A stretch of 64,000 nt of DNA from an uncultured Bacteroidales bacterium (GTDB lineage: Bacteria; Bacteroidota; Bacteroidia; Bacteroidales; Bacteroidaceae). Under the pieces are notes generated by a model. The model was not told the DNA's origin and did no database searches. It was given only the letters and a program-made list of their open reading frames with translations. The stretch lies in contig CADAGO010000010.1 of assembly GCA_902787555.1 (NCBI GenBank), forward strand, positions 1-64,000, in the 5' to 3' direction. Positions within the stretch are counted from its first letter, which is position 1, and each line of letters begins with the position of its first letter. Made by a program: the position numbers and the translations under genes. Positions 1 through 64,000 of this stretch are shown here, in pieces.

Positions 1-6
1 TTTCAG

Positions 7-14
7 TACCTTTG
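7..14 (+). promoter_or_regulatory. Bacteroidales -7 box before transposase fragment
   Basis: TACCTTTG matches the Bacteroidetes -7 consensus TAnnTTTG. It lies 40 bp upstream of the ATG of the transposase fragment. The -33 region falls outside or at the edge of the window and cannot be judged. Confidence 0.5.
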
Positions 15-54
15 CAGTGACGAAACAACAAATGTTCACTAAAAGATATCGCTA

Positions 55-201
55 ATGTTTACCGAGGACAAAGTTACAGAAATTTTTTGTATGGCAGATG
101 ATTTTTGCAAGTTTTTTGATTCAATGATGGCAAAATATACGATTCCCACGCCTAAAAAGCACAAATACCATCGTTCTGGCACATTCCAAGACTGGTATTG
201 A
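55..201 (+). pseudogene. IS982-like transposase, N-terminal fragment
   Basis: The frame opening at the ATG at 55 reads MFTEDKVTEIFCMADDFCKF and continues with a Lys/His-rich stretch ending HRSGT, then runs into a stop at 199-201. This N-terminus, with its MADDFCKFFD motif, resembles IS982/IS4-type DDE transposases of Bacteroides and Prevotella (established family memory). Only about 42 residues of a roughly 300-residue protein remain. Homology stops near base 178, where the adjoining frame becomes serine acetyltransferase. I infer an IS-associated deletion that joined the left end of an insertion sequence to the cysE remnant. The transposase cannot be functional. Confidence 0.6.
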
Positions 202-556
202 TATCCACCCAGGAGCCCAGATTGGTGAGTTTTTTGCCATCGACCACGGTACGGGAGTGGTTATCGGAGAGACATGTGTTATCGGTAACCATGTAACACT
301 TTATCAAGGAGTGACATTAGGCTCCAAGAGTTTCAAGTATGATGCCCAGGGCAATATGCTCAATGTGCCGCGCCATCCCATCATCGAAGATTATGTCACT
401 GTCTATTCCAACGCTAGCATCCTTGGGCGAATCACCATTGGTCATCATTCTGTCATTGGTGGCAATATCTGGGTTACGCACAATGTTGCACCTCATTCGC
501 GCATTCAACAGACCAAGGCCGTTGAAATGCATTTTGAGGGAGGACTTGGAATATAA
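182..556 (+). pseudogene. cysE: Serine O-acetyltransferase, 5'-truncated remnant
   Basis: The frame carries the C-terminal left-handed beta-helix of serine acetyltransferase: [15 protein letters not shown], then [21 protein letters not shown], a hexapeptide-repeat run and the terminal HFEGGLGI, which ends at the TAA at 554-556. The enzyme makes O-acetylserine from serine and acetyl-CoA for cysteine synthesis. The catalytic IDHGTG histidine is present, but the N-terminal helical domain (about 150-170 residues) is missing: the frame hits a stop at 125-127, and upstream sequence is transposase-like. A GTG at 257 could start only a 99-residue stub that lacks the active His. I judge it a non-functional remnant; a functional copy would have to lie elsewhere in the genome. 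Confidence 0.85.
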
Positions 557-561
557 TGAAA

Positions 562-600
562 AATGCCGAAGGCTCAATCAAGCCCTCGGCATTTGTTTTG
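562..600 (+). terminator. Rho-independent terminator after cysE remnant
   Basis: ATGCCGAaGGCT at 563-574 pairs with AGCCcTCGGCAT at 581-592 across a CAATCA loop, followed by TTTGTTTT. It begins 6 bp after the stop codon. It is part of the inverted repeat shared with 20565-20672. Confidence 0.85.
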
Positions 601-662
601 CTACGCAAGCTGCCATGCGGCGTGATGGCCTGTGGCCATGGGAGATTCAATAACACAATGAT
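562..662 (+). repeat. Island-flanking inverted repeat, copy A (about 101 bp)
   Basis: This segment is essentially identical to the reverse complement of 20565-20672; the only evident difference is a 7-bp tandem duplication (ggctcaa) in the other copy. Besides the terminator hairpin it contains a second perfect hairpin, ATGGCC-TGT-GGCCAT, at 625-639. Both copies begin a few bases after a gene stop codon and have the same orientation relative to that gene. From 663 to about 860 I see no gene, only A+T-rich sequence. Confidence 0.9.
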
Positions 663-889
663 GGTGGTTTCATTTTTGTTCGTTGTTTCTTTTGTGTTCC
701 ATCACCACCAACACAATCAATCACAAGCTTTGTGAAACTACAATATTCTTCGGAAATTCTATTAGTATATTAGTTATCATAATTAAGTATTTGTAAAACA
801 TGGGTGTCAAAATGACCCCTAGAAAGAAATAAATACTATTCAAAACGCAAAAGTTATACAACTGACAGTTGTTTTTCAGAAATATTTCG

Positions 890-897
890 TACCTTTG
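890..897 (+). promoter_or_regulatory. Promoter of the toxin/antitoxin-like pair
   Basis: TACCTTTG is a perfect TAnnTTTG -7 box; a TTG at 869-871 lies 18 bp upstream as a possible -33 element. The ATG of the first gene follows 22 bp downstream, giving a short leader. Confidence 0.65.
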
Positions 898-919
898 CGC
901 CTGATAAAACAGGTAACGT

Positions 920-1471
920 ATGACATTCGACAAGATTCTCGATAATAACGCCTTGTGGGCAGTGCGCTACGATGGTGTGGCGGACAATGCCTTGAAAACG
1001 CTCTTCGACCAGTGGAGCGATCCTGAGTGGCTGGTAGATTTCTTCTTGGCCAACATGACTGATTTGGAGTCGTACTTTAAGATTACAGACATCAATCAGG
1101 CCATCTACGATACCATTGATGACAACCAGCGCATACAATGCCTGATTCTCGACATATCGCCAGAGGCTGACCTCGACAAAATATTTCGTCCGCTAGAGAA
1201 CAGTCGCACGAGTGAGATGCTGTTGGGTAAAGAAAAGGCCAGAATCAAAGAGCGGCCACAACATGCTTCATGGCTTCGCATATATGCTATCAAGCTGGAA
1301 CCAGGGTGCTATATCATCACTGGTGGCGCGATCAAGCTGACACGCACCATGCAGGAGCGTGAGCATACGTTGAACGAACTGAACAAGATGGAGCAGGTTC
1401 GCAACTATCTGATTAGCAATCAGGCTATTGATGCAGACGGATTTGTGGACTTCCTGTCAGAATTATCATAA
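920..1471 (+). CDS. Putative toxin of a type II-like toxin/antitoxin pair
   Basis: This is a 183-residue soluble protein with no signal peptide or membrane segment. I do not recognise it by name. The region around residues 115-150 (ASWLRIYAIKLEPGCYIITG, then AIKLTRTMQER) resembles the core of RelE/HigB-like cytotoxins, in which a short basic beta-sheet is followed by a helix. The gene lies 15 bp upstream of an XRE-type helix-turn-helix gene on the same strand, the toxin-first order seen in HigBA-type modules. If it is such a toxin it would cleave or bind mRNA at the ribosome and be neutralised by its partner. Length is greater than HigB (about 90-110 residues), so an N-terminal extra domain of about 90 residues must be assumed. 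Role is inferred from context. Confidence 0.55.
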   Translation: MTFDKILDNNALWAVRYDGVADNALKTLFDQWSDPEWLVDFFLANMTDLESYFKITDINQAIYDTIDDNQRIQCLILDISPEADLDKIFRPLENSRTSEMLLGKEKARIKERPQHASWLRIYAIKLEPGCYIITGGAIKLTRTMQEREHTLNELNKMEQVRNYLISNQAIDADGFVDFLSELS

Positions 1472-1486
1472 AGAAAAGGAGATAAT

Positions 1487-1828
1487 ATGAAGAAGAAAAC
1501 ACAAGAATTCCTCGAAGCTCACCAAAGCGAAACGCCATCAACATGGCGTGAGGAAGCAGAATGGAGACGCAACAATTGGTCGTGGTTACGGCACTCACAG
1601 AAGATTGCCGTAAAGGTGCTGTTGCAGATGAAGCAAGAAGGACTGACGCAGAAGGCTCTTGCTGAGCGCATGAACTGCACACAGCAGTATGTGTCGAAGA
1701 TTCTGAAAGGAAAGGAGAATATGTCGCTCGACACATTGTCGAAGTTGGAGGATGCTCTTGGTATCAACCTGATTTACGATGAGCAAGTATCCTACCCATG
1801 CATGGCTGCAGAAGAAGCGTTTGTATAA
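1487..1828 (+). CDS. XRE-family helix-turn-helix protein, putative antitoxin
   Basis: The protein has 113 residues with a helix-turn-helix at about residues 45-95: LLQMKQEGLTQKALAERMNC followed by QQYVSKILKG and SLDTLSKLEDALGI, the Cro/C1 signature. A charged N-terminus with several tryptophans precedes it. A ribosome-binding site (AAAGGAGATAAT) is visible just before the ATG. Placement 15 bp after the upstream gene indicates one transcript from the promoter at 890. The expected role is binding both the partner toxin and the operon promoter. It could alternatively be a stand-alone regulator, but the tight spacing argues for an antitoxin. Confidence 0.75.
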   Translation: MKKKTQEFLEAHQSETPSTWREEAEWRRNNWSWLRHSQKIAVKVLLQMKQEGLTQKALAERMNCTQQYVSKILKGKENMSLDTLSKLEDALGINLIYDEQVSYPCMAAEEAFV

Positions 1829-2006
1829 AACTCCAACCCATTCCTTCATTCACTAGCTTCACAATCCCTCCCTCTTAGTTCTAAGTTCTTCGTTCTTTAA
1901 CCAACTAAGCAATTAACCTATTAAGCTAATTTTCATTTTTCACATTATTACATTTTTACATTTTATATTTTTTACATTTTTCCCCACTTCCGATGTGCAT
2001 CACTCT
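1829..2006. repeat. A+T-rich spacer with Bacteroidales spacer repeat
   Basis: There is no gene. The segment holds aactaagcaattaacctatt at about 1902-1921 followed by runs of catttttcacattattaca type. The same 20-plus-bp motif recurs at about 3513 and in fragments near 3720, 11955, 14390 and 20523 (inverted), marking it as a dispersed spacer repeat. Confidence 0.6.
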
Positions 2007-3344
2007 TCATACTGCTGTCAACAGAAACGCCATGTACATTGGCATTGTCAGTAACTGATCCTTTCGTCCGATATTATAGTCGCCTAGTTTTATGGCACTC
2101 GTAACATGGTATTTCTCCGGATGATTCATCACGGTACGCATAGACTTGGCATTGCCTGTGGTAGCCTTACATTCCACAGGAGTGCATAGGCCTTTATAGC
2201 GTATGAGGAAATCAAGTTCCACACCTCCATCTTTATGAAAGTAATACAGCTTGCGTCCCATCTTACCAAAGATGTCTGCTACAAGATTCTCTTTGATGGC
2301 ACCATGATAACTAAGCAGGTCACCTTGCAATATGCTCGACTGAGTGCCATCTTCCAACATTGAAACGAGCAAGCCTATATCTGTCATATATACCTTGAAC
2401 TCGCTCTTGATTTTATGCCCGTCAAGCGGCAGTTCCGTTATCTCCGTATTATAGCATCTGCGAATGATGCCGGCATCCTCTATCCACTGCAGGCTTCCAG
2501 CATAGTCGCGTCCACGGCCTCCAGGACGTACAACGGTGTAACTGAACTTCTTATACTCACGGGCCAGCTGTGTGGGTATCGATTCGAAACATTCCCTAAT
2601 GCGCGACTTGTCGGCAGCAGGAGCATACTTCACCATGTCCGACTTATACTCATCCACGATGCGCCTCTGCACAGCAAGTACCTTGCCTATCTGCTTCGTT
2701 TCCATGAAGGTGGTCACTACCTCAGGCATACCTCCCACCACGATATACTGATGCAGCAGTTCGCGGAAACGATCGTGCAGCGCCTCCTCAACAGGTGTTT
2801 CGCTGTTCAGGCATTTCTTCAAGTAATCAAAGTGCATGTCCTTAATGCCATTGGCCCACAGCCACTCCTCAAAGTCCATCGGATACATATCCACAATATC
2901 CTCGAAGCCTACGGGGATAGAGGCTTCTTCCTCCTCCTTCTGCTCCTCGGGTGACTTATAGCCATTCACGCCCAACAGTGAACCAGTACACATCACCTCA
3001 TAGCGACCGTCCTGATGGAAATATTTCAGCGAGCCTCTTGCCTTCGGACAATCCTGAATCTCGTCAAAGACAAAGCAAGTCTTGCCTGGCTCAATCTCCG
3101 CATTGGGCATAGCTGCTGTAATGCGCATGATAATGGAGTCCACTTCCAGATTCGGAGTGAAGAATTTCTTGTAGTCCGGATGCTCACGGAAATCCAAGTA
3201 TACCACATGCTTAAAATGCTTTTGGGCAAAGTCCATCACACTGCTGGTCTTGCCGCACTGGCGGACTCCTTTCACAACGAGTGGCTTGTGAGAGGCATCA
3301 TCCAACCACGATTGGAGTACATTTTCTATCTTTCGCTTGTACAT
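2007..3344 (-). CDS. AAA-family ATPase with DUF4143 C-terminal domain
   Basis: This 445-residue ATPase carries a Walker A at residues 26-33 (GVRQCGKT), a Walker B at 90-97 (CFVFDEIQD), a sensor-like MCTGSLLG near 120, and a C-terminal DUF4143 region. The latter contains ELDFLI...PVECKA (about 375-395), the D...ExK pattern of a degenerate nuclease-like fold. Such proteins (COG1373) are abundant in Bacteroidetes and their function is largely unknown; several are linked to mobile DNA or defence. The gene stands alone with its own promoter box at 3408-3415 and faces the preceding pair convergently. No membrane segment is visible. Family assignment is secure, biochemical role is not. Confidence 0.9.
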   Translation of the reverse strand: MYKRKIENVLQSWLDDASHKPLVVKGVRQCGKTSSVMDFAQKHFKHVVYLDFREHPDYKKFFTPNLEVDSIIMRITAAMPNAEIEPGKTCFVFDEIQDCPKARGSLKYFHQDGRYEVMCTGSLLGVNGYKSPEEQKEEEEASIPVGFEDIVDMYPMDFEEWLWANGIKDMHFDYLKKCLNSETPVEEALHDRFRELLHQYIVVGGMPEVVTTFMETKQIGKVLAVQRRIVDEYKSDMVKYAPAADKSRIRECFESIPTQLAREYKKFSYTVVRPGGRGRDYAGSLQWIEDAGIIRRCYNTEITELPLDGHKIKSEFKVYMTDIGLLVSMLEDGTQSSILQGDLLSYHGAIKENLVADIFGKMGRKLYYFHKDGGVELDFLIRYKGLCTPVECKATTGNAKSMRTVMNHPEKYHVTSAIKLGDYNIGRKDQLLTMPMYMAFLLTAV

Positions 3345-3407
3345 ATTTACACATTTTCATGCCGAGTTTCAAATGCTTCACACACATTTTCCACCTGACT
3401 TTTGGCG

Positions 3408-3415
3408 CAAAGGTA
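3408..3415 (-). promoter_or_regulatory. Promoter of the DUF4143 ATPase gene
   Basis: On the minus strand the sequence reads TACCTTTG, a perfect TAnnTTTG box, about 64 bp upstream of the start codon at 3344. Confidence 0.6.
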
Positions 3416-3509
3416 CACAAAATTCTCAAATCTACCAAACAAAATTCTCAAAAGTTGCGATTTCTGACAAAAAACTCACATTTCCCAATCTTTTTCCTTT
3501 TGTTAACCT

Positions 3510-3720
3510 TTACAACTAAGCAATTAACCTATTAAGTAACTAAGCTAGTTCTCTCCCCCTCGGGGGGCATCGCTGAATGGGGCGATGCTTGCGACGACCG
3601 AGCATAATAGAAGCTCGGTTTGCGACGACGGAAGGTTTATCTTCCCAAAGGAGGACTCAAAGAGTCTTTAGGTTTATCTTCCCCAAGGAGGTACGAAGTG
3701 CATGGGAGAGGGGCTACTAA
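3510..3720. repeat. Hairpin and tandem-repeat cluster in a 480-bp gene-free gap
   Basis: The gap between the ATPase promoter and 3894 holds no convincing gene. It contains the spacer repeat (3513-3540), a CCCCC/GGGGG hairpin (3552-3567), GCATCGC/GCGATGC (3567-3573 with 3582-3588), CCGAGC/GCTCGG (3598-3603 with 3613-3618), the direct repeat TTGCGACGA (3589-3597 and 3620-3628), and two copies of ggtttatcttcc followed by ccaa(a)ggagg (about 3633 and 3671). It sits at the 3' end of the six-gene operon and may act in termination. From 3721 to 3894 I see nothing specific. Confidence 0.6.
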
Positions 3721-3894
3721 CCTATTAATAGCTGAGCAGGGAAGTGGTGTTGGGGTGTACAAAATGGTAGGTTATGGCATTCACATGTTGTGTAGTAACG
3801 ACTCTAAGTCATCTTCTGCAGCTATCTTACAGCTTAGTTCTTCCATCATGTATCCTCATGGCACATTGGGCACACTGAGTTGAGAAGGAAACTA

Positions 3895-6309
3895 TTACAT
3901 TTTTAATATTTTACGAACCTTACTGGGCGAAAGGAATTCGTATAGATATGGATCATCATAGATTTCTGTTATTATACCTTCAATTGTTTCAATTACGAAC
4001 TTCCTTCCAAGTGAAGTAACCTTCAATCGTATAATCTTTCCAATATCATGAGATGGGTAAATCATGACATATCTACCTACTAGAGAAGTACGACCTTTAG
4101 CATCTTTCCCGCTTTCGTTTATTTGTTCATCATTGTTACGTATTGATTCTACTACTATCTTTACAGGTGTGGGTATTGCGGTTTGTTCAAGGCTAACCAA
4201 GTATCCTTTTGAATTGTACCATTCTCCTAATACCTTTATTTCATATTGCCCGTTATTATTATTTAGTCTAATATCCTCGATTCGTTCTATTACATTTTTC
4301 TTATCGATATGTGAATATAAAGGAGTCTTTTCATAAGCCTTAATAATACTATTGGAGAGATCTATCTGTTTATTCCCAAACATTTTAATTTCCCAAACAA
4401 CTATGGAATCATCACGTAACAAAACTCTATATAAAATTTTATTGATTTCTACAATATTGCCAGAGCAAGAATATATCTTATCATATTGAGAGTTAAATAG
4501 ATAACTCAGGTTGTATTTGTTTAAATAATAATAAGAAGGTTGTTCACCTGTCAAAACAGGTATCTCTTTCTGATTTATTGGAGTGGTATCATTATTTGTT
4601 TTTAATAGTGTTACCAAATCATATATTTGTCTATTCTTATTACTCATAAAAACAGCCAATCTCCTATATGTAAAATCTAATAATGGGACATAATTATCCC
4701 TTAAGTATATCCTCCATTTTTTATCTATCTCAATATAGAAAGTGTCCCAATAATCACTATGAATAGAATATAAGCAACCATTTTCATGTTTTTGGGATCG
4801 CTTTTCTATTTCGTTGTTGAAGAGAGAGTTGTCAATCCATGGGTGAAGAAAACTGTATGGCAAACTTCTTGTAATTCTATCCAGACATTTCTTCACATTG
4901 TTATCGTCTTTTTTTTGTTCAATGATTGCGCATATATCTTCAATTTTTGATTCAGGCGATATACAAAGTGTTTTCTGCAAATCAGTAACCATAATACCTA
5001 AAGGATCTTTGAATCCAAATGAAAGATTACGGCGAATAATTGGGTGCCATGCATTAGCAAGCATTCTTATGTATATTGTCTTAACATCAATTTTGTACTT
5101 ATCGCTTATCTGGCAAATCTGAAGAATTGAGATAAACCAAAAGTAAAAAAAAGTTGTATCTGTATTAAAAAAAACAGTACATAGTCTATTTATCGATAAT
5201 TCTTCTGATAGAGATTTGGGTGACTCTTTATACTTTTCTTTTCTTACGACATCCTCACCATCCTCGTATTTTATAGTTAGGCTCAGATTAAAAGCATCTG
5301 ATAATGATTTAAGCAATTGAATCTTTGTTTCATTTGACATGTATGTATATACATACCATCCATCAACTTCTTTTTGCCATTTGTAATCTCCATCCCTTTT
5401 TTCCTTACATACTAAAGGGTAGCCGCTAAAAAGTCTTTCTTTATATGTGGAAACACGATCCAAACCAATATATTGAAGAGCCGAGACAAAAGTTTCTATG
5501 GCATTCTTTCTCATTATCTTATTACCATTAGGTAATATCACATATATGTTTTTGCTCTTTGTCCTTTGCCTATCTTCCTCAACATTATTGTTATTAAATT
5601 CTTCTTGACCTTCCCCCAACAGGCTATCATCGTTTTTATCAAAATAAATAGAGTGTGGAGATACTCCTTCTAGCTGACATTGCTTTAAGATAACATCAAA
5701 AAAATGCATACAACTGGAACTACGTCGGATTTGAGTACTTTGCGACAATCCACTCATGTATTTTTTTATATTAACATCCCTTTCCATTGATTCTGAAACA
5801 ATAAGATGAAAAAAAGGATTTCTAAGAAGTGTTCGGGCAGAAAGATATTGTCGCAATTCGTCATCGAGATCAGGGTATAGATACCCTAGACAAGTTAAGA
5901 ACCATTTTTTATAACAGCAATGAGTAAGCCCATGAAAAGAAGCCCCCTTTACATGGTTTTCTCCAAATTTTAACAATGCACCATCTTTTCTCTCTATATC
6001 ATCAGAAAACAAAGCCGCGCCTATTTCTAAACAATCCATGCCAGGATTGTCTCTGAATCTCATTACCTGACAAACATTGATTGTACTTGCTTCATAATTA
6101 CTAATTTGGGGTATGTCTGCGTTTTCAATAGGCTTAGGATTATAATGGGTACATACATAATCTATAAAATGTTGATATGGAGTAGAAACTATAGACATGA
6201 CATAATCTTCCACCTTGGATTGTGGAAATACATAGTCACGTTCGAACATATCTTCTGTAATTAAATCCTCAAAAGAATGATCGAAGAATTCTTCAATAAT
6301 TTCATCCAT
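3895..6309 (-). CDS. Large protein of unknown function, last gene of the radical SAM/ParB/SNF2 operon
   Basis: This 804-residue soluble protein is visibly A+T-rich. Four regions can be seen. Residues 70-215 include FGENHVKGASFHGLTH and LSQSTQIRRSSSC, resembling a winged-helix-like module found near Bacteroidetes restriction genes. Residues 255-350 (ILPNGNKI...ETFVSALQYIG...YPLV) resemble a small module often attached to restriction-associated proteins. Residues 375-600 contain MLANAWHPIIRRNLSFGFKD, which recalls the N-terminal part of Bacteroidetes HNH endonucleases, but I see no HNH motif. Residues 600-804 are beta-rich with VGRYVMIYPSHDIGKII near the C-terminus. These likenesses come from memory and need profile searches. 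The gene starts 11 bp after the upstream ParB-like gene, so co-expression is likely. A target-recognition or effector role is a guess. Confidence 0.85.
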   Translation of the reverse strand: MDEIIEEFFDHSFEDLITEDMFERDYVFPQSKVEDYVMSIVSTPYQHFIDYVCTHYNPKPIENADIPQISNYEASTINVCQVMRFRDNPGMDCLEIGAALFSDDIERKDGALLKFGENHVKGASFHGLTHCCYKKWFLTCLGYLYPDLDDELRQYLSARTLLRNPFFHLIVSESMERDVNIKKYMSGLSQSTQIRRSSSCMHFFDVILKQCQLEGVSPHSIYFDKNDDSLLGEGQEEFNNNNVEEDRQRTKSKNIYVILPNGNKIMRKNAIETFVSALQYIGLDRVSTYKERLFSGYPLVCKEKRDGDYKWQKEVDGWYVYTYMSNETKIQLLKSLSDAFNLSLTIKYEDGEDVVRKEKYKESPKSLSEELSINRLCTVFFNTDTTFFYFWFISILQICQISDKYKIDVKTIYIRMLANAWHPIIRRNLSFGFKDPLGIMVTDLQKTLCISPESKIEDICAIIEQKKDDNNVKKCLDRITRSLPYSFLHPWIDNSLFNNEIEKRSQKHENGCLYSIHSDYWDTFYIEIDKKWRIYLRDNYVPLLDFTYRRLAVFMSNKNRQIYDLVTLLKTNNDTTPINQKEIPVLTGEQPSYYYLNKYNLSYLFNSQYDKIYSCSGNIVEINKILYRVLLRDDSIVVWEIKMFGNKQIDLSNSIIKAYEKTPLYSHIDKKNVIERIEDIRLNNNNGQYEIKVLGEWYNSKGYLVSLEQTAIPTPVKIVVESIRNNDEQINESGKDAKGRTSLVGRYVMIYPSHDIGKIIRLKVTSLGRKFVIETIEGIITEIYDDPYLYEFLSPSKVRKILKM

Positions 6310-6320
6310 AAATAGTTATT

Positions 6321-7289
6321 TCATTCGGAAAGTTTTTTTATGCGTGTTATAATCCTATTCATTTCGTATTTAAAATCTTCATCTTCATTCATTAACTGAA
6401 GAACAAAATTCTGGTTTGTAAGGAATTCTCTGAATGCACTTGCAACCTTACGAGCATGTTTTTTTTGTTCTTCTTCAGACACTTTTGTTACGGCACTCTC
6501 CAAGGACTCTTCGTTATTAATATATGCTTTTAATGCATTGTTAGCAGCAGATGAGTTTACCTTTGCTAACTTCGCAATATCCCTGAATTCATTTGCTTTT
6601 GTTATACTTCCATCTTTAATTTTCTTACATAGAGTGTCAACAAGATTAAGTTCTGGGAAGTTTTGACTCTTAGTAACGATGTCACTATTCTTAAGCATTT
6701 CAAGATAATAACTCCATCTGCTTTGGTCTGTATCTTCGTTTGCTAACATTGTTTCATAGACCTTTACATAAAGCTTTGATTTTGCAGGAGTAAGGCCACA
6801 ATCTTTTGCAATGGCTTCAATTGGTTTCTTGGATTTTTGCAAATGGCGGAAAAGATAACCTGCTTGTTCAAATGGAGTCCATTCTGTGACACCGTCTATA
6901 TGAATAGAGCCAATTAGTGCAAATACAAGGTCATCGGACATGTTTGAGGGCAAAATATTGCATCTAACCTTTGCCCATTTAATTTTATCTGTACGACACA
7001 ACAACCTATAAGCAGCCAAACGACTATTCCCTTCAATAACGACCCCATTCCTTACAAATAAGGGATGTGTTAACCCACCAAATGCCTTTATTGAGGCTCG
7101 CAAACGCTTAACATTCTCAAGAGATGTCATAACATCTTCTATTTCTTTCTGACTTGGTTCGTAACCAGATGAACTATGTCTTAATGCCGAATACACACGA
7201 GGATTCTCTGGCCAAAACTTTAGTTCATCTACGTTCATCTCTTTTTCCTCATACTCAATGAGTTCTTGTAGAATTTGTATTTTACCCAT
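6321..7289 (-). CDS. ParB/sulfiredoxin-fold protein, second copy in operon
   Basis: The 322-residue protein carries the ParB N-terminal domain: ENPRVYS (about residues 28-34), GGLTHPLFV (about 71-79) and the core VIEGNSRLAAY (about 83-93). These are the NPR and EGN(R/S)R motifs of the ParB/Srx fold. A helical middle part with GLTPAKSKLYVKVYE (about 165-179) looks like the HTH that follows ParB domains, and the C-terminus is basic and coiled. Its start overlaps the SNF2 gene by 8 bp, implying translational coupling. It is clearly different in sequence from the other ParB-like protein in this operon. No ParA partner is present, so plasmid partition is unlikely. ParB-fold proteins can be CTPases or nucleases, and which applies here cannot be read from sequence. 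Confidence 0.85.
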   Translation of the reverse strand: MGKIQILQELIEYEEKEMNVDELKFWPENPRVYSALRHSSSGYEPSQKEIEDVMTSLENVKRLRASIKAFGGLTHPLFVRNGVVIEGNSRLAAYRLLCRTDKIKWAKVRCNILPSNMSDDLVFALIGSIHIDGVTEWTPFEQAGYLFRHLQKSKKPIEAIAKDCGLTPAKSKLYVKVYETMLANEDTDQSRWSYYLEMLKNSDIVTKSQNFPELNLVDTLCKKIKDGSITKANEFRDIAKLAKVNSSAANNALKAYINNEESLESAVTKVSEEEQKKHARKVASAFREFLTNQNFVLQLMNEDEDFKYEMNRIITRIKKLSE

Positions 7290-8760
7290 TACTGTCTATA
7301 TTTAATATTTCTCTAACCATATCACCATAACTATAATCGATTTCGTCTTGGTATTGCTCCAAGCTAATATCGCCCTGTGCTAAGAAAGCAGCACTCTGCT
7401 TAGCTTTTAAGAGTTTGTCAATCCACATATCGATACTCTCGGCAACCATCAAATTATAAATATTACATTGCTTTGTCTGCGATATGCGATGAATACGATC
7501 TTGAGCCTGCAGGTAATCATCTAAATTAAAGCCCCTATCATAGAATATACAATTGTTTGCCACAGTTAGGGTCAACCCCTCTTTGGCAGATTGCGGCGTA
7601 GCAAACAAAATCTTTGCATCCCCAAACTTAAATCTGTCAACAGATCGTCCACGTTCCTCAACACTCATCTTGCCTGTTATCTTAACAGCATCATATTGCT
7701 TGTATTTCTTTGTGAAGTAGTCAACGTTATCAGTAAAAATTGACCAGACAATCATTTTCTCGTCACGACTAATAATATCCGATATTAGATCATCTAGAGT
7801 TTCTTCTTTTCCTGAACAAACATCATATCTATCATCAAGCAATCTTGGATTGGATGCCACCTGCACCAAACGCAGTAAGCGTTTCAGCGAATCTTGGGAT
7901 TCATCGAATAATGCTGTTTCACCACGATGAATGGTCATCACCATTTCTGTTCGTATCTGCTCATAGATACGTCGTTGCTCATCTTCAAAGCCCACATAGA
8001 AAGATACGTATTTCTTTGAGGGCAATGAAATGATGCCACTATTTTTAGTTTCACGCACAGAGAAATCGTTTATTTTCTCGAAGATATGCGCTACGGCATT
8101 CTCAAAACGATCACGCTGAGATTCATTATGGCCTAAATCATTATTCAGGTTACACTCACTCTTGAACGCACTGAAATCGGTACCAAGGCTAGAGCCTTGA
8201 TCTAAGAAGAATACCTGCGCCCACAGGTCATAAGGACGATTTGCTACAGGTGTACCAGTCATAATGATCCTTATCTTGAAGAAAGGTGAGAGTTTGAAGA
8301 AATCCTGAGTCAGCTTCGACTCTGGATTCTTTATCTTTGTAGACTCATCAATGACAATACCCACATTTCTTGTTTTTAAAAACAATTCCATACGCTCAAC
8401 CTCACCAGACACGGTTTCAAAGTTGGTGATAACGACTTCTGCCCGGCTATTGAATACAAAGAAATTACTATGTCTGTTACTATCAAGAGTCTTGGGCCGG
8501 ATGTTGGTATGCTCACCAAATTCTTCTACCCAATTTTTTACCAACGTTTTCTTTGTAACTATCAGAACAGTATCAATCTCCCTTTCTTTAAGCCAATAAA
8601 GCAATAGGTCTATGGCAATCTTTGTCTTACCCAAACCCTGCTCGTGGAAGATGGCAGCATAGTCCTTGTCTTTGATTTCAAGGAAAGCCTCATGCTGATA
8701 GGGGAAGGCTTCATGCTTCGTCGAATAGTCGTAGTGCGACTTCTGTACTAACTTCTTCAT
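7282..8760 (-). CDS. SNF2/SWI2-family DNA helicase or translocase
   Basis: The 492-residue protein is a compact SNF2 ATPase. Visible motifs are I (HEQGLGKTKIAID, residues 39-51), II (IDES, 137-140), III (MTGTPVANRP, about 175), IV (IVWSIFTDNV), V (ATPQSAKEGLTL) and VI (QAQDRIHRISQTKQCNIYNL). It lacks long insertions or accessory domains, like phage and defence-island SNF2 enzymes. It would translocate on double-stranded DNA using ATP. The start overlaps the preceding nuclease gene by 4 bp (ATGA type), and its end overlaps the next ParB-like gene by 8 bp. The three products are thus probably made in fixed ratio and may act as one complex: motor, nuclease and ParB-fold factor. Annotation of the fold is very secure. 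Confidence 0.95.
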   Translation of the reverse strand: MKKLVQKSHYDYSTKHEAFPYQHEAFLEIKDKDYAAIFHEQGLGKTKIAIDLLLYWLKEREIDTVLIVTKKTLVKNWVEEFGEHTNIRPKTLDSNRHSNFFVFNSRAEVVITNFETVSGEVERMELFLKTRNVGIVIDESTKIKNPESKLTQDFFKLSPFFKIRIIMTGTPVANRPYDLWAQVFFLDQGSSLGTDFSAFKSECNLNNDLGHNESQRDRFENAVAHIFEKINDFSVRETKNSGIISLPSKKYVSFYVGFEDEQRRIYEQIRTEMVMTIHRGETALFDESQDSLKRLLRLVQVASNPRLLDDRYDVCSGKEETLDDLISDIISRDEKMIVWSIFTDNVDYFTKKYKQYDAVKITGKMSVEERGRSVDRFKFGDAKILFATPQSAKEGLTLTVANNCIFYDRGFNLDDYLQAQDRIHRISQTKQCNIYNLMVAESIDMWIDKLLKAKQSAAFLAQGDISLEQYQDEIDYSYGDMVREILNIDSNG

Positions 8761-9170
8761 GGCAACACTTCTCCTTTCCTCATTGGATCAACGGTATGGA
8801 ATGTAATATCAGACAAATCATAGGGTTTCCTGAAATTACGCAGGAAATTACGCATAGTCGCGTAGGAACTCCACGAGCATGACATAATGATATGGCGCTC
8901 TTGACTAAATGTTTTTACCTCCTTTATGTAGGAAGCAAGTTGGGCAACAGTATGCTTGTTGTTTATATCGTTATCTGTTTTGGCCTCGCCAATAATGATA
9001 TACTTTGGCGTATGCACATAGATGTCAGCACGAAAACCGTCAATAACCTTGGGAGGTGCCTTCCCAAGTTCGCCAAGATCGATAAACATCTGATTCTCTA
9101 CCAAATCAAATGTCCGCTTGATATATTGAACGGCGTTCTTTACAAACTGTCTATGTTCCTCTGACTCCAT
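8757..9170 (-). CDS. Small PD-(D/E)XK-fold nuclease-like protein
   Basis: This protein has only 137 residues. Residues 45-64 (GFRADIYVHTPKYIIIGEAK) show the PD-(D/E)XK layout: Asp49, then Glu62-Ala-Lys64, followed by a helix with AQLASYIKEV (Gln77, Tyr81) as in many restriction-type nucleases. The catalytic triplet appears intact, so metal-dependent DNA cleavage is plausible. There is no DNA-binding domain of its own, suggesting that specificity comes from partners. It sits 2 bp after one ParB-like gene and overlaps the SNF2 gene by 4 bp. The exact family is not known to me; VRR-NUC-like or a Holliday-junction-resolvase-like relative are alternatives. Confidence 0.8.
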   Translation of the reverse strand: MESEEHRQFVKNAVQYIKRTFDLVENQMFIDLGELGKAPPKVIDGFRADIYVHTPKYIIIGEAKTDNDINNKHTVAQLASYIKEVKTFSQERHIIMSCSWSSYATMRNFLRNFRKPYDLSDITFHTVDPMRKGEVLP

Positions 9171-9172
9171 GC

Positions 9173-10195
9173 TTATTGTTCGTATCTGCGTATGTTGTCA
9201 ATGATTTCCTGAAGCATGTCAGATAATGCCCAAATTGCATCACGTTTTTTCTCGCATGATGGTTCTGTCGCAAGACTCTTAATTTCACGGAAAGGCATAC
9301 CGTCAAAACGAGTAACAAGCTCGTTGCAAAGCATCTCGTATGGTACTTTATCGAGGTCTTTTACTGGAGACGGTGCGCTCTCTTGTGCTAAGACCTTTTC
9401 TGCTTCAGTTAGATTCTTCTTTAAGAAAGCGGCTTTGGCATTGTCGCTTTTTAGTACCTCTGGCAGTTTACGTACGCTGAGTGCTTTGTCAACATTGCCT
9501 TCTGCCACCCATTCGGCATAATTCTCAATCGTATAGCCTGCATTGGCTACAGCATTTTTAATTCTTGGGTTCTGATACTCCATGAACTTAGAAAACTCAC
9601 GAGTATCAAAGTCCAAATTATTATCTTCAATATATGACTTATAAGCGCCCTGCATACACTTGTAGGCATCTATCGACTTGTTTATTTCGTTGGTGTTGCC
9701 ACCACAGAGTGAGATTATTTGCGACATAGGCAGATATTCCACTTCACTCAGTTGGAAGAGGTATTTTGCTTTTGAGTATGGATCCCAATCTCGTGGCCCA
9801 ACAAGATGTGACTGCAAACGGATGGAATGGATGTCATATTCTGACATCTGCTCATAAAGTAATGCAGGTATCTCTGCCCATGTCCCATCTGGATTAGTTT
9901 CGTTGAACTCCTTGTAAATCTGTAAACGGGTGTTACCTTCAATGACAATCATATCACCAGATGCCGTGTGGTTCACAACAATGGGGTGAATAATACCTTT
10001 GCTAACGCGAATAGATTCGCGTAGAGTACGATAAGATGTAGTCGCATCGCCAGTTCCTGAGTCAGACAAAGCGAGTGCAATTTGCTCGCTAGTAGGCTCA
10101 CCGGCATAGTTTTCCAAGAACTGCTTGATTCTTGGGTTCTGACTATCTAGCTTTATCAAGTTGATGTCAATTTTTTGATACTTTGGCGCATCCAT
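9173..10195 (-). CDS. ParB/sulfiredoxin-fold protein, first copy in operon
   Basis: The 340-residue protein starts with a ParB-type domain: LDSQNPRIKQF (residues 16-26), GIIHPIVVN (about 67-75) and VIEGNTRLQIY (about 84-94), followed by MSQIISLCGGNTNEINKSID (about 156-175), which looks like a helix-turn-helix. The C-terminal third is helical. It differs from the second ParB-like protein both in spacing and in its C-terminus, so this is not a recent duplication. It lies 4 bp after the radical SAM gene and 2 bp before the nuclease gene. Possible roles are DNA loading or sensing by CTP binding, or nicking; the sequence alone does not decide. Confidence 0.85.
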   Translation of the reverse strand: MDAPKYQKIDINLIKLDSQNPRIKQFLENYAGEPTSEQIALALSDSGTGDATTSYRTLRESIRVSKGIIHPIVVNHTASGDMIVIEGNTRLQIYKEFNETNPDGTWAEIPALLYEQMSEYDIHSIRLQSHLVGPRDWDPYSKAKYLFQLSEVEYLPMSQIISLCGGNTNEINKSIDAYKCMQGAYKSYIEDNNLDFDTREFSKFMEYQNPRIKNAVANAGYTIENYAEWVAEGNVDKALSVRKLPEVLKSDNAKAAFLKKNLTEAEKVLAQESAPSPVKDLDKVPYEMLCNELVTRFDGMPFREIKSLATEPSCEKKRDAIWALSDMLQEIIDNIRRYEQ

Positions 10196-10199
10196 ATTC

Positions 10200-11564
10200 T
10201 TATTCTTTTGGTTTTAACTCTTCAAATCTTAAATCGAAATACTTCTTGGCTATCTCAGGGAATTCTGCCTCAAACTCCAACATTGTTCTATAGCATGAAC
10301 AAAAAGTGGGGCGTGGATTGAATCCCTTGGGGAATTCTAGTTTGGTATTATACACTCCTTTTTCGTTATCATACTGTATTCCTTGGTGATATTCTTCGTT
10401 TCTAACACAATACTGACGGAAGCTCATTTTCTTAAAAAAGCTTGGTTGGTTGCACCAACGAGCGAGTTGGATATACATGCTTTTGAATCTTGAATTCTTG
10501 TATTCCTCAAATCGCATGATGTATGGTAAGCAACCATATTCCATAAGCGTTTTTATTCTAAAGAACGTACCTTCTATATCTACCTCATCCTGACTGTCAT
10601 AGGCTACTAACACGTAGAGTTTGGTGGATTTCTTACAATGCTTTCGCCATATTTGCAATCCCTTAATCGTTTGTTCAACTTGTCTTCTCTCATTATCATC
10701 ATTCATTCTGTAATGATCGAATGCGAAAATATAATCACCATGATATTTTACTTCATTCAACAGCTGAGCCTTTTGCTCTGTCATCAGACGAATATCCATT
10801 CCTTGACGGAATTGAAAACTCTTTCCTGTATTCTTCAGGTCTTCCATCACTTTAGCAAATACCTTTGGGGGAGCGGCCATAATGTTATCATCCCACAGAT
10901 AAATATTTGCTCTTGTTTTGTCAAGAAACTCTGATACAGGTGACCATTCAACAACTCTGCTTAGTAATCTGTTCACACAGAATCCACAATGCCTGATGCA
11001 GCCACGAGTTGTGAATCCAATGGAATAGCTTAAATAGTCATCCCAGTCTCTTTTTTTCTTCTTTTCATCCCCTCCTGTCTTCCACTCAATATAGTCCGAA
11101 TATAGACTATAATCTGGCATAAAGTGCTCAACCTTCTTGGGCAATTCTGGACCGTTTATCTCAAAGAACCCCGTACCGCCATAACATATAAACTTCTTTT
11201 GGATCATTAAATATATAATGTCAGGCACTTGTGTAAATTTAAAAACTCGTGACATCACAAGCAAATCAAAATCCATAAAGTTAAGTCGCCCATCCTCTGC
11301 TACTTCATCATATGTTCGTACAAGTCTGACATCATGTCCAAAACTCTTACAATAGCCTGAGATCTTCAGAAGTGCAAGATTGGGATGACGGGTTCCATTA
11401 TCCAATAAGTCAGCATCTATGATGCCAATTCGTAATCGCTCACCTTCTTTCTCTATTAGGTCACAGCAATTAAAACCCTTATTGTTTTCTAACTGAATCA
11501 ACTTTACGCTGCAAGAGGTTACTTCTTGAAAAATTACACAAGATGGTTGTTCGGGACATCGCAT
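10200..11564 (-). CDS. Radical SAM protein with N-terminal cobalamin-binding-like domain, first gene of operon
   Basis: The 454-residue protein holds GFTTRGCIRHCGFCVNRLL, giving Cys189-x3-Cys193-x2-Cys196, the [4Fe-4S] site of radical SAM enzymes. Residues 45-130 (RIGIIDADLLDNG, a central LLVMSR strand, ICYGGTGF) look like a Rossmann-type B12-binding domain as in COG1032 proteins, though no DxHxxG signature is seen. Downstream, IYLWDDNIMA and FRQGMDIRLMTEQKAQLL fit a TIM-barrel. C-terminal cysteines (FCSCYRTM) could bind a further cluster. It would generate a 5'-deoxyadenosyl radical; the substrate (nucleobase, RNA, peptide) is unknown. The ATG at 11564 gives a Cys-rich N-terminus; a TTG about 21 codons later is an alternative start. 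Transcription probably begins near 11829. Confidence 0.9.
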   Translation of the reverse strand: MRCPEQPSCVIFQEVTSCSVKLIQLENNKGFNCCDLIEKEGERLRIGIIDADLLDNGTRHPNLALLKISGYCKSFGHDVRLVRTYDEVAEDGRLNFMDFDLLVMSRVFKFTQVPDIIYLMIQKKFICYGGTGFFEINGPELPKKVEHFMPDYSLYSDYIEWKTGGDEKKKKRDWDDYLSYSIGFTTRGCIRHCGFCVNRLLSRVVEWSPVSEFLDKTRANIYLWDDNIMAAPPKVFAKVMEDLKNTGKSFQFRQGMDIRLMTEQKAQLLNEVKYHGDYIFAFDHYRMNDDNERRQVEQTIKGLQIWRKHCKKSTKLYVLVAYDSQDEVDIEGTFFRIKTLMEYGCLPYIMRFEEYKNSRFKSMYIQLARWCNQPSFFKKMSFRQYCVRNEEYHQGIQYDNEKGVYNTKLEFPKGFNPRPTFCSCYRTMLEFEAEFPEIAKKYFDLRFEELKPKE

Positions 11565-11594
11565 TTAACGGATTATTAAGGCTATACTTCAAGA

Positions 11595-11750
11595 CCTCTA
11601 TGGACGAAAGAAGCGTGTCCGCTCCTTATCGAACATAGAGGCCCTGAGAACTGCCTTCCAAACGGATAAGTGACGTCCACGCTATGAAGCGCAGACATTC
11701 ACAATTATCGGTTGTTTGGATTATTAGAAATTTCTCAGGTTTCTATGTTC
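11595..11750 (-). promoter_or_regulatory. Highly structured 5' leader of the six-gene operon, two alternative folds
   Basis: The predicted leader runs from about 11829 to 11565 on the minus strand. Nested complementary blocks form one extended hairpin: 11742-11750 with 11631-11639 (9 bp), 11732-11739 with 11643-11650 (8 bp), 11714-11720 with 11657-11663 (7 bp), 11694-11709 with 11665-11677 (13 bp with bulges), and CGCT(TCAT)AGCG at 11680-11691 as tip. A competing hairpin pairs 11634-11641 with 11595-11602 (8 bp) and encloses 11602-11605/11617-11620. The two folds share 11634-11641 and exclude each other. This is the layout of a riboswitch or attenuator, but it could also be a palindromic mobile repeat. 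No known riboswitch consensus was recognised. Confidence 0.6.
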
Positions 11751-11835
11751 TCCGAATAACTGCTAATGCTGTTATTAATTCCACAAATTCCACTCCGCCT
11801 GCTCTCACCAGAACATGGGTGGCGAAGTTCAGTTG

Positions 11836-11878
11836 CAAAGATAATAATTAATGCATAATTCATAATGCATAATTCATA
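11836..11878 (-). promoter_or_regulatory. Promoter of the six-gene operon with 14-bp tandem repeat upstream
   Basis: On the minus strand 11836-11843 reads TATCTTTG, a perfect TAnnTTTG box, placing the start of transcription near 11829. The region where a -33 element would lie is occupied by two exact copies of ATGCATAATTCATA (11851-11864 and 11865-11878), which could be an operator or a spacer repeat. Confidence 0.6.
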
Positions 11879-11967
11879 ATTATTTGTGAATTTCTGTGTT
11901 TTTCTATTCAAAAACCTTGGTTTTTGATGAATAGATGGAGCAAATAGGTTATTTGGTTAATAGGTGA

Positions 11968-11999
11968 ATAAAAAACTCGCGAGCTTCACAGCCTGCGAG
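11968..11999 (-). terminator. Terminator of the DUF1016 gene
   Basis: On the minus strand CTCGCaGGCT-GTGA-AGCtCGCGAG is followed by TTTTTTATT. The loop and flank (GTGAAGC) resemble the terminator at 32822-32858, so the two may be copies of one terminator repeat. Confidence 0.75.
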
Positions 12000-12058
12000 G
12001 GAATAGCTTTTTGTTCTTATAATATAATCCTAATCCTTATTCTTGATTATTATCCTCT

Positions 12059-13180
12059 TCAATCAGTCGTTTCATCACCCAACTGCCGTTCAATCTCTTC
12101 GATGGTAGGAATGGTACCTTCTACCTTCTCGGGATAGAACTTCTCCAGGTCATACTCTGAAATAGCTAATGGCTGACTGCTTGACTCCAATGCATATTGA
12201 GCCTGAACACGGTCTTTTTCCTTGCAAATGAGCAGCCCGATGGTTGGGTTGTCACGTCCTTCCTTCCTCAGAACATGGTTGCAGGCTACTACATAGCCAC
12301 CCAACTGACCAATATCGGCAAACTCGAACTTGCCTATCTTCACCTCAATGACCACATAGCACGAGAGATTCAGATTGTAGAACAGCAAGTCGACAAATTG
12401 TTCCCGCTCACCCACTTGCAGCCGATATTCTTTTCCCAAATAGCCAAAACCAGTGCCCAGTTCTATTAAGAACTGAGTGATATTACTCAACAGACGGTCT
12501 TTCAGCAAGCGCTCGTTGTATGAGCCTGTGATGCCGGTGAATGCAAAATCGTAGGGGTCTTTGGTCAGTTCTTGTGCCAAATCGCTTGTCTCTTCAGGTA
12601 ATGTCCGCTTGAAATTAGTCAGTGCATGACCTTGTCGCTCATACAGGTCAGTGCCTATGAAGTTAAGAAGCATATCGCGGCTCCAGCCGTTTTCGATTGT
12701 CTGATGCACAAAGAACATAGCCTTTTCTGGCTTTTCTTTAAACTTATCGATAATGGAGCGATGGTGCCCCCAAGGTACGGAGAACAAATCATTTTGTATT
12801 TGCTCCACAAGTTGTGGAGTAATTATATTTCCCTTTAGCTCAACAACCTGTTGAGTAAATTGCTCCCCAACTTGTGGAGCAATTGCCAGATAGGGTTGGT
12901 AAAGCAGATAGAAATTCTTCATATACAGCAGATTCGTTTCAGAGAAGCAGGTTGCGTCAGGATTTAGTTTTTTCAAATCCCTACTCAGATTCTTCATGAA
13001 TCCGCTGCCCCAGCGACTGTCTGCTTTCTTCTCTACAATATCTTTGCCCAACTCCCAATAGAACCGCAGCATCTCCTCATTTACCTTCACAGCAGCTTTT
13101 ATCTGGCTTCTGCGATAGCGAGAGCTCAGTTCCTTGATCCACTGCAAGTAGTCGTTATCTAATATCATTAACTGTTTCAT
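12059..13180 (-). CDS. DUF1016 / PDDEXK nuclease domain protein (YhcG-like)
   Basis: The 373-residue protein has the DUF1016 N-terminal helical domain (residues about 10-95, with YWELGKDIVEKKADSRWGSG and MKNFYLLY) and the C-terminal PD-(D/E)XK domain (IPWGHH-type start at about 135, FVDLLFYNLNLSCYVVIEVK at about 262-281, then GQLGGYV and IGLLICK). The Asp and Glu-x-Lys of the active site are present. DUF1016 proteins are often found as solitary genes or beside type I restriction modules. Between the domains, residues about 98-130 contain repeated APQVGEQ / TPQLVEQ units encoded by near-palindromic TTGTGGAG-rich DNA, a hinge that varies within this family. The gene has its own promoter (13203) and terminator, so it is a single unit. 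A role in DNA defence or repair is inferred. Confidence 0.92.
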   Translation of the reverse strand: MKQLMILDNDYLQWIKELSSRYRRSQIKAAVKVNEEMLRFYWELGKDIVEKKADSRWGSGFMKNLSRDLKKLNPDATCFSETNLLYMKNFYLLYQPYLAIAPQVGEQFTQQVVELKGNIITPQLVEQIQNDLFSVPWGHHRSIIDKFKEKPEKAMFFVHQTIENGWSRDMLLNFIGTDLYERQGHALTNFKRTLPEETSDLAQELTKDPYDFAFTGITGSYNERLLKDRLLSNITQFLIELGTGFGYLGKEYRLQVGEREQFVDLLFYNLNLSCYVVIEVKIGKFEFADIGQLGGYVVACNHVLRKEGRDNPTIGLLICKEKDRVQAQYALESSSQPLAISEYDLEKFYPEKVEGTIPTIEEIERQLGDETTD

Positions 13181-13202
13181 GTAAGGCTTAGTTATTTCTC
13201 TG

Positions 13203-13210
13203 CAAAGATA
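13203..13210 (-). promoter_or_regulatory. Promoter of the DUF1016 gene
   Basis: Minus-strand TATCTTTG matches TAnnTTTG and lies 23 bp upstream of the start codon at 13180. Confidence 0.6.
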
Positions 13211-13318
13211 ATAAAAATAGTTTACGGCTTACAGCTTACCGCTTAAAAAATTGAAAAAATACGATGTTTTTCTGGTCAATATCCTAAGTTTTGCTGTATA
13301 AACGAGGATAATGGGTAC

Positions 13319-13347
13319 AAAAAAAAGGAGAGCCGAGGCTCTCCTGA
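13319..13347 (-). terminator. Terminator of the HU/smalltalk unit
   Basis: On the minus strand AGGAGAGCC-TC-GGCTCTCCT forms a perfect 9-bp stem followed by seven T residues. It lies 12 bp after the stop codon of the small gene at 13359. Confidence 0.9.
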
Positions 13348-13358
13348 TTGGATGAGGA

Positions 13359-13520
13359 TTACAGCATGGCGTGGAGGAATCCTTGTGCGCCTGCGGCGTG
13401 CATGGCTGCACTGGTGCCGAGTGCACTGGCGATGCCGGTGAGTACTGCGATGAGGAGCTTGATCCAGAAGCTGAGGTTCGTGCCGTTCTTGTCGGGGTTG
13501 TTGCCTGTGATGGTGCTCAT
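13359..13520 (-). CDS. Smalltalk-family small membrane protein
   Basis: The ATG at 13520 opens a 53-residue frame reading MSTITGNNPDKNGTNLSFWI, followed by one hydrophobic segment (KLLIAVLTGIASALGTSAAM) and a short tail. A single transmembrane helix and location directly after an HU-like gene fit the Bacteroidetes 'smalltalk' family, whose members are always about 30-55 residues and whose function is unknown. An AGGAGG-like ribosome-binding site (GGAAGGAGGTAGACC) sits right before the ATG, supporting translation. It is 15 bp downstream of the HU gene and upstream of a strong terminator, so both share one transcript. Confidence 0.8.
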   Translation of the reverse strand: MSTITGNNPDKNGTNLSFWIKLLIAVLTGIASALGTSAAMHAAGAQGFLHAML

Positions 13521-13535
13521 GGTCTACCTCCTTCC

Positions 13536-14339
13536 TTAGTTCTGATCTACGCCTCCACCGCCTCCGGTGCTGCCGCTGTTGATGACGAGGGTTGCATTGC
13601 CGTCGGGCATCTGGAAGGTACCGGTGTAGGTGCCGTCGCTTTCAGTCAGGGTGACTGAGCTGCCGTTGAGGGTTGCGGTCGGGGTCTGACCTTCGGCTGG
13701 GGTGACGCTGAGGGCTACCTCGGTGCCGGCTGCGATCTGGCTGCCGCTGTTCACTGCGTTGCCGCCTACGGTGACTGCTGAGCTGCCACTACCACTGCGG
13801 CTGATGGTCAGGGTTGGAACGGATGGGGTCTGGCTACCGCTGTTGCTATTCTCACTCCCCTCGCCTTGAGGAGAGGGGTCGGGGGTGAGGCTATCCTCAT
13901 CGTCTTCTACATCTCCACCGTCGGTGGTGACACGCTTCACGATGTTGCCGTCGCGGTCGATACAGGTGATGTTGATGCTGGTTGCGGCCAGTTCCTTCTT
14001 GATGTCCACGGATGGGGTGAACACGATGCGCTTTGCCTTGATGAGGTCCACGCCTACCTTCTCCAGCTTTGCTGCCTGGGCGCGGACTGCGAAGCGGATG
14101 GTTCCGAGACCTGGGATTGCTACCGAGTGACCTTCAGTGGCCCATGCCTTGATCACTTCGCCTGCTGCGTCCCAGCAAGCCTGCATCACGCCTTGACTCA
14201 CACCGCTGCGGAGGGCAGCCTCCTTGATCACCTTCTTCTGATTCAGAGCCAGATAGAGCTCTGGGGTCATCACGTAATAGTAACCGGGATTCTTTCCGAT
14301 CTTGAGCTCGGTTTCACGAGCATTTACTTTGATTGCCAT
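13536..14339 (-). CDS. HU-like DNA-binding protein with C-terminal Ig-like tail
   Basis: The 267-residue protein has an HU/IHF-type fold at residues about 1-130: MAIKVNARETELKIGKNPGY, SGVSQGVMQACWDA, then HSVAIPGLGTIRFAVRA, the Bacteroidetes 'HU-HIG' form. A spacer from about 148-175 contains SLTPDPSPQGEGSE, which is not HU sequence but the translation of a GC-rich palindromic repeat inserted in frame (DNA 13851-13893). The C-terminal 90 residues are Ser/Thr/Gly-rich with TLTISRSGSGSSAVTVGG, resembling a bacterial Ig-like beta domain. It is the usual first gene of the HU/smalltalk/VirE cassette. It binds DNA; what it organises is unknown. The tail ends in a GGGGG-VDQN stretch. Confidence 0.88.
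   Translation of the reverse strand: MAIKVNARETELKIGKNPGYYYVMTPELYLALNQKKVIKEAALRSGVSQGVMQACWDAAGEVIKAWATEGHSVAIPGLGTIRFAVRAQAAKLEKVGVDLIKAKRIVFTPSVDIKKELAATSINITCIDRDGNIVKRVTTDGGDVEDDEDSLTPDPSPQGEGSENSNSGSQTPSVPTLTISRSGSGSSAVTVGGNAVNSGSQIAAGTEVALSVTPAEGQTPTATLNGSSVTLTESDGTYTGTFQMPDGNATLVINSGSTGGGGGVDQN
13851..13893. repeat. GC-rich palindromic repeat inside the HU-like gene
   Basis: CTCCCCTCGCC...GAGGAGAGGGG followed by CGGGGGTGAG is a palindrome-rich block of the same kind as those at 14416, 22832 and 58655. It is translated in frame as LTPDPSPQGEG. Confidence 0.75.
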
Positions 14340-14658
14340 AGTTTTGAGATTTAGTTTACTGTTTACGGTTTACCGTTTACAGTTGGGTTAATAAATTGGT
14401 TAATAGATAAGTTGAACCTCCCCCGCCCCCTCCCAAGGAGGGGTGTCCCGTCTTCTCCCCTTGGGGGAGATAAGAGAGGGGTTTGGTTTTTATTTTTGTT
14501 CCCCTTAAGGGAAAATTTTGTTACCCCTAGGGGCTGCAAAAAATCACGCTTGATTTTCACTGGTGACAAATGCGGTGCAAGAGCGAATGCAGAACCGAAC
14601 TTGTTCGAGTTTTGCTGAGCCGAAGCCCGCATTGCAGGACCATCTTTAAATGGTACTG
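14340..14658. repeat. Leader region of the HU gene built of dispersed repeats
   Basis: There is no gene. It holds the motif gtttac repeated with small changes (14353-14384), the spacer repeat with ggttaata (about 14386-14400), and a long GC-rich palindromic block (14416-14530) with CCTCCC.../...GGAGGGG, CTCCCC/GGGGAG, CCCCTTAAGGG and CCCCTAGGGG hairpins. On the minus strand this would form the 320-nt leader of the HU transcript. Confidence 0.65.
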
Positions 14659-14666
14659 CAAAGTTA
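14659..14666 (-). promoter_or_regulatory. Promoter of the HU/smalltalk unit
   Basis: Minus-strand TAACTTTG matches TAnnTTTG. It implies a leader of about 310 nt before the HU start at 14339. Confidence 0.5.
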
Positions 14667-14737
14667 CAACATTGGCATTGCGGTCTACGAATAATTCATT
14701 AACTTTTTTACTTAAAAATGAAAAATTTTTCGAAGCG

Positions 14738-14892
14738 CTGTCACGACTGTCACGACTGTCAATTGTCATTAAGAGTTTTGGAACACGAAAAATGTTCATA
14801 TAATATATATTATTAAAAATAATATATATTATATGGCATGAAACCCCAATCCGAAATCCTTAATGACAGTCATGACAATGACAGTGATGACA
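14738..14892. repeat. 155-bp symmetric dyad with A+T-rich palindrome at its centre
   Basis: The left arm (14738-14773, repeats of GACTGTCA ending ATTGTCATTAAG) is mirrored by an inverted right arm (14859-14892, CTTAATGACAGTCATGACAA then TGACAGTGATGACA). Exactly in the middle (centre near 14816) lies the perfect 39-bp palindrome 14797-14835, CATATAATATATATTATT-AAA-AATAATATATATTATATG in two halves. The left arm recurs as a direct repeat at 19530-19565. It lies between the divergent HU and VirE-side promoters, so it may be a binding or recombination site. 14893-15008 shows nothing further. Confidence 0.85.
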
Positions 14893-15008
14893 ACGTTCAA
14901 TAAAAATTGGGCTTTGAGAGCAAATCGAGGGGTGGCTGTTTTGGCTGCCCCTCTACGATTGGTTGTGGTGGGGTGTTGAAAACTTTTTGAAAACTTTTCG
15001 TGTTTATA

Positions 15009-15040
15009 TTTGGTGGATTGAAAAGAAAAACATACCTTTG
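15009..15040 (+). promoter_or_regulatory. Promoter of the VirE-side gene run
   Basis: TTTG at 15009-15012, 20 bp spacer, then TACCTTTG at 15033-15040: a near-ideal Bacteroidetes -33/-7 pair, 65 bp before the ATG at 15106. Confidence 0.8.
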
Positions 15041-15105
15041 CAGCTAGTTTAAATTTCGAGATAATTCTTATTATTTTACACTTCTTTTGCTAAAACAGAC
15101 AAGTT

Positions 15106-15528
15106 ATGAAAAATGTTAATGAGAAAATCAGGGAATGGGCTGAAATGGCTCATGAGATGGTGGTCAAGCTGGAAGAGCTGGAGGCCACGAAATTGGAATT
15201 GGCAACAGCACAAGCAGAGATTAAGGCACTGAAGGCAGAATTGGATGCTATGAAAAAGGCAGATGACGAGTGGGGTTCGCGTGTGACTTATGATAACATG
15301 GTGGAGCAGATTGCTGCGTGTGAAGATACCAAGGAGCGTGACGAGGCTCGCAAGTTGATTGAGCCTCTACTGAAGAGGAGTACTGTGACTAAGTTCCGCA
15401 GAGATATTAGGAACAGGGCGAAGGAGTTGAACGAGGGGAATGGTACCAACATCACCATTCAGCAGGCGGAGGTGAAGGTATCGGGCAATTGGAACGATGT
15501 GCACGACAATCAGAATGTGAAACTTTAA
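15106..15528 (+). CDS. Hypothetical coiled-coil protein with DVHDN motif
   Basis: The 140-residue protein begins with a long amphipathic helix, rich in Leu, Glu, Ala and Lys (residues about 5-55), that is likely a coiled coil. A helical middle part (DNMVEQIAACEDTKERDEAR) follows, and the C-terminal NITIQQAEVKVSGNWNDVHD ends in NQNVKL. The tail motif V-x-G-N/S-x-x-DVHDN-x-NV-x-L is repeated in the next gene. I do not recognise a known function. It is the first gene after the promoter at 15033. Similar small proteins accompany VirE-type cassettes in Bacteroides, which suggests a role in that element, but nothing more can be said. Confidence 0.75.
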   Translation: MKNVNEKIREWAEMAHEMVVKLEELEATKLELATAQAEIKALKAELDAMKKADDEWGSRVTYDNMVEQIAACEDTKERDEARKLIEPLLKRSTVTKFRRDIRNRAKELNEGNGTNITIQQAEVKVSGNWNDVHDNQNVKL

Positions 15529-15542
15529 ACTCGGACGTCTCG

Positions 15543-15989
15543 ATGGCAGGAAATAATATCTATGTGCAGGGGTCGTATATCGACGTGCACGACAACGAGA
15601 ACGTGTATCTTTCGGTCGACAAGGCCGAGGTGAACATGAAAGGGCAGGAGGCTGGTGAGCATCAGTCGCGCGAGGAGCGTGTGGCTGCTAGTATGCGCCA
15701 TGTGGTGGAAAGAAACCTTATGCAGAAGAAACAGGACTGGGCTGCCATCTACCAGGTGCTTCTTGACGAGGAAATCTACGAGAAACTGACGAAGACCGAC
15801 TTTGTGAAGAAGGTGCAGACGTTGGGATTTACGCCCGAACTTGTGCCTTCTAGCAGCTCTAATATAGATAAGGTGATGTTTTCGAAAGCCTCGAAGTATC
15901 CAGCGTGGCGCATCACAGGTTTTGCTGACGAAGAGACCGACAGAGTTACTGCTTTAGCATCAGCATTTTTGACATTTTATCGGAGCTAA
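15543..15989 (+). CDS. Hypothetical protein sharing the DVHDN motif
   Basis: From the ATG at 15543 the 148-residue protein reads MAGNNIYVQGSYIDVHDNEN, then VYLSVDKAEV: the same GxYxDVHDNxNVxL block that ends the upstream protein. The remainder is helical (RHVVERNLMQKKQDWAAIYQ) with a C-terminal segment around PAWRITGF. The frame is open further upstream to a TTG at 15489, but the ATG 15 bp after the previous stop is the natural start. No enzymatic motif is visible. The strand-rich repeated block suggests that both proteins have a small beta-helix-like or interaction tail; they could bind each other. A terminator follows at 16022. Confidence 0.72.
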   Translation: MAGNNIYVQGSYIDVHDNENVYLSVDKAEVNMKGQEAGEHQSREERVAASMRHVVERNLMQKKQDWAAIYQVLLDEEIYEKLTKTDFVKKVQTLGFTPELVPSSSSNIDKVMFSKASKYPAWRITGFADEETDRVTALASAFLTFYRS

Positions 15990-16021
15990 ACTCCAACTAC
16001 TTTTCCGATATTTATTCCGAT

Positions 16022-16058
16022 ATTCCGAAGTTCTTTCCGAACCTTCGGAATTTTTTAT
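16022..16058 (+). terminator. Terminator after the DVHDN protein pair
   Basis: ATTCCGAAG (16022-16030) pairs with CTTCGGAAT (16043-16051), followed by TTTTTATTTA. It lies 33 bp after the stop codon at 15989. Confidence 0.85.
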
Positions 16059-16334
16059 TTATCCCCCTTTTTATGCCTAATTTTGCATCGTCAAAAGGTC
16101 GGAAGGCCTTGATGAAAGCGGTCTTTGACATACTGGACAGGGGAAATAAAAGTGAAAAATGAAAAAATGAAGAACAAGGAAAGGCAATCATTCGTACTCC
16201 CTCCCCCCTTCGGGGTACTCCCCCTATCTTAGGGTGAGAGCTATATAACTCCTCCGCTAAGTTAGCGGAGGGGGACCGCAAAGCGGTGGAGGCGTATGTA
16301 AATACACATTATTTATTATTAAACCCAAAACGAA
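16059..16334. repeat. Gene-free gap with GC-rich palindromic repeat
   Basis: No gene is supported. 16199-16292 is a palindromic repeat block: CCCTCCCCCCTTCGGGG, CCTATCTTAGGG, then CTCCGCTAA-GTTAGCGGAG (a perfect stem, 16252-16270) and CCGCAAAGCGG. It is of the same style as the blocks translated in frame elsewhere in this window, here in non-coding DNA. Confidence 0.7.
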
Positions 16335-16619
16335 ATGGAAACAAAGATTTTAAAAGTTGTACGCCAGGGCGAGGCCTTCAGCGTACAGAGTCAGAAGGCG
16401 GAGTCGGGTCAGATTCAGAAGTGCAACATCGTGCTTCGCGAAATGGGCGGCTCTAAGTTCGAAAACGAGTTTGTGTGTGCTATGCTGGGCAATCTGGCAG
16501 AGTGCAAGTTCTACGAAGGTGATGTGGTTGCAGCCACACTCCGGTTCTCTACACACGAGTATCAGGGACAGACTTTTCAGGAAATCCTTTGCTCTGATAT
16601 CGTAAAGATTAAAATGTAA
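16335..16619 (+). CDS. Small DUF3127-like (OB-fold-like) protein
   Basis: The 94-residue protein is beta-strand-rich: METKILKVVRQGEAFSVQSQ, CNIVLREMGG, FVCAMLGNLAECKFYEGDVV, ATLRFSTHEYQGQTFQEIL. The pattern resembles DUF3127, a single-strand-DNA-binding/OB-fold-like family found in Bacteroidetes and their phages. No signal peptide. It lies between the terminator at 16022 and the VirE-type gene and probably belongs to the same replication or DNA-processing cassette. The DUF assignment is from memory and moderately certain. Confidence 0.7.
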   Translation: METKILKVVRQGEAFSVQSQKAESGQIQKCNIVLREMGGSKFENEFVCAMLGNLAECKFYEGDVVAATLRFSTHEYQGQTFQEILCSDIVKIKM

Positions 16620-16692
16620 AAATATAAAAATGCAAGAATGTAAAAATTAAAGTTTAACCTGAGTTGAAGCCGAGGAGGATGTTCTCGAGTAA

Positions 16693-17049
16693 ATGGCCAA
16701 AGAATCTGAATGCTTCTTCTCGCAAAATCAACTCATGATGAAGAAATTAGTAGATTTTTCAGCAGAGGCTATTGCAAGCCTCGAAACAGGCAAACGGGTG
16801 GAAGGTGCCATCCGTCGCGACGAAAAGACAGGTAAGTTGGTGTTTAAGCACTACATCAGACAAACCCCGCCACGCCAGCACGACACTTTAATCAGGGTGC
16901 TGGAGCACGGATGGGTGAAAGAATCGAAGCAGCGCATCAAGGTGTACGAAAGCGTACCAAAAGCTTTGGGCAATGCCCGGGTGGTGGATGTGTTGGCTCG
17001 AGAAACAGATGACGCGATTGATGCAATCGAAAACCTTATCATTGTTTAA
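16693..17049 (+). CDS. Hypothetical protein of the VirE cassette
   Basis: The ATG at 16693 follows a GAGGAGGAT ribosome-binding site and yields 118 residues. An internal ATG pair at about 16738 (MMKKLVDFSAEAIAS) would give a shorter form of about 103 residues. The protein has a two-strand segment with charged ends (VEGAIRRDEKTGKLVFKHYI) and a helix-rich tail. I do not recognise the family. It ends 20 bp before the VirE-type gene and is probably co-transcribed with it. Confidence 0.7.
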   Translation: MAKESECFFSQNQLMMKKLVDFSAEAIASLETGKRVEGAIRRDEKTGKLVFKHYIRQTPPRQHDTLIRVLEHGWVKESKQRIKVYESVPKALGNARVVDVLARETDDAIDAIENLIIV

Positions 17050-17069
17050 CCTTAAAACTATAAGTAACT

Positions 17070-19526
17070 ATGTTTAGTATTCAACAGAGATTTTATCTAC
17101 CTACCAAGGTAGCAAGTATGGAGCAGTTCTGGGCGCTCGTTAGGGCGCCACACACTGCCAAGTTGGTTGCTGAAGCTCGTGCGGCACTGGCGAAGGGCGA
17201 CAAGGCGACCTACGACAAGAAAAAGAAGCAACTGCCGCTGGTCATATTCGTCGGAACGTTTGACGAGTCGGAAAAGGAGGTGGAGAACAAGAAAACCGGT
17301 GAGAAAAGGAAGATGAAGGGTCGCTGGCGTAATCAGGCGAACGTAAACCTGAACGGACTGGTGGTGGCTGACTACGACCATCTGGATGGTGATGTCCGTG
17401 AGATTTGGAAGGACGTCTATGCAAAGTTATCCGACGAGGACAAGGCACGAATTCTGCTTGTTTTCGTTACCCCATCGGGACAAGGCCTGAAGGTGGTTTT
17501 CATGGCCGATGCGAAGGTGGGCAATCTCATCGATAACCAATTGGACTTCTCTGCCAAGTTAGGGCTGAAACTTGATGAATCGTGCAAGGATGGCAGCCGT
17601 GGAGCCTTCATGACGACTGAACAGGACATTATCAGCATCAGCGATGAACTCTTCACTTATGAGAACAAGGAGTTTGCCGAACTCTATGAAGAGCAATATC
17701 GGAATGGTAATAGCTCTCCTTCAAAAGGGAGTGCAGGAGTGCAGAAGTGTAAGAGTGCAGACGAAAGTACTGACGCTAAACGCTCCACGCTAAACGCTAA
17801 ACTGGAATATCACGGAGTGCCTTATGCTAAGATTGTGGAAGCATGGCTGGGTGGAAAAGAAGTGAAAGAGGGTGACAGGCATCGTACGTCGCTGTATCTG
17901 GCTGACCACCTGCGATACATCACAGAGAATGATGCAGGGCTTATCGAACAGATTCTGCGTGATACGCCTTTCGTGCAGGAAATCATTAAGGAACGTAATG
18001 AGAATGTGGCTCAGACGGTGAAGAGTGCTCAGGGGTATGTCTTCTACAAGAACATCCCAAAGAAGATGCAGGAGGCATTGAGGGCGGTTGGTGTGATGGA
18101 CGAAGATACGGGTGAGGAACCCATTGAAGCGGAGATAGAGGAAGACGTTTCAAACTCGCCATTAAATCCATACCTCAGATATCTTTCACAAGGTGTCATT
18201 GATTCGATAGAGGCCGTTAATCCGGGCTTGGAGATGGTGGTGCTTGTGTCGATTTGTCCCGAAATAGGTGCTTTGGCTACTGGCGTGAAACTGGATGTAC
18301 ATGGTCAGGTAAGAGGAATAAATCTCATCAGTTATGTCGCAGGTGACTTTGCTTCAAACAAAGGTGACATTGACCCTGTGGTGGATGCCTGGATGAGCGA
18401 GGTGAAGGCTTTGGATAAGATGTATCTGCAACAAGAGGATGATTTCAGAGCCAAGAAACGTGCGGCAAAGAACAAGAAGGAACAACCTGAGGAACCCAAG
18501 CTGCCTGTACGCTTTCTGACGTTGAACAATACCGTTGCCAACCTGGCTGAGAGACTGGCGAATACGGAAGGTAAGCACGCCTTTTCGTTCACGCCTGAGG
18601 CTGATACAGTAGCACAGAAATGGCGTTCGTCGATGAGCGACTTCTCTGTGATGTTGCGCCAAAGCTACGACGGTAGCCGCTATGATCGTGAGGCACGAAG
18701 TGCAGAGGCTGTAAACGTGCATATCGACCACTTGCTGTGGAACGTAACGATGTGTGGCACACCAGATGCATTGTATCGCGTAGTGAGTAATTACACAGAT
18801 GGTTTCCAGAGCCGTATCGCCATTGCACGAACACCTGATAACACGTTCTCACCCTTGCAGGAAAAGCCACGTGTGCTGACCGAACGTCAAAAGGAACGTA
18901 TCCAGCAGATTGCGCATTTGTTGCCTTTGATGCAGGGCGAAGTGGTGCTGCCGAAGCTGGAGGCCAAGGGACGTGAGTGGTTGGAGGGTATCCGCTTGGA
19001 AACCATGAAGAACGACGACAGGACAAAGGCTCGTCAGCGCTTCCGTGTCTGTGTCACAGCCCAACGCATGACATGTTGCCTGATGCTCTGCAAGGTGTGT
19101 GAAACGCTGATTAAGAAGTATGGATTGAATGGTGCAGAGGCTCGATTGAAGCAATATCCGAATCTCTGGAAGGAGATGTTGCTAAAAACTCAGACTCCGC
19201 AGATGATGGATATCTATGGTATCATAGCAGACTCGCTCCTCGAGAACGCTCTCTTCTTCTTCCGCGACCGCATCGAGAACGCTTTCAACAGCCGTGACTA
19301 TACAGGATGCAATGAGCGTCAGCGTGTTGGTAAGAACGATTCCATCTTTGAACGACTGGATATCGAATTCGACATTAATCAGGCTATGCAGCACAGCATT
19401 GCCATCAAAGGAGCGGGTGTGACTCGGAATACAGTACACCAGATGCTGAAGAACTGGAAAAGGCAAGGTCTCATCGTGCAGACAGAGGCGGTTAAGTATA
19501 GGAAAGTGGAAACCATTTGCCATTAA
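17070..19526 (+). CDS. VirE N-terminal (BT4734-like) / DUF3987-type protein
   Basis: The 818-residue protein begins with a VirE N-terminal/BT4734-like domain (about 30-205) with LVVADYDHLDG, VTPSGQGLKVVF and a KDGSRGAFMTT-type segment, resembling primase-type palm motifs. Residues about 370-790 are DUF3987-like (GLEMVVLVSICPEIGALATG, HIDHLLWNVTMCGTPDALYR). A canonical P-loop is not visible: the equivalent segment reads VAGDFASNKGD. Between the two domains, residues about 216-245 (SSPSKGSAGVQKCKSADEST) are repeat-derived; the same DNA repeat is found in the CCA-adding enzyme gene. Such proteins are widespread in Bacteroides/Prevotella cassettes with HU, smalltalk and M15/amidase genes and are thought to be element-borne replication factors. 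Function unproven. Confidence 0.85.
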   Translation: MFSIQQRFYLPTKVASMEQFWALVRAPHTAKLVAEARAALAKGDKATYDKKKKQLPLVIFVGTFDESEKEVENKKTGEKRKMKGRWRNQANVNLNGLVVADYDHLDGDVREIWKDVYAKLSDEDKARILLVFVTPSGQGLKVVFMADAKVGNLIDNQLDFSAKLGLKLDESCKDGSRGAFMTTEQDIISISDELFTYENKEFAELYEEQYRNGNSSPSKGSAGVQKCKSADESTDAKRSTLNAKLEYHGVPYAKIVEAWLGGKEVKEGDRHRTSLYLADHLRYITENDAGLIEQILRDTPFVQEIIKERNENVAQTVKSAQGYVFYKNIPKKMQEALRAVGVMDEDTGEEPIEAEIEEDVSNSPLNPYLRYLSQGVIDSIEAVNPGLEMVVLVSICPEIGALATGVKLDVHGQVRGINLISYVAGDFASNKGDIDPVVDAWMSEVKALDKMYLQQEDDFRAKKRAAKNKKEQPEEPKLPVRFLTLNNTVANLAERLANTEGKHAFSFTPEADTVAQKWRSSMSDFSVMLRQSYDGSRYDREARSAEAVNVHIDHLLWNVTMCGTPDALYRVVSNYTDGFQSRIAIARTPDNTFSPLQEKPRVLTERQKERIQQIAHLLPLMQGEVVLPKLEAKGREWLEGIRLETMKNDDRTKARQRFRVCVTAQRMTCCLMLCKVCETLIKKYGLNGAEARLKQYPNLWKEMLLKTQTPQMMDIYGIIADSLLENALFFFRDRIENAFNSRDYTGCNERQRVGKNDSIFERLDIEFDINQAMQHSIAIKGAGVTRNTVHQMLKNWKRQGLIVQTEAVKYRKVETICH
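17724..17803 (+). repeat. In-frame repeat insertion between the two domains of the VirE-type gene
   Basis: Positions 17733-17767 (gcaggagtgcag, aagtgtaagagtgcagacga) match the reverse complement of 58845-58879 with about 3 mismatches in 35. It is preceded by a short CTCC/GGAG palindrome and followed by tandem cgctaaa/ctccacg units (17774-17802). All are read in frame. Confidence 0.8.
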
Positions 19527-19529
19527 CCA

Positions 19530-19565
19530 CTGTCATGACTGTCACGACTGTCAATTGTCATTAAG
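19530..19565 (+). repeat. 36-bp direct repeat of 14738-14773
   Basis: The 36 bp differ from 14738-14773 at one position. The two copies flank the plus-strand segment with five genes (15106-19526), about 4.8 kb. The repeat starts 4 bp after the VirE-type stop codon, and its AAGGA end serves as ribosome-binding site for the next gene. Confidence 0.9.
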
Positions 19566-19576
19566 GATTTCTGACT

Positions 19577-19993
19577 ATGAAAATAGAGAATACCCAAGAA
19601 TGTTTCGTGCAGCTCTGGTTACGGCTGGAGCGCACGAGGCGCCTCTTCGCCGACCATTACCGCCGATTCTGCATCAGGAATATCCTGAAAGAGTGGTTCG
19701 GAACAAAGGCTACCGACGACTTCATTTGGGAGGTATGCAACAGCATCGTCCTCGACGACGACCAACAGGTCTATGGCTACGATGCACTGCCACGTCCCAA
19801 ACTCTACCCACGAAAACATCGTGAGTTCCTGCGAGCTCTGGTATCCGTCGTTCTCGGCATCGGCATCCGCAAGGTAAGCCTCCGGGACCTCGACGCCGCC
19901 TACAGCATCGCATTTCCAAAGAGTACACCGATTAATGTGAATAAGAAAAAGAGCCAGCCTCTCCCTAACCCTCCCCTCAAGGGGGGGAACTAG
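19577..19993 (+). CDS. Hypothetical protein with repeat-derived C-terminus
   Basis: The 138-residue protein starts MKIENTQECFVQLWLRLERT and is basic and helical, with RKHREFLRALVSVVLGIGIR as the clearest segment and a possible HTH-like SLRDLDAAYSIAFP. I do not know the family. The last about 12 residues (SQPLPNPPLKGGN) come from the GC-rich palindromic repeat that also occurs elsewhere in the window, so the original C-terminus was probably lost or extended. An AAGGA 8-12 bp upstream of the ATG is part of the 36-bp direct repeat. It belongs to the VirE cassette. Confidence 0.7.
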   Translation: MKIENTQECFVQLWLRLERTRRLFADHYRRFCIRNILKEWFGTKATDDFIWEVCNSIVLDDDQQVYGYDALPRPKLYPRKHREFLRALVSVVLGIGIRKVSLRDLDAAYSIAFPKSTPINVNKKKSQPLPNPPLKGGN

Positions 19994-20033
19994 CTTAATT
20001 GTAAATGGTAAATAGTAAATGGTAAATGAAAAT

Positions 20034-20489
20034 ATGAGATTAACGAATAATTTCAGTCTCGAAGAATTCGAGAGGAGCGATACAGCCAAACGGCTGGGAA
20101 TCGATAACCATGTACCTCAGTTCGCAATTGCAAGGCTACGCACCCTATGCGAGAAGGTGTTACAGCCTGTGCGTGACCACTTCGGAGTGCCCATCATCAT
20201 CACCTCGGGCTACCGATGTCCTGACCTCAACGATGCTGTGAAGGGTGCCACCAGCTCCCAACACATGAAAGGCGAGGCAGCTGACTTCAAGATCAAGGTG
20301 GATAACACCAAGGGAGTCAAGCTATACGACCTGTACCTCTGGATGGTAGACAACCTCTCGTTCGACCAACTCATCTGGGAAGTGCGGCCCCTTCGACAAG
20401 CTCAGGGCAGGCCAACTAACTCGAAATGGATACACGTCAGCTACAAGAACGAGAAGGCCAACCGACAGCAGGTGTTCACGTGTAAATAG
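20034..20489 (+). CDS. M15-family D-Ala-D-Ala peptidase
   Basis: The protein (about 151 residues from the ATG at 20034) is a zinc peptidase of the M15A/endolysin-like type: ITSGYRCPDLN, SSQHMKGEAADF (the S-x-H-x-x-G-x-A-x-D zinc motif, His about 81, Asp about 88) and WIHVSY (third ligand). It would cut peptidoglycan cross-bridge peptides. No signal peptide is present, as in phage-type members. Between residues about 118 and 130 the sequence RPLRQAQGRPT is a repeat-derived in-frame insertion just before the zinc-binding WIH strand. An upstream ATG at 20019 lies within a gtaaatg tandem repeat and is less likely. Genes of this kind close the HU/VirE cassette in Bacteroides. Confidence 0.88.
   Translation: MRLTNNFSLEEFERSDTAKRLGIDNHVPQFAIARLRTLCEKVLQPVRDHFGVPIIITSGYRCPDLNDAVKGATSSQHMKGEAADFKIKVDNTKGVKLYDLYLWMVDNLSFDQLIWEVRPLRQAQGRPTNSKWIHVSYKNEKANRQQVFTCK
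20385..20413 (+). repeat. In-frame insertion of a CCTTCGACAAGCTCAGG repeat in the M15 gene
   Basis: The block CGGCCCCTTCGACAAGC TCAGGGCAGGCC is partly palindromic. I recall this sequence as a dispersed repeat of many bacterial genomes, translated elsewhere as PFDKLRAG-like peptides. Here it is read as RPLRQAQGR. Confidence 0.65.
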
Positions 20490-20564
20490 CCCCTCTCCAA
20501 CTCCCCCGAGGGGGAGAGAACTAGCTTAATAGGTTAATAGGTTAAAAGAAAAGGGGGCAAAATA
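20490..20564. repeat. Palindromic and spacer repeats after the M15 gene
   Basis: CCCCTCTCC...CCCCCGAGGGGGAGAG (20490-20516) followed by the inverted spacer repeat ctagcttaataggttaatag (20521-20540). No gene. Confidence 0.6.
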
Positions 20565-20672
20565 ATCATTGTGTTATTGAATCTCCCATGGCCACAGGCC
20601 ATCACGCCGCATGGCAGCTTGCGTAGCAAAACAAATGCCGAGGGCTTGATTGAGCCTTGAGCCTTCGGCATT
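20565..20672 (-). repeat. Island-flanking inverted repeat, copy B (108 bp)
   Basis: The minus strand is nearly identical to 562-662, with an extra 7-bp tandem duplication inside the terminator stem. It lies between the M15 peptidase and rhaD genes and marks the right edge of the accessory island. Confidence 0.9.
20633..20672 (-). terminator. Terminator of the rhamnose operon
   Basis: On the minus strand AATGCCGAAGGCTCAaggctcaATCAAGCCCTCGGCATTTGTTTTG forms a stem of the same pairs as the terminator at 562-600 with a larger loop, followed by a T-rich tract. It lies 22 bp after the rhaD stop. Confidence 0.8.
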
Positions 20673-20694
20673 ATTGTTTGTGACGGCGTAGTGG

Positions 20695-21519
20695 TTATCC
20701 TATCCGCTCGGTGGGAAGGTTGAACACTTGCTGTACTTCTTGCATCGCTTCATCGGTCATGCCTTGTGGTTCGAAGCCCATGGCACGGGCAGCGAGGTAT
20801 ATCTTAGCTGCCTTGCAGAGTACATCGGTCTGGTCGAAGGCATCCATGATGTCACGTCCCACAGCCACTGTACCGTGTTTTTCCCACAACACTACATCGT
20901 AGTGTTTAATCTGCTCGAGGGTAGCATCTGCTAACTCGACGGAACCTGGCAGAGTATAGGGAACGATGCCGATACCGAGGGGTGCAAAGGCAAGGGTCTC
21001 TGGAATCATAGACCAAAGTACATGGGTCAGTTCACCTGGACGGAGGAAACGCTCGTTGTGGCTCATTGCCACCAGTTCGATAGGATGGGTGTGCAGGGTG
21101 GCTTTGTATTGACTGCCTGTTTCCAGCAGGTAGTTCTGCAATGCTAAATGAGAAGGCAACTCGCTGGTAGGGATGACTGGCTTGTCGGCGATAATCTCAT
21201 AGGAAGCGCAATCGTCGCAGATGCGGATGACGGCTCCGTTCTGCATGGGAAATCGTGCCAAGTCACGCATTCGTTTCCCCGTTCCCTTTGCATAGAAATA
21301 CTTGCCTTTCAACATCGGCAGGACTTTGCCAATTGGTTGCTCGGGTGCGATGGCTGGCAAGGTTGCTATTTCTTCATCGATAAATTCTGTGATGTTGACG
21401 GTGATATTGCCGCCATTTCGTTCAGCCCAACCTTTTTCCCATAGATAGCCTGTCACTTCGGCTATGTCGTCAATAACTGCTTTCAAGGCAGGACGACCGA
21501 TTAAGATGCTATTCTCCAT
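20695..21519 (-). CDS. rhaD: L-rhamnulose-1-phosphate aldolase
   Basis: From the ATG at 21519 the protein has 274 residues, starting MENSILIGRPALKAVIDDIA. It is a class II zinc aldolase with NGGNITVNIT, ATLHTHPIELVA (zinc His pair) and LWEKHGTVAVG (third His). It splits L-rhamnulose 1-phosphate into dihydroxyacetone phosphate and L-lactaldehyde. The ATG overlaps the stop of the permease gene by 11 bp (TATGGAGAATAG), so translation is probably coupled. The frame is open further upstream, but this would lie inside the permease gene and lacks homology. In Bacteroides thetaiotaomicron this gene is called rhaA in the rhaKIPAO operon; here the lactaldehyde reductase gene (rhaO/fucO) is missing from the end. 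Confidence 0.95.
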   Translation of the reverse strand: MENSILIGRPALKAVIDDIAEVTGYLWEKGWAERNGGNITVNITEFIDEEIATLPAIAPEQPIGKVLPMLKGKYFYAKGTGKRMRDLARFPMQNGAVIRICDDCASYEIIADKPVIPTSELPSHLALQNYLLETGSQYKATLHTHPIELVAMSHNERFLRPGELTHVLWSMIPETLAFAPLGIGIVPYTLPGSVELADATLEQIKHYDVVLWEKHGTVAVGRDIMDAFDQTDVLCKAAKIYLAARAMGFEPQGMTDEAMQEVQQVFNLPTERIG

Positions 21520-22993
21520 ACCGTTCACGTGTGATTTGTTCGAGTGACTTTCCGCGTGTGTTCGGACATCCGATAACACCGACGATGAGTGAAATCAGTA
21601 AGAGGGCGATCATGCACCAGGCAGCAACGGTGAAGCCCTCACCGTTTTCTCCATAGATGTAGGTGAAGACAAGTCCCCATACGGCTGAGAGACCACGTAC
21701 GATGAAGAACATCAATCCTTGTGCACCAGCACGGAACTTGGCAGGGAATAACTCTGACCCCCAAAGGGCATAGAATATCTGGACGGAGATACCGCCATTG
21801 ATGCCCCAAAGAATGGAGAAAGCCCAGAGGGTTGCCATACCGTTCACGCCTGTGATGATGACTACCCAAGTGGCAAGCGCTGCCAGCAGGCCGAGGATGT
21901 AAAACATCTTGTGAGAGAACTTGTCGATGAAGAACGAGAGGACAAAAGTGATGGCTACCACGATGACCCATCCCACACAACTGAGCATGTTTGCGTATTC
22001 GTTGGAGAGACCACCAGCTGTCTCGTAGATATGCGGCTGGAAGAATCCCATGACGGATGCCACGAGGTTCCAAGTAAGGTAGATGGTGGCGAGGAAGCAT
22101 ACGGTCTTGATGGCTGTCTTGTTGGAGAACAATACACTAAAGGCATGCAGCAGACCAGTGTCTTCGCCCTTGGCTTCCGAGGCCTGACGACTGGCTTCCC
22201 ATTCGCCCGACTCATCGAGGCGGCGTTGTAGGTTCCATGCAATGAATGCGACGATGAAGAGCGAGCAGAACACGACTCGAGAACTGAACACATTGAGTGC
22301 TGATCCTTCGAGACCGGCTCCGCCGATGGCGTGTCCGATGGCTTCAACCCAACTGAACAAGTAACCGCCAGGGGCGAAGAACATGCCCAACAGGAGGATG
22401 ATCATCGGACCGAATCCCCATGACATCTGTGAGATGCAGATGTTACGACCACGGTTGTGAATCTCGGAGCTCTCAGAGATGTAGGTCCAAGAAGCTGGTA
22501 CTCCGATACCAACAGAGATTCCTGTCACAAGGAAACCGGCTAGGAGCATGGGGAAGTTGACAGAACACATAACCAACAACACTCCTGCCATATAGACCAA
22601 GAGGTTGTAGGTGTAGATGAACTTACGTCCGTACTTATCGGCCAGGAATCCGCCGATGATGGCACCAATGGCGGCACCCAGACAGTTGGCACTGATGAAA
22701 TTGAGCCATCCCAAATGAACTTCGGAGAGACCTAGATAGTTTTGCCAGAGGGTAAGGCCACTGGCTCCTGCTACGATGGCTCCTGCATCGAGGTAATTGG
22801 TAAGAGACACCGCAATGGTGCTCTTCAAAGAAGAAGACCCGCCCCCTTGCCCCTCAGTCTTCCCCCTACGGGGGACTGAGGGGGGACAAGACGGATTTTC
22901 CCCCTTCGCACTCCCCCCAAGGGGGAGAGAAGGGCGGGGAGTGGTTACTTCTGCAACATGCGAAGATTTGTCAGAAACTATTTCCGTATTCAT
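21509..22993 (-). CDS. rhaP: MFS permease of the rhamnose operon
   Basis: The protein (494 residues from the ATG at 22993; a TTG 12 bp earlier is possible) is a 12-helix major facilitator: NYLDAGAIVAGASGLTLWQN opens helix 1, and FLADKYGRKFIY is the loop 2-3 signature. Its place between isomerase and aldolase genes points to L-rhamnose/proton symport. It is not the DMT-type RhaT of enterobacteria but the Bacteroidetes RhaP type. Residues about 18-54 (RPSLPLGGSAKGENPSCPPS, then VPRRGKTEGQGGG) are the translation of two back-to-back palindromic repeats and form an unusual cytoplasmic N-terminal extension. The start lies 16 bp after rhaA. Confidence 0.85.
   Translation of the reverse strand: MNTEIVSDKSSHVAEVTTPRPSLPLGGSAKGENPSCPPSVPRRGKTEGQGGGSSSLKSTIAVSLTNYLDAGAIVAGASGLTLWQNYLGLSEVHLGWLNFISANCLGAAIGAIIGGFLADKYGRKFIYTYNLLVYMAGVLLVMCSVNFPMLLAGFLVTGISVGIGVPASWTYISESSEIHNRGRNICISQMSWGFGPMIILLLGMFFAPGGYLFSWVEAIGHAIGGAGLEGSALNVFSSRVVFCSLFIVAFIAWNLQRRLDESGEWEASRQASEAKGEDTGLLHAFSVLFSNKTAIKTVCFLATIYLTWNLVASVMGFFQPHIYETAGGLSNEYANMLSCVGWVIVVAITFVLSFFIDKFSHKMFYILGLLAALATWVVIITGVNGMATLWAFSILWGINGGISVQIFYALWGSELFPAKFRAGAQGLMFFIVRGLSAVWGLVFTYIYGENGEGFTVAAWCMIALLLISLIVGVIGCPNTRGKSLEQITRERYGE
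22832..22942. repeat. GC-rich palindromic repeat at the 5' end of the permease gene
   Basis: Two hairpin units can be read: CCCCTCAGTC-TTCCCCCTACGGGG-GACTGAGGGG (22854-22887) and CCGCCC...CTCCCC...GGGAGAG...GGGCGGG around 22905-22939. The 111 bp are a multiple of three without stops in the permease frame. Confidence 0.85.
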
Positions 22994-23008
22994 AAATGAT
23001 TCCAATTA

Positions 23009-24274
23009 TTATCTTTTGCTTGTAACATCACGTTCGTATTGCTCAATAGCAGCAATGAAGTCAGCACCGACAGGCACGTCATTGCGCTGGCAGAATTCAT
23101 CATAGACGGCATTCCAAGGTAATGCTTTGGCTTCTTCGAGCAGACCGAGCACTTGGAAACCCTTGCCTTCCAACTCATAGCGGCTGAGTTGGGCTGTGGG
23201 TTCCAATAAAGCGCGAGTCATACACTTTTGAGCAGCCCGTGAGCCTATGACGTAAGCTCCAATGCGGTTGATGCTACCATCGAAGAAGTCGAGACCATAG
23301 TGAACACGGTCCATTGCATTGGCACGGACAATCTCAGAGAAAAGTTCCTGAGTGGGGTCGTCCATGATGGTTACGTGATCGGAATCCCAACGTACGGGAC
23401 GACTGACATGTAGCATCAGTTCGGGAACGAACTGTAGCACAGCACTTACCTTGTCAGCAGGACTCTCGGTGGGGTGATAGTGACCTGTGTCGATGGTAAG
23501 GATGATGTTATTCTTCGCAGCATAGGCAGTGTAGAAATCATGGTTGCCGACGGTGAAACTCTCCAGTCCTATGCCGAACACCTTTCCTTCGATGCAGTCC
23601 TTCATCATTGGCTGAGGCTTGGCGAAGATCTGGTCGAGCGAATCCTTCAGGTAATGACGATAGAGGAAATGGTTGACACTCTGGTCCTTGCAACCATCGT
23701 GTACCCATAGATTCATGATACAAGGGTCGCCTTGTGCCTCTCCGATAGCATTGGCAATGTCACGACAACGCTTTGTATGTTCAATCCAGAAATTGCGGAT
23801 GCTGTCATCAGGATTAGAGAGACTGAGGTTGCCACTCTTTGGATGGGAGAAACTTGTGGAATTGAAGTCGAGTTTTGTGTTGTATTCCTTTCCCCAGTCA
23901 ATCCAACTCTGGAAATAAGTGATGTCGACTTCATCACGGTCTACAACCTTTCCTTTGAAGTCACCATAAATTTCATGGAGGTTCAGACGATGGTTGCCGG
24001 GAATGAGACTCTTTGCTTTCAGCACATCTGCTCTCAACTCATCGATGTTTCGAGCCTTACCAGGATAGTTCCCAGTGCTCTGGATGCCACCAGAGAGTGC
24101 TCCTGCCTGTACTTCGAAACCTGCTACATCGTCGGCTTGCCAACAATGCATACTGAGGTGGAAATCTTGTAGTTGATTGATTACTTTCTCTGTATCGATG
24201 CCTAAATCGGCATAGCGTGCTTTAGCCAGTTCATAGGCTTTAGTGATTTGTTCGCTTTTCATTGTGATGGTCAT
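23009..24274 (-). CDS. rhaA: L-rhamnose isomerase
   Basis: The protein (421 residues from the ATG at 24274) converts L-rhamnose to L-rhamnulose. The family signature HLSMHCWQADDV is near residue 35, followed by LNLHEIYGD, MNLWVHDGCKD, TIDTGHYHPTE and LMLHVSRPVRWDSDHV, which carry the metal-binding Glu, Asp and His residues. The ATG overlaps the TAA of rhaB (TAATG); a second ATG 12 bp further (MKSEQITKAYELAK) is an equally plausible start and matches the usual family N-terminus. The gene ends 15 bp before the permease start. Length is normal for the family. It would be named rhaI in the Bacteroides operon nomenclature. Confidence 0.97.
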   Translation of the reverse strand: MTITMKSEQITKAYELAKARYADLGIDTEKVINQLQDFHLSMHCWQADDVAGFEVQAGALSGGIQSTGNYPGKARNIDELRADVLKAKSLIPGNHRLNLHEIYGDFKGKVVDRDEVDITYFQSWIDWGKEYNTKLDFNSTSFSHPKSGNLSLSNPDDSIRNFWIEHTKRCRDIANAIGEAQGDPCIMNLWVHDGCKDQSVNHFLYRHYLKDSLDQIFAKPQPMMKDCIEGKVFGIGLESFTVGNHDFYTAYAAKNNIILTIDTGHYHPTESPADKVSAVLQFVPELMLHVSRPVRWDSDHVTIMDDPTQELFSEIVRANAMDRVHYGLDFFDGSINRIGAYVIGSRAAQKCMTRALLEPTAQLSRYELEGKGFQVLGLLEEAKALPWNAVYDEFCQRNDVPVGADFIAAIEQYERDVTSKR

Positions 24275-25776
24275 TATGTAGTTAATAAATTCGTAAATTG
24301 TTCGTAGGCATTGTCCCATGTTGCCTTGTCTTGAGGCAGGTAGGTTTGCATCTCAATGCTTTGGGCAATCATTCGCCGCATGTCGTAGATATCGCTGACT
24401 AGTCCTGCAGCTTTCGCTTGGAGCATGATGTTGCCGATGGCAGTGCCTTCTACGGGACCTGTCAGTACAGGAATACCGATGCTATTGGCTGTCATCTGCA
24501 TGAGATAGATGTTTCGACTGCCTCCACCAATGACATGCAAGCGCTCGATGGGGAATGGGGCGAGTTCTTTGAGATATCCCAGGACCTGACGGTAGCGCAA
24601 AGCCAGACTCTCGAAGATACATCGTGCCATTTGACGGTAGTCTTCCGGGATAGGCTGGTGAGTTTCCCGGCAGTAGTCTTTGATGGCTTGAACCATACTG
24701 ACAGGGTTTGCAAATCGTGGGTCGTCAGGGTTGATTAGGCTGCGGAAAGGTGCTGCTTCCATAGCATCAGCATTTACCTGATTGATGTCGGAAGGTGCAT
24801 CGGTCCACTCTTGGCGGCATCGTTCCAAAAGCCACATACCACAGATATTTTTCAGGAAGCGGGTGGTGCCCTCTATACCTCCTTCGTTGGTAAAGTTGTA
24901 TGTATAGCTCTGTTTGTTAATGATGGCATCTCGGGTTTCGATGCCCAACAAGCTCCATGTACCGCAGCTGAGGTATGCAAATCGTTCGTTGCTGGCTGGG
25001 ACTGCCGCTACTGCGGCGCCGGTATCGTGCCCTGCTACAGCGACTACAGGTATGGCACCCAGTCCTGTCAGTTTCTGTACTTCGGGTGTCAATGTGCCTA
25101 CCACCTCGCTTGGGTTGACGTAGCGGCCGAATTGGCTCTCTTCCAGTTCGATGACATTGATCAGCTCATGGTCAATCCGTTTGGTGCGTGGGTCGAGCAT
25201 CTGACTGGTACTGAGGATGGTATATTCGCAAACAGCCTCACCTGTCAGCATGTATGTCAGGGCATCGGGAATGAATAGAATCTTATCGGCTGCTACCAAG
25301 GCAGAGTCGTCATGCTGCCGCATCGCAAAGAGTTGGAATAAAGAATTGAAATTCATGAATTGAATGCCCGTCTTCTCATATACCCGCTCTTTTGGAATCA
25401 ATCGGAAATACTCTTCCATCATGCCGTTGGTATGTGGGTCACGATAGCAGTATGGGTTACGCAGAATGCCTCCGTCGCGCCCAACACAAACGAAGTCCAC
25501 GCCCCATGTGTCAATACCTATACTTTGGAGTTCGATTCCCTCTTTCGCTACAATGCGCAAGCCTCGTATGATTTCCTGATACAGCGCATAGATATCCCAG
25601 AAGTAGTGCCCTCCAGTTTGGATGATTGGATTGGGAAATCGGGTCAGTTCCCTTTGTTGGAGTTTCCCTGATGCGATTGAGCCGAGAATGGTACGTCCGC
25701 TTGTGGCCCCTAAGTCAACAGCGAACAGACCCCCTCTAACTCCCCCTTTATGGGGAGGATTATTGAACATTGACAT
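24274..25776 (-). CDS. rhaB: Rhamnulokinase
   Basis: A 500-residue FGGY-family sugar kinase: FAVDLGATSGRTI at residues 18-30, IDTWGVDFVCV, VAVAGHDTGAAVAAVP, AYLSCGTWSLLGIE and HVIGGGSRNIYLMQ give the two ATPase subdomains. It phosphorylates L-rhamnulose at O1. The first about 17 residues (MSMFNNPPHKGGVRGGL) do not belong to the family; they are encoded by an aatgttaaatgt tandem spacer repeat and a CTCCCC/GGGGGAG palindromic repeat, so the native start appears to have been overwritten. No ribosome-binding site is visible before the ATG at 25776. It lies 30 bp after the S9 peptidase gene and may depend on read-through from it. Confidence 0.95.
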   Translation of the reverse strand: MSMFNNPPHKGGVRGGLFAVDLGATSGRTILGSIASGKLQQRELTRFPNPIIQTGGHYFWDIYALYQEIIRGLRIVAKEGIELQSIGIDTWGVDFVCVGRDGGILRNPYCYRDPHTNGMMEEYFRLIPKERVYEKTGIQFMNFNSLFQLFAMRQHDDSALVAADKILFIPDALTYMLTGEAVCEYTILSTSQMLDPRTKRIDHELINVIELEESQFGRYVNPSEVVGTLTPEVQKLTGLGAIPVVAVAGHDTGAAVAAVPASNERFAYLSCGTWSLLGIETRDAIINKQSYTYNFTNEGGIEGTTRFLKNICGMWLLERCRQEWTDAPSDINQVNADAMEAAPFRSLINPDDPRFANPVSMVQAIKDYCRETHQPIPEDYRQMARCIFESLALRYRQVLGYLKELAPFPIERLHVIGGGSRNIYLMQMTANSIGIPVLTGPVEGTAIGNIMLQAKAAGLVSDIYDMRRMIAQSIEMQTYLPQDKATWDNAYEQFTNLLTT

Positions 25777-25800
25777 TTAACATTATACATTTAACATTGA
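25722..25800. repeat. Repeat block covering the 5' end of rhaB
   Basis: CCCCCTCTAACTCCCCC-TTTAT-GGGGAGG (25725-25758) is palindromic. It is followed by units of aacattgacatttaacatta (about 25765-25800). The palindromic part is coding, the tandem part forms the start codon context. Confidence 0.75.
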
Positions 25801-25806
25801 CCATGG

Positions 25807-28320
25807 TCATAATTCTTTTTCTGAATAGATGGCATTCCACCATGTGGGGTCGTCTTGCAGATATTTTGCAAACCAGGCGAAGATGGTGTTCTGCCACTTG
25901 ATACGTTTTTGGAAGTCGAGGATGTGATGGTTCTGTCCCTTTACTAGCACCATGGCTGTTTCGCGCCCTAAGAGTTTCAAGGCGGTAAACATTTGGATGC
26001 TTTCACCCACTGGTACATTGGTATCTGCATCTCCATGGAGGAAGAGGATGGGGGTGTGGATTTTGTCAGCGTTGTAGAGCGGACTTTGATCCACATACAA
26101 GTGCTTGTCGGTCCAAGGGTAGCTGTTGGCCATACTGACCTCACTATAGCTGTAGCCCCAATAGCCTTCGCCCCAGTAGCTGGTGTGGTCGCTGATGCCT
26201 GCATGCGAGATAGCCGCAGCAAAGATGTCGGTCACGGTCTGTAGATACTGGGTCATGAACCCGCCGTAACTGGCTCCGATGCAGCCAATCTTCTTTGCAT
26301 TGACAAACGAATGTTCCTTGCAAAACTGCTTTGTTCCGTCGATAATGTCTTGTGCCACTCCCTCACCTGCAGTGTTGACATGACGTGAGGAGAACTCCTG
26401 TCCGAAACCTGTAGCTCCTGAAGGATTGATGACCAGCACCACATAGCCTAACGATGCATAGGCATGATGTGGATAGCGGCTTTCGAAGTTTCGACTTGTA
26501 GGCGAGCAGCCTCCGTAGTAGTTCACAATCATGGGATATTGACGCGACGGGTCGAAGTCGGCTGGCAGGTAGTAGCGGCCGGATATTTCCTCACCACGAC
26601 TGTTGGTGAACGTCCATGCATGACATTCTCCGAGTGTAGCATCTTTCAGGTTTTCACTGCTCAGGTCGTGGAACAGGGTGGAACGCATGTTCTTGGTGTT
26701 GAGCAGGTGCAGCCGATTACTGTTTGATGCACTCACTCCGTAGTAAGCAATCAGTCCTGTGGTTGAAGCACAGTCGAACGAATTGATGACTTCTTCACTA
26801 CATTCAATCTCCTTGATCTTCTCCGTCTTGGGGTTCAGTTGGAACAGATTCACGGAGTCGCGATCTTCGGCTGTGAGGTAGAGCATGCCGTCGGATTGGT
26901 TCCACATTGCACGGCTGACTGACGGGTTGAAGTATTTCGTTACACAACGCAGGTTGCTGGTGCTCAAGTCTGCTCGGTTAACATCAATGAGGAACAGCTG
27001 GTTGTCTGTCATGCTGGGCGTGCGTCCTTCGGGAACATTCTTTCCGATGCCGCCAAATGCTTCCGGACTGCCGTAAATGGCTATCATCGACCCATCGGGA
27101 GAGAGGATGGCACGTGATGCGAAGCCATCGTTCTCGTAGACACATTTCGTTTCCATTGTCTCTAGATTGAGCAGATAGAGAGAACCGACAGTGGTGGGAC
27201 GCTCTGTGAGACGTGAACGCTCTGTCCCGTAGAGTAAGAGTTTGCCATCGTTTGAGATTCCTCCCAAGTTGATATTATGGTGTCCATGGGTGAGGGGCTG
27301 CACCATACCGCTCTTAATGTCGTACCGTAGCAGGTTGGTACGATTTCGCCAGCCAGCCTGACGGTCTTCGGGTTCCAACACCTGATAGACGCCCTCATCT
27401 TCCTTTGGACCTTCACTTTCCTTATATAATATAAGGTAGTCCTCAGTTGGGGCGATGTTGTAGCTGCCTCGTGGCACACCTTCGGCCAATGTGGTCTCAA
27501 TGCCTGTCGCAGGGTCAACGCAGTAGAACTTCATGCCAGCAGGGGTGTCCTCCGTGTAGTAATACTTGTTGGATGTTGGCATCCAGTAGACGGAGTATCC
27601 AAGGTCAGCTATCTGACGTCCGGTAGCAGTCTCGCGGATAAGGGTATGTGTTTTTGTTTTACCATCGTTGGCAGTCGTTCGATAAGAGATGCGGATGTAT
27701 TTCCCATTTGGTGACAGCGCTGCCCCAGTGTAGGTGCTGGCTGTGATGACATCCATGAAGTTGTATTTGTGGCGAGCCGAATAGTCACTGATACGCACGC
27801 TTCCCTCTGTCTCCCCTGATGGAGAGGAATCTGATTCGATGTTGATAGCGACTTCCTGTTTCTCCTCTTCGTTCTCTCCCTTTTGGGAATCGGTGGGAAC
27901 TGTCAGATATTTGACAACTACTTGATGGGTGGTAGGTTCGAGCCGTATGTAGCCGCTCATCTGTTTCTTCCCGTCGACAAACAACTGATATTTGCGAATA
28001 CCCTTCACTTCGATGGTAATTCCTGTGTACAACTTGTTTTCCACATTGAAACCGATCATGTGGAGAGCAGCCTCCTTTGAATCCCCTCCAGAAGGAAGAG
28101 ACTTTATGTCAATCATTTGACCGTTCTCTAAGAGTGATTGCCTGATAGGGATATCCAGCAAGTTCGATTCGTCGAACTGCTTGGCGCTCACATCCTTCTC
28201 GTCTATCATCACAGGATTCTTCACAGAGAAGGGACCTGCATAGCGTACCTGAGTGACCTTCTGGCTAAAGGTCAGAGCTGAAAAGCACAAGGCTACAATT
28301 GTTATTGCGAATTTTCTCAT
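25807..28320 (-). CDS. S9-family prolyl oligopeptidase, secreted
   Basis: An 837-residue serine peptidase with signal peptide (MRKFAITIVALCFSALTFSQ). The N-terminal beta-propeller part contains WD-like segments such as YIRISYRT and WMPTSNKYYY. The C-terminal alpha/beta-hydrolase carries GASYGGFM (Ser684), HGDADTNVP (Asp near 765) and GQNHHI (His near 797), i.e. a complete catalytic triad. It should cleave short proline-containing peptides in the periplasm. Residues about 60-68 (LPSGGDSKE), 150-160 (DSQKGENEEE) and 167-176 (SPSGETEG) are reminiscent of decayed palindromic repeats. It is the first gene of a possible five-gene transcript with rhaBA-permease-rhaD (30-bp gap), although its function has no evident tie to rhamnose. 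Confidence 0.93.
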   Translation of the reverse strand: MRKFAITIVALCFSALTFSQKVTQVRYAGPFSVKNPVMIDEKDVSAKQFDESNLLDIPIRQSLLENGQMIDIKSLPSGGDSKEAALHMIGFNVENKLYTGITIEVKGIRKYQLFVDGKKQMSGYIRLEPTTHQVVVKYLTVPTDSQKGENEEEKQEVAINIESDSSPSGETEGSVRISDYSARHKYNFMDVITASTYTGAALSPNGKYIRISYRTTANDGKTKTHTLIRETATGRQIADLGYSVYWMPTSNKYYYTEDTPAGMKFYCVDPATGIETTLAEGVPRGSYNIAPTEDYLILYKESEGPKEDEGVYQVLEPEDRQAGWRNRTNLLRYDIKSGMVQPLTHGHHNINLGGISNDGKLLLYGTERSRLTERPTTVGSLYLLNLETMETKCVYENDGFASRAILSPDGSMIAIYGSPEAFGGIGKNVPEGRTPSMTDNQLFLIDVNRADLSTSNLRCVTKYFNPSVSRAMWNQSDGMLYLTAEDRDSVNLFQLNPKTEKIKEIECSEEVINSFDCASTTGLIAYYGVSASNSNRLHLLNTKNMRSTLFHDLSSENLKDATLGECHAWTFTNSRGEEISGRYYLPADFDPSRQYPMIVNYYGGCSPTSRNFESRYPHHAYASLGYVVLVINPSGATGFGQEFSSRHVNTAGEGVAQDIIDGTKQFCKEHSFVNAKKIGCIGASYGGFMTQYLQTVTDIFAAAISHAGISDHTSYWGEGYWGYSYSEVSMANSYPWTDKHLYVDQSPLYNADKIHTPILFLHGDADTNVPVGESIQMFTALKLLGRETAMVLVKGQNHHILDFQKRIKWQNTIFAWFAKYLQDDPTWWNAIYSEKEL

Positions 28321-28465
28321 TATAATAAATTATGAAAGTTTAATGTTTAAAGTTTAATGTTTAAAGTCAGTTTAACGAGTTTATAGTTTAACAAGTAAAT
28401 ATACTGTCCACTTTCAACTTTTTCAACTGACTATCAACTTTCAACTATCAACTATACACCTTAAA
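28321..28465. repeat. Spacer with tandem gtttaatg and tcaacta units
   Basis: aaagtttaatgttt occurs twice in tandem (28336-28365), followed by gtttaacgag/gtttaacaag variants and by tcaactt/tcaacta units (28407-28453). No clear TAnnTTTG promoter was found for the peptidase gene here. Confidence 0.5.
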
Positions 28466-30493
28466 TTATACATTATACACAATACCTTTCACGTGTTCCG
28501 TAAAAGAGTTTGGCTTGAGCAGGTTCTCCAAGCTAATGTGCATACGATAGCGCCAATAGTGTCGAGGATTAGCAGGAATATTGATGCGTTCGGCTGCTGC
28601 ATCGGGCAGGCGGATTGCTTCGTCGATGCTGAACCAATCTTGGAGGGTGAGGATACAAAATGCAGAAGGACATGCTAAGTGTTGGCGGATGATATGTTCG
28701 CAGAGCCAACCTGGAAGTTTGTGCGGGGCATCACCTTGCATGTGGAGAACGGAGGTGTAATAGCGCTGTGACCGCTCGTGGTCTTCCTCCCACCACCCAC
28801 GCAGGGTTGGGGTGTCGTGCGACGAGATGGTGCAGACCGATAGTTTGGGGTTGTCCTTCAGACGACCGAACTCGAGTCCTGGCGCTTTCGGCATGCTCTG
28901 AATCTCGAGACTCATAATCTGCAGTTGGTTCATCACACGCTCCACGCAAGCGGGTATCATACCGAGGTCTTCACCGCAGACAATCATCTGGGTAGAACGT
29001 GTGAGGGCAGGTAACTTCTTCATGGCTTCTCCGTACCAGAAATCGTTATGCCGATGATAGAAGAAATCTTCGTACATGCGGTCGAATGCCAGACGTGCTG
29101 AAGGGCTGAGGTTCTTGTATGACTCTTCGTCCTTGGCAGATATGCGGATATGGTAGCGTGTGGGGTCATGACGGTCTTGCAGATACATATCGGGGATGAA
29201 CGGCACCCCTTGACGGGTGATTTCCTCTTCTGTCATCGGTAAGGCTGGCGAGAAATGCCCCATCAGTCCGCTCTTATGTGGGCATGGTATTTCCCAGATG
29301 CGGAAGAAACCCAGGATGTGGTCAATGCGGTAGGCAGAGAAATATTCTGCCATCTTACGCATACGACGTATCCACCAGCGATAGCCGTCGCGTGCCATCA
29401 CGTCCCAGTTATAGGTTGGGAATCCCCAGTTCTGTCCATCGTCTGAGAACGTATCGGGTGGTGCTCCTGTCTGTTCGTCCATATTGAAATAGAAAGGTTC
29501 CATCCATGCCTCAACGCTATTGGTGCTGATGCCGATTGGGATGTCGCCTTTTAGGATGATGTTGTGACGACGAGCATAGTCGGCTACAGCATGCAGTTGC
29601 AGATGAAGGTGGTACTGGATGTAATAATGGTAGCTGATTTTGTGACGTTCTTTCTGAGCCAGTTTCCCTACCTCTTCAGCATTGAATGTGCTGTAGGATG
29701 GCCATTTGGAAAACTGTGAGGTGCCATACTTGTCGCGTAGGTAGGAGAAGGCAGCATAGGGTTGTAGCCATTCCTTATTCTTATCGTAGAATGTCTTGAA
29801 TCCTTTCGTCTTCATTACTTTAGCACCCTCCTGTTCATACATCTTCCGCATATAACTGCGCTTTAAGTTGTTCACAGCCTCGTAGTCGATCTGCGGCAGG
29901 CTGTTCACCCGTTGGCGCTCTGCTTCATATCTGGTCATCTCGGCCTTGTCGGATAGTGTACCCAACTGCTGGAGGTCGAGGTACATGGGATGCAGGGCAA
30001 AGATGGATATGCTGTTATAAGGGTATGAATCAGTCCATGAGTGCGAGATGGTGGTGTCGTTGATAGGCAGAATCTGTACGGCTCCCATGCCTGTCTGCTC
30101 TGCCCATTGCACCATCTTCATCAGGTCGCCAAAGTCGCCAACGCCCTGACTGTTCTCACTGCGCAGCGAGAACACAGGTACTGCTACACCTGCTACATGT
30201 TGAGGGTCGCGCCACCAATCATGTTGCACATACACTTCCTTTCCTTTGATAGGGAAGATGATATGTGGCATTGTGGCTACCTCGATACGTTCCTCGCGTC
30301 CGTCACGTTCGATAAAATAGCGGTAGGTGATGACGTCGTCTTGCCTGTCAGGCAAATCCATGCTACCTGTCCACACTTCGCCGTCGACGGTCGACAGTGG
30401 TATGTGAGTTGGAGGTTCGCTGCCTTGCGACAGACTTATCCATACGACTTCACCCCATTGGGTGCGATATTTTATTCTGAATTCTATCTGCAT
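28466..30493 (-). CDS. malQ: 4-alpha-glucanotransferase, GH77, with N-terminal CBM20-like domain
   Basis: The 675-residue protein transfers alpha-1,4-glucan segments between maltodextrins. Residues 1-110 are a CBM20-like starch-binding domain (MQIEFRIKYRTQWGEVVWIS). The GH77 barrel shows YRIDHILGFFRIWEIP (nucleophile Asp), CGEDLGMIP (acid/base Glu) and SHDTPTLRGWW (third Asp). The absence of a signal peptide places it in the cytoplasm. Bacteroidetes relatives as I remember them have two CBM20 domains and about 890 residues; this one appears to lack one domain. It ends 10 bp after the next upstream gene begins its stop region, suggesting a transcript shared with the GH43 gene. Confidence 0.93.
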   Translation of the reverse strand: MQIEFRIKYRTQWGEVVWISLSQGSEPPTHIPLSTVDGEVWTGSMDLPDRQDDVITYRYFIERDGREERIEVATMPHIIFPIKGKEVYVQHDWWRDPQHVAGVAVPVFSLRSENSQGVGDFGDLMKMVQWAEQTGMGAVQILPINDTTISHSWTDSYPYNSISIFALHPMYLDLQQLGTLSDKAEMTRYEAERQRVNSLPQIDYEAVNNLKRSYMRKMYEQEGAKVMKTKGFKTFYDKNKEWLQPYAAFSYLRDKYGTSQFSKWPSYSTFNAEEVGKLAQKERHKISYHYYIQYHLHLQLHAVADYARRHNIILKGDIPIGISTNSVEAWMEPFYFNMDEQTGAPPDTFSDDGQNWGFPTYNWDVMARDGYRWWIRRMRKMAEYFSAYRIDHILGFFRIWEIPCPHKSGLMGHFSPALPMTEEEITRQGVPFIPDMYLQDRHDPTRYHIRISAKDEESYKNLSPSARLAFDRMYEDFFYHRHNDFWYGEAMKKLPALTRSTQMIVCGEDLGMIPACVERVMNQLQIMSLEIQSMPKAPGLEFGRLKDNPKLSVCTISSHDTPTLRGWWEEDHERSQRYYTSVLHMQGDAPHKLPGWLCEHIIRQHLACPSAFCILTLQDWFSIDEAIRLPDAAAERINIPANPRHYWRYRMHISLENLLKPNSFTEHVKGIVYNV

Positions 30494-30503
30494 AGTTTGT
30501 CTT

Positions 30504-32723
30504 TTACTCTTTCATCTTCTCATATATCTTCAGCACATCCTGCGTATCCACGATGCCGTCTCCGTTTACATCCTCAGCAGTTTGTGCGTTTGGCTCTTTG
30601 CCTGCCAGCATGAAATCATAGATGCGAAGCACATCCTGCGTATCTACCACGCCATCCTGATTTACATCTTCTTTCACTGGGAGATTCTCCTTATTGGTGC
30701 GGATGCGTACCTGACGTTTGTGGCTGAATGCATAGTTGTCTTTCTGAACGGTGCAGGTGAGGTTCACCAAGACGATGGTATCGCCATCTGCCACGTAGGG
30801 CACCATCAGTTTGCCTTCATCGGTCATCAGGTCGGGATGGCTCGAAGTCCAGTAGGTGTTGGCTCCGTACCTCAGCCCGTTGAAACTGAGGTTGATGTCG
30901 GCCTTGACGATTTGACGGTTTGTGAAAGGTATGTTGTCCTTCACGACGTTCGTGTAGTTATAGTCCACTGCATAGTTGCCGTCCATGTTGCTACCCCAGA
31001 TACTTACACCTGCTGCAGAGATGGCTGTGAAACAGATGGTTGTTGCATTTGTTTCGCTGTACACCTGAGGTGCCACCACTCCATAGTATTCCACAGCGGC
31101 TGTTGAGGCTGTTCCCTTAGGGCGAATCTTCAGGGTGATGAACGATGTGCCGGCTTTGTGTCGCCATGTGCCGACATAGTCGCCCGATACGCTGCCGTTT
31201 ATTTTCAACACTGCAATACCAGGAGCCGAGAAGGCATTATTCGCAAAATCCATTTTGTAGGGGTGCATCATCACCTGATAGGTGCCGATGATCTGCTCCT
31301 TTGTACAGATTTCTGTCGTGTCAATCATCCCTTGGGTGTATTGTGCGTTCACTCCTTTCAAACCTGTGAATTCAAAAGGTGAAGCCACCAACCATCCTTT
31401 CTCGTTGACAAACAACTGATGCACGCGGTTCTGGAATCCTTCGTTGCCTGAGTTGAATCGTGTGTGATAAATAAGGTATGCCCGTCCGTCACCGTCTAGA
31501 AGTACTGAGTTGTGTCCTTGGCTCATCTCGGCGAATTGCATCGTATCCCATTGGTGCGAACCAAGAATCTTCATGCCACGCGTAGTGCCGGCACTGGGTC
31601 CGTAGTTCATCATGTAGTTGGGGAAGATGGCACTTGTGCTGCTGCCGTCGGTGTATGGACCATTGGGGTTCTTCGAGCGGTAGTAGTGCATCTCATATCC
31701 TTTCGATGCTTCCAATCCGCCGTGGGTTACAAACAGGTAGTAGTATTTGCCGATATGTTCGATATATGCTCCTTCGCCCGATACGTAGTAGCCTCCGGCA
31801 ATCTTCTTCCCGAAGTAGGGGTCGCTGGTTACACCGTCTGAATCGTTGTTGTTGCCTGGATAGGTGGTGGTGTAGTCGCGTAAACCGGTTTCTTTATCTA
31901 ATTTCAGAATGAAGATACCGCCGCTCCACGAACCGTAAGCCATCCACAATTCACCTTCTTCGTCGAAGAACACACATGGATCGATGTTGTTTGGCCAGCG
32001 GCGTCCCCAGTTGCCGCCTACGTTGTAACGGGCAGGCAGGCTTGACTGTGTGCCAATCACCAACTCCAGGTCGGTCTGCTTATATGTCTGGTTCTTGGGG
32101 TCGGCCCATTGGAAACCCGAATATACCACAGGACCCTGATACACATACGGCCCTGTAATCTTGTCGGCAGTCAGCAGGGCGATGACAGAACGCCAGTTGT
32201 CGCCGTTCAGACTCATATACATGCACCATTTCCCCATGTGAGGGTTCCACACTACATCGGGTGCCCATTGGTTGCCGCCCAATGAAGGATTCTTCTCTGT
32301 ATAGCGCCATGTTTCACTGTCAAATGGTCCGAAGTCCACTTCCGTTTCCTGTCCGCTCTTTAAGATCTTCACCTTCTTTGTTTGGTTTGTCTTGAACACA
32401 CCTGCAAAGTTGGTGGTTGATGTCACACTTCCATTCGCTTGTACGATGCCGTATGTCCACGATTGTCCCGACCAGTTTTTCATGTCCGTAGAACGGGCGC
32501 AGGCGCGATGTGAGCCAAAGATGTAATAAGTCTTTGCTCCTGTTGACGTATTCAGGTCAACTACAATCGACGGATCGTGTACACTCGCTCTGCTTGCTCC
32601 GGATGTCTTGTAAACTGTTCCCATCTGTGCCGTTTTCATCCAGATGATGCTGTCGCCATCGTATGCTAATGTAGAGGTTATCGTTGTGGCGATTGTCGTG
32701 ATAGTTAGTAATAGTCTTCTCAT
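30504..32723 (-). CDS. Secreted GH43 arabinanase-like glycosidase with C-terminal dockerin
   Basis: The start at 32723 is chosen because AAAAAAAGGAAAC precedes it and it opens a signal peptide (MRRLLLTITTIATTITSTLA); an upstream in-frame ATG at 32750 lacks this. The 739-residue product has a GH43 five-blade propeller (SVHDPSIVVDLNT with the base Asp; NQWAPDVVWNPHMGKWCMYM; HNSVLLDGDGRAYLIYHTRF) like arabinan endo-1,5-arabinosidases. A lipocalin-like beta domain (about 480-600) typical of such enzymes follows. The C-terminus holds two EF-hand-like DVNQDGVVDTQDVLRIYD / DVNGDGIVDTQDVLKIYE repeats, a type I dockerin. It probably degrades arabinan side chains of pectin outside the cell. Confidence 0.9.
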   Translation of the reverse strand: MRRLLLTITTIATTITSTLAYDGDSIIWMKTAQMGTVYKTSGASRASVHDPSIVVDLNTSTGAKTYYIFGSHRACARSTDMKNWSGQSWTYGIVQANGSVTSTTNFAGVFKTNQTKKVKILKSGQETEVDFGPFDSETWRYTEKNPSLGGNQWAPDVVWNPHMGKWCMYMSLNGDNWRSVIALLTADKITGPYVYQGPVVYSGFQWADPKNQTYKQTDLELVIGTQSSLPARYNVGGNWGRRWPNNIDPCVFFDEEGELWMAYGSWSGGIFILKLDKETGLRDYTTTYPGNNNDSDGVTSDPYFGKKIAGGYYVSGEGAYIEHIGKYYYLFVTHGGLEASKGYEMHYYRSKNPNGPYTDGSSTSAIFPNYMMNYGPSAGTTRGMKILGSHQWDTMQFAEMSQGHNSVLLDGDGRAYLIYHTRFNSGNEGFQNRVHQLFVNEKGWLVASPFEFTGLKGVNAQYTQGMIDTTEICTKEQIIGTYQVMMHPYKMDFANNAFSAPGIAVLKINGSVSGDYVGTWRHKAGTSFITLKIRPKGTASTAAVEYYGVVAPQVYSETNATTICFTAISAAGVSIWGSNMDGNYAVDYNYTNVVKDNIPFTNRQIVKADINLSFNGLRYGANTYWTSSHPDLMTDEGKLMVPYVADGDTIVLVNLTCTVQKDNYAFSHKRQVRIRTNKENLPVKEDVNQDGVVDTQDVLRIYDFMLAGKEPNAQTAEDVNGDGIVDTQDVLKIYEKMKE

Positions 32724-32821
32724 GTTTCCTTTTTTTAGGCACTTAGCCATATTCCCTGCGAAATTACAAAGAAAAACTGAAACTACCTAATAAATAGGCG
32801 GAAAACTGTCGTTCAGAGATA

Positions 32822-32858
32822 AAAAATCCCCGCTGGGCTTCACAACCAAGCGAGGACA
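32822..32858 (-). terminator. Terminator of the acyl-CoA synthetase or shared terminator element
   Basis: On the minus strand CCTCGCTTGG-TTGTGAAG-CCCAGCGGGG (one mismatch, G-U pairs) is followed by ATTTTTTA. It lies 47 bp after the synthetase stop at 32906. Confidence 0.7.
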
Positions 32859-32905
32859 AGTCACTTTTTAATTATCCAATAACCAAAAATGTATTTATTT
32901 TTTTG

Positions 32906-34585
32906 CTATTTGTTTTCGTCTTTGCGGATGGCTACGCGTCGTATCTTACCACTGATGGTTTTGGGAAGTTCATCGACGAACTCGATGATGCGCGGAGCCT
33001 TGTATGCAGCAGTGACGCTCTTCACATGTTCTTTCAGCTCATGAGGGAAACTGCGCTTCTGCTTCATGTGCTCCCATCCCTTGGCGAGCACCACAGTGGC
33101 TTTCACCGCCTGCCCACGTTGTGGGTCGGGCACTGCTGTGACAGCACATTCGAGCACGGCTGGGTGGGTCATCAGGGCACTTTCGACTTCGAATGGGCCA
33201 ATGCGATATCCGGCACTCTTAATCACGTCGTCGTGACGTCCTACATACCAGTAATAGCCGTCTGCGTCGCGTGTGGCAAGGTCGCCTGTGTGGTAGTATC
33301 CGTCATGCCATACTTCCTTGGTCAGCTCTGGGTTGCGGTAGTACTCGTTGAACAGGCCGATAGGAACCTTCTCTGCGGTACGTACTACAATTTCTCCCAC
33401 TTCGTCTGTTCCCACTTCATGGCCGTCAATCATGAGATGGATGTCGTATTGCGGGTTGGGTTTGCCCATGCTGCCTGGCTTGACTTTCATCCAGCAGAAG
33501 GTGCCAAGCGTACAGGTCGTCTCTGTCTGGCCGAATCCCTCGTAGATGCGAAGGCCGGTCAGCTGGAAGAACTTGTCTGATACGGCAGGGTTGAGAGCTT
33601 CGCCTGCTGTGGTGACGTATGTCAGGGCGCTGAGGTCGTAGCGGCTGAGGTCTTCGCGGATAAGATAGCGATAAATCGTTGGCGGTGCGCAGAAAGAGGT
33701 AATGCGATAGGTTTCCATCCGTTTCAGTACATCGGCAGGACGGAATATATCGTGGTCATACACGAAGATGGCAGCACCGACAATCCACTGTCCGTAGAGC
33801 TTACCCCACACAGCCTTTCCCCATCCCGTGTCCGACACGGTGAAATGCAGGCTGTCGGGCTTTACGTTGTGCCAGAATGCAGCAGTCGTGAGGTGTCCGA
33901 GGGCATAGTTGTAGTCGTGGATAACCATCTTCGGTTCACCGCTGGTGCCGCTTGTGAAATACATGATCATGTGATCCTGTGCGCCTCCGTAGTGAATGCG
34001 TCGCAGCTCTGCCACTGTAGGGTCGATGGCCCCGTGTCCTTCCTGAATGTCTTCTTCCGTCAGCGCAAGCCACCCTTCAGGTACTTCAGGGCCGATGCTG
34101 ATGCGTTGTTCCACGGATGGACATTCCGGATAGGCATCATTGATATGTTCGATAATCTCTTCGTCGCCACAAGCAATGATGGTCTTGATGTCTGCCTCGT
34201 GGCAACGATAGATAATGTCCTTGTCAGTCAGCAGGTAGGTGGCAGGGATGACCACTGCTCCTATCTTATGCAGCGCAATGATGAGCGGCCAGAATTGGTA
34301 GCGGCGCTTGAGGATACACATCACCATATCGTCTTTCTTGATACCGATACCCGTGAGGTACGACACAATATTGTCGCTCATTCGCTTCATGTCAGCAAAC
34401 GTATAGCGACGTTCTTCGCCCTTGTCATTCGTCCATAGTAGTGCAAGCTTTTCTGGCTCTTCCTCTGCCCAGCGATCCATCACATCGTAGGCAAAGTTGA
34501 AGCGCGGAGGAATATTGAACTCGAAGTTGCGTTCAAAGTCTTCCATGCTACTAAATTCTGCCTGTTTTAAGAAATGCTCAATCAT
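32906..34585 (-). CDS. Acyl-CoA synthetase (AMP-forming), acetyl/medium-chain type
   Basis: From the ATG at 34585 (preceded by AAGGACAAGC) the protein has 559 residues. It is an ANL-superfamily enzyme: YFTSGTSGEPKMV (P-loop-like motif), YEGFGQTETT, YHTGDLATRD, GYRIGPFEVES and the catalytic C-terminal PKTISGKIRR. It activates a carboxylic acid with ATP and CoA. Substrate cannot be read off; the sequence is closer to medium-chain/propionate-type ACSM enzymes than to long-chain ligases. The upstream frame extends to 34645 but has no family sequence. It has its own promoter and terminator, so it is monocistronic. Confidence 0.93.
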   Translation of the reverse strand: MIEHFLKQAEFSSMEDFERNFEFNIPPRFNFAYDVMDRWAEEEPEKLALLWTNDKGEERRYTFADMKRMSDNIVSYLTGIGIKKDDMVMCILKRRYQFWPLIIALHKIGAVVIPATYLLTDKDIIYRCHEADIKTIIACGDEEIIEHINDAYPECPSVEQRISIGPEVPEGWLALTEEDIQEGHGAIDPTVAELRRIHYGGAQDHMIMYFTSGTSGEPKMVIHDYNYALGHLTTAAFWHNVKPDSLHFTVSDTGWGKAVWGKLYGQWIVGAAIFVYDHDIFRPADVLKRMETYRITSFCAPPTIYRYLIREDLSRYDLSALTYVTTAGEALNPAVSDKFFQLTGLRIYEGFGQTETTCTLGTFCWMKVKPGSMGKPNPQYDIHLMIDGHEVGTDEVGEIVVRTAEKVPIGLFNEYYRNPELTKEVWHDGYYHTGDLATRDADGYYWYVGRHDDVIKSAGYRIGPFEVESALMTHPAVLECAVTAVPDPQRGQAVKATVVLAKGWEHMKQKRSFPHELKEHVKSVTAAYKAPRIIEFVDELPKTISGKIRRVAIRKDENK

Positions 34586-34710
34586 GCTTGTCCTTATTTT
34601 TTTGTCTTTGTCTTGAAATGCGATTACTCGGCATCGTTCAAACAAAACTTTACTTCGTTCGGCCTGAGTTCATGACGAAGGCTGCACTCTCTTCATCGCA
34701 TTTTCGATTG

Positions 34711-34718
34711 CAAATTTA
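34711..34718 (-). promoter_or_regulatory. Possible promoter of the acyl-CoA synthetase gene
   Basis: Minus-strand TAAATTTG matches TAnnTTTG. It would give a leader of about 120 nt before the start at 34585. Confidence 0.45.
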
Positions 34719-34786
34719 CTGCAATTCTTTTAAACAATAATAATGTATAAGCAACTTTTTTCTGAAAATTCACAAGATTTTTTTGA

Positions 34787-34956
34787 GTGTGCAACAAATT
34801 ACGCCTGTTTTTGCACACTTGGTAAAAACTGCGTGTATTTTGATGTGTAAAGTTGTTTAAGCATTGCTGTGTGGCATTTCCGTTGTTTTGCACACAACAC
34901 ATGCAATGTGGGTATTTCCTGCCCAGAAAACAACCTGCCACCATCAGTGTGTGCAA
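34787..34956. repeat. Four copies of the octamer TTGCACAC in non-coding DNA
   Basis: GTGTGCAA at 34787-34794 and 34949-34956 and TTGCACAC at 34811-34818 and 34888-34895. The first two and the last two form inverted pairs, the last followed by TTTTTT. They lie about 75-250 bp upstream of the synthetase promoter. They could be operator sites or parts of a small RNA. The rest of 34957-35400 is gene-free, with A+T-rich units of aatattacaaat type at 35208-35305. Confidence 0.6.
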
Positions 34957-35406
34957 TTTTTTATACACTTCAATCAACTTTACCTTCACATTCACCCTAC
35001 CAGGCTCACTAGTAGCATCTTGTGTCTTCCCAAGGAGTGAAACGGTAAGAAAAATGCAGAAAAACAGTGCTTTTTAGCATCGCAAATAGCACAAATTGGA
35101 ACAGATTACCTCAGCATAGTTAGATCAATTTTCACTCCGCACTCAATTTTCATTATTTTCTCTTTTCTGGGGTTCTAAGCAGATAATAATAGGGGAGTGA
35201 ATGCAATAAATATTACAAATATTGCAAATACCACTAAGTCAATATTGCGAATACTACACATTTAATGTTGTTAATATTACACATTACAAATATTACATAT
35301 TACATGCAACTTCAGTTAGTCTCAAATATTTATCTATAAATTTTGCTATTTTACGCCAACCCTTGGACGCTATCACAAAACACAGTGACAAAGATGACTC
35401 CGTAAA

Positions 35407-35622
35407 ATGCGGACTTATCGATTCTCTTTGAACGATTCGTTCTCTCAGCCAAACATGGAGCCGGCATGGAAGAAAGTTAACGGGGGAAATTTTTCCCTCG
35501 TTGACTACTGTGACTCGAAAGGTGAACGCAGACCTTGCTATTCTCTTACAAAAACCGAGTGCCTGTACATCGCCACGAAGTTAAACAACGAGGCCTTTAA
35601 CCCGAATCGGTCACTATCATAA
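35407..35622 (+). pseudogene. Phage Rha/antirepressor-like gene fragment
   Basis: The 71-residue frame contains GNFSLVDYCDSKGERRPCYS and LTKTECLYIATKLNNEA, which resembles the internal segment of Bacteroidetes Rha-type phage regulators (typically ...GEKRPSYSLTKTECLYIATKFNDEAR...). N-terminal and C-terminal parts are missing and the last 8 residues diverge. There is no promoter or ribosome-binding site. I take it as a decayed remnant of a prophage or mobile element. 35605-35637 just after it is a perfect 9-bp inverted repeat (AATCGGTCA...TGACCGATT) without a clear T tract. Confidence 0.5.
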
Positions 35623-35679
35623 CGATAATGACCGATTAGGGATTGTTTTGTATTCATCATAGATAGCGTTTTTAGGCCT

Positions 35680-38600
35680 TTATTCCCCAACTACGACTTT
35701 GTCACCTCCTGAGTGTCCAACATATTCGGGGGCGTAGGCGCATTGTGCTGTAGCGATGCCTGCGAGGTATTCTCCGGTGCGGGTCACGTAGAACTCGAGG
35801 TCGTAGGTGAGGCTTCCCTTGCGGAAGGTGTCGAAGAAGACATCGGTGAATGAGTCGTGACGTGCTACATAGCCTCCGAGACCTCCCATGCGGCGATAGC
35901 CAGAGAGTTGGTTGGTGGGTTCGAAGCAGGCTGGATGCTGGCTGCGAATCTGTACGAAGTCGAAGTCGCGGTCGGCCTTGATGGTGAGGCGTACGGTCAC
36001 CTTATCGCCAATCTTCAGGGTGCGGTCGAGGTCTTTCCCATCGACCATGATGCGACGTGTGATCTGCAACTCGCCTGATGACTGGTTCTTGAGGTTTGCC
36101 AGCTCTTCGTTGAACTGTGTGTAAACAGCTCCCCAAGAGATGGATGACGGTCCGCGGTCGAATGCTTCGTCGCCTGTGAGGGCTTCGGTTGATTGTACAT
36201 TCAGCTGATGGATGCCATTTGCGATGAGATTGTCTGCCACTTGCGTCCTCACGTATCCCAGTTGTTCGGCAAGGAACTTGGTGGTGTCGATGGGTGTGGA
36301 GAGACGTGAGCCGTCGAGCGAGAAGAGAGGAAGTGTGCGGTTGCTCAGGGCTGCCTTATCCTTGTCGTTCTCAATCAGGAACTGCACCGCTCCGATGGTG
36401 TTCATTGGGTTGTCCCACTGCTGGCTTTGTTTCTGACGGAGGAGCCATACCTGCATGTCGGCAAGGAGGGTGGGTCGGTCTTTTCGCTCAGAGCTGCGGA
36501 TGGAGTTCATGGCTGCCAACTGGGTTGGAATCTTGTTGTCGCGCCATGAGTACTCTGCCTTATCGGTAGCGTAGTAGCGTCCCATACCTGGCTTGGTGAT
36601 GCTGTATTCGACTGCTGACTGCAAGAACTCATCTGCCTTCTTTGTGTGTCCGAAAGCGCGCAGGATGAAAGCACCGTTGGACTTGCCATAGATGGTGAGC
36701 GTGCGTGTCTGCTTCTCCAGTTCTTTCAGGTACTCTTCGCGCATCTTCTTCAGGTCGCTACTGACTTTACGATTGGGCATCATGGCACAGAGGTAGAGGT
36801 AGCGCAGCACTCGCTCGGATGGGTAGGGCTTGATTTTCTGGCGCTTCATTTCCTGATAGTCTTTGAGGTTTTTCTTGTCGAGATATGACAGGCCTTCTCT
36901 CAGCATCTGTTCTACCTGATTGTCTTCGGATGCCAGGTAGATGAGGTTTTCACAAACGGCTTCTGTGATATAATAGCTTCCTTCCATTCCGTCGAACCAA
37001 CTCCATGAGCCGTCGTTGTTCTGCAGATGTTGCAGGCGCATCTTAGCGGTCTTGATGCGTAAGGTCATGAGTTGCTCGTCGAAGAAGTCGATGAGTTCGG
37101 CTCGCTGGTTCTTCTCCTTGAGTGCTTCACGTACCCAGGGTGATTCCTGCAGGTCGATGTCCTTGAGGTCTTGGTTGTTGCTGAGTTGTGCATCGCTCTC
37201 GACAGTTTGGCTCTTCAGAATCTCTTGGAAATTCGGAATCTGCTTTGCGAAACGGCTGGCATACGTGTTGGCGTAGAGCGAAGCAGCAAAGCATGGGGCA
37301 TTGTCATGCTCAGGCAGTTTGATGCCTTCGAGTGCTTCGATGACCATCCATGAAGGATTGGTGGTGAACTCAAGTACCATACGCTTCTTGGTGGCTGTCG
37401 AACTGTTCTCGTTGAACAGGCTGTTGAGGTCCACGTTCTTGTTTTCGCCTCGATAGACATAGAACGGTGCGGTCTCTGTCACATACTTCTTCGATGAGAG
37501 TACGGGCAGGTAGTTGCGCTCGCCGTCGGAGAAGTTATCGCTCTCTGCCGTTATTTCACAGATAAGGAGCGGATAGCGGTCGGACACGTTGTAGTTGAAG
37601 GTGACCTGTGCAGTCTTGTCTGCCTCTACGCTTACTTGTTTGGTGTCTTTCCAGATGACCTCATCGGTCTCGGCATCCTTGATGATGAAATACACGGTGG
37701 CTGTCTGCAACAGTTCGCTCTGATTGATGACGCGTGAAGCAATGCTGACCTTATCGCCTTCGCGAACGAAGCGTGGCATGTTGGGTTGCAGCATGAAGTC
37801 TTTCTTTGCCACGATGGTGGTGTCGACGTTTCCGTAGCGTACATCCTTCGTGTGGGCGAATCCCATGAACTGCCAGCGTGTGAGGCTTTCAGGAAGGGTG
37901 AAGCTGATATGTACATCACCGTTTTCGTCGGTGAGGAGGTGAGGGTAGAAGAAGGCTGTCTCGGCAAAGTTGCTACGCATCTCAACCTTTGGAATCGCTC
38001 CATCATCAAGCCCGTTGTCTAAACCTAAACCAGCAAGGCGCTTTGTCTGATTGTTTCCTAAATCACCGCTATCCATCGTGATATCGAGTCCAGCTATACG
38101 TCCTTGCAGGGCTTCATCGACAGAGGTCATTGCCAGTCCTTCGAACTCTTCCATATTGATGGCCTCTGCTACAACCTTTCTCTCCAAAGCGATAGGGGCA
38201 CCTGCGCCTCTCAGGCGCATGTCGCTCCTGTATAAAATAGGACGGATACCCAGGTAAGAGAAATAGGATGTCAGCTCGTCATACTCTCTGTTCATCCATT
38301 CTAGCGACTTAATGCGTTTGGAGATGGAGAAGTGGGTTCTGAAGTTTTTATTGGTAATGTTGAAATATCCACGATCGATAATCAGGTAGTTGTTGATGTA
38401 GAAGTACCAAGCGTTGCGTGCAAATTCATCGAGCGATGCATCGTACATCGTTGCCATCATCTCGGCTGCATTCACAGGTCGGCCGTTGTGGTCCTTCACG
38501 GTCAGTATCCATGTTTCCTTCTGACCTGGAGTGAGTTTGTCGCGGAACGACTTCCATGTGAAGCGCAGATTGTCGTTTGGCTTTGAATAGTTGAAGGTGT

Positions 38601-41415
38601 ATGAGGAGTTGTAGGTATGTCCGTTACGTACATATCCCATCACGACGCAGACACCGTCTCCGTATGCTCGCTGATAGTTGATGGTGAACTTATACAACTT
38701 GCGGTCGAGTGTGAGGTATTTCCGCTCTACGACTTTGCCGTTAGCGATGACGGTATAGGATACGTAGGCATCGTTTTCGAGTGGTGAGAAGTAAAATACA
38801 CCTGGTTTTTCCTCAGAGAAAGAACTGTTGGACATCGAAACGAAGTCGCGGTCGAACTCTGTGCGTGCTTTGTCCTGTTTGCTACCAGGAGCAATCGCTT
38901 CGTTGGAGTTGAAGATGGTGATGAGTCGTTCGTCCGTGATTTCGTTCTCATGTGAGTCTTTTGCCTTGAACTCGAAGCGATAGGTACCCATTGGAAGTGA
39001 AGGAATGACGATGTTTTGGTCGGTGGTGAATTCTCCTTCGTAGAGCGCAGGATCATTCTTGTCGGCATCTCGTCTGCGGACGCTATAGGTGCCGCTTACG
39101 GTCAGTTCCTGATGGTTGGCGTTGTAGGCTCTCACTTTGGTTGAGTTGGTCTTAGAAATGTCGCACGTTGTGGAACCATAATATGAGAGACTGAATCCAC
39201 GCTTCGATACGGCTGTGTAGAACTCAGTTGTGTGGGTTTCGCCAGCGAGGTCGGTGATATCGGCTTTCAACCGATAACGTACGATGCGATCCAACGCTGC
39301 GTTCAGTTCGTTTTCTTCGATGCGGAATGCCACATTGGCATTTCCTTCATCGTTGGTAGTAAGCTCGCCACCATCGATTTCCTCCCAATTGGGTGAATAC
39401 CAACTGCCGTAGTTGGTGTTGGCTCTATACAAGGTATATTTCACATTCGCTCCTTGAACAGGAACACCCGTGAGACTCTTGGCATTGAAGGTAACGTGTA
39501 CGGAGTCGCCAAAAGCGATTTCACGTTCCGAGTCGGTGCTTTTGTTCGACACTTCGAAAGTCGGACGCTTGTATTCTTCCACCTTAATGGTCTTCGTTGC
39601 GTAATCATTGAACAACGCGCCTAGTGGTTGCACAAAGTTTACTTTGATGAGGAAATTGCCTGGCAGACGGTCTTTGGGAATGTCGAAGCTGACATCTGCT
39701 GTTCCCCATTCGTTGGTCTTGACCTCCTTGGTCTCTACGTTCTGGCGGTTGACGTCTTGAAGTGTTACGTTCAAGGTAGTGAACGGCATGATGTTGGAAA
39801 TGTCGCCGTTACTCTTATAGGCCATAATGCCGACAAGGGCTGTTTGTCCAGGACGATAGATGGCGCGGTCGGTAAAGATGTCGAGCCGTCCACTGGTTTG
39901 GCGGCCTTCATTATTGTCGATGCCCGTTACGCTGATGTTTTCCGTACGGTCGTTCTCTTGAAGCATTGCGTATGCGGAGTAGTATTTTCGACTAGGAACG
40001 GTGAAGGTACATTCGCCCTTTTCGTTGCACTTGAGTATAGTCGACTCTTCATTAGCAGTTGTGAGATAGACGCTCGCTCCTTTGACCGGTCGGCCTGTCA
40101 CAGCATCGACTACAGTGAAGATATGCAGATGTCCAGGCAGACTTAGATCGGTGAGTCGGATGGAAGACAGACGGAATTCTGTGATATTGCTGATGTCACC
40201 ATTCTCCAATATTGCCACATAGTGGTCGGCAGGAAGGGTCAACTTGTCGGAAAACTCTCCCTCGTAGGGCAGGTCTTGCTCAATGCGAGCGTTGGTTTTC
40301 TCGTCGGTTGTGAAGACGTAGCTGCGTTCCAGTATCAGTTTGCCGTCTCTCTTCAACTGTCCGTTATTATTTTTCCCATTGTATTGCCGGATGATGAGTC
40401 TTGCACCCGACATATTCTTGTAGGAAAGCGTTATGTTAAACGGGCGGTTAGCAATGACATCTTCGCCTGTGGCATTGAATGTGATGCTTCCATGAAGCAT
40501 GTTGTTCTCGATTTGCCTAAAGTTGTTCAGCAGTTTAGAACCTTTATACTCCATTTGAGCTATCCTGACAAATTCCAGCAACTGGTCTTGCTTTGCTACT
40601 TTGGCTTCTTTGCTGTCGTCGTTGTACATCTGTTCTTCCAAAAAGTTTGCATATGCTAATGCGACATCGGCTTCTGCCTCTAAGCCTTTCGACTCTTCAA
40701 GCAAGGCTTTCAACGCTTGCTCATACTTTGCTTTTGTCATTTCTTCCGTGTTGAGACACTCAAGTGCCATCAGGGTGTAAGCCTCACGATTACCTGTCTG
40801 CTTGTAGAAATCCCTCGCTTCTGTGCGATATTTCAAGTCTGCATCATCTTCAGAACTATGACCGGCAGCAAAGCGAGTCAGTACACTCAGGAGGTCGTGA
40901 TTGTAGAAACGACTGTCTTCGCCCAGGGTGAACAGCGGCAGGTAGTCGGAAGCTTTCTCGCGCGCGAGTTCCTTTTTATCTTTTAAACTCTTTGCGAGAT
41001 ACTCGTTACCCATCTTTTTGTAGAACTCCAAGCTGTCCTCATCTTGCCTAATGGATACATTGTTGCGCATAGCCAGATAGCCAGAACCCATGATGGCGTT
41101 GTAGATGGCTTCTTCCACAGGTGTGGAGTAGTCGGCAGGACGTATGTCAGCAATGCGGAAACTGTCGGCATCGATTGTACTCTTGGTTTCAACAATCCGA
41201 ATCCATGCCTTCATCATCTGAGGGAAGTTCTTTTCTTTCCGTGCTTTGTTGTAGATTAACTGTGTCTTTTCAGTCACTTGGCGGGGAAGATCTTTCGCAG
41301 CCGCATTTTCTACTTCTTCCCACATCGACTCGTAAGTCGTCTGGGCAAACAAACTGGTTGTATTCATAACTCCAATTACGATTGCCAATGCAATCACTTT
41401 AATGCTTTTGTTCAT
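35680..41415 (-). CDS. Bacteroidetes alpha-2-macroglobulin family protein
   Basis: At 1911 residues this is the largest gene in the window. A signal peptide (ending TTSLFAQ) is followed by a helical N-terminal region, several macroglobulin beta domains (IYRPGQTALVGIMAYKSNGD near residue 520), the A2M core (FAETAFFYPHLLTDENGDVH, FTLPESLTRWQFMGFAHTKD) and the alpha-helical C-terminal toroid (LQNNDGSWSWFDGMEGSYYI). No CxEQ thioester was seen, so trapping by a covalent bond is unlikely. Near residue 1120 the segment SVDEALQGRIAGLDI resembles a TonB-plug motif, as in other Bacteroidetes members. It is likely periplasmic or outer-membrane-associated and has a single-gene promoter at 41445. A role as a protease inhibitor or surface maintenance factor is only inferred. 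Confidence 0.92.
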   Translation of the reverse strand: MNKSIKVIALAIVIGVMNTTSLFAQTTYESMWEEVENAAAKDLPRQVTEKTQLIYNKARKEKNFPQMMKAWIRIVETKSTIDADSFRIADIRPADYSTPVEEAIYNAIMGSGYLAMRNNVSIRQDEDSLEFYKKMGNEYLAKSLKDKKELAREKASDYLPLFTLGEDSRFYNHDLLSVLTRFAAGHSSEDDADLKYRTEARDFYKQTGNREAYTLMALECLNTEEMTKAKYEQALKALLEESKGLEAEADVALAYANFLEEQMYNDDSKEAKVAKQDQLLEFVRIAQMEYKGSKLLNNFRQIENNMLHGSITFNATGEDVIANRPFNITLSYKNMSGARLIIRQYNGKNNNGQLKRDGKLILERSYVFTTDEKTNARIEQDLPYEGEFSDKLTLPADHYVAILENGDISNITEFRLSSIRLTDLSLPGHLHIFTVVDAVTGRPVKGASVYLTTANEESTILKCNEKGECTFTVPSRKYYSAYAMLQENDRTENISVTGIDNNEGRQTSGRLDIFTDRAIYRPGQTALVGIMAYKSNGDISNIMPFTTLNVTLQDVNRQNVETKEVKTNEWGTADVSFDIPKDRLPGNFLIKVNFVQPLGALFNDYATKTIKVEEYKRPTFEVSNKSTDSEREIAFGDSVHVTFNAKSLTGVPVQGANVKYTLYRANTNYGSWYSPNWEEIDGGELTTNDEGNANVAFRIEENELNAALDRIVRYRLKADITDLAGETHTTEFYTAVSKRGFSLSYYGSTTCDISKTNSTKVRAYNANHQELTVSGTYSVRRRDADKNDPALYEGEFTTDQNIVIPSLPMGTYRFEFKAKDSHENEITDERLITIFNSNEAIAPGSKQDKARTEFDRDFVSMSNSSFSEEKPGVFYFSPLENDAYVSYTVIANGKVVERKYLTLDRKLYKFTINYQRAYGDGVCVVMGYVRNGHTYNSSYTFNYSKPNDNLRFTWKSFRDKLTPGQKETWILTVKDHNGRPVNAAEMMATMYDASLDEFARNAWYFYINNYLIIDRGYFNITNKNFRTHFSISKRIKSLEWMNREYDELTSYFSYLGIRPILYRSDMRLRGAGAPIALERKVVAEAINMEEFEGLAMTSVDEALQGRIAGLDITMDSGDLGNNQTKRLAGLGLDNGLDDGAIPKVEMRSNFAETAFFYPHLLTDENGDVHISFTLPESLTRWQFMGFAHTKDVRYGNVDTTIVAKKDFMLQPNMPRFVREGDKVSIASRVINQSELLQTATVYFIIKDAETDEVIWKDTKQVSVEADKTAQVTFNYNVSDRYPLLICEITAESDNFSDGERNYLPVLSSKKYVTETAPFYVYRGENKNVDLNSLFNENSSTATKKRMVLEFTTNPSWMVIEALEGIKLPEHDNAPCFAASLYANTYASRFAKQIPNFQEILKSQTVESDAQLSNNQDLKDIDLQESPWVREALKEKNQRAELIDFFDEQLMTLRIKTAKMRLQHLQNNDGSWSWFDGMEGSYYITEAVCENLIYLASEDNQVEQMLREGLSYLDKKNLKDYQEMKRQKIKPYPSERVLRYLYLCAMMPNRKVSSDLKKMREEYLKELEKQTRTLTIYGKSNGAFILRAFGHTKKADEFLQSAVEYSITKPGMGRYYATDKAEYSWRDNKIPTQLAAMNSIRSSERKDRPTLLADMQVWLLRQKQSQQWDNPMNTIGAVQFLIENDKDKAALSNRTLPLFSLDGSRLSTPIDTTKFLAEQLGYVRTQVADNLIANGIHQLNVQSTEALTGDEAFDRGPSSISWGAVYTQFNEELANLKNQSSGELQITRRIMVDGKDLDRTLKIGDKVTVRLTIKADRDFDFVQIRSQHPACFEPTNQLSGYRRMGGLGGYVARHDSFTDVFFDTFRKGSLTYDLEFYVTRTGEYLAGIATAQCAYAPEYVGHSGGDKVVVGE

Positions 41416-41444
41416 AATATGAGCGTTTTATTGATTTCCGACGG

Positions 41445-41452
41445 CAAAGGTA
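41445..41452 (-). promoter_or_regulatory. Promoter of the alpha-2-macroglobulin gene
   Basis: Minus-strand TACCTTTG lies 30 bp upstream of the start codon at 41415. The remaining spacer up to 41681 contains only repeated atttacaaat units. Confidence 0.65.
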
Positions 41453-41681
41453 CAACATTTCTGCAAAACAACCAAGAAAATTAGTTTACAAAAAATTTAC
41501 ATTTTTCGAGGAGTTTCCCTAAAAATTTACAAATAATTTACAAATGATTTACAAATCGGCTTTGTGGGTATCTACAAGCATGTTTTCTTGTTTTGCGTTT
41601 TTTCCTTGCTTTTTGGTTGCGTTTTTATGCAAGAAATGATGCGAATGTTTCAAATCTGCAAATATGTTACATTATTGACAG

Positions 41682-42401
41682 TTATAATTGATGCCCGAAT
41701 TGCTTCAGTCGGGTGCGCCGTTCTTTCCAATCGGGCATGAAAACTGCCATTTTGTTATAAAAATCGGCATTATGAGCCGGAACATACTGATGGGTCATCT
41801 CATGGAGGACAACATATTGGACGCACTCAAGAGGAACCTGTGCCAGATTGATATTGAAGACGATTGAACGCTTTCGGGGATTGAATGTTCCCCAAACACT
41901 TTTGCGATGCAAAATACGGAAAGGAATCGGATTGCATTTGAGTTTGGATTGATAGTCGTTCATGTAAACTGATACAACCATCGAAAGACGTTCCTTATAG
42001 AAAGCATGCAATAGCATCTCGCGTTTCTTCTGCGAAGAATCTGGGTTGATATGCAAAGTAATGATACTTCCGTCAATAGAAACAAAGGCTTTCTCCTTAG
42101 GTTTTATCTCTTGTATATGCAAAGAATAGGTGATGCCAAACAACAGCACTTGTTCGCCTTCTGAGTAATTGTGTGATGTGGGTTGAGGAAGCGATTGAAC
42201 CTTATGGATGGCTTTCTGCATCCAGTTGTATCGTTCGGAGAGGAATTCGATGACGGCTTTACGACTAGTCCATCGGGGCGCAGTAGCGCAAACAATACCG
42301 TCGGGCGGTAAAACCCGCACACGCATCATGCGAACGCCACTTTTCCATGTGAGCAGTATGCTGATATCATGAATCTGGATGGTTTCAGTTTGACTGGGCA
42401 T
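41682..42401 (-). CDS. YgjP/DUF45-type zinc metallopeptidase
   Basis: The ATG at 42401 overlaps the topB stop by 17 bp and gives a 239-residue protein starting MPSQTETIQIHDISILLTWK. The C-terminal part has the zinc motif HEMTHQYVPAHNADFYNKM (HExxH plus a downstream His), characteristic of DUF45/WLM-type peptidases related to SprT. The N-terminal strands (RMMRVRVLPPDGIVCATAPR) are typical as well. It is the last gene of the meaB-to-topB run. Its substrate is unknown. An in-frame start at 42449 inside topB is less likely. Confidence 0.9.
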   Translation of the reverse strand: MPSQTETIQIHDISILLTWKSGVRMMRVRVLPPDGIVCATAPRWTSRKAVIEFLSERYNWMQKAIHKVQSLPQPTSHNYSEGEQVLLFGITYSLHIQEIKPKEKAFVSIDGSIITLHINPDSSQKKREMLLHAFYKERLSMVVSVYMNDYQSKLKCNPIPFRILHRKSVWGTFNPRKRSIVFNINLAQVPLECVQYVVLHEMTHQYVPAHNADFYNKMAVFMPDWKERRTRLKQFGHQL

Positions 42402-44511
42402 CGAATGGACGACGATATGTGCAACCTTCCTTCCAACGTGAGCAGCCATAAGCAGTCTTCCCTTTTATAATATGGCCTTCGTGACACACAGGACAAGGAA
42501 GCCCGACCCACTGATCGCCAGCCCCCTCTTTTAGTTCTGCTTTAGAGGCAGAGGGCTTCGGGCTCTCCTTTGAGGAGGATTTCGTGGTTCGTTTCTTGCG
42601 GGGTTGGAAACCTGCAGGAGCGTTTGAAGAAGGTGCGGATGTTGAGTTAGCTGTTTTCTTTTTCTTCCCTTTTACCTCTTCTTCCATGATCGTTATCCGT
42701 CGATTGGAATTATCTGCGCGAACGGTCGTCACGATATCTGTGACCATCTGTTTGAGTTCAGAGATGAACTGAGGGGCGCTGTAGTCGTGGTGTTCGATCT
42801 GTCGAAGTTTCTTTTCCCACATACCAGTCAGTTCTGCGCTCTTCAATAGTTCTTCATGTATCAATCCAATGAGTTCTACACCTGTAGGGGTAGCAACCAG
42901 TGACTTACGTTCCTTGCGGATGTATCGTCGTTTAAAGAGGGTCTCAATAATTGCTGCACGTGTGGATGGACGTCCGATGCCGTTTTCTTTCAGCGCATCG
43001 CGCAGTTCTTCATCATCCACAAATTTACCTGCTGTTTCCATCGCACGTAGCAGTGTAGCTTCTGTATAAGGTTTTGGTGGGGTAGTCCATTTGTCCATTA
43101 GTGATGGCTCATGTGGACCTGATTCGCCAACAACAAATGCAGGAAGGGTTTTCTCTGTCGCTTCGTTATTCTCGTTGTTCTCCCCATTATCTGCAGAAGT
43201 GCTATCTTCCGCTCCTTCATTTTTTTGTGATTGATAGATGATTCGCCATCCTGGGTCGGTGATTTGCTTGCCTGTTACCTTGAATTCTACATCGCCGGCT
43301 TTACCAAGAACCGTTGTTGTGAGAAACTTGCAATCGGGATAGAATGCGGCAATGAAGGCACGGGCAACTAAATCATACACACGTTTCTCAAAGTCTGAAA
43401 GATTCTGAGGAGGTACTCCTGTGGGAATAATGGCATGGTGGTCAGTTACCTTGGAAGAATCAAAAAACTTCTTAGATTTCGGTAGTTTCTTTCCTTCAAG
43501 CGGTTGTGTGAATTGCTCATATCCACGTAGCCCTTTCAGGATTTTCGGGCATTTTGGATAGATGTCATCGCTTAGGAATGTGGTGTCGACACGTGGGTAA
43601 GTAGTGAATTTCTTTTCGTAGAGACTTTGGATGGTTTGTAAAGTCTGCTCGGCAGACATGTTAAACTTCCGATTGCATTCCACCTGTAGGGATGTGAGGT
43701 CGTACAGACGTGGAGGTGCTTCGGTACCTTTTTTAGCAGATACGTCGGTGACTTCAAATGGGTAGTTGCGTACCTTCTCTAAATACTCTAATCCTTCCTC
43801 TTGAGTGGCAAACTTACCTTTTGTCGCTTGGAAGGTGGTATCGCGGTAGATGGTGGAAAGAATCCAGTATTGTTCGGGTACGAAGTTCTCAATCTCTTGT
43901 TGACGTCGGACAATCATGGCGAGGGTAGGTGTCTGAACACGTCCTATTGAGAGTATCTGGCGATTCTGGCCATACTTAATGGTATAGAGACGTGTAGCGT
44001 TCAATCCTAATGTCCAATCTCCAATAGCACGGCTCAATCCTGCTTCGTAAAGGGATTGGTATTCCGACTGGTCTTTCAAGGAATTGAAGCCTTCTCGGAT
44101 GGATTCTTCTGTGAGAGAACTGATCCATAAGCGTTTTACTGGGCATTTTGCCCCCGCTTTCTGCATCACCCATCGTTGAATTAGTTCGCCTTCCTGTCCA
44201 GCATCACCGCAGTTGATAATCTCATCTGCATTCTGCATCAGCTGCTCTATGATGGCAAATTGCTTTTTTACACCAGCATCGTCTTTCAAACGAATGCCAA
44301 AGCGTGGGGGAATCATAGGTAAATCCCATAAATCCCAATGCTGCCAACGGGGATTGTATTCATTTGGCTCCTTAAGTTCACACAGATGTCCGAAGGTCCA
44401 TGTGACTTGATACCCATTTCCTTCGATATATCCTTGTTTGGCGTTTTTTGCACCAAGTACATTGGCGATGTCTTTGGCGACACTTGGCTTTTCGGCTATA
44501 CAGACTATCAT
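42385..44511 (-). CDS. topB: DNA topoisomerase III
   Basis: A 708-residue type IA topoisomerase: Toprim domain (MIVCIAEKPSVAKDIANVLG; CGDAGQEGELIQRW with the acidic triad), LSIGRVQTPTLAMI, and the active-site tyrosine in TTYPRVDTTFLSDD. The C-terminus carries a basic Ser-rich linker (about 610-650) and one zinc-ribbon-like segment, PCPVCHEGHI...YGCSRWKEGC. It relaxes and decatenates DNA during replication and recombination. It begins 10 bp after ispH and ends inside the start of the metallopeptidase gene, in a compact operon. Single-zinc-ribbon TopB of this length is common in Bacteroidetes and also on their conjugative elements, but the core-gene neighbours suggest a chromosomal copy. Confidence 0.96.
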   Translation of the reverse strand: MIVCIAEKPSVAKDIANVLGAKNAKQGYIEGNGYQVTWTFGHLCELKEPNEYNPRWQHWDLWDLPMIPPRFGIRLKDDAGVKKQFAIIEQLMQNADEIINCGDAGQEGELIQRWVMQKAGAKCPVKRLWISSLTEESIREGFNSLKDQSEYQSLYEAGLSRAIGDWTLGLNATRLYTIKYGQNRQILSIGRVQTPTLAMIVRRQQEIENFVPEQYWILSTIYRDTTFQATKGKFATQEEGLEYLEKVRNYPFEVTDVSAKKGTEAPPRLYDLTSLQVECNRKFNMSAEQTLQTIQSLYEKKFTTYPRVDTTFLSDDIYPKCPKILKGLRGYEQFTQPLEGKKLPKSKKFFDSSKVTDHHAIIPTGVPPQNLSDFEKRVYDLVARAFIAAFYPDCKFLTTTVLGKAGDVEFKVTGKQITDPGWRIIYQSQKNEGAEDSTSADNGENNENNEATEKTLPAFVVGESGPHEPSLMDKWTTPPKPYTEATLLRAMETAGKFVDDEELRDALKENGIGRPSTRAAIIETLFKRRYIRKERKSLVATPTGVELIGLIHEELLKSAELTGMWEKKLRQIEHHDYSAPQFISELKQMVTDIVTTVRADNSNRRITIMEEEVKGKKKKTANSTSAPSSNAPAGFQPRKKRTTKSSSKESPKPSASKAELKEGAGDQWVGLPCPVCHEGHIIKGKTAYGCSRWKEGCTYRRPFDAQSN

Positions 44512-44521
44512 CGTTTATTGC

Positions 44522-45382
44522 TTACTGCTTCAAAATGGCATCACGACATTGCTCCATCAACCACTTTGGTGTGGATGTAGCACCACAGATACCAACAGAT
44601 TCTGCTCCATCGAACCATGCAAGATCGATTTCGGACGCATCTTCAATCATGTGTGAATGTGGATTAACGTTAAGACATTCTGAATAAAGTACTTTCCCGT
44701 TTGAACTCTTTTTCCCACAGACGAAGAGAATAACATCATGTCGTTCGGCAAATTCGCGAATATGGGGCATGCGGTTGGCTACTTGTCGGCAGATGGTGTC
44801 GAAGTAGTTGAATTCTGCTCCCTGATGCATGTGCTTGCTGATATAACCGACAATCTCACGGAATCCTTCGAGCGACTTTGTCGTCTGAGAATATAGTTGG
44901 ATGTTGCGTGTGAAATCAAGTTTTCGAGCATCATCGAGGTTTTCTATTACAATGGCGTTTCCTTCGGTCTGTCCTACTAAGCCAATTACTTCTGCATGTC
45001 CGTTCTTCCCATAGATGACAATCTGCTTTTTGTGTTCAGGGTCGGCATCGTAATCTGCTTTGATTCTTTTTTGTATATGAAGGACAACGGGACAGGTGGC
45101 ATCGATAATCTCGATGTTTTGCTCTTCTGCCTGACGATAGGTAGAAGGTGGCTCCCCATGTGCTCGTAGTAGTAACTTCGTATCATGGAGTTGGGAAAGG
45201 GAGGCCTTGTCAACACTGATAAGACCTAATGCCTTGAGGCGCTCACACTCCCGACCATTGTGTACAATGTCGCCAAGACAATAGAGTGGGGTGCTGGATG
45301 CACTCAACTCTTCTTCTGCTTTGCGGATGGCTGTGGTCACACCATTGCAGAATCCCGAACCGTTGTCGATTTCGATGAACAC
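44522..45382 (-). CDS. ispH: 4-hydroxy-3-methylbut-2-enyl diphosphate reductase
   Basis: The 286-residue enzyme catalyses the last step of the MEP isoprenoid pathway, making IPP and DMAPP. The three cluster-binding cysteines are in GFCNGV (Cys12), DATCPVV (about 96) and FDTICRQVANR (about 198). LGDIVHNG, LLRAHGEPP and ICGATSTPKWL complete the signature. It starts 2 bp after cmk and ends 10 bp before topB. Length is at the family norm. Confidence 0.97.
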   Translation of the reverse strand: MFIEIDNGSGFCNGVTTAIRKAEEELSASSTPLYCLGDIVHNGRECERLKALGLISVDKASLSQLHDTKLLLRAHGEPPSTYRQAEEQNIEIIDATCPVVLHIQKRIKADYDADPEHKKQIVIYGKNGHAEVIGLVGQTEGNAIVIENLDDARKLDFTRNIQLYSQTTKSLEGFREIVGYISKHMHQGAEFNYFDTICRQVANRMPHIREFAERHDVILFVCGKKSSNGKVLYSECLNVNPHSHMIEDASEIDLAWFDGAESVGICGATSTPKWLMEQCRDAILKQ

Positions 45383-45384
45383 TG

Positions 45385-46080
45385 CTATGAGTTAATAACT
45401 TGGTTGAACTTGTCTAATAGCCACTGATTTTGTTCGTCTTTCGTCATGAACGAATTATCGAGCACTAAAGCATCGTCAGCCTGACGGAGCGGATTGACTT
45501 CACGGTGGGAGTCAATATAATCGCGTTCCTGAACATTCTTCAAGATATCATCGAAGTTGACATCCTTCTCTCCTTTACTGATAAGTTCGTCGTAACGGCG
45601 TTTTGCACGTACTTCTGCTGTTGCGGTCACAAATACTTTCAGTTCGGCATTGGGGAAAACCGCTGTTCCGATATCGCGTCCGTCCATCACAATACCCTTT
45701 TCCTTGCCCATCTGTTGCTGTTGGGCTGTGAGCACTTCCCGAACAAAGGGCAGTGCGGCAATTGGACTGACATTGTTCGATACCTCCATCAAACGGATTT
45801 CATGTTCGACGACTTCACCATTGAGACATGTCAGAGGGAGACGGGTTGTCTCGTCGAGTTTGAAACTAATGGAAACATCCTTTAGGGCCACCTTCAGACC
45901 TTCTTCATCAATTCCTTCGGGCGTGATGAAATGGTTACGCAGCGCAAAGAGTGTGACGGCGCGATACATGGCGCCTGTATCGACATAAATATAACCTACT
46001 TGTTGGGACAGCCATTTCGCCATCGTGCTTTTTCCGCATGATGAGTGTCCGTCGAGTGCTACGATGATTTTAGAATGCAT
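45385..46080 (-). CDS. cmk: Cytidylate kinase
   Basis: The 231-residue (d)CMP kinase has a P-loop at residues 11-18 (GHSSCGKST region), [30 protein letters not shown] and [11 protein letters not shown], giving the CMP-binding and lid segments. It phosphorylates CMP and dCMP. Its start overlaps the end of porQ by 11 bp, and ispH follows after 2 bp, so the three are translationally linked. The cmk-ispH order is frequent in Bacteroidetes. Confidence 0.97.
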
Positions 46081-47017
46081 AACTGGCGTTTATGATGAGT
46101 GATGAGGCTGATACGTGATATTTGCCGTATGCCAGCCCGACTTTTATTTTCTTTAAGGATAATCCTGCACCGATAGATACACCTGCCCAATGGCTGCTGT
46201 CTTGTATCTTCATCTCTTTGGATCTGCGTGGGTTGATACCGATAGCTACCCACGTGGTGCTGGATGGGAAGATGTCTGCACCAAATGTAAGGTGGTGAAT
46301 GGGTTTCTTTACGTCCCAGTCGGTAAGTTTGTCGAACGTTACAGATAGTCGGATAGGGGCATTCTCAAAATCTTTTGACACTCCTAACGCTAAATTAAAC
46401 GGCATTTTCTCATGCGTTTCGTAGAGTGCATCGACCTGTCCACCTAGATTTTGGGCTACAAGGCTGATCGACCATCCTCGCTCAGGTGTGTAGTAGTTCA
46501 AACCTAAATCGACAGCAATTGCGGTAGACTTGAATTCTCCGTAATTTGATAGCAGTACTTTTCCTTGTACTCCACCTGAAAGATTGTCGGTGAACAGATA
46601 GGCATATCCTGCTTGTATGTCGATGTCCTTCGCGGAGAACGACCCCGTTGTGTTGAAGTCTGCATCTGTTTCAATCAGGTCTCCGTAGTTTAGGAGCTGT
46701 GCTCCCAAAGCCCAGGTTCCGCGTTCACCCATATGCTTCACAAACGATGCTCCCAACTTATTCGTGCTTGAAATATACGAAGTGTAGTTGAGGCTGAGCG
46801 TTTTGTCAGAGGTGTTGACAGTCAATGCAGGATTGGTAAACATCAATGAGGCATCGTCTTCGATGATGCTGATGTTGTTACCTCCCAAAGCCGCTGCATG
46901 TGCTGACGTGGGTATCTCAAGAAACTGGTATCCTGTACTACCTTCCTGTGCTTTGATTCCTGCGCTACATAAAAGGAAGGTACACAGAAGTCCCATTTTT
47001 TTAGTTACCTTATTCAT
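46070..47017 (-). CDS. porQ: Type IX secretion system protein PorQ
   Basis: The 315-residue outer-membrane beta-barrel protein has a signal peptide ([20 protein letters not shown], then IKAQ) and the family start [20 protein letters not shown], followed by FTNPAL and many amphipathic strands ending in Phe (ASYAF). In Porphyromonas PorQ is needed for correct handling of type IX cargo together with PorZ. Its presence implies a functional T9SS in this organism. The start overlaps the meaB stop by 4 bp and the end overlaps cmk. The barrel-type FadL/PorV superfamily is the only alternative; conserved neighbour cmk supports PorQ. Confidence 0.9.
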
Positions 47018-48129
47018 ATCTTATTCGTGTTATGCATTAACTGATAGTATTCTTCCAGCAATTTGTTGGCTGCTACGAACGAGGTTATCTGTCCGCCCAA
47101 AACCTGACGTTCCATGTCAGGAATCAGTTGCTTGATTTTTTCATTGTAGAAGAAATTGTTCTTCAGATGTTCATTGATGCTTTCGTACATCCAGTATTTG
47201 GATTGTTCGTTGCGACGATATTGGAAATACCCTGAGGCTTTGGTCTTCTCCACATAGTTGAATACCATGCTCATGACCTTATCAATATTCAACCCATAGA
47301 ACCCAGAGTAGCAGAGTACTTCTGGAATCAGTCCGCTATCGGGTAGGGGAAACAGATGTAGTGCGTTCCGGAAATGGCTGGCAGCAAGCTCGGCTTTTTC
47401 TATGTTGTTGCCGTCGGCTTTGTTGATTACTATACCATCTGCTATCTCCATAATTCCACGTTTAATGCCCTGTAGTTCATCGCCGGTTCCTGCCAACTGT
47501 ATTAGCAGAAAGAAGTCGACCATCGAGTGACAAGCCGTTTCACTTTGTCCTACTCCAACAGTCTCTACGAAAATCTTATCGTAGCCAGCCGCCTCACAAA
47601 GGATGATGGTTTCGCGAGTCTTGCGGGCGACTCCTCCCAATGAGCCTGCTGTCGGTGAAGGTCGTATGAACGATTTTGGATGAACGGCCAGACGCTCCAT
47701 ACGAGTTTTGTCACCAAGGATGCTGCCTTTGGTCTTTTCGCTCGATGGGTCGATTGCTAATACGGCGAGCTTGCCTCCATAGTTTTCAAGAACATGAATA
47801 CCAAAAGCATCGATGCTGGTTGATTTTCCTGCTCCAGGAACACCAGAAATGCCGACTCTGACAGAGCTGCCTGAGTAGGGCAAGCACTTCTCTATCACTT
47901 CTTGTGCGATGATTTGATGCTCTGGAAGTGTGCTCTCAACGAGAGTTACTGCCTGACTCAATCGGGTGACATCGCCCTTCAAGATTCCGTCTACATACTC
48001 AGCAGGAGTGAAGAGTTTTGTGCGTTTTTTGCGAAAACTCTTCAAGTATGGATTCACCATTTCCTGATGATCCACTCCGGCATTCACCGTCAGTCCTTCG
48101 TATTCTGCACTGTTTTCTGGGTGTTCCAT
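47014..48129 (-). CDS. meaB: Methylmalonyl-CoA mutase-associated GTPase MeaB
   Basis: The 371-residue G3E-family GTPase has GISGVPGAGKST (P-loop, about 94-105), VLAIDPSSEKTKGSILGDKT, VETVGVGQSE (Walker B/switch) and VINKADG (NKxD base recognition). It protects and reloads adenosylcobalamin in methylmalonyl-CoA mutase, part of the succinate/propionate pathway. The mutase genes are not in this window. It is the first gene of the meaB-porQ-cmk-ispH-topB run. The C-terminal dimerisation arm is present. Confidence 0.95.
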   Translation of the reverse strand: MEHPENSAEYEGLTVNAGVDHQEMVNPYLKSFRKKRTKLFTPAEYVDGILKGDVTRLSQAVTLVESTLPEHQIIAQEVIEKCLPYSGSSVRVGISGVPGAGKSTSIDAFGIHVLENYGGKLAVLAIDPSSEKTKGSILGDKTRMERLAVHPKSFIRPSPTAGSLGGVARKTRETIILCEAAGYDKIFVETVGVGQSETACHSMVDFFLLIQLAGTGDELQGIKRGIMEIADGIVINKADGNNIEKAELAASHFRNALHLFPLPDSGLIPEVLCYSGFYGLNIDKVMSMVFNYVEKTKASGYFQYRRNEQSKYWMYESINEHLKNNFFYNEKIKQLIPDMERQVLGGQITSFVAANKLLEEYYQLMHNTNKI

Positions 48130-48197
48130 AATTGAATGAACAACGTCTGTCTGTACTTCGATGACGAATTTACACCTTTTATTAATATATTGGGTCT

Positions 48198-50150
48198 TTA
48201 AGAGTTTGCATCGAGTATTTTGATTTTCTCGCGAATCTCTTTCAAGTCGGCTTTCAACTTGTCAACTTTATGATGCAGTTCTTCAACTAAATTGCTACTC
48301 TTATTGGCCTTTGAGAGATTGAGGAAACCGAGATTGTTTTCGTATGTTTTAATCTCTTGTTCCAAGATTTCGGCCTGACGTACCAACTTATCTCTCATAC
48401 GGTCGCCTCCACCTTCGCTTATTACATTCTTGAATCTTTCTACACGACGCTTTGATGCGGTCTCATCAAGGAAGTCGTACAGACGATCCATTTGTGCGCG
48501 GAATGCTTGGTAAACAGCATCTTTCTCTTTGAATGGAACATGTCCAATTTCGTTCCATTCAGTCTGTGCATCTTTCAACTGCTGATGGAGATCTGTTGTC
48601 TCCTCGGGAACGATGGCCTCAAGACGAGCTACAATTGCTCTCTTTTTGCTTAGGTTTTCTGCTTGTTCACCATGCTGCGAAGAAGTGTTCGCTTTCTTTG
48701 CTTCAAAGAAGGTGTCGCAAGCGGCACGGAAACGAGTCCAAAGCGCAACACTGTGTTTCCTTGAAACGGGACCCGTTGCATTCCATTCTTTCTGGAGGGC
48801 TATCAATGCATCGGCTGTTTTCTTCCAGTCTGTGCTGTCCTTCAGTGCCTCTGCTTTCTCTACCAATTCCGTTTTTTTCTTGAGATTCTCAATTTGGCTG
48901 TCACGAGCTTCTTTAAGAGCTTCAGACCTACGGGCAAAGAATACGTCGCAAGCGGTGCGGAAACGATCATAAATCTTCTGGTTCATCTTTTGTGGAGCAA
49001 ATCCAATTGTTTTCCACTTGGCTTGGAGGCTAATTACCTTTTCGCTCATCTTATTCCAGTCGGCGTATGATTTCAGTGAATCGAGATCAAAGCCTTCAAT
49101 AATTTCGCAGATAGCGGTCTTCTGATCCAAGTTCTGATTCTCTACTTCCTTACGTGATTCAAAAAACTCCTGATGGCGTTTGTTGATGATGGTTGATGCT
49201 TCTTTGAAGCGATGCCATACTTCTTCACGGAGTTCCCTGCTTACAGGACCTATTTCGCGGAATTGCTGATGTAGGTTTTGCAAAGTGCGGAATGCTCCTA
49301 ACACATCATTGCTCGCTGCCAGACGTTCTGCAGCTTCACACAATGCTGTTTTCAACTCAAGATTCTTCTTGAAGTCGTAAGCACGGAACTCGTTATTGAG
49401 TTTCAATGTGTCATAGTATTTTTCTACGTTCACCTGATAAGTCTTCCAAAGTTCTGTGTTCTTTTCTGCTGGAACATCTTTGATGCTATTCCATTCTGTT
49501 TGGAGCGCACGGAACTCGTTGTAAGATTTGTTTACTTCATCAGGATTATCAAGAATCACTTTGATTTTCTCGATAATCTGCAGTTTCCTCAGGTAGTTTT
49601 GCTCTTTCTGTTGCTCTAAGGCTTTGTGTTGAGCAGCACGTTTCTCTCGAACGATATTCATCTCCTCCTTGAATAGTTGCTCCAAAGGGTCGATGATTGG
49701 AGTATATGCCTCTGGAGCGCCTCCGTCATCAACATACTGCTTATAGGCAGCTTCTCCTTCTGTCTTGAGGATACGGTAGAAATGGCTTTTCAAAGCATCC
49801 ACTTCTTGACGGTTAATCTCTTCTTCGCCTTGCGCGATTTCTTTTAAACGCTCGATGATTCCTTCTTTCGTATCAGGAATCTGCAACTCTGCTACAGGTT
49901 CGGCCTCTGCCTCGGGTTCTGTTTCCACCTCAAGTTCTGCCTCTGCCTCAGGTTCTGTTTCCACCTCGAGTTCTGCCTCTGCCTTAGGTTCTGCTTTCAA
50001 CTCGGGTTCAGCCTCTGCTACTTCTGTAGGTTGCTCAACCGGTTGTACTTGTTCTGTTGCTTCTGTAGCTACAACTTCAGTTGCTGTAGTTGCGTCTGTA
50101 TCAACTTCTTCAGGTTTGATTACAGGTTCATTGTTTACTAATTCTTCCAT
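48198..50150 (-). CDS. DUF349-repeat protein
   Basis: The 650-residue cytoplasmic protein consists of an acidic, Glu-rich N-terminus (residues 1-95) and several helical DUF349 repeats, each with a W..A..LI.LQ..W...G consensus: WKTIGFAPQKMNQKIYDRFR, WNATGPVSRKHSVALWTRFR and WNEIGHVPFKEKDAVYQAFR are the clearest. The C-terminus is a coiled coil. Function is unknown; Bacteroidetes genomes usually carry one copy, often near ftsH/cdsA, as here. The N-terminus contains a 12-residue unit (AEAELEVETEPE) repeated 2.6 times through a 36-bp tandem repeat, which may vary in copy number between strains. Confidence 0.9.
   Translation of the reverse strand: MEELVNNEPVIKPEEVDTDATTATEVVATEATEQVQPVEQPTEVAEAEPELKAEPKAEAELEVETEPEAEAELEVETEPEAEAEPVAELQIPDTKEGIIERLKEIAQGEEEINRQEVDALKSHFYRILKTEGEAAYKQYVDDGGAPEAYTPIIDPLEQLFKEEMNIVREKRAAQHKALEQQKEQNYLRKLQIIEKIKVILDNPDEVNKSYNEFRALQTEWNSIKDVPAEKNTELWKTYQVNVEKYYDTLKLNNEFRAYDFKKNLELKTALCEAAERLAASNDVLGAFRTLQNLHQQFREIGPVSRELREEVWHRFKEASTIINKRHQEFFESRKEVENQNLDQKTAICEIIEGFDLDSLKSYADWNKMSEKVISLQAKWKTIGFAPQKMNQKIYDRFRTACDVFFARRSEALKEARDSQIENLKKKTELVEKAEALKDSTDWKKTADALIALQKEWNATGPVSRKHSVALWTRFRAACDTFFEAKKANTSSQHGEQAENLSKKRAIVARLEAIVPEETTDLHQQLKDAQTEWNEIGHVPFKEKDAVYQAFRAQMDRLYDFLDETASKRRVERFKNVISEGGGDRMRDKLVRQAEILEQEIKTYENNLGFLNLSKANKSSNLVEELHHKVDKLKADLKEIREKIKILDANS
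49903..49990 (-). repeat. 36-bp tandem repeat in the DUF349 gene
   Basis: Units at 49903-49938, 49939-49974 and a partial one from 49975. The first two differ at two positions, the third diverges after about 15 bp. Unit length is a multiple of three, so copy-number change keeps the frame. Confidence 0.85.
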
Positions 50151-50180
50151 TTTGTATTATTTTTAGTTATGTTTTTTTCG

Positions 50181-51038
50181 TTATACGAATATCTCATTCA
50201 TGGTGTAGATATATACTACTGCCATAGGAATGGCAAGGAGTGAACTGTCAAATCGATCGAGCATCCCTCCATGTCCAGGCAGAATTTTGCCTGAATCTTT
50301 GATGCCTAATTTCCGTTTTATCTGTGATTCTACCAAATCTCCCCAAGTGCCAAAACCAATGACCACGATGGCAAGACCAGCCCATGCGAGTCGGTTGGGT
50401 AGGTCTTCTGAAGTAAAACTCTGATTGAATGAAGCGATCACTTGTGACACTCCGATAGCCATAACAAAGGAAGCTATACATCCTTCCCATGACTTCTTGG
50501 GTGAAATGCGTGGAAATAGTCGGTGCCGTCCCAGCCAAGTGCCAAACCCATAAGCGGCTGAGTCACCAAACCAGATAAAGATAAATACCGACAGCACAAA
50601 TACAGGGTTGTAAATTACCCCATTATTAACAGAGATAAATGACAGGGTATTGAGTAACGCAAACGGTAACGCAATGTAGAGTTGCGACATCATGGTGAAA
50701 GCCCAATTCATCAGCACGTTGTTCTTTGGAAAATAAAGTTCCACAATCAGCAGGTACACTAATGTAATCAAGTACGGAATGAATATCTCTGAACCTGTGA
50801 TGTTCGCGTTGAATGCCATGATAGCACCAAACAGGTACACAGATGCCACTGTTGTAATCATTCGATTGATTTGACAGCCTTGGTACTTGTTCATGAGGGA
50901 GCAAAACTCCCACGTTGTTGCTCCTGAGAAGATGGCAAACAAAATACCATAACTGATAGGATGCCATAGAATACATCCTACGACAATCACTACGAATGTC
51001 AGTCCTGTAATGGTGCGTATGATAAAATTATTATTCAT
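50181..51038 (-). CDS. cdsA: Phosphatidate cytidylyltransferase
   Basis: From the ATG at 51038 the protein has 285 residues and about eight membrane helices, starting MNNNFIIRTITGLTFVVIVV. The signature KLGIKDSGKILPGHGGMLDR at the C-terminus (K-D-x-G-x-x-L-P-G-H-G-G-x-x-D-R-x-D) is complete, so it should make CDP-diacylglycerol from phosphatidate and CTP. It follows ftsH with a 40-bp gap and precedes the DUF349 gene. An in-frame ATG at 51062 is less likely. Confidence 0.96.
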   Translation of the reverse strand: MNNNFIIRTITGLTFVVIVVGCILWHPISYGILFAIFSGATTWEFCSLMNKYQGCQINRMITTVASVYLFGAIMAFNANITGSEIFIPYLITLVYLLIVELYFPKNNVLMNWAFTMMSQLYIALPFALLNTLSFISVNNGVIYNPVFVLSVFIFIWFGDSAAYGFGTWLGRHRLFPRISPKKSWEGCIASFVMAIGVSQVIASFNQSFTSEDLPNRLAWAGLAIVVIGFGTWGDLVESQIKRKLGIKDSGKILPGHGGMLDRFDSSLLAIPMAVVYIYTMNEIFV

Positions 51039-51078
51039 GTTCACTATTAATTCTCTAATCACGGTTCATTCTTTTCTT

Positions 51079-53427
51079 TTACCATCCAAATAGCGTTTGC
51101 TCTTGAGGGGTAGTGGAAGGTCTTTCTTTCTCGCCGTTCTGCTGTTGAGGCTCTGCTTTTTGGGGACTATCGGCTTGATCGGCAACAGGTTTTGGCTCTG
51201 CGGTAGGTTCTATGGGGTCAATCAGCTCGAAAGGTTCTATTATGTCTGCCTCCTCAGGAACTGCTTCATCTGTGACAGAAGTCTCGTAAGTGGTGACTTT
51301 CAGTTCGTGAAAGGGCTTTGGCTCATGCTTTTCCTCTTTGGGCTTATCTTCCGATTCCTTATTTCCTTCTACATTTTTCCCTTCTACGAGTTCTCCGTTC
51401 TTTGCTTTTTCCACTACGGCTTCAACTACTTTTTTGCGGATGAATTCTTCATTCTCTATGCTGTGGTCAGTGCCGTAAGTGTTATCAAGAGGTTGCTGGT
51501 CGGCATTCGCTGCGAGTATTTCTTCTGTACGTGATACCCAAGGACGTTTGCCAAAGATGTGCTCTACGTCTTCCGCGTATATTACTTCCCTGTCGATCAG
51601 GAGTTGTGCTAATGCTTCATGTCCTTCTTTGTGCTCGCGTAGGATTTGTTTTGCACGTTCGTATTGCTCAGCAATAAGTTTCTTCACTTCTTCATCAATC
51701 AACTGAGCAGTATGGTCGCTATATGGTTTGGTGAATGCATATTCGTCGTTGTTGTAGTAGCAAAGGTTTGGCAGTGAATCGCTCATACCTGCGTAAGCAA
51801 TCATTCCATATGACCGCTTGGTGACTTTCTCCAAGTCATTCATGGCTCCAGTTGATATCCTTCCAATACATAGGTCTTCGGCGGCACGACCTCCAAGGGT
51901 GGCACAGATGTCATCCAACATCTCTTCCTTTGTCGTAATCTGTCGTTCCTCTGGCATATACCATGCGGCACCCAATGCTTGACCTCTTGGGACAATCGTC
52001 ACTTTAACCAATGGATTCGCATACTGACAGAACCAACTGATAGTAGCATGTCCTGCTTCGTGGAGGGCAATGGCACGTTTCTCTTCTGCTGTCATTACTT
52101 TGGTCTTTTTCTCCAAACCGCCAATGATGCGATCCACAGCATCAAGGAAACACTGTTTATTAACCCAAGTGCTGTTGTTTCTGGCTGCAATCAATGCTGC
52201 TTCATTGCAGACATTTGCAATATCTGCACCAGAGAATCCAGGAGTCTGGCGGGCTAACATATCTACATCGACAGTTTCGTCTATCTTAATAGGACGAAGG
52301 TGTACGTTGAAGATAGCTTTTCGTTCGTTGAGGTCTGGTAAATCTACATGAATTTGCCTGTCAAAGCGACCTGCACGCAGCAATGCCTTATCGAGTACGT
52401 CTGCACGGTTGGTAGCAGCAAGGATAATGATGCCGCTGTTTGTGCCGAATCCGTCCATCTCTGTAAGTAATTGGTTCAGAGTGTTCTCTCGTTCGTCATT
52501 ACCTCCGATGCTTGCCTTGTTGCCTCTGGCGCGTCCGATGGCATCAATTTCATCGATGAAGATGATACATGGTGACTTTTCCTTTGCTTGCTGGAACAGG
52601 TCTCTCACACGGCTGGCACCCACTCCTACGAACATCTCTACGAAATCAGAACCAGACATAGAGAAGAACGGAACATCTGCTTCGCCTGCTACCGCTTTGG
52701 CAAGCAGGGTCTTACCTGTTCCTGGGGGACCAACAAGCAAGGCTCCCTTTGGAATCTTACCTCCTAATTCTGTGTATTTCTTAGGATTCTTTAAGAAATC
52801 CACAATTTCATGCACTTCACGTTTGGCTTCTGTCTGACCTGCAACGTCCTTGAAGGTGATTTTAGTCGTTGTGCCGTTTTGGTCGAACAATTTTGCTTTA
52901 GATTTGCCAAAGCTGAAGATTCCGCCACCGATTCCTCCACTTCCCATGCGATTCATGATGAAGAACCAGAATACTACCAACAACAAGAGTGGACCTATCT
53001 GAATAAGGATGTTCCATAGGGTGTTGTCATCACGTTCATAGCTTACTTTTCCGCTAAACTTACCACGAACGCGTGCCGAGTCAATCTTGTTTTCAAGACT
53101 GCTGACAGAACCGAACTCGACTTGTGGAACACGTTGGGCGGTCTTTTGTTTACTTACATCTCCATAAATATATTTTTCGCCTTTATCGTCTAAGCTGAAC
53201 TTCAATGTCAGATAGTCTTTGTTGACAAGTATTTCCTTCACATATCCGCTGTCCAAACATGCTTGGAAATCAGTATAAGCCAATTGCTTTGATGGAGAAG
53301 TGCCTGATTTCGTTAGAAATACATAAGCAACACCCGCTAATAAGAATAAGTACAACCAGCTTAAATTATATTTAGGCTTACGCATCTTGTTTGATGCATT
53401 ATTTCTGTTGTTTGTTTCCTTTGCCAT
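51079..53427 (-). CDS. ftsH: ATP-dependent zinc metalloprotease FtsH
   Basis: The start at 53427 has GAAGGAAAAGACGAA before it. The 782-residue protein has two membrane helices (about 22-38 and 135-155) around a periplasmic domain, an AAA module ([33 protein letters not shown]; second region of homology [19 protein letters not shown]) and the zinc site [10 protein letters not shown]. Residues about 650-782 form a Glu/Pro-rich tail longer than in the E. coli enzyme (644 residues), with no recognised domain. It degrades unstable and damaged membrane proteins. It lies between rsfS and cdsA, a typical Bacteroidetes order. Confidence 0.97.
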
Positions 53428-53453
53428 TTCGTCTTTTCCTTCTACTATCAAGT

Positions 53454-53813
53454 TTAATCAAGATCTGGGATATCAGTCAAGTCCGCATCTTCCCACAGAT
53501 TATCGATGTCATAGAATTGCCTGTATTCGGGCACAAACACATGTACCACGATGTCAGCATAATCCATTGCAATCCATAAACTGTTGCGCTGCCCGTCAAC
53601 CGTAATTGGGCGAGTATCACGCTTCTCACGCATCATGTCACCAACTGATTCTGCGATAGCATGTACTTGGGTCGGTGTGTTCCCCTCGCAAATCACCAGA
53701 TAATTACATATCGTGTCGTCGATTTTTGATAAATCGACCACACGGATATTCTTCCCCTTCTTTTCTTGCATACCGTCAACAACGGTCTTGACAAACTTGT
53801 TCAATCTCTTCAT
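53454..53813 (-). CDS. rsfS: Ribosomal silencing factor
   Basis: A 119-residue RsfS/Iojap protein: VVDLSKIDDTICNYLVICEG, STPTQVHAI-type segment (NTPTQVHAIAESV) and SLWIAMDYADIVVHVFVPE followed by YDIDNLWEDA. It binds ribosomal protein L14 and blocks subunit joining during starvation. It is the first gene of the rsfS-ftsH-cdsA unit with a 19-bp leader from the promoter at 53832. Confidence 0.96.
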   Translation of the reverse strand: MKRLNKFVKTVVDGMQEKKGKNIRVVDLSKIDDTICNYLVICEGNTPTQVHAIAESVGDMMREKRDTRPITVDGQRNSLWIAMDYADIVVHVFVPEYRQFYDIDNLWEDADLTDIPDLD

Positions 53814-53831
53814 TCTAATCTAAATTTGGTA

Positions 53832-53862
53832 CAAAGATAGCAAAAGCCGAGCGATACACAAA
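53832..53862 (-). promoter_or_regulatory. Promoter of the rsfS-ftsH-cdsA unit
   Basis: On the minus strand TTTG (53859-53862) and TATCTTTG (53832-53839) are separated by 19 bp, a full Bacteroidetes -33/-7 promoter. Confidence 0.8.
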
Positions 53863-53980
53863 ATAAATTTGCATTTATTTTAATTTCGAGGGCATATTTT
53901 ATCTTCGATAAAGTCAAAGATACTAAAAAACAGTAAAATGGAGCGCAAAAAAATGTCTTTTGTATCTGTGAGGCGATTAC

Positions 53981-54009
53981 AAAAAAGGGAACTCCGCAAA
54001 GAGTTCCCC
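53981..54009 (-). terminator. Terminator of the 54040 gene
   Basis: On the minus strand GGGAACTC-TTTGCG-GAGTTCCC is followed by TTTTTT. It begins 31 bp after the stop codon. Confidence 0.92.
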
Positions 54010-54039
54010 ATCTGTTTCTTAATTACAGCATGATGTATG

Positions 54040-54774
54040 CTACAGCGCGATTCTTGTGGTTAACATAATGTAGCCAACCTTACGTTTAAAACCATCTACT
54101 TTTTCAACGTCTTTTGAGAAGAAGTTATGGAAAGGAACTGATACTTGAAGCTGGTACGAATACTTTCCGTCATTATGAGAACGCGAATATGCTACATCAA
54201 GGCCAAATCCGCTACGTAGCTTGTCCTTCTTTGGACCAGCCATTCTGCCTCCGCTTCCTGTCAAGAGGTCGTAGAATGTACCCAGTTCTAAAGTGTGTTC
54301 TGAACTTTTACCAATAACCACTCCTAAACGTGGTTGGAAGTAATAGCCGCGAATGCTATTAAACTGTTTGAACACCACTTCCTGGCTTTTGAAATATGCT
54401 CCGGCATATAGTCCGATTAATGAAGGTTTCCATGAAGCGTCAACACCGATGGCATAGTCACCAGGATTCGTAAATGGGTTTGCAAAAGCACGGTGATAAG
54501 GGCAGTAGATTTCTGTCACACCTCCGAAGCCCTTTTTCTGAACACCAATAGGAAATACCAAGTCCGCATCTGGAATGATTCTGTCGGCTGCGATAGAGTC
54601 TGCCTGATTCTCGCCGAAGAGCAGCGTTTTTGAAGAAACTGTCACAGCGTCCCAAATGAGCATTGTGAAGTAGTTGGTAGTCCAAGCACGTGAATTGATA
54701 GTCCATTCTTCTTGGGCTGATACATTGGCGGTAAATAGGATTGCCAATACGATTGAAGCTAATAGTTTTTTCAT
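54040..54774 (-). CDS. Outer-membrane beta-barrel-like protein of unknown function
   Basis: The 244-residue protein has a signal peptide (MKKLLASIVLAILFTANVSA) and a series of amphipathic strands with aromatic ends (YFTMLIWDAVTV, YYFQPRLGVVIGK, YSYQLQVSVPFHNFF, KVGYIMLTTRIAL). It looks like a small outer-membrane barrel of the Bacteroidetes type. I do not recognise a specific family. It is transcribed alone from the promoter at 54841 and ends at a strong terminator. Nothing in the neighbourhood tells its role. Confidence 0.8.
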   Translation of the reverse strand: MKKLLASIVLAILFTANVSAQEEWTINSRAWTTNYFTMLIWDAVTVSSKTLLFGENQADSIAADRIIPDADLVFPIGVQKKGFGGVTEIYCPYHRAFANPFTNPGDYAIGVDASWKPSLIGLYAGAYFKSQEVVFKQFNSIRGYYFQPRLGVVIGKSSEHTLELGTFYDLLTGSGGRMAGPKKDKLRSGFGLDVAYSRSHNDGKYSYQLQVSVPFHNFFSKDVEKVDGFKRKVGYIMLTTRIAL

Positions 54775-54840
54775 TTTTTTTTCTATTTTTTTGATGATGA
54801 TTTTCTATGGTTTTTGATCATTCTCCATCCTAAATCGCTG

Positions 54841-54848
54841 CAAAGGTA
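54841..54848 (-). promoter_or_regulatory. Promoter of the 54040 gene
   Basis: Minus-strand TACCTTTG lies 67 bp upstream of the start codon at 54774. Confidence 0.65.
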
Positions 54849-54933
54849 CGAATTATTTTTCTATTCTAAACGAAAAACCTTAAAAAAAACAAAAAAAATG
54901 CAATAAAACAAACGTTCTTGCGTTTTTGTAAGC

Positions 54934-56097
54934 ATGAAGTGGTTTGAACGCATCAAGAACGTGAAGCTGTTGCTGATTATTGCGGCCATTATTATTGCCA
55001 TTGCTTCGCTGCTGACATCCAAGTATTTGATTGACGACCTCAAGCGCGAGGAACTCAATAAGATGGAGGTGTGGGCTGAAGCGATGCGTTCGCTCAATCA
55101 AGCAGATGAAAACACAGATATCAACTTGGTGCTAAAAGTATTGAATGGCAACAATACTATCCCTGTAGTGGTGCTCGATTCCGATGGAGAGGTGCAGACT
55201 TCTCGCAATTTGGGGAAGGTATTCAAGGCTGACCAAGATTCGCTCCCTGAAATAAAATCGATGGCCCAAGCGATGAAAAAGGCCCGTCAAACTATTCGTA
55301 TCAATTTGGATGATGCTGACGATTACATAGAGATATGTTACGATGAATCACTGATGCTAAAGCGCCTGGCGGTATATCCTTATATTCAGTTGGGTGTTGT
55401 TGTCATCTTCGTGCTGATTGCACTCTTTGCCCTGTTCGCTTCGATGAAAGCAGAACAGAATAAAGTGTGGGTAGGGCTTTCGAAGGAGACTGCTCATCAG
55501 TTGGGCACACCTATCTCATCGTTGACCGCATGGACAGAGGTGCTCCGAGATACTTATCCGGACGATGAAATGTTGCCTGAGATGGAGAAAGATGTAAAGC
55601 GCCTGGAGCGTATTGCAGAGCGATTCTCGAAGATTGGTTCTATTCCCGAACTCAAGGAAGTGGACATCAAGGAGGTACTTGGCCGAGTCGTGGAATATAT
55701 GGCACATCGCACATCAAGCAAGGTAGTCATCAGTACCCATTTCCCAGACCATCGTATCGAGGTTAAAATGGTGGCCTCACTCTTTGAGTGGGTGGTAGAG
55801 AATCTCTGTAAGAATGCAGTAGATGCTATGAATGGAACGGGACGTATCGACCTATATCTGCAAGATTGGGGCGATAGTGTGGTGCTTGAAGTGACAGATA
55901 CAGGAAAGGGTATGCCAAAGAGCCATTTCAAGTCGGTATTCAAGCCTGGTTTCACAACCAAAGCTCGTGGATGGGGATTGGGACTTTCGTTGGCGAAACG
56001 TATTGTGGAGGAATATCATAAGGGCAAGATATTCGTCAAATCTTCTGAAGTGGGGAAGGGTACTACTTTCCGCATCGAATTACCCAAAGGCCAATAA
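54934..56097 (+). CDS. Sensor histidine kinase, orphan
   Basis: The 387-residue kinase has two membrane helices (about 10-29 and 148-170) that enclose a 115-residue periplasmic sensor. The H-box is SKETAHQLGTPISSLTAW with His188; the ATPase has N (ENLCKNAVDAMNG), G1 (DTGKGMP), F (FKPGFTTKARG) and G2 (GWGLGLSLAKRIV) boxes. No HAMP domain is obvious. The HQLGTP form of the H-box is typical of Bacteroidetes HPK-type kinases. No response regulator lies next to it, so its partner must be elsewhere. Its 3' end overlaps the convergent symporter gene by 35 bp. Confidence 0.94.
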   Translation: MKWFERIKNVKLLLIIAAIIIAIASLLTSKYLIDDLKREELNKMEVWAEAMRSLNQADENTDINLVLKVLNGNNTIPVVVLDSDGEVQTSRNLGKVFKADQDSLPEIKSMAQAMKKARQTIRINLDDADDYIEICYDESLMLKRLAVYPYIQLGVVVIFVLIALFALFASMKAEQNKVWVGLSKETAHQLGTPISSLTAWTEVLRDTYPDDEMLPEMEKDVKRLERIAERFSKIGSIPELKEVDIKEVLGRVVEYMAHRTSSKVVISTHFPDHRIEVKMVASLFEWVVENLCKNAVDAMNGTGRIDLYLQDWGDSVVLEVTDTGKGMPKSHFKSVFKPGFTTKARGWGLGLSLAKRIVEEYHKGKIFVKSSEVGKGTTFRIELPKGQ

Positions 56098-57472
56098 AGG
56101 TCAGCAGTCCATTCAGTAGCAATATTTCATAGCCGAACTTGTATCCAGTCAGGTGTAAAGTGGTTGTATCTATCGCATAGCAGATAACGGGAGATGCGAT
56201 TGATACGTAGGGCACCCATTTGTTTCTTATCTGCTTTTTCGTGAGCATGCAGAAAGCAAACAGTCCCAAAAGCGGCCCATACGTATAGCTTACTAATGTG
56301 TAAATCAAGTCCATCACACTTCCGCTTCCTAAGGCATTGAAAGCAAGGGCGCATAGCAGGAAAGCTACTATCACGAATAGATGAACCCGCTTACGCAATC
56401 GCTCGTCGTGCTCTTTCTGCAAAATGTCGATACACAGTGACGTGGTGAGAGCTGTCATCGATGAGTCTGCACTTGAGAACGCGCTAGCTACGATACCTAT
56501 TCCGAAACAGATCAAGGCTGTTTGCCCCAAAGCCTCCGACATGACTACATTCGACAAAAGTGCATCACCTTTTGCAGGAATCTCCATCCCCATTTGACCA
56601 TAGAGCAACAGTAGCAGGATGCCAAGTGCAAGAAATAATAGGTTGACAGGTACAAACATCACTCCATAGCTGCACATATCCTTCTGAGCTGCCCGTAAGT
56701 TTTTGCAGGTGAGGTTCTTCTGCATCATGTCTTGATCCAATCCTGTCATCACAATTACCACAAAGACACCACTTAGGAACTGCTTCCAGAAGTACTGTTT
56801 CGAGGTCCAGTCGTTGAATTCAAATATCTTGGAATGAGGACTGTTCCATACGGCTGCCCATGCATCTGAGAATGAGAAGTCGAGCTTTGTGCATACTTGA
56901 ATCATGATGATGATAAGTGCAACGAGGAGGATGAAGGTCTGTAGCACATCAGTCCATACTAATGTTCTGATTCCACTCCTTCTTGTGTATATCCATATGA
57001 ACAACAACGTGATGATAGCAGTCACGGTATAAGGAATACCATATTGGTCGGCTACACATATTTGAAGAATCTGAACTACTACATAGAATTTTGCTGCTGC
57101 ACCTAATAGTTTCGAGAGGATGAAAAACCACGCACCAGTCTTGTAACTTGTGTCTCCTAATCGATGCTGCAGATAGGTGTAGATGGATGTCAGGTTGTAT
57201 TTATAGTAAAGTGGTAGTAGCACAAATGCCACAATGATATACCCTACGATAAAGCCCAGACACATCTGAATGTAGGTCATGTCTGTGGTCATCACCCATC
57301 CAGGTACACCAATGAATGTCACCCCACTAATTGATGCACCAATCATTCCAAACGCCACTAGTGCCCAAGGTGACTTGCGCCCAGCCCTGAAGAATGCATC
57401 ATTGCCGCCCTTCCCGGTAAGACGGGCAACTATAAGCAGCACAGCGAAATATATGAGTAGAGCGATTAGCAT
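56063..57472 (-). CDS. Sodium:solute symporter (SSS family)
   Basis: A 469-residue membrane protein with about 12-13 helices. Family marks are SGVTFIGVPGWVMTTDMTYI near residue 50, a YTYLQHRLGD segment and ASAFSSADSSMTALTTSLCI near residue 315, which carries the Ser/Thr residues of the Na2 sodium site. The solute cannot be deduced; Bacteroidetes relatives are annotated from sialic acid to proline carriers. It ends within the histidine kinase gene on the other strand and begins 12 bp after the end of the CCA-adding enzyme gene, suggesting a common transcript with it. Confidence 0.92.
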   Translation of the reverse strand: MLIALLIYFAVLLIVARLTGKGGNDAFFRAGRKSPWALVAFGMIGASISGVTFIGVPGWVMTTDMTYIQMCLGFIVGYIIVAFVLLPLYYKYNLTSIYTYLQHRLGDTSYKTGAWFFILSKLLGAAAKFYVVVQILQICVADQYGIPYTVTAIITLLFIWIYTRRSGIRTLVWTDVLQTFILLVALIIIMIQVCTKLDFSFSDAWAAVWNSPHSKIFEFNDWTSKQYFWKQFLSGVFVVIVMTGLDQDMMQKNLTCKNLRAAQKDMCSYGVMFVPVNLLFLALGILLLLLYGQMGMEIPAKGDALLSNVVMSEALGQTALICFGIGIVASAFSSADSSMTALTTSLCIDILQKEHDERLRKRVHLFVIVAFLLCALAFNALGSGSVMDLIYTLVSYTYGPLLGLFAFCMLTKKQIRNKWVPYVSIASPVICYAIDTTTLHLTGYKFGYEILLLNGLLTFIGLWVIRCGK

Positions 57473-57484
57473 AAATCCACTTCC

Positions 57485-59056
57485 TTACTCCTTCTTGTTG
57501 GCGAGGTAGGTCTCCTTTAAAAACTCCACGCATGCTTCATGTTCGTTCGGAATGATACCGTCGAGAATGGCTTCCTTCATGGCATCCTTCAAGATACCGA
57601 CTTCGCGACTGGGCTGCAGGCCGAACATCTGCATGATTTCCTCACCATCTACTGCAAACTTCATGTTGCGGATACGATCTTTCTCCTCGATAGCAATAAG
57701 TTTTTCCTTCACCAGCGCAAAATTCTGACGGAACTGACGTTTCCGCTCCTCGTTTTTCGAAGTGATATCTGCATTGCACAGAAGCATCAGGTCGTCGATA
57801 TCGTCACCTGCTTCAAACAATAGACGGCGTACTGCAGAGTCGGTCACTTCATCGTCGGCAATAGCGATAGGCCGCATGTGCAGTCCCACGAGTTTCTCCA
57901 CATATTTCATCTTCTCGTTCATTGGCAACTTCATCCTGCGGAATATCTGCGGCACCATTTTTTCCCCAATATAGTTGTGATTGTGGAATGTCCATCCTAA
58001 CGTGTTGTCCCACTTCTTGCTCTTTGGCTTGCCAATATCGTGAAGGATGGCTGCCCAGCGAAGCCATAGTGCCTTTTCAGAGTCTCTCTCTCTGGTGTTC
58101 TTCGCTACATTATCCAGCACCTCCAATGTGTGATAGAAATTGTCCTTGTGGGCACGCCCGTTTCTGCTTTCAATACCTTGAAGCGCATACAGTTCTGGGA
58201 AGATAATCTCCAAAAGTCCGCAGCGTTCCAGGTCGATGAAACCCTTTGATGGAATAGGCGAGAGGATGATTTTGTTCAGTTCCTCTGCAATTCGCTCACC
58301 CGATATGATTTTGATGCGCTCTTTGTTTCGCTCTAACGCATCGAAAGTCTCGTCTTCGATGTAGAAATTCAGTTGGGTAGCAAAGCGTATGCAACGCATC
58401 ATGCGTAGCGGATCGTCGCTGAAGGTGATGTCAGGGTCGAGAGGGGTGGCTATGATACCGTCCTCCAGGTCATATAGTCCGTCGAACGGGTCGACCAACT
58501 CACCAAACCTGTCTTTGTTCAGACACAGCGCCATTGCATTGATGGTGAAATCCCGTCGGTTCTGATCATCCTCTAAGGTGCCGTCCTCCACCACCGGCTT
58601 TCTCGAATCGTGGCTATAACTCTCCTTCCTCGCGCCTACGAATTCAATCTCAAGAACCCCTCTCTCATCTCCCCCAAGGGGAGATGATTTGTACACCCCT
58701 CCTTGGGAGGGGGCGGGGGAGGTTCTTACTTTTATTTGCGCTGTCCCAAAGTTCTTGAATACTGACAAATGAGCACCTTTCCCCAGTTTCCGCTTCACCG
58801 CCTCAGCCATCATGCAGCCTATCGGTCCTCTTTCCTGCAATCTCTCGTCTGCACTCCTACACTCCTGCACTCCTGCTTCTCCTTTCTTCACCACTACAAC
58901 ATCAATATCATTGCTTGGCCTTTCCAGGAACAAATCCCTCACATATCCCCCAATGACATAACACTCCAGTCCGAGTTCGTCAGCCGCCTCAGATATCAAA
59001 TGAAATATATGTTTGTCGAGTGCTTGCTTCAGCTCTTCATCCGTCAGTAATTTCAT
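57485..59056 (-). CDS. cca: CCA tRNA nucleotidyltransferase with HD domain and two repeat-derived insertions
   Basis: The 523-residue enzyme adds or repairs the CCA end of tRNAs. Its head domain shows YVIGGYVRDLFL and NDIDVVVV (catalytic Asp pair), RRDFTINAMAL and DDPLRMMRCIRFATQL; the C-terminal part has an HD motif (WAAILHDIGKPKSKKW). Compared with the usual sequence (IDVVVV...AVKRKLGKGAHLSVFKNFGT AQ...LEIEFVGARKESYSHDSR) it has two inserts in the head domain: residues about 58-80 (GEAGVQECRSADERLQERG) and 110-134 (RTSPAPSQGG, SSPLGGDERG). Both are translated DNA repeats found elsewhere in the window. The enzyme is normally essential, so the inserts are presumably tolerated in surface loops. 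Confidence 0.95.
   Translation of the reverse strand: MKLLTDEELKQALDKHIFHLISEAADELGLECYVIGGYVRDLFLERPSNDIDVVVVKKGEAGVQECRSADERLQERGPIGCMMAEAVKRKLGKGAHLSVFKNFGTAQIKVRTSPAPSQGGVYKSSPLGGDERGVLEIEFVGARKESYSHDSRKPVVEDGTLEDDQNRRDFTINAMALCLNKDRFGELVDPFDGLYDLEDGIIATPLDPDITFSDDPLRMMRCIRFATQLNFYIEDETFDALERNKERIKIISGERIAEELNKIILSPIPSKGFIDLERCGLLEIIFPELYALQGIESRNGRAHKDNFYHTLEVLDNVAKNTRERDSEKALWLRWAAILHDIGKPKSKKWDNTLGWTFHNHNYIGEKMVPQIFRRMKLPMNEKMKYVEKLVGLHMRPIAIADDEVTDSAVRRLLFEAGDDIDDLMLLCNADITSKNEERKRQFRQNFALVKEKLIAIEEKDRIRNMKFAVDGEEIMQMFGLQPSREVGILKDAMKEAILDGIIPNEHEACVEFLKETYLANKKE
58655..58729. repeat. In-frame GC-rich palindromic repeat in cca
   Basis: CCCCTCTCTCATCTCCCC...GGGGAGATGA and CCCCTCC-TTGG-GAGGGGGCGGGGGAGG form hairpins. 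The sequence cccctccttgggagggggcg is shared in inverted form with 14423-14446. Length 75 bp, a multiple of three. Confidence 0.88.
58845..58879 (-). repeat. In-frame copy of the 35-bp repeat shared with the VirE-type gene
   Basis: The minus strand reads gcaggagtgcag then gagtgtaggagtgcagacga, matching 17733-17767 with about 3 mismatches in 35. Confidence 0.85.
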
Positions 59057-59075
59057 ATCTGTACAATTGCAACTG

Positions 59076-59083
59076 CAAAGGTA
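59076..59083 (-). promoter_or_regulatory. Promoter of cca (and possibly the symporter)
   Basis: Minus-strand TACCTTTG lies 20 bp upstream of the cca start at 59056. Confidence 0.65.
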
Positions 59084-59125
59084 TGAAAAAAACTTTGCAT
59101 GAAGAAATTTTCTGACGAAAAGTTG

Positions 59126-59701
59126 CTATGGACGCCAGAATCCGTGCTTCTTCTCTGCGCAGATGAAAATATAAACTGTTAAGACAAGCATAGCAACGAA
59201 CACAATCAGTAAGCCAATTGTCCATACGGCTCTTTTCCTCGTGCCCTCCTTCTCGAACGCTGCGAAATAGGTGAGGTAGCGGTCGTGTTTCCAAGCAAAT
59301 AAATATTGTAACAGCATGACACCACCCCAAATCAAAATGAGATTTAGTGCGAGATTACTGAAAAACCATTCTCTGATGCTTCCACCCAGATAGTACTCCA
59401 GAATGCTGATACATAGTAGAAAAGGAAGTGCCGTCACAAGTGAGAAGAAACCATTTACAAAATACATAAAGTGGCCGCTTTCTGGGTTGTGGTATTGCTT
59501 ATGCGCTGTTTCTTTGATAGAGTCAAACGTGATTCCTTCTCTCTCATTACGCCTTTTTATAGCAGGAATGCAATTCAGAATGGAATAGAACACCCGCTCG
59601 ATTGGATATATGATTGGGTCGATGATGTAGCAACTGATAACAAAGTGAATGCTATATGCCGCATAGTATATCCTGTTCCAGAATTCTATGATTTTTTTCA
59701 T
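59126..59701 (-). CDS. Membrane protein of unknown function
   Basis: The 191-residue protein has an N-terminal amphipathic/hydrophobic stretch (about 12-32) and three clear membrane helices: GFFSLVTALPFLLCISILEY (about 84-103), LALNLILIWGGVMLLQYLF (about 117-135) and IGLLIVFVAMLVLTVYIFIC (about 162-181). Between them is a loop with YHNPESGHFMYFVN. It recalls small Bacteroidetes inner-membrane proteins of the DUF3667 type, but I am not sure. It has its own promoter box 32 bp upstream. Confidence 0.75.
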   Translation of the reverse strand: MKKIIEFWNRIYYAAYSIHFVISCYIIDPIIYPIERVFYSILNCIPAIKRRNEREGITFDSIKETAHKQYHNPESGHFMYFVNGFFSLVTALPFLLCISILEYYLGGSIREWFFSNLALNLILIWGGVMLLQYLFAWKHDRYLTYFAAFEKEGTRKRAVWTIGLLIVFVAMLVLTVYIFICAEKKHGFWRP

Positions 59702-59732
59702 GTAAATGTCTTCTTTTTGCTAATTGATGCTG

Positions 59733-59740
59733 CAAAGTTA
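59733..59740 (-). promoter_or_regulatory. Promoter of the 59126 membrane-protein gene
   Basis: Minus-strand TAACTTTG matches TAnnTTTG and lies 32 bp upstream of the start at 59701. Confidence 0.6.
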
Positions 59741-59820
59741 CGAATTTTCGGCAATTAGTGCAAATACTATGCGTTTTTCTGCAAATACTATGCGTTTTTC
59801 TCAAGAACACCAATCATTAT

Positions 59821-59851
59821 TTTGTCAGCTCATTTTTTTGTTGTATCTTTG
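59821..59851 (+). promoter_or_regulatory. Strong-looking promoter before a possible small gene
   Basis: TTTG at 59821-59824, 19-bp spacer, TATCTTTG at 59844-59851: a full -33/-7 match on the plus strand. No large gene follows; the next plus-strand frame with a ribosome-binding site is the short one at 59946. Confidence 0.7.
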
Positions 59852-59945
59852 CATAAGGAAAATATAAGGAGCCACAAGGCTCATAAGCCGCCTAAAACTT
59901 TTTGCTATGTGACACTCATTCCCAACTCCCAAACACAAGGAAGAA

Positions 59946-60062
59946 ATGTTGGAAAACACTAAGACAACTCTAAGTCAACTCTATACCAACTCTATGTCAA
60001 CTCTATGGTACCGAAGGGGTACCGAGCATGTACCGCATACTTACCTCAAGGTTACCGCATAG
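59946..60062 (+). CDS. Possible 38-residue small protein with internal repeats
   Basis: ACAAGGAAGAA precedes an ATG that opens MLENTKTTLSQLYTNSMSTL, then WYRRGTEHVPHTYLKVTA and TAG. The DNA is made of repeated ctcta(a/t)gtcaa/ctataccaa units, so the peptide has a repeated T-L-S-Q-L-Y-type pattern and a basic C-terminus. A full promoter lies 95 bp upstream, with a possible leader hairpin (GGAGCC...GGCTC, 59868-59882). Downstream plus-strand sequence enters the thioesterase gene on the other strand. It may be a real small gene, or a transcribed spacer repeat or small RNA. Confidence 0.4.
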   Translation: MLENTKTTLSQLYTNSMSTLWYRRGTEHVPHTYLKVTA

Positions 60063-60142
60063 GTTTCTCTTGTCTTTCTCTTGTTCCCCTCTGGTTCCTT
60101 TCTATGCTTTCCCTATGCTTTCTCATTAACGTAGGGGTTCGT

Positions 60143-60544
60143 TCAGGCTTTAATGGCTGCCGATTTCCTGTATCCGAGACCTGTGACGTGACAGATAAGT
60201 TGACCTTCTTGGTTTGTGACTCGAACTTCGACGGATGGTATCTTATGGTGGTTGGCTACGTGAACTGCTTCGGCTCGTAGGTGGTCGCCTTCGTGGGCAC
60301 TCGAAACATACATAATGCTGTTGCTGATGCCGAAGGTGAGTTGACCGTTATAGTTCATCAAGGCCGCGATCGCGAGGTCGGCAAGCGTAAACAAAGCTCC
60401 TCCTTGACATACGTTACCTCCATTGAGGTGTTCTGCTGTCACAGTCATTTCTGCTACTGCTTGATGTTCGCCCACTTCTGTAATCCTGCACCCAGCGTTG
60501 GCGGCGAAGCGGTCTGTCTGATTCAGTAATTCCTTTATGTTCAT
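60143..60544 (-). CDS. Hotdog-fold thioesterase (PaaI-like)
   Basis: The start at 60544 (MNIKELLNQTDRFAANAGCR) is preferred because the promoter box at 60577-60584 lies within the longer frame. The 133-residue protein has the hotdog signature HLNGGNVCQGGALFTLADLA near residues 48-67, with the conserved Asp/Asn pattern of PaaI/YbgC-type thioesterases (GxxxQGGxxxxLAD). It would hydrolyse acyl- or aryl-CoA thioesters. Monocistronic. Substrate unknown. Confidence 0.9.
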   Translation of the reverse strand: MNIKELLNQTDRFAANAGCRITEVGEHQAVAEMTVTAEHLNGGNVCQGGALFTLADLAIAALMNYNGQLTFGISNSIMYVSSAHEGDHLRAEAVHVANHHKIPSVEVRVTNQEGQLICHVTGLGYRKSAAIKA

Positions 60545-60576
60545 GTCTGTCGTGTTGGAAAATGTGAAAATCTTCG

Positions 60577-60584
60577 GCAAAGGT
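60577..60584 (-). promoter_or_regulatory. Promoter of the thioesterase gene
   Basis: Minus-strand TACCTTTG, 33 bp upstream of the start at 60544. It decides against the longer frame opening at 60580. Confidence 0.65.
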
Positions 60585-60677
60585 AGTAAATATTTTACAA
60601 TTGACGACTTTGAACTAAAGTTTCACAAAGCAAAAGTCAAAATTATGATGTAAAAAGGGTGTGTTTTGTATGAAACA

Positions 60678-60709
60678 TTTGGCTATATTATAAATAATGT
60701 GTAAATTCG
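60678..60709 (+). promoter_or_regulatory. Possible promoter of the GH105-sppA-lpxK run
   Basis: TTTG at 60678-60681, 20-bp spacer, TAAATTCG at 60702-60709 (7 of 8 consensus positions counting free ones). It lies 42 bp before the start at 60751. Confidence 0.45.
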
Positions 60710-60750
60710 CAGCGAAAAGTATAATTGATTATTTTTAGAAAATGAGAGTT

Positions 60751-61863
60751 ATGAAAAAATATTTGTTTTTAGCTGTAGTTTTTTCAGCAGTGAGTGCGTC
60801 ATATGGTCAAACCAAGGTCGAGGTGATGGAGATGATTGAGAAAGTGAACGACCATTGGCAGGCAACTCGTACCTCGCAATGCAGGGGATTTTGGGACAAC
60901 GCAGCCTATTTCACAGGCAATCAGGCAGTGTATGAGTTGACGAAAAAGAAGGAGTATCTGGATTATGCCTTAGCGTGGGCGGAATATAATCATTGGAAAG
61001 GTGCTACTCAGACGGATAAATCGAAATGGGAATATGCAACTTATGGTGAGGATATGAACCATGTACTCTTTGCCGACTGGCAGATTTGCTTTCAGGTGTA
61101 TATCGACTTGTATAAGTTGGAACGTCGGGCCGAACGGTTGCAGCGTACACTGGAAGTGATGATGTATCAGGCAAAATCAGACAAGGCTGATTACTGGTGG
61201 TGGTCGGATGCATTGTATATGGGACTCCCTATCTTCTCGAAGCTCTATACAGTGACCCACAACGAACGACTGCTGGATAAGCAGTATGAGTGTTTCAAGT
61301 GGACTGACGACTTGCTTTGGGACAAGGACCAGCATCTGTATTATAGAGACGGCAAGTATGTGTGGCCAAAGGTGAAGACAGCTTGCGACGGAGGCAAGAG
61401 TTTTTGGGCACGAGGCGACGGATGGGTGTTGGCAGGACTGGCCAAGGTGCTGCAGGACTTGCCTAAAGACAGTAAATACAGTTCCTTCTACGTGCAGCGA
61501 TTCCAACAACTAGCCAAAGCGGTGGCTGACTGCCAACAGCCTGAAGGGTATTGGACACGTTCGATGCTTTGTGAGGCAGATGCACCAGGTTATGAAACCA
61601 GCGGAACAGCGTTCTTTACTTATGGAATGCTGTGGGGCGTGAACAACGGTCTGCTCAATGCAAATGAGTTTAAGCCTGTAATAGATAAGTCGTGGAAGTA
61701 TCTCACCACGATTGCGCTTCAGTCGGACGGAGGAATAGGCTATGTGCAGCCAATTGGCGAAAAGCCCGATCCAACCCGCATCGCAGATGCAAAGTCGCAA
61801 CATCCATTTGGAACAGGAGCTTGGCTCTTGGCAGCTTGTGAATATTATAAATCATTAAAATAG
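60751..61863 (+). CDS. Secreted GH105/GH88-type unsaturated uronyl hydrolase
   Basis: The ATG at 60751 follows GAGAG and opens a signal peptide (MKKYLFLAVVFSAVSASYGQ); an ATG 9 bp earlier is also in frame. The 370-residue protein is an (alpha/alpha)6 barrel with WWWSDALYMGLPIFSKLY (catalytic Asp), FWARGDGWVLAGLAKVL and SGTAFFTYGMLWGVNNG, characteristic of YteR-like unsaturated rhamnogalacturonyl hydrolases. It would remove the unsaturated galacturonic acid left by rhamnogalacturonan lyases, releasing rhamnose-containing products, which links it to the rhamnose operon in this window. It is 8 bp upstream of sppA. Confidence 0.92.
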   Translation: MKKYLFLAVVFSAVSASYGQTKVEVMEMIEKVNDHWQATRTSQCRGFWDNAAYFTGNQAVYELTKKKEYLDYALAWAEYNHWKGATQTDKSKWEYATYGEDMNHVLFADWQICFQVYIDLYKLERRAERLQRTLEVMMYQAKSDKADYWWWSDALYMGLPIFSKLYTVTHNERLLDKQYECFKWTDDLLWDKDQHLYYRDGKYVWPKVKTACDGGKSFWARGDGWVLAGLAKVLQDLPKDSKYSSFYVQRFQQLAKAVADCQQPEGYWTRSMLCEADAPGYETSGTAFFTYGMLWGVNNGLLNANEFKPVIDKSWKYLTTIALQSDGGIGYVQPIGEKPDPTRIADAKSQHPFGTGAWLLAACEYYKSLK

Positions 61864-61870
61864 TAGAACG

Positions 61871-63664
61871 ATGAAAGATTTTTTAAAGTACACATTAGCC
61901 ACAATCGTTGGCATTCTTCTCTTAGCCCTTATCGTGGGTATATTCTCGCTGTTGACATTAACAGGCCTGGCATCAATGTCATCTGTTTCTGAACCTATCC
62001 AGAGCAACTCTGTGATGGTGATCGACTTGGACGGAATGCTGGACGAGCGTTCGGTGGACAATCCGTTTGCTGAATTTATGGGAAGCGGAAACGAAAGTCT
62101 GGGTCTGAACGACCTGCTGACTTCTATCAAGAGCGCAAAGGAGAATGATGACATCAAGGGTATATTTATCAAAGTGGGTAGTTTCTCAGGTGGTACTCCT
62201 GCTACGTTACAGGAACTGCGTGATGCGCTGGTTGACTTTAAGAAGAGCAAAAAGTTTATTGCATCATATGGCGACAACTATGGACAGGGTGCTTATTACC
62301 TGTGTAGTGTGGCAGACTCTTTGCTGATTAATCCAGAAGGTATGGTGGAATTGGCCGGTATGTCACTTTCGACCATGTACTATAAGAACCTTATGGCTAA
62401 GGTGGGCGTGAAGGCTCAGGTGTTCAAAGTGGGTACCTATAAATCTGCAGTAGAACCGTATCTCCTTGATGATATGAGTGAGCCTAACCGTGAGCAACTG
62501 ACAGTACTGACTGACGAAATCTGGGACGAGATGTTGGAAGACATCAGTAAGTCGAGAAAGCTGTCGAAAGAGAACTTGGATGCATTGGTGGATAGTGGTT
62601 TGGTATTCAAGGACGCAAAGTACTACGTGAAGAACAAGATCGTGGACAAGCTGGTGTTCTCGGATGGTGTTGAAGCTGTGGTGAAGAATATGATGAAGAA
62701 CGACAAGAACAAGGATGGCGAGTATTTTGAGACCAAGTTCGCGAACGTGGCTAATTCAGCCAACAATGCTCCAAAGAGCATGAGCGGTGATATCGTAGCA
62801 GTTTACTATGCTACAGGTGACATCGTGCAGGATGAGTCTCCTACTTCATTCGGTTCAGATGAGCAGATTGTAGGTAGTAAGGTGGTGAAAGACCTGAAGA
62901 AGCTGGCTGACGACGATGATATAAAGGCAGTTGTGCTTCGTGTGAACTCGCCAGGTGGTAGTGCTTACGCATCAGAGCAAATCTGGCATCAGGTGATGAA
63001 CATCAAATCGAAGAAACCAATCGTAGTGTCGATGGGTGGATATGCAGCCAGTGGTGGTTACTACATCTCTTGTGCAGCAGATTGGATTGTTGCAGAACCA
63101 ACAACGCTCACAGGTTCAATCGGTATCTTTGGTATGTTCCCAGATGCAAGCGAACTGATGAACGACAAACTTGGACTGAATGTGGCAACAGTGAAGACGA
63201 ATGAATTTGCAGACATAGGCGGCTACTATCGCCCATTCAACGAGAAAGAAAGTGCATTGCTGCAGGGTTATATCAATCGTGGTTACGAACTATTCACCAA
63301 GCGTTGTGCTGACGGACGTGGATTGTCACAGGATTCTATTAAGGTGATTGGTGAAGGACGCGTGTGGACTGGAGTTCATGCCAAGAAGTTAGGATTGGTT
63401 GATCAGCTGGGTAGTCTTGAAGATGCTATTGCGGTAGCTAAGAAGAAGGCAAAGATTGAGGAATGCACCGTGAAGGACTATCCTGCCCAGAAGAGTTTCA
63501 TCGAGCAATTGATGGAAGATAAGGCCCCAGAAAACAGCATAGCAGAAACACAGTTGAAGCAAACGCTGGGCGACTTCTACGACATCTATCGTGAAGCAAA
63601 AACAATCCAAAGCAAGGATAGAATACAAGCTGCTTTGCCTTACAAACTGAAGTTTAATTTATAA
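61871..63664 (+). CDS. sppA: Signal peptide peptidase SppA, 67-kDa type
   Basis: The 597-residue membrane-bound serine protease has one N-terminal helix (about 8-35) and two tandem S49 domains. The catalytic lysine is in VGTYKSAVEP (Lys191), the serine in MGGYAASGGYYISCAADW (Ser394); VNSPGGSAYASEQIW and GEGRVWTGVHAKKLGLVDQL complete the signature. It degrades cleaved signal peptides in the membrane. It begins 8 bp after the GH105 gene and is followed by a hairpin and lpxK. Confidence 0.96.
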   Translation: MKDFLKYTLATIVGILLLALIVGIFSLLTLTGLASMSSVSEPIQSNSVMVIDLDGMLDERSVDNPFAEFMGSGNESLGLNDLLTSIKSAKENDDIKGIFIKVGSFSGGTPATLQELRDALVDFKKSKKFIASYGDNYGQGAYYLCSVADSLLINPEGMVELAGMSLSTMYYKNLMAKVGVKAQVFKVGTYKSAVEPYLLDDMSEPNREQLTVLTDEIWDEMLEDISKSRKLSKENLDALVDSGLVFKDAKYYVKNKIVDKLVFSDGVEAVVKNMMKNDKNKDGEYFETKFANVANSANNAPKSMSGDIVAVYYATGDIVQDESPTSFGSDEQIVGSKVVKDLKKLADDDDIKAVVLRVNSPGGSAYASEQIWHQVMNIKSKKPIVVSMGGYAASGGYYISCAADWIVAEPTTLTGSIGIFGMFPDASELMNDKLGLNVATVKTNEFADIGGYYRPFNEKESALLQGYINRGYELFTKRCADGRGLSQDSIKVIGEGRVWTGVHAKKLGLVDQLGSLEDAIAVAKKKAKIEECTVKDYPAQKSFIEQLMEDKAPENSIAETQLKQTLGDFYDIYREAKTIQSKDRIQAALPYKLKFNL

Positions 63665-63675
63665 TGCAACATACT

Positions 63676-63710
63676 ATTCCAGGCGTTCCACATGGCGGAG
63701 TGCCTGGAAT
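63676..63710 (+). terminator. Hairpin between sppA and lpxK
   Basis: ATTCCAGGC (63676-63684) pairs with GCCTGGAAT (63702-63710). No T tract follows, and lpxK begins 9 bp later, so it is at most a partial terminator or an mRNA-processing element. Confidence 0.5.
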
Positions 63711-63718
63711 AACTTGTT

Positions 63719-64000
63719 ATGTACAGTCTGTTACTACCATTAGCGTGGATATATGATGGGGTGACATCAGTGCGCAACTTCATGTATAATCATAGGATTC
63801 TGAAAACGAAGTCCTATGATTTACCAGTTATATGCGTAGGTAATCTGACTGTTGGAGGTACGGGAAAGACACCGCATACTGAATATCTGGTTCGCCTGCT
63901 TCAGCGTGAGGGGTATAAAGTGGCAGTTCTGAGTAGGGGATATAAGCGAAAAACACGAGGCTATGTGCTAGCTACAACAGCCTCGACTGCTGCTGATATA
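63719..64000 (+). CDS. lpxK: Tetraacyldisaccharide 4'-kinase, 5' part
   Basis: The frame from the ATG at 63719 gives 94 residues and runs out of the window. It reads MYSLLLPLAWIYDGVTSVRN, then YDLPVICVGNLTVGGTGKTP (the LpxK P-loop, about 45-64) and VAVLSRGYKRKTRGYV. LpxK phosphorylates the lipid A precursor at the 4' position on the cytoplasmic face of the inner membrane. The sppA-lpxK order is common in Bacteroidetes. The C-terminal about 270 residues lie outside the window. Confidence 0.95.
   Translation, partial: MYSLLLPLAWIYDGVTSVRNFMYNHRILKTKSYDLPVICVGNLTVGGTGKTPHTEYLVRLLQREGYKVAVLSRGYKRKTRGYVLATTASTAADI

Follow-up and report, generated by a model that had tools for sequence, protein, structure and literature searches.

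Several described systems lie close to the locus analysed here. Zorya, BREX (through BrxH) and ARMADA share with it an SNF2-type motor, DISARM joins a set of motors to an enzyme that could mark self, and prokaryotic viperins place a radical SAM (rSAM) enzyme in a defence context. The locus itself, within a window of 64,000 nucleotides (the whole stretch of DNA that was analysed), consists of six genes for an rSAM enzyme, two ParB-fold proteins (ParB1 and ParB2), a putative PD-(D/E)XK nuclease, an SNF2 motor and an 804-residue protein, Table 1. The preliminary description of this DNA knew of no named system with such a composition, and indeed the set as a whole has no match in the profile libraries tried, nor in the accessible text of the literature (PMC10853773, PMC12839542, PMC11291487, PMC4158269, PMC12458937, PMC12704722), with defence catalogues covered up to PADLOC-DB 2.0.0 (2023). 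In the accessible text of the paper on the YprA family (PMC12458937), 'ParB' is absent, as is radical SAM from the main text.

Table 1 Features of the six-gene locus, in window coordinates
Feature	Position	Strand	Basis
rSAM, radical SAM type A, family phrog_9298	10200-11564	-	PHROG match; CxxxCxxC at residue 189
ParB1, ParB-fold, EGNTRL motif	9173-10195	-	PHROG match; 41-97% identity, seven relatives
Putative small PD-(D/E)XK nuclease, D49, E62, K64	8757-9170	-	Motif in 20/20 members; no usable library match
SNF2-family DNA motor	7282-8760	-	Pfam; SNF2 tree
ParB2, second ParB-fold, EGNSRL motif	6321-7289	-	PHROG match; ParB1 paralogue, 27% identity
Putative 804-aa adaptor/effector	3895-6309	-	N-terminal ~225 aa kept in Bacteroidales type; replaceable C-terminal part
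5' leader RNA (~265 nt, highly structured) with promoter-like box TATCTTTG	11565..11845	-	Folding; matches in family genomes
3' flank also present in a same-genus genome where an AlwI R-M operon stands instead of the six-gene set	3718..3825	-	82%

The preliminary description was accurate as to the layout: all six open reading frames lie on the minus strand, and the spacing of 4, 2, -4, -8 and 11 bp that it gave follows from their coordinates. Its A+T-rich composition relative to the neighbouring genes is borne out by a GC content of 31-42% (eight 1-kb steps, 4-12 kb) vs 45-55% (steps, 13-34 kb), and Pfam confirms both the DUF4143 and the DUF1016/YhcG genes that adjoin the operon. For the one promoter box it mentioned, a possible reading is TATCTTTG, on the minus strand near 11836-11843, a candidate that we take to be of the Bacteroides TAnnTTTG promoter type. 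Of its protein assignments, the SNF2 motor is confirmed by matches to PF00176 (9.8e-31) and PF00271 (2.2e-17); within the core formed by ParB1, nuclease, SNF2 and ParB2 it is also the best conserved member (43-84% over 12 relatives). Both ParB1 and ParB2 match phrog_3694 (4.7e-11 and 7.4e-09), ParB2 additionally phrog_620, 'ParB-like partition protein' (1.7e-6), and the two conserve a GNxR motif in a predicted nucleotide-binding fold; in Pfam, the match of ParB1 is weak (ParB_N, 0.0092) and ParB2 has no ParB match. The small protein is a putative PD-(D/E)XK nuclease by motif, since D-x(12-14)-E-A-K occurs in 20/20 family members, with no usable match in Pfam, PHROG, NCBIfam or PADLOC. The rSAM enzyme, which has no match in Pfam, matches phrog_9298, 'radical SAM domain protein' (1.4e-49), and the CxxxCxxC Fe-S motif is present in 23/23 rSAM sequences; alignments with relatives begin near residue 21, the codon at residue 22 in the window is TTG, and the true start may lie ~21 codons downstream of the annotated one.

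The same set recurs in unrelated genomes of several phyla. In 19 of the 24 loci compared, the core is complete and keeps this gene order (the remaining five being three contig-end fragments and two divergent loci), and it occurs in Bacteroidales, Clostridia, alphaproteobacterial plasmids and viral contigs. An rSAM gene accompanies every complete core (19/19, or 17/17 once the window and L162, a locus detected solely through its rSAM, are left aside): 14 of these loci carry a type designated rSAM-B together with a GHKL ATPase, and five, the window and its Bacteroidales kin, carry the phage-type rSAM-A together with an adaptor. The system is rare, and at E<=1e-25 ParB1 was confined to the query genome both in 344 genomes of the order and in 345 genomes of the Clostridia order. 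Compared with L021, the closest relative, three core genes (SNF2, ParB1 and that of the nuclease) are under strong purifying selection, with dN/dS values of 0.016-0.062; in this comparison dS is saturated for the rSAM, and ParB2 and the 804-aa gene are absent from the L021 contig. Recurrence in unrelated genomes together with selection rules out a chance gene cluster.

In a tree of SNF2 proteins, which gave long-branch warnings for generic rows, the 19 core sequences form one clade (100/99), to which none of the 16 generic phage SNF2 helicases compared belongs. This separation led us to reject a standard phage replication module, and the earlier suggestion of a phage-derived set stands for the window rSAM, whose family is common in phages, but not for the core. 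Within the clade, the Bacteroidales type nests in the GHKL type, beside Clostridia (100/100), and therefore the rSAM type has changed and the rSAM slot has stayed. The constancy of this slot despite the differing enzyme type of the lineages is absent from the preliminary description. Because the rSAM type changes in an otherwise conserved operon, the pattern suggests that what the system needs is the reaction rather than a particular rSAM protein.

Core loci are found on IMG/VR contigs and on plasmids, two of which are typed conjugative, and in the archaeal-virus genome vir335 genes of three kinds are adjacent: SNF2 helicase, rSAM and ParB-like. Since the core is often located on viral contigs and plasmids, it may work for the element and not for the host, in that it would handle the prophage's or plasmid's own DNA (with partition-like clamps and a replication or repair motor) or exclude rivals. 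We consider such a mobile-element module unlikely: besides the separate SNF2 clade, the genes neighbouring the L023 core locus look chromosomal by eye, the operon lies at a site of exchange with an R-M operon, and the rSAM-B-GHKL pair adjoins DISARM proteins, as described below.

As to the function of the rSAM, relatives of type A reach 51% identity in viral contigs and 25-40% in phage records. In viral contigs, a DNA methyltransferase lies <=6 kb from these relatives in 46/79 cases vs 4/73 controls, and a SAM synthetase lies near them in 19/79 vs 0/73, a control that is imperfect in that the probes come from rSAM-A-carrying phages, the 79 loci are related and the mean flank is 9.2 vs 7.8 kb; the other 33/79 loci show no methyltransferase by the probes used. 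Probes for ParB1, ParB2 and the nuclease matched, among 80 viral rSAM-A loci, only at the system's own locus. A modification role for the enzyme would fit these phage relatives. The model of its structure (mean pLDDT 73.7) has no match at E<=0.001, the best in the PDB being the B12-type rSAM enzymes MgmA (9ccb, E 2.2e-3) and AprD4 (6fd2, 3.2e-3). A B12-dependent enzyme was rejected, since this similarity of fold is weak and the cobalamin-binding motif DxHxxG is absent from the first 130 residues of 23/23 rSAM sequences. One could also imagine that the rSAM makes an antiviral nucleotide in the manner of the viperins, rSAM enzymes of this kind described in the accessible text of PMC11291487, and that the genes for DNA processing form a layer of their own. 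This is very unlikely. The rSAM matches 0 PADLOC families at E<=1 and therefore has no viperin match, which led us to discard the viperin reading; its weak structural matches point to B12-type enzymes instead, no kinase family was found by Pfam among the nine proteins scanned, the gene lies in a tight operon with a DNA motor and a nuclease, and its viral type-A relatives are found near DNA methyltransferases.

The neighbours of the type-B enzyme are of another kind. A GHKL ATPase gene adjoins rSAM-B in 24/24 of the rSAM-B loci examined, ten of them without a complete core. On the viral contig L168, which ends nearby, the pair stands beside the DISARM proteins DrmA (2.8e-161) and DrmB (1e-52) and a NERD helicase; in L170 it stands beside a HerA match (2.5e-43), and large DndB-like proteins are among its other partners. 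The 367-409-aa gene beside the HerA-like gene presumably resembles NurA, an identity that we did not retain, there being no library match for L166 and L170; a suspected reverse transcriptase in L002 had no Pfam match. Judged from gene neighbourhoods, the genomic context supports a putative role in defence. One could speculate further that the rSAM mark is the self/non-self signal of an unnamed family of defence systems, in which an rSAM, usually with GHKL, would combine with interchangeable effectors (ParB-nuclease-SNF2-ParB, HerA and perhaps a NurA-like partner, DrmAB, or large DndB-like proteins), phages using type A to mark their own DNA; we regard this wider scheme as conceivable and rather doubtful.

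The 804-aa protein has no match at E<=1 in Pfam, NCBIfam or PADLOC and a single PHROG match (0.22). Its structure model, confident for residues 1-226 only, gave no match with E<=0.001; the N-terminal ~225 aa are helical, with winged-helix-like matches that lack significance, and the C-terminal part bears a weak resemblance to proteins with an HNH endonuclease annotation. Across the five Bacteroidales-type loci the C-terminus of the adaptor is changeable: an S24 peptidase (LexA/UmuD-like) domain is present in 3/5 adaptors and has no match in those of the window and of L023. In one locus, that of the SIG130 relative, the C-terminal domain of the last protein resembles the sulfur-DNA-binding SBDHga1 (2.2e-10). 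This swappable C-terminus had gone unremarked at the outset. The S24 domain, together with the fact that GHKL ATPases are conformational switches, could also be taken to mean that the rSAM is no DNA modifier but a sensor of SAM, oxygen or DNA damage that, jointly with the GHKL ATPase or the S24 adaptor, triggers the nuclease core in an SOS-like response or abortive infection. That two of the five adaptors lack an S24 match, and that the conserved cluster motif of the rSAM argues for catalysis, makes such a sensor quite unlikely.

The leader RNA of the operon is strongly folded (MFE -103.3 kcal/mol, z -6.8), with no match in Rfam at E<=1. It has matches in 33/301 family genomes, a count that includes its own genome and some matches only 21 nt long, and 24/72 consensus pairs show two-sided change (10 sequences). 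The genes downstream are MTase or R-M genes in 8/9 loci. No leader was found upstream of the rSAM in six other members, of which L021 offers just 49 upstream bases, and we therefore dismissed the idea that the leader belongs to the conserved system; what it fronts in other genomes is R-M operons. In one genome alone, G315, from the same genus, an AlwI R-M operon with the same structured leader occupies the site equivalent to that of the six genes. We regard the site as shared because matches flank the operon on both sides; the genes immediately outside it differ. Adjacency to an HU gene would be insufficient on its own, because this gene is multi-copy (10 matches in its own genome and 18 in G315). 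The 3' flank has any match in 5/301 genomes, and the 109-base match next to an R-M operon is unique to G315; the remaining genomes align over 21-66 bases elsewhere, and the flank was thus rejected as a general cassette boundary. Neither the leader RNA nor the chromosomal site (in one genome) common with R-M operons figured in the first account of this DNA. A leader common to the six-gene and R-M operons offers a handle for finding further Bacteroidales defence operons.

We give a probability of roughly 50% to the reading, based on sequence comparison, that the set is a mobile R-M-like system directed against foreign DNA, in which the rSAM would mark or license and the core would cut unmarked DNA. 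That the set defends its bacterial host, or a mobile element that carries it, against foreign DNA is probable; that the rSAM is the marking or licensing enzyme has slightly less than even odds. The initial proposal of a defence or modification system finds partial support in the recurrence across phyla, the defence contexts and the fit of a modification to the phage relatives, but the same cannot be said of its further step, a base modification or signal made by the rSAM. In the proposed mechanism, ParB1 and ParB2 would be loaded onto DNA as clamps under nucleotide control, the SNF2 motor would travel along it, and the PD-(D/E)XK nuclease would cut it, with unmarked DNA as the target. The rSAM would attach a covalent mark, either to the DNA or to part of the complex, by which self is told from foreign, and would thereby fill the slot that R-M and DISARM give to a methyltransferase. 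Sensing or regulation could be the task of the last protein, with a winged-helix-like adaptor and, in relatives, S24 or phosphorothioate-binding-like domains. If this is true, radical SAM chemistry joins the self-marking toolbox of bacterial immunity, an undiscovered DNA modification is predicted, and the phage family phrog_9298, which PHROGs names only by domain, obtains a testable function.

Compared with the named systems, the set cannot be assigned to DISARM, Dpd, Dnd, Zorya or BREX, whose defining components are missing among the six proteins. DISARM proteins do pair with rSAM-B-GHKL in L168, whereas the six window proteins match neither DrmA nor DrmB (E<=1) nor a methyltransferase, and the window SNF2 matches DrmD at 65 bits vs a cut-off of 950. 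The likeness to Dpd and Dnd lies in the DGQHR (DndB/DpdB-like) proteins that occur with the core in 7/14 rSAM-B loci and, for Dpd, in the matches of the window SNF2 to DpdE models over the motor part. However, the six window proteins have no DGQHR, DndC, DndD or DpdA matches and include an rSAM instead; there is among them no match to a DpdA TGT-like enzyme or preQ0 gene of Dpd, nor to the DndC/SspD PP-loop enzyme or DndD/SspC of Dnd/Ssp. The window SNF2 matches the ZorD model of Zorya (6.8e-46), but ZorA/ZorB and other Zorya components were not found among the six proteins, nor were PglZ, BrxC and other components of BREX; from the viperins the rSAM differs in having no PADLOC match. With the phage phrog_9298 cassettes the window shares the family of its rSAM-A, but there the neighbours are commonly methyltransferases and SAM synthetase in place of ParB1, ParB2 and the nuclease. 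With the type II R-M systems of Bacteroidales the operon has the structured leader in common and, in G315, also the site, but none of its six genes is a methyltransferase, and a nuclease-like protein is present by motif. What is new relative to all of these is the composition and organisation of the set; its mechanism, too, may be new.

The six minus-strand genes lie where the preliminary description had placed them, with the spacing given there, and share an A+T-rich composition unlike that of the genes farther along the window, which is the beginning of contig C10 in an assembly of 2.69 Mb and 55 contigs. Library searches bore out the SNF2 assignment, and PHROGs those of the radical SAM (rSAM) and ParB-like proteins; the proposed PD-(D/E)XK nuclease, like the 804-residue last protein (the adaptor), had no usable library match, and owes its support to the motif D-x(12-14)-E-A-K, present in 20 of 20 members. 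We also checked whether the gene set recurs in unrelated genomes, and found it in Bacteroidales, Clostridia, alphaproteobacterial plasmids and viral contigs. Scanning a genome collection with a three-sequence ParB1 alignment confirmed 8 loci among 104 candidate stretches, namely five Bacteroidales, SUXS01000004 among them, two from Clostridia, and a Bacillota fragment at a contig end. SNF2 searches added plasmids of Rhizobium, Mesorhizobium and Roseomonas as well as viral contigs, where the best 80 of 211 matches held seven core SNF2s at 47-80% identity, the next reaching at most 31%; querying viral contigs with the rSAM protein gave one contig with identical gene order. All six genes are present in G346, a genome of the same family and another genus, with the gene content of SUXS01000004, and the nearest relatives of ParB1 are Bacteroidales/Prevotellaceae records. 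The system is rare and patchy in distribution: at E<=1e-25, ParB1 turned up in the query genome alone, both in the 344 genomes searched from the order and in the 345 from the Clostridia order, and ParB2 at E<=0.001 was found in 3 of 301 family genomes, these being its own, G346 (with the system) and G454, whose ParB-like gene stands without the core.

Coordinates of the features discussed (window positions unless a locus is named)
Feature	Position	Strand	Remark
rSAM	10200-11564	minus	
ParB1	9173-10195	minus	
PD-(D/E)XK nuclease	8757-9170	minus	
SNF2	7282-8760	minus	
ParB2	6321-7289	minus	
Adaptor	3895-6309	minus	
Structured leader RNA	11565-11845	minus	~265 nt, z -6.8, at operon start
Upstream match to G315	11665-12060		84-91%
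Downstream match to G315	3718-3825		82%, directly downstream
HU-domain gene	13536-14339		HU-HIG family, multi-copy
Extra gene, L002	14363-15907		after S24-bearing adaptor
Extra gene, L022	7035-8228		after S24-bearing adaptor
Phage gene row, L008	10000-14908		
DISARM-rSAM row, L168	3002-13484		viral contig

After uniform re-annotation of 24 rows, duplicates of one contig being counted once, the complete core in the order ParB1-nuclease-SNF2-ParB2 was present in 19. Of the other five, three (L021, L027, L028) are fragments at contig ends and two (L042, L158) are divergent, their SNF2 being more distant and their ParB genes numbering two or three. Every complete-core locus carries an rSAM gene (19/19, or 17/17 once the window and L162, found solely with an rSAM query, are set aside), and CxxxCxxC is present in all 23 rSAM proteins examined. 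In 5 of the 19 the rSAM is of type A (rSAM-A) and comes first, with the adaptor after the core; in 14 it is of type B (rSAM-B) and adjoins a GHKL ATPase, running against the direction of the core at three loci (L033, L041, L084), and DGQHR (DndB/DpdB-like) proteins accompany seven of the 14. In an SNF2 tree of 37 rows, whose generic rows drew a long-branch warning from the program, the 19 core SNF2s form one clade (100/99), joined next by the two divergent loci (99/99). Nested inside type B, the five type-A rows group with one viral contig and two rows from Clostridia (100/100). The simplest reading is that an ancestor of type B gave up rSAM-B and GHKL and acquired an rSAM-A of phage type, along with the adaptor, in their place. 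rSAM-A is nearer to phage proteins than to rSAM-B, with up to 51% identity to viral-contig relatives, 25-40% to phage records, and phmmer E-values of 1e-4 to 1e-6 against rSAM-B. Between the window and L021, dN/dS was 0.017 for ParB1, 0.016 for SNF2 and 0.062 for the nuclease; dS was saturated for the rSAM in this pair and in three comparisons with L022.

The N-terminal ~225 residues of the adaptor are common to all five Bacteroidales-type members. Behind them lies an S24 peptidase domain in L002 (1e-13) and L022 (9.6e-18), and the SIG130 adaptor has an S24 domain (9.5e-10) together with a domain like SBDHga1 (8h0l, 2.2e-10); domains of the SBD type bind DNA whose backbone carries sulfur as phosphorothioate. 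No domain was recognised there in L023, and in the window the ~580-residue C-terminal region is weakly similar to two proteins that carry an HNH endonuclease annotation (E 2e-4 and 7e-4, 23-25% identity). The predicted structure is confident at residues 1-226 only, for which no PDB match was significant; some of the best are winged-helix proteins. In two of the five members, L002 and L022, an extra gene of unassigned family follows.

Three features of its surroundings, namely a site shared with a restriction-modification operon, the leader RNA and the flanking genes, put the operon in a defence context. Contig C43 of G315, a genome of the same genus, matches both sides of the operon. Between the two matches it carries, in a single operon, two methyltransferase genes and one for an AlwI restriction endonuclease (RE_AlwI, 6.7e-44); the final 27 bases of that operon overlap with the downstream match. 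Immediately beyond this shared site the genes differ between the window and G315, except for the HU gene; this gene has 10 matches in its own genome and 18 in G315, some contigs ending in a partial copy of it. The operon flanks include DUF1016/YhcG and DUF4143. The leader has a match, short in some cases, in 33 of 301 family genomes counting its own, and of its ten best places elsewhere nine have a complete gene behind (L072-L078, L080, L081): in eight a type II methyltransferase or IIG, and in the last of the nine a TPR gene whose row also holds an SLFN-type helicase. Its RNAalifold consensus has 72 pairs, 24 with two-sided changes, and no Rfam match was found.

Among 79 viral rSAM-A loci (127 were confirmed, of which the best 80 were used, less the system's own), 46 had a DNA methyltransferase probe match within 6 kb and 19 a SAM synthetase match, against 4 and 0 of 73 control phage loci carrying generic SNF2 helicases. 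Since rSAM-carrying phages supplied the probes, many of the loci are related to one another and the flanks average 9.2 kb against 7.8 kb in controls, these counts show an association with methyltransferases and do not measure its strength. Phage rows that combine a ParB-methyltransferase with an rSAM and a C5-methyltransferase (L008, L278, L305, L269), some of them including a SAM-synthetase-like gene as well, suggest SAM-hungry DNA modification.

A GHKL gene adjoins rSAM-B in all 24 rSAM-B loci examined, comprising the 14 core loci and L042, L054, L055, L158, L159, L165, L166, L168, L170 and L171; from the rSAM-B viral search the best 14 of 80 loci were inspected, the other 66 lying at <=35% identity. 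In the ten that do not have the full core, the partner of the pair is a divergent SNF2/ParB set in L042 and L158, a large DndB-like protein in L054 and L055 (PF14072, 3e-12 and 9.9e-15), and a HerA-like ATPase in L170 (7f6d, 2.5e-43), in L166 (a weaker PADLOC HerA match) and, by resemblance, in L171; none was recognised in L159 or in L165, which starts at a contig end. The three HerA-like ATPases are without a standard Walker A motif, have the GHKL-rSAM pair behind them and are preceded by a 367-409-residue gene of unassigned family that is perhaps NurA-like. On alphaproteobacterial plasmids (L038, L039, L040, L042, L054, L055), a PIN-like nuclease gene adjoining a second GHKL ATPase is repeatedly present beside the rSAM-B operon, neither with a PADLOC match in L038.

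These comparisons establish the composition, order, motif conservation, selection and context of the system. In the mechanism we propose, the ParB-fold proteins would be nucleotide-switched DNA clamps, the SNF2 protein a translocase, the nuclease a cutter, the rSAM a marking or licensing enzyme and the adaptor a sensor. According to PMC12704722, ParB folds bound CTP, ATP or GTP in tested cases. No description of the six-gene set was found in the literature searched, and the 2023 PADLOC models pick up individual proteins (SNF2, DGQHR and, weakly, ParB) but no named system as a whole; because defence catalogues were compared up to 2023, the set may be listed in newer ones. In L168 the rSAM-GHKL pair has DISARM partners: DrmA (2.8e-161) and DrmB (1e-52) stand in one row with a NERD helicase, rSAM and GHKL, a neighbourhood which, together with the viral relatives near DNA methyltransferases, argues indirectly that the rSAM may act on DNA.
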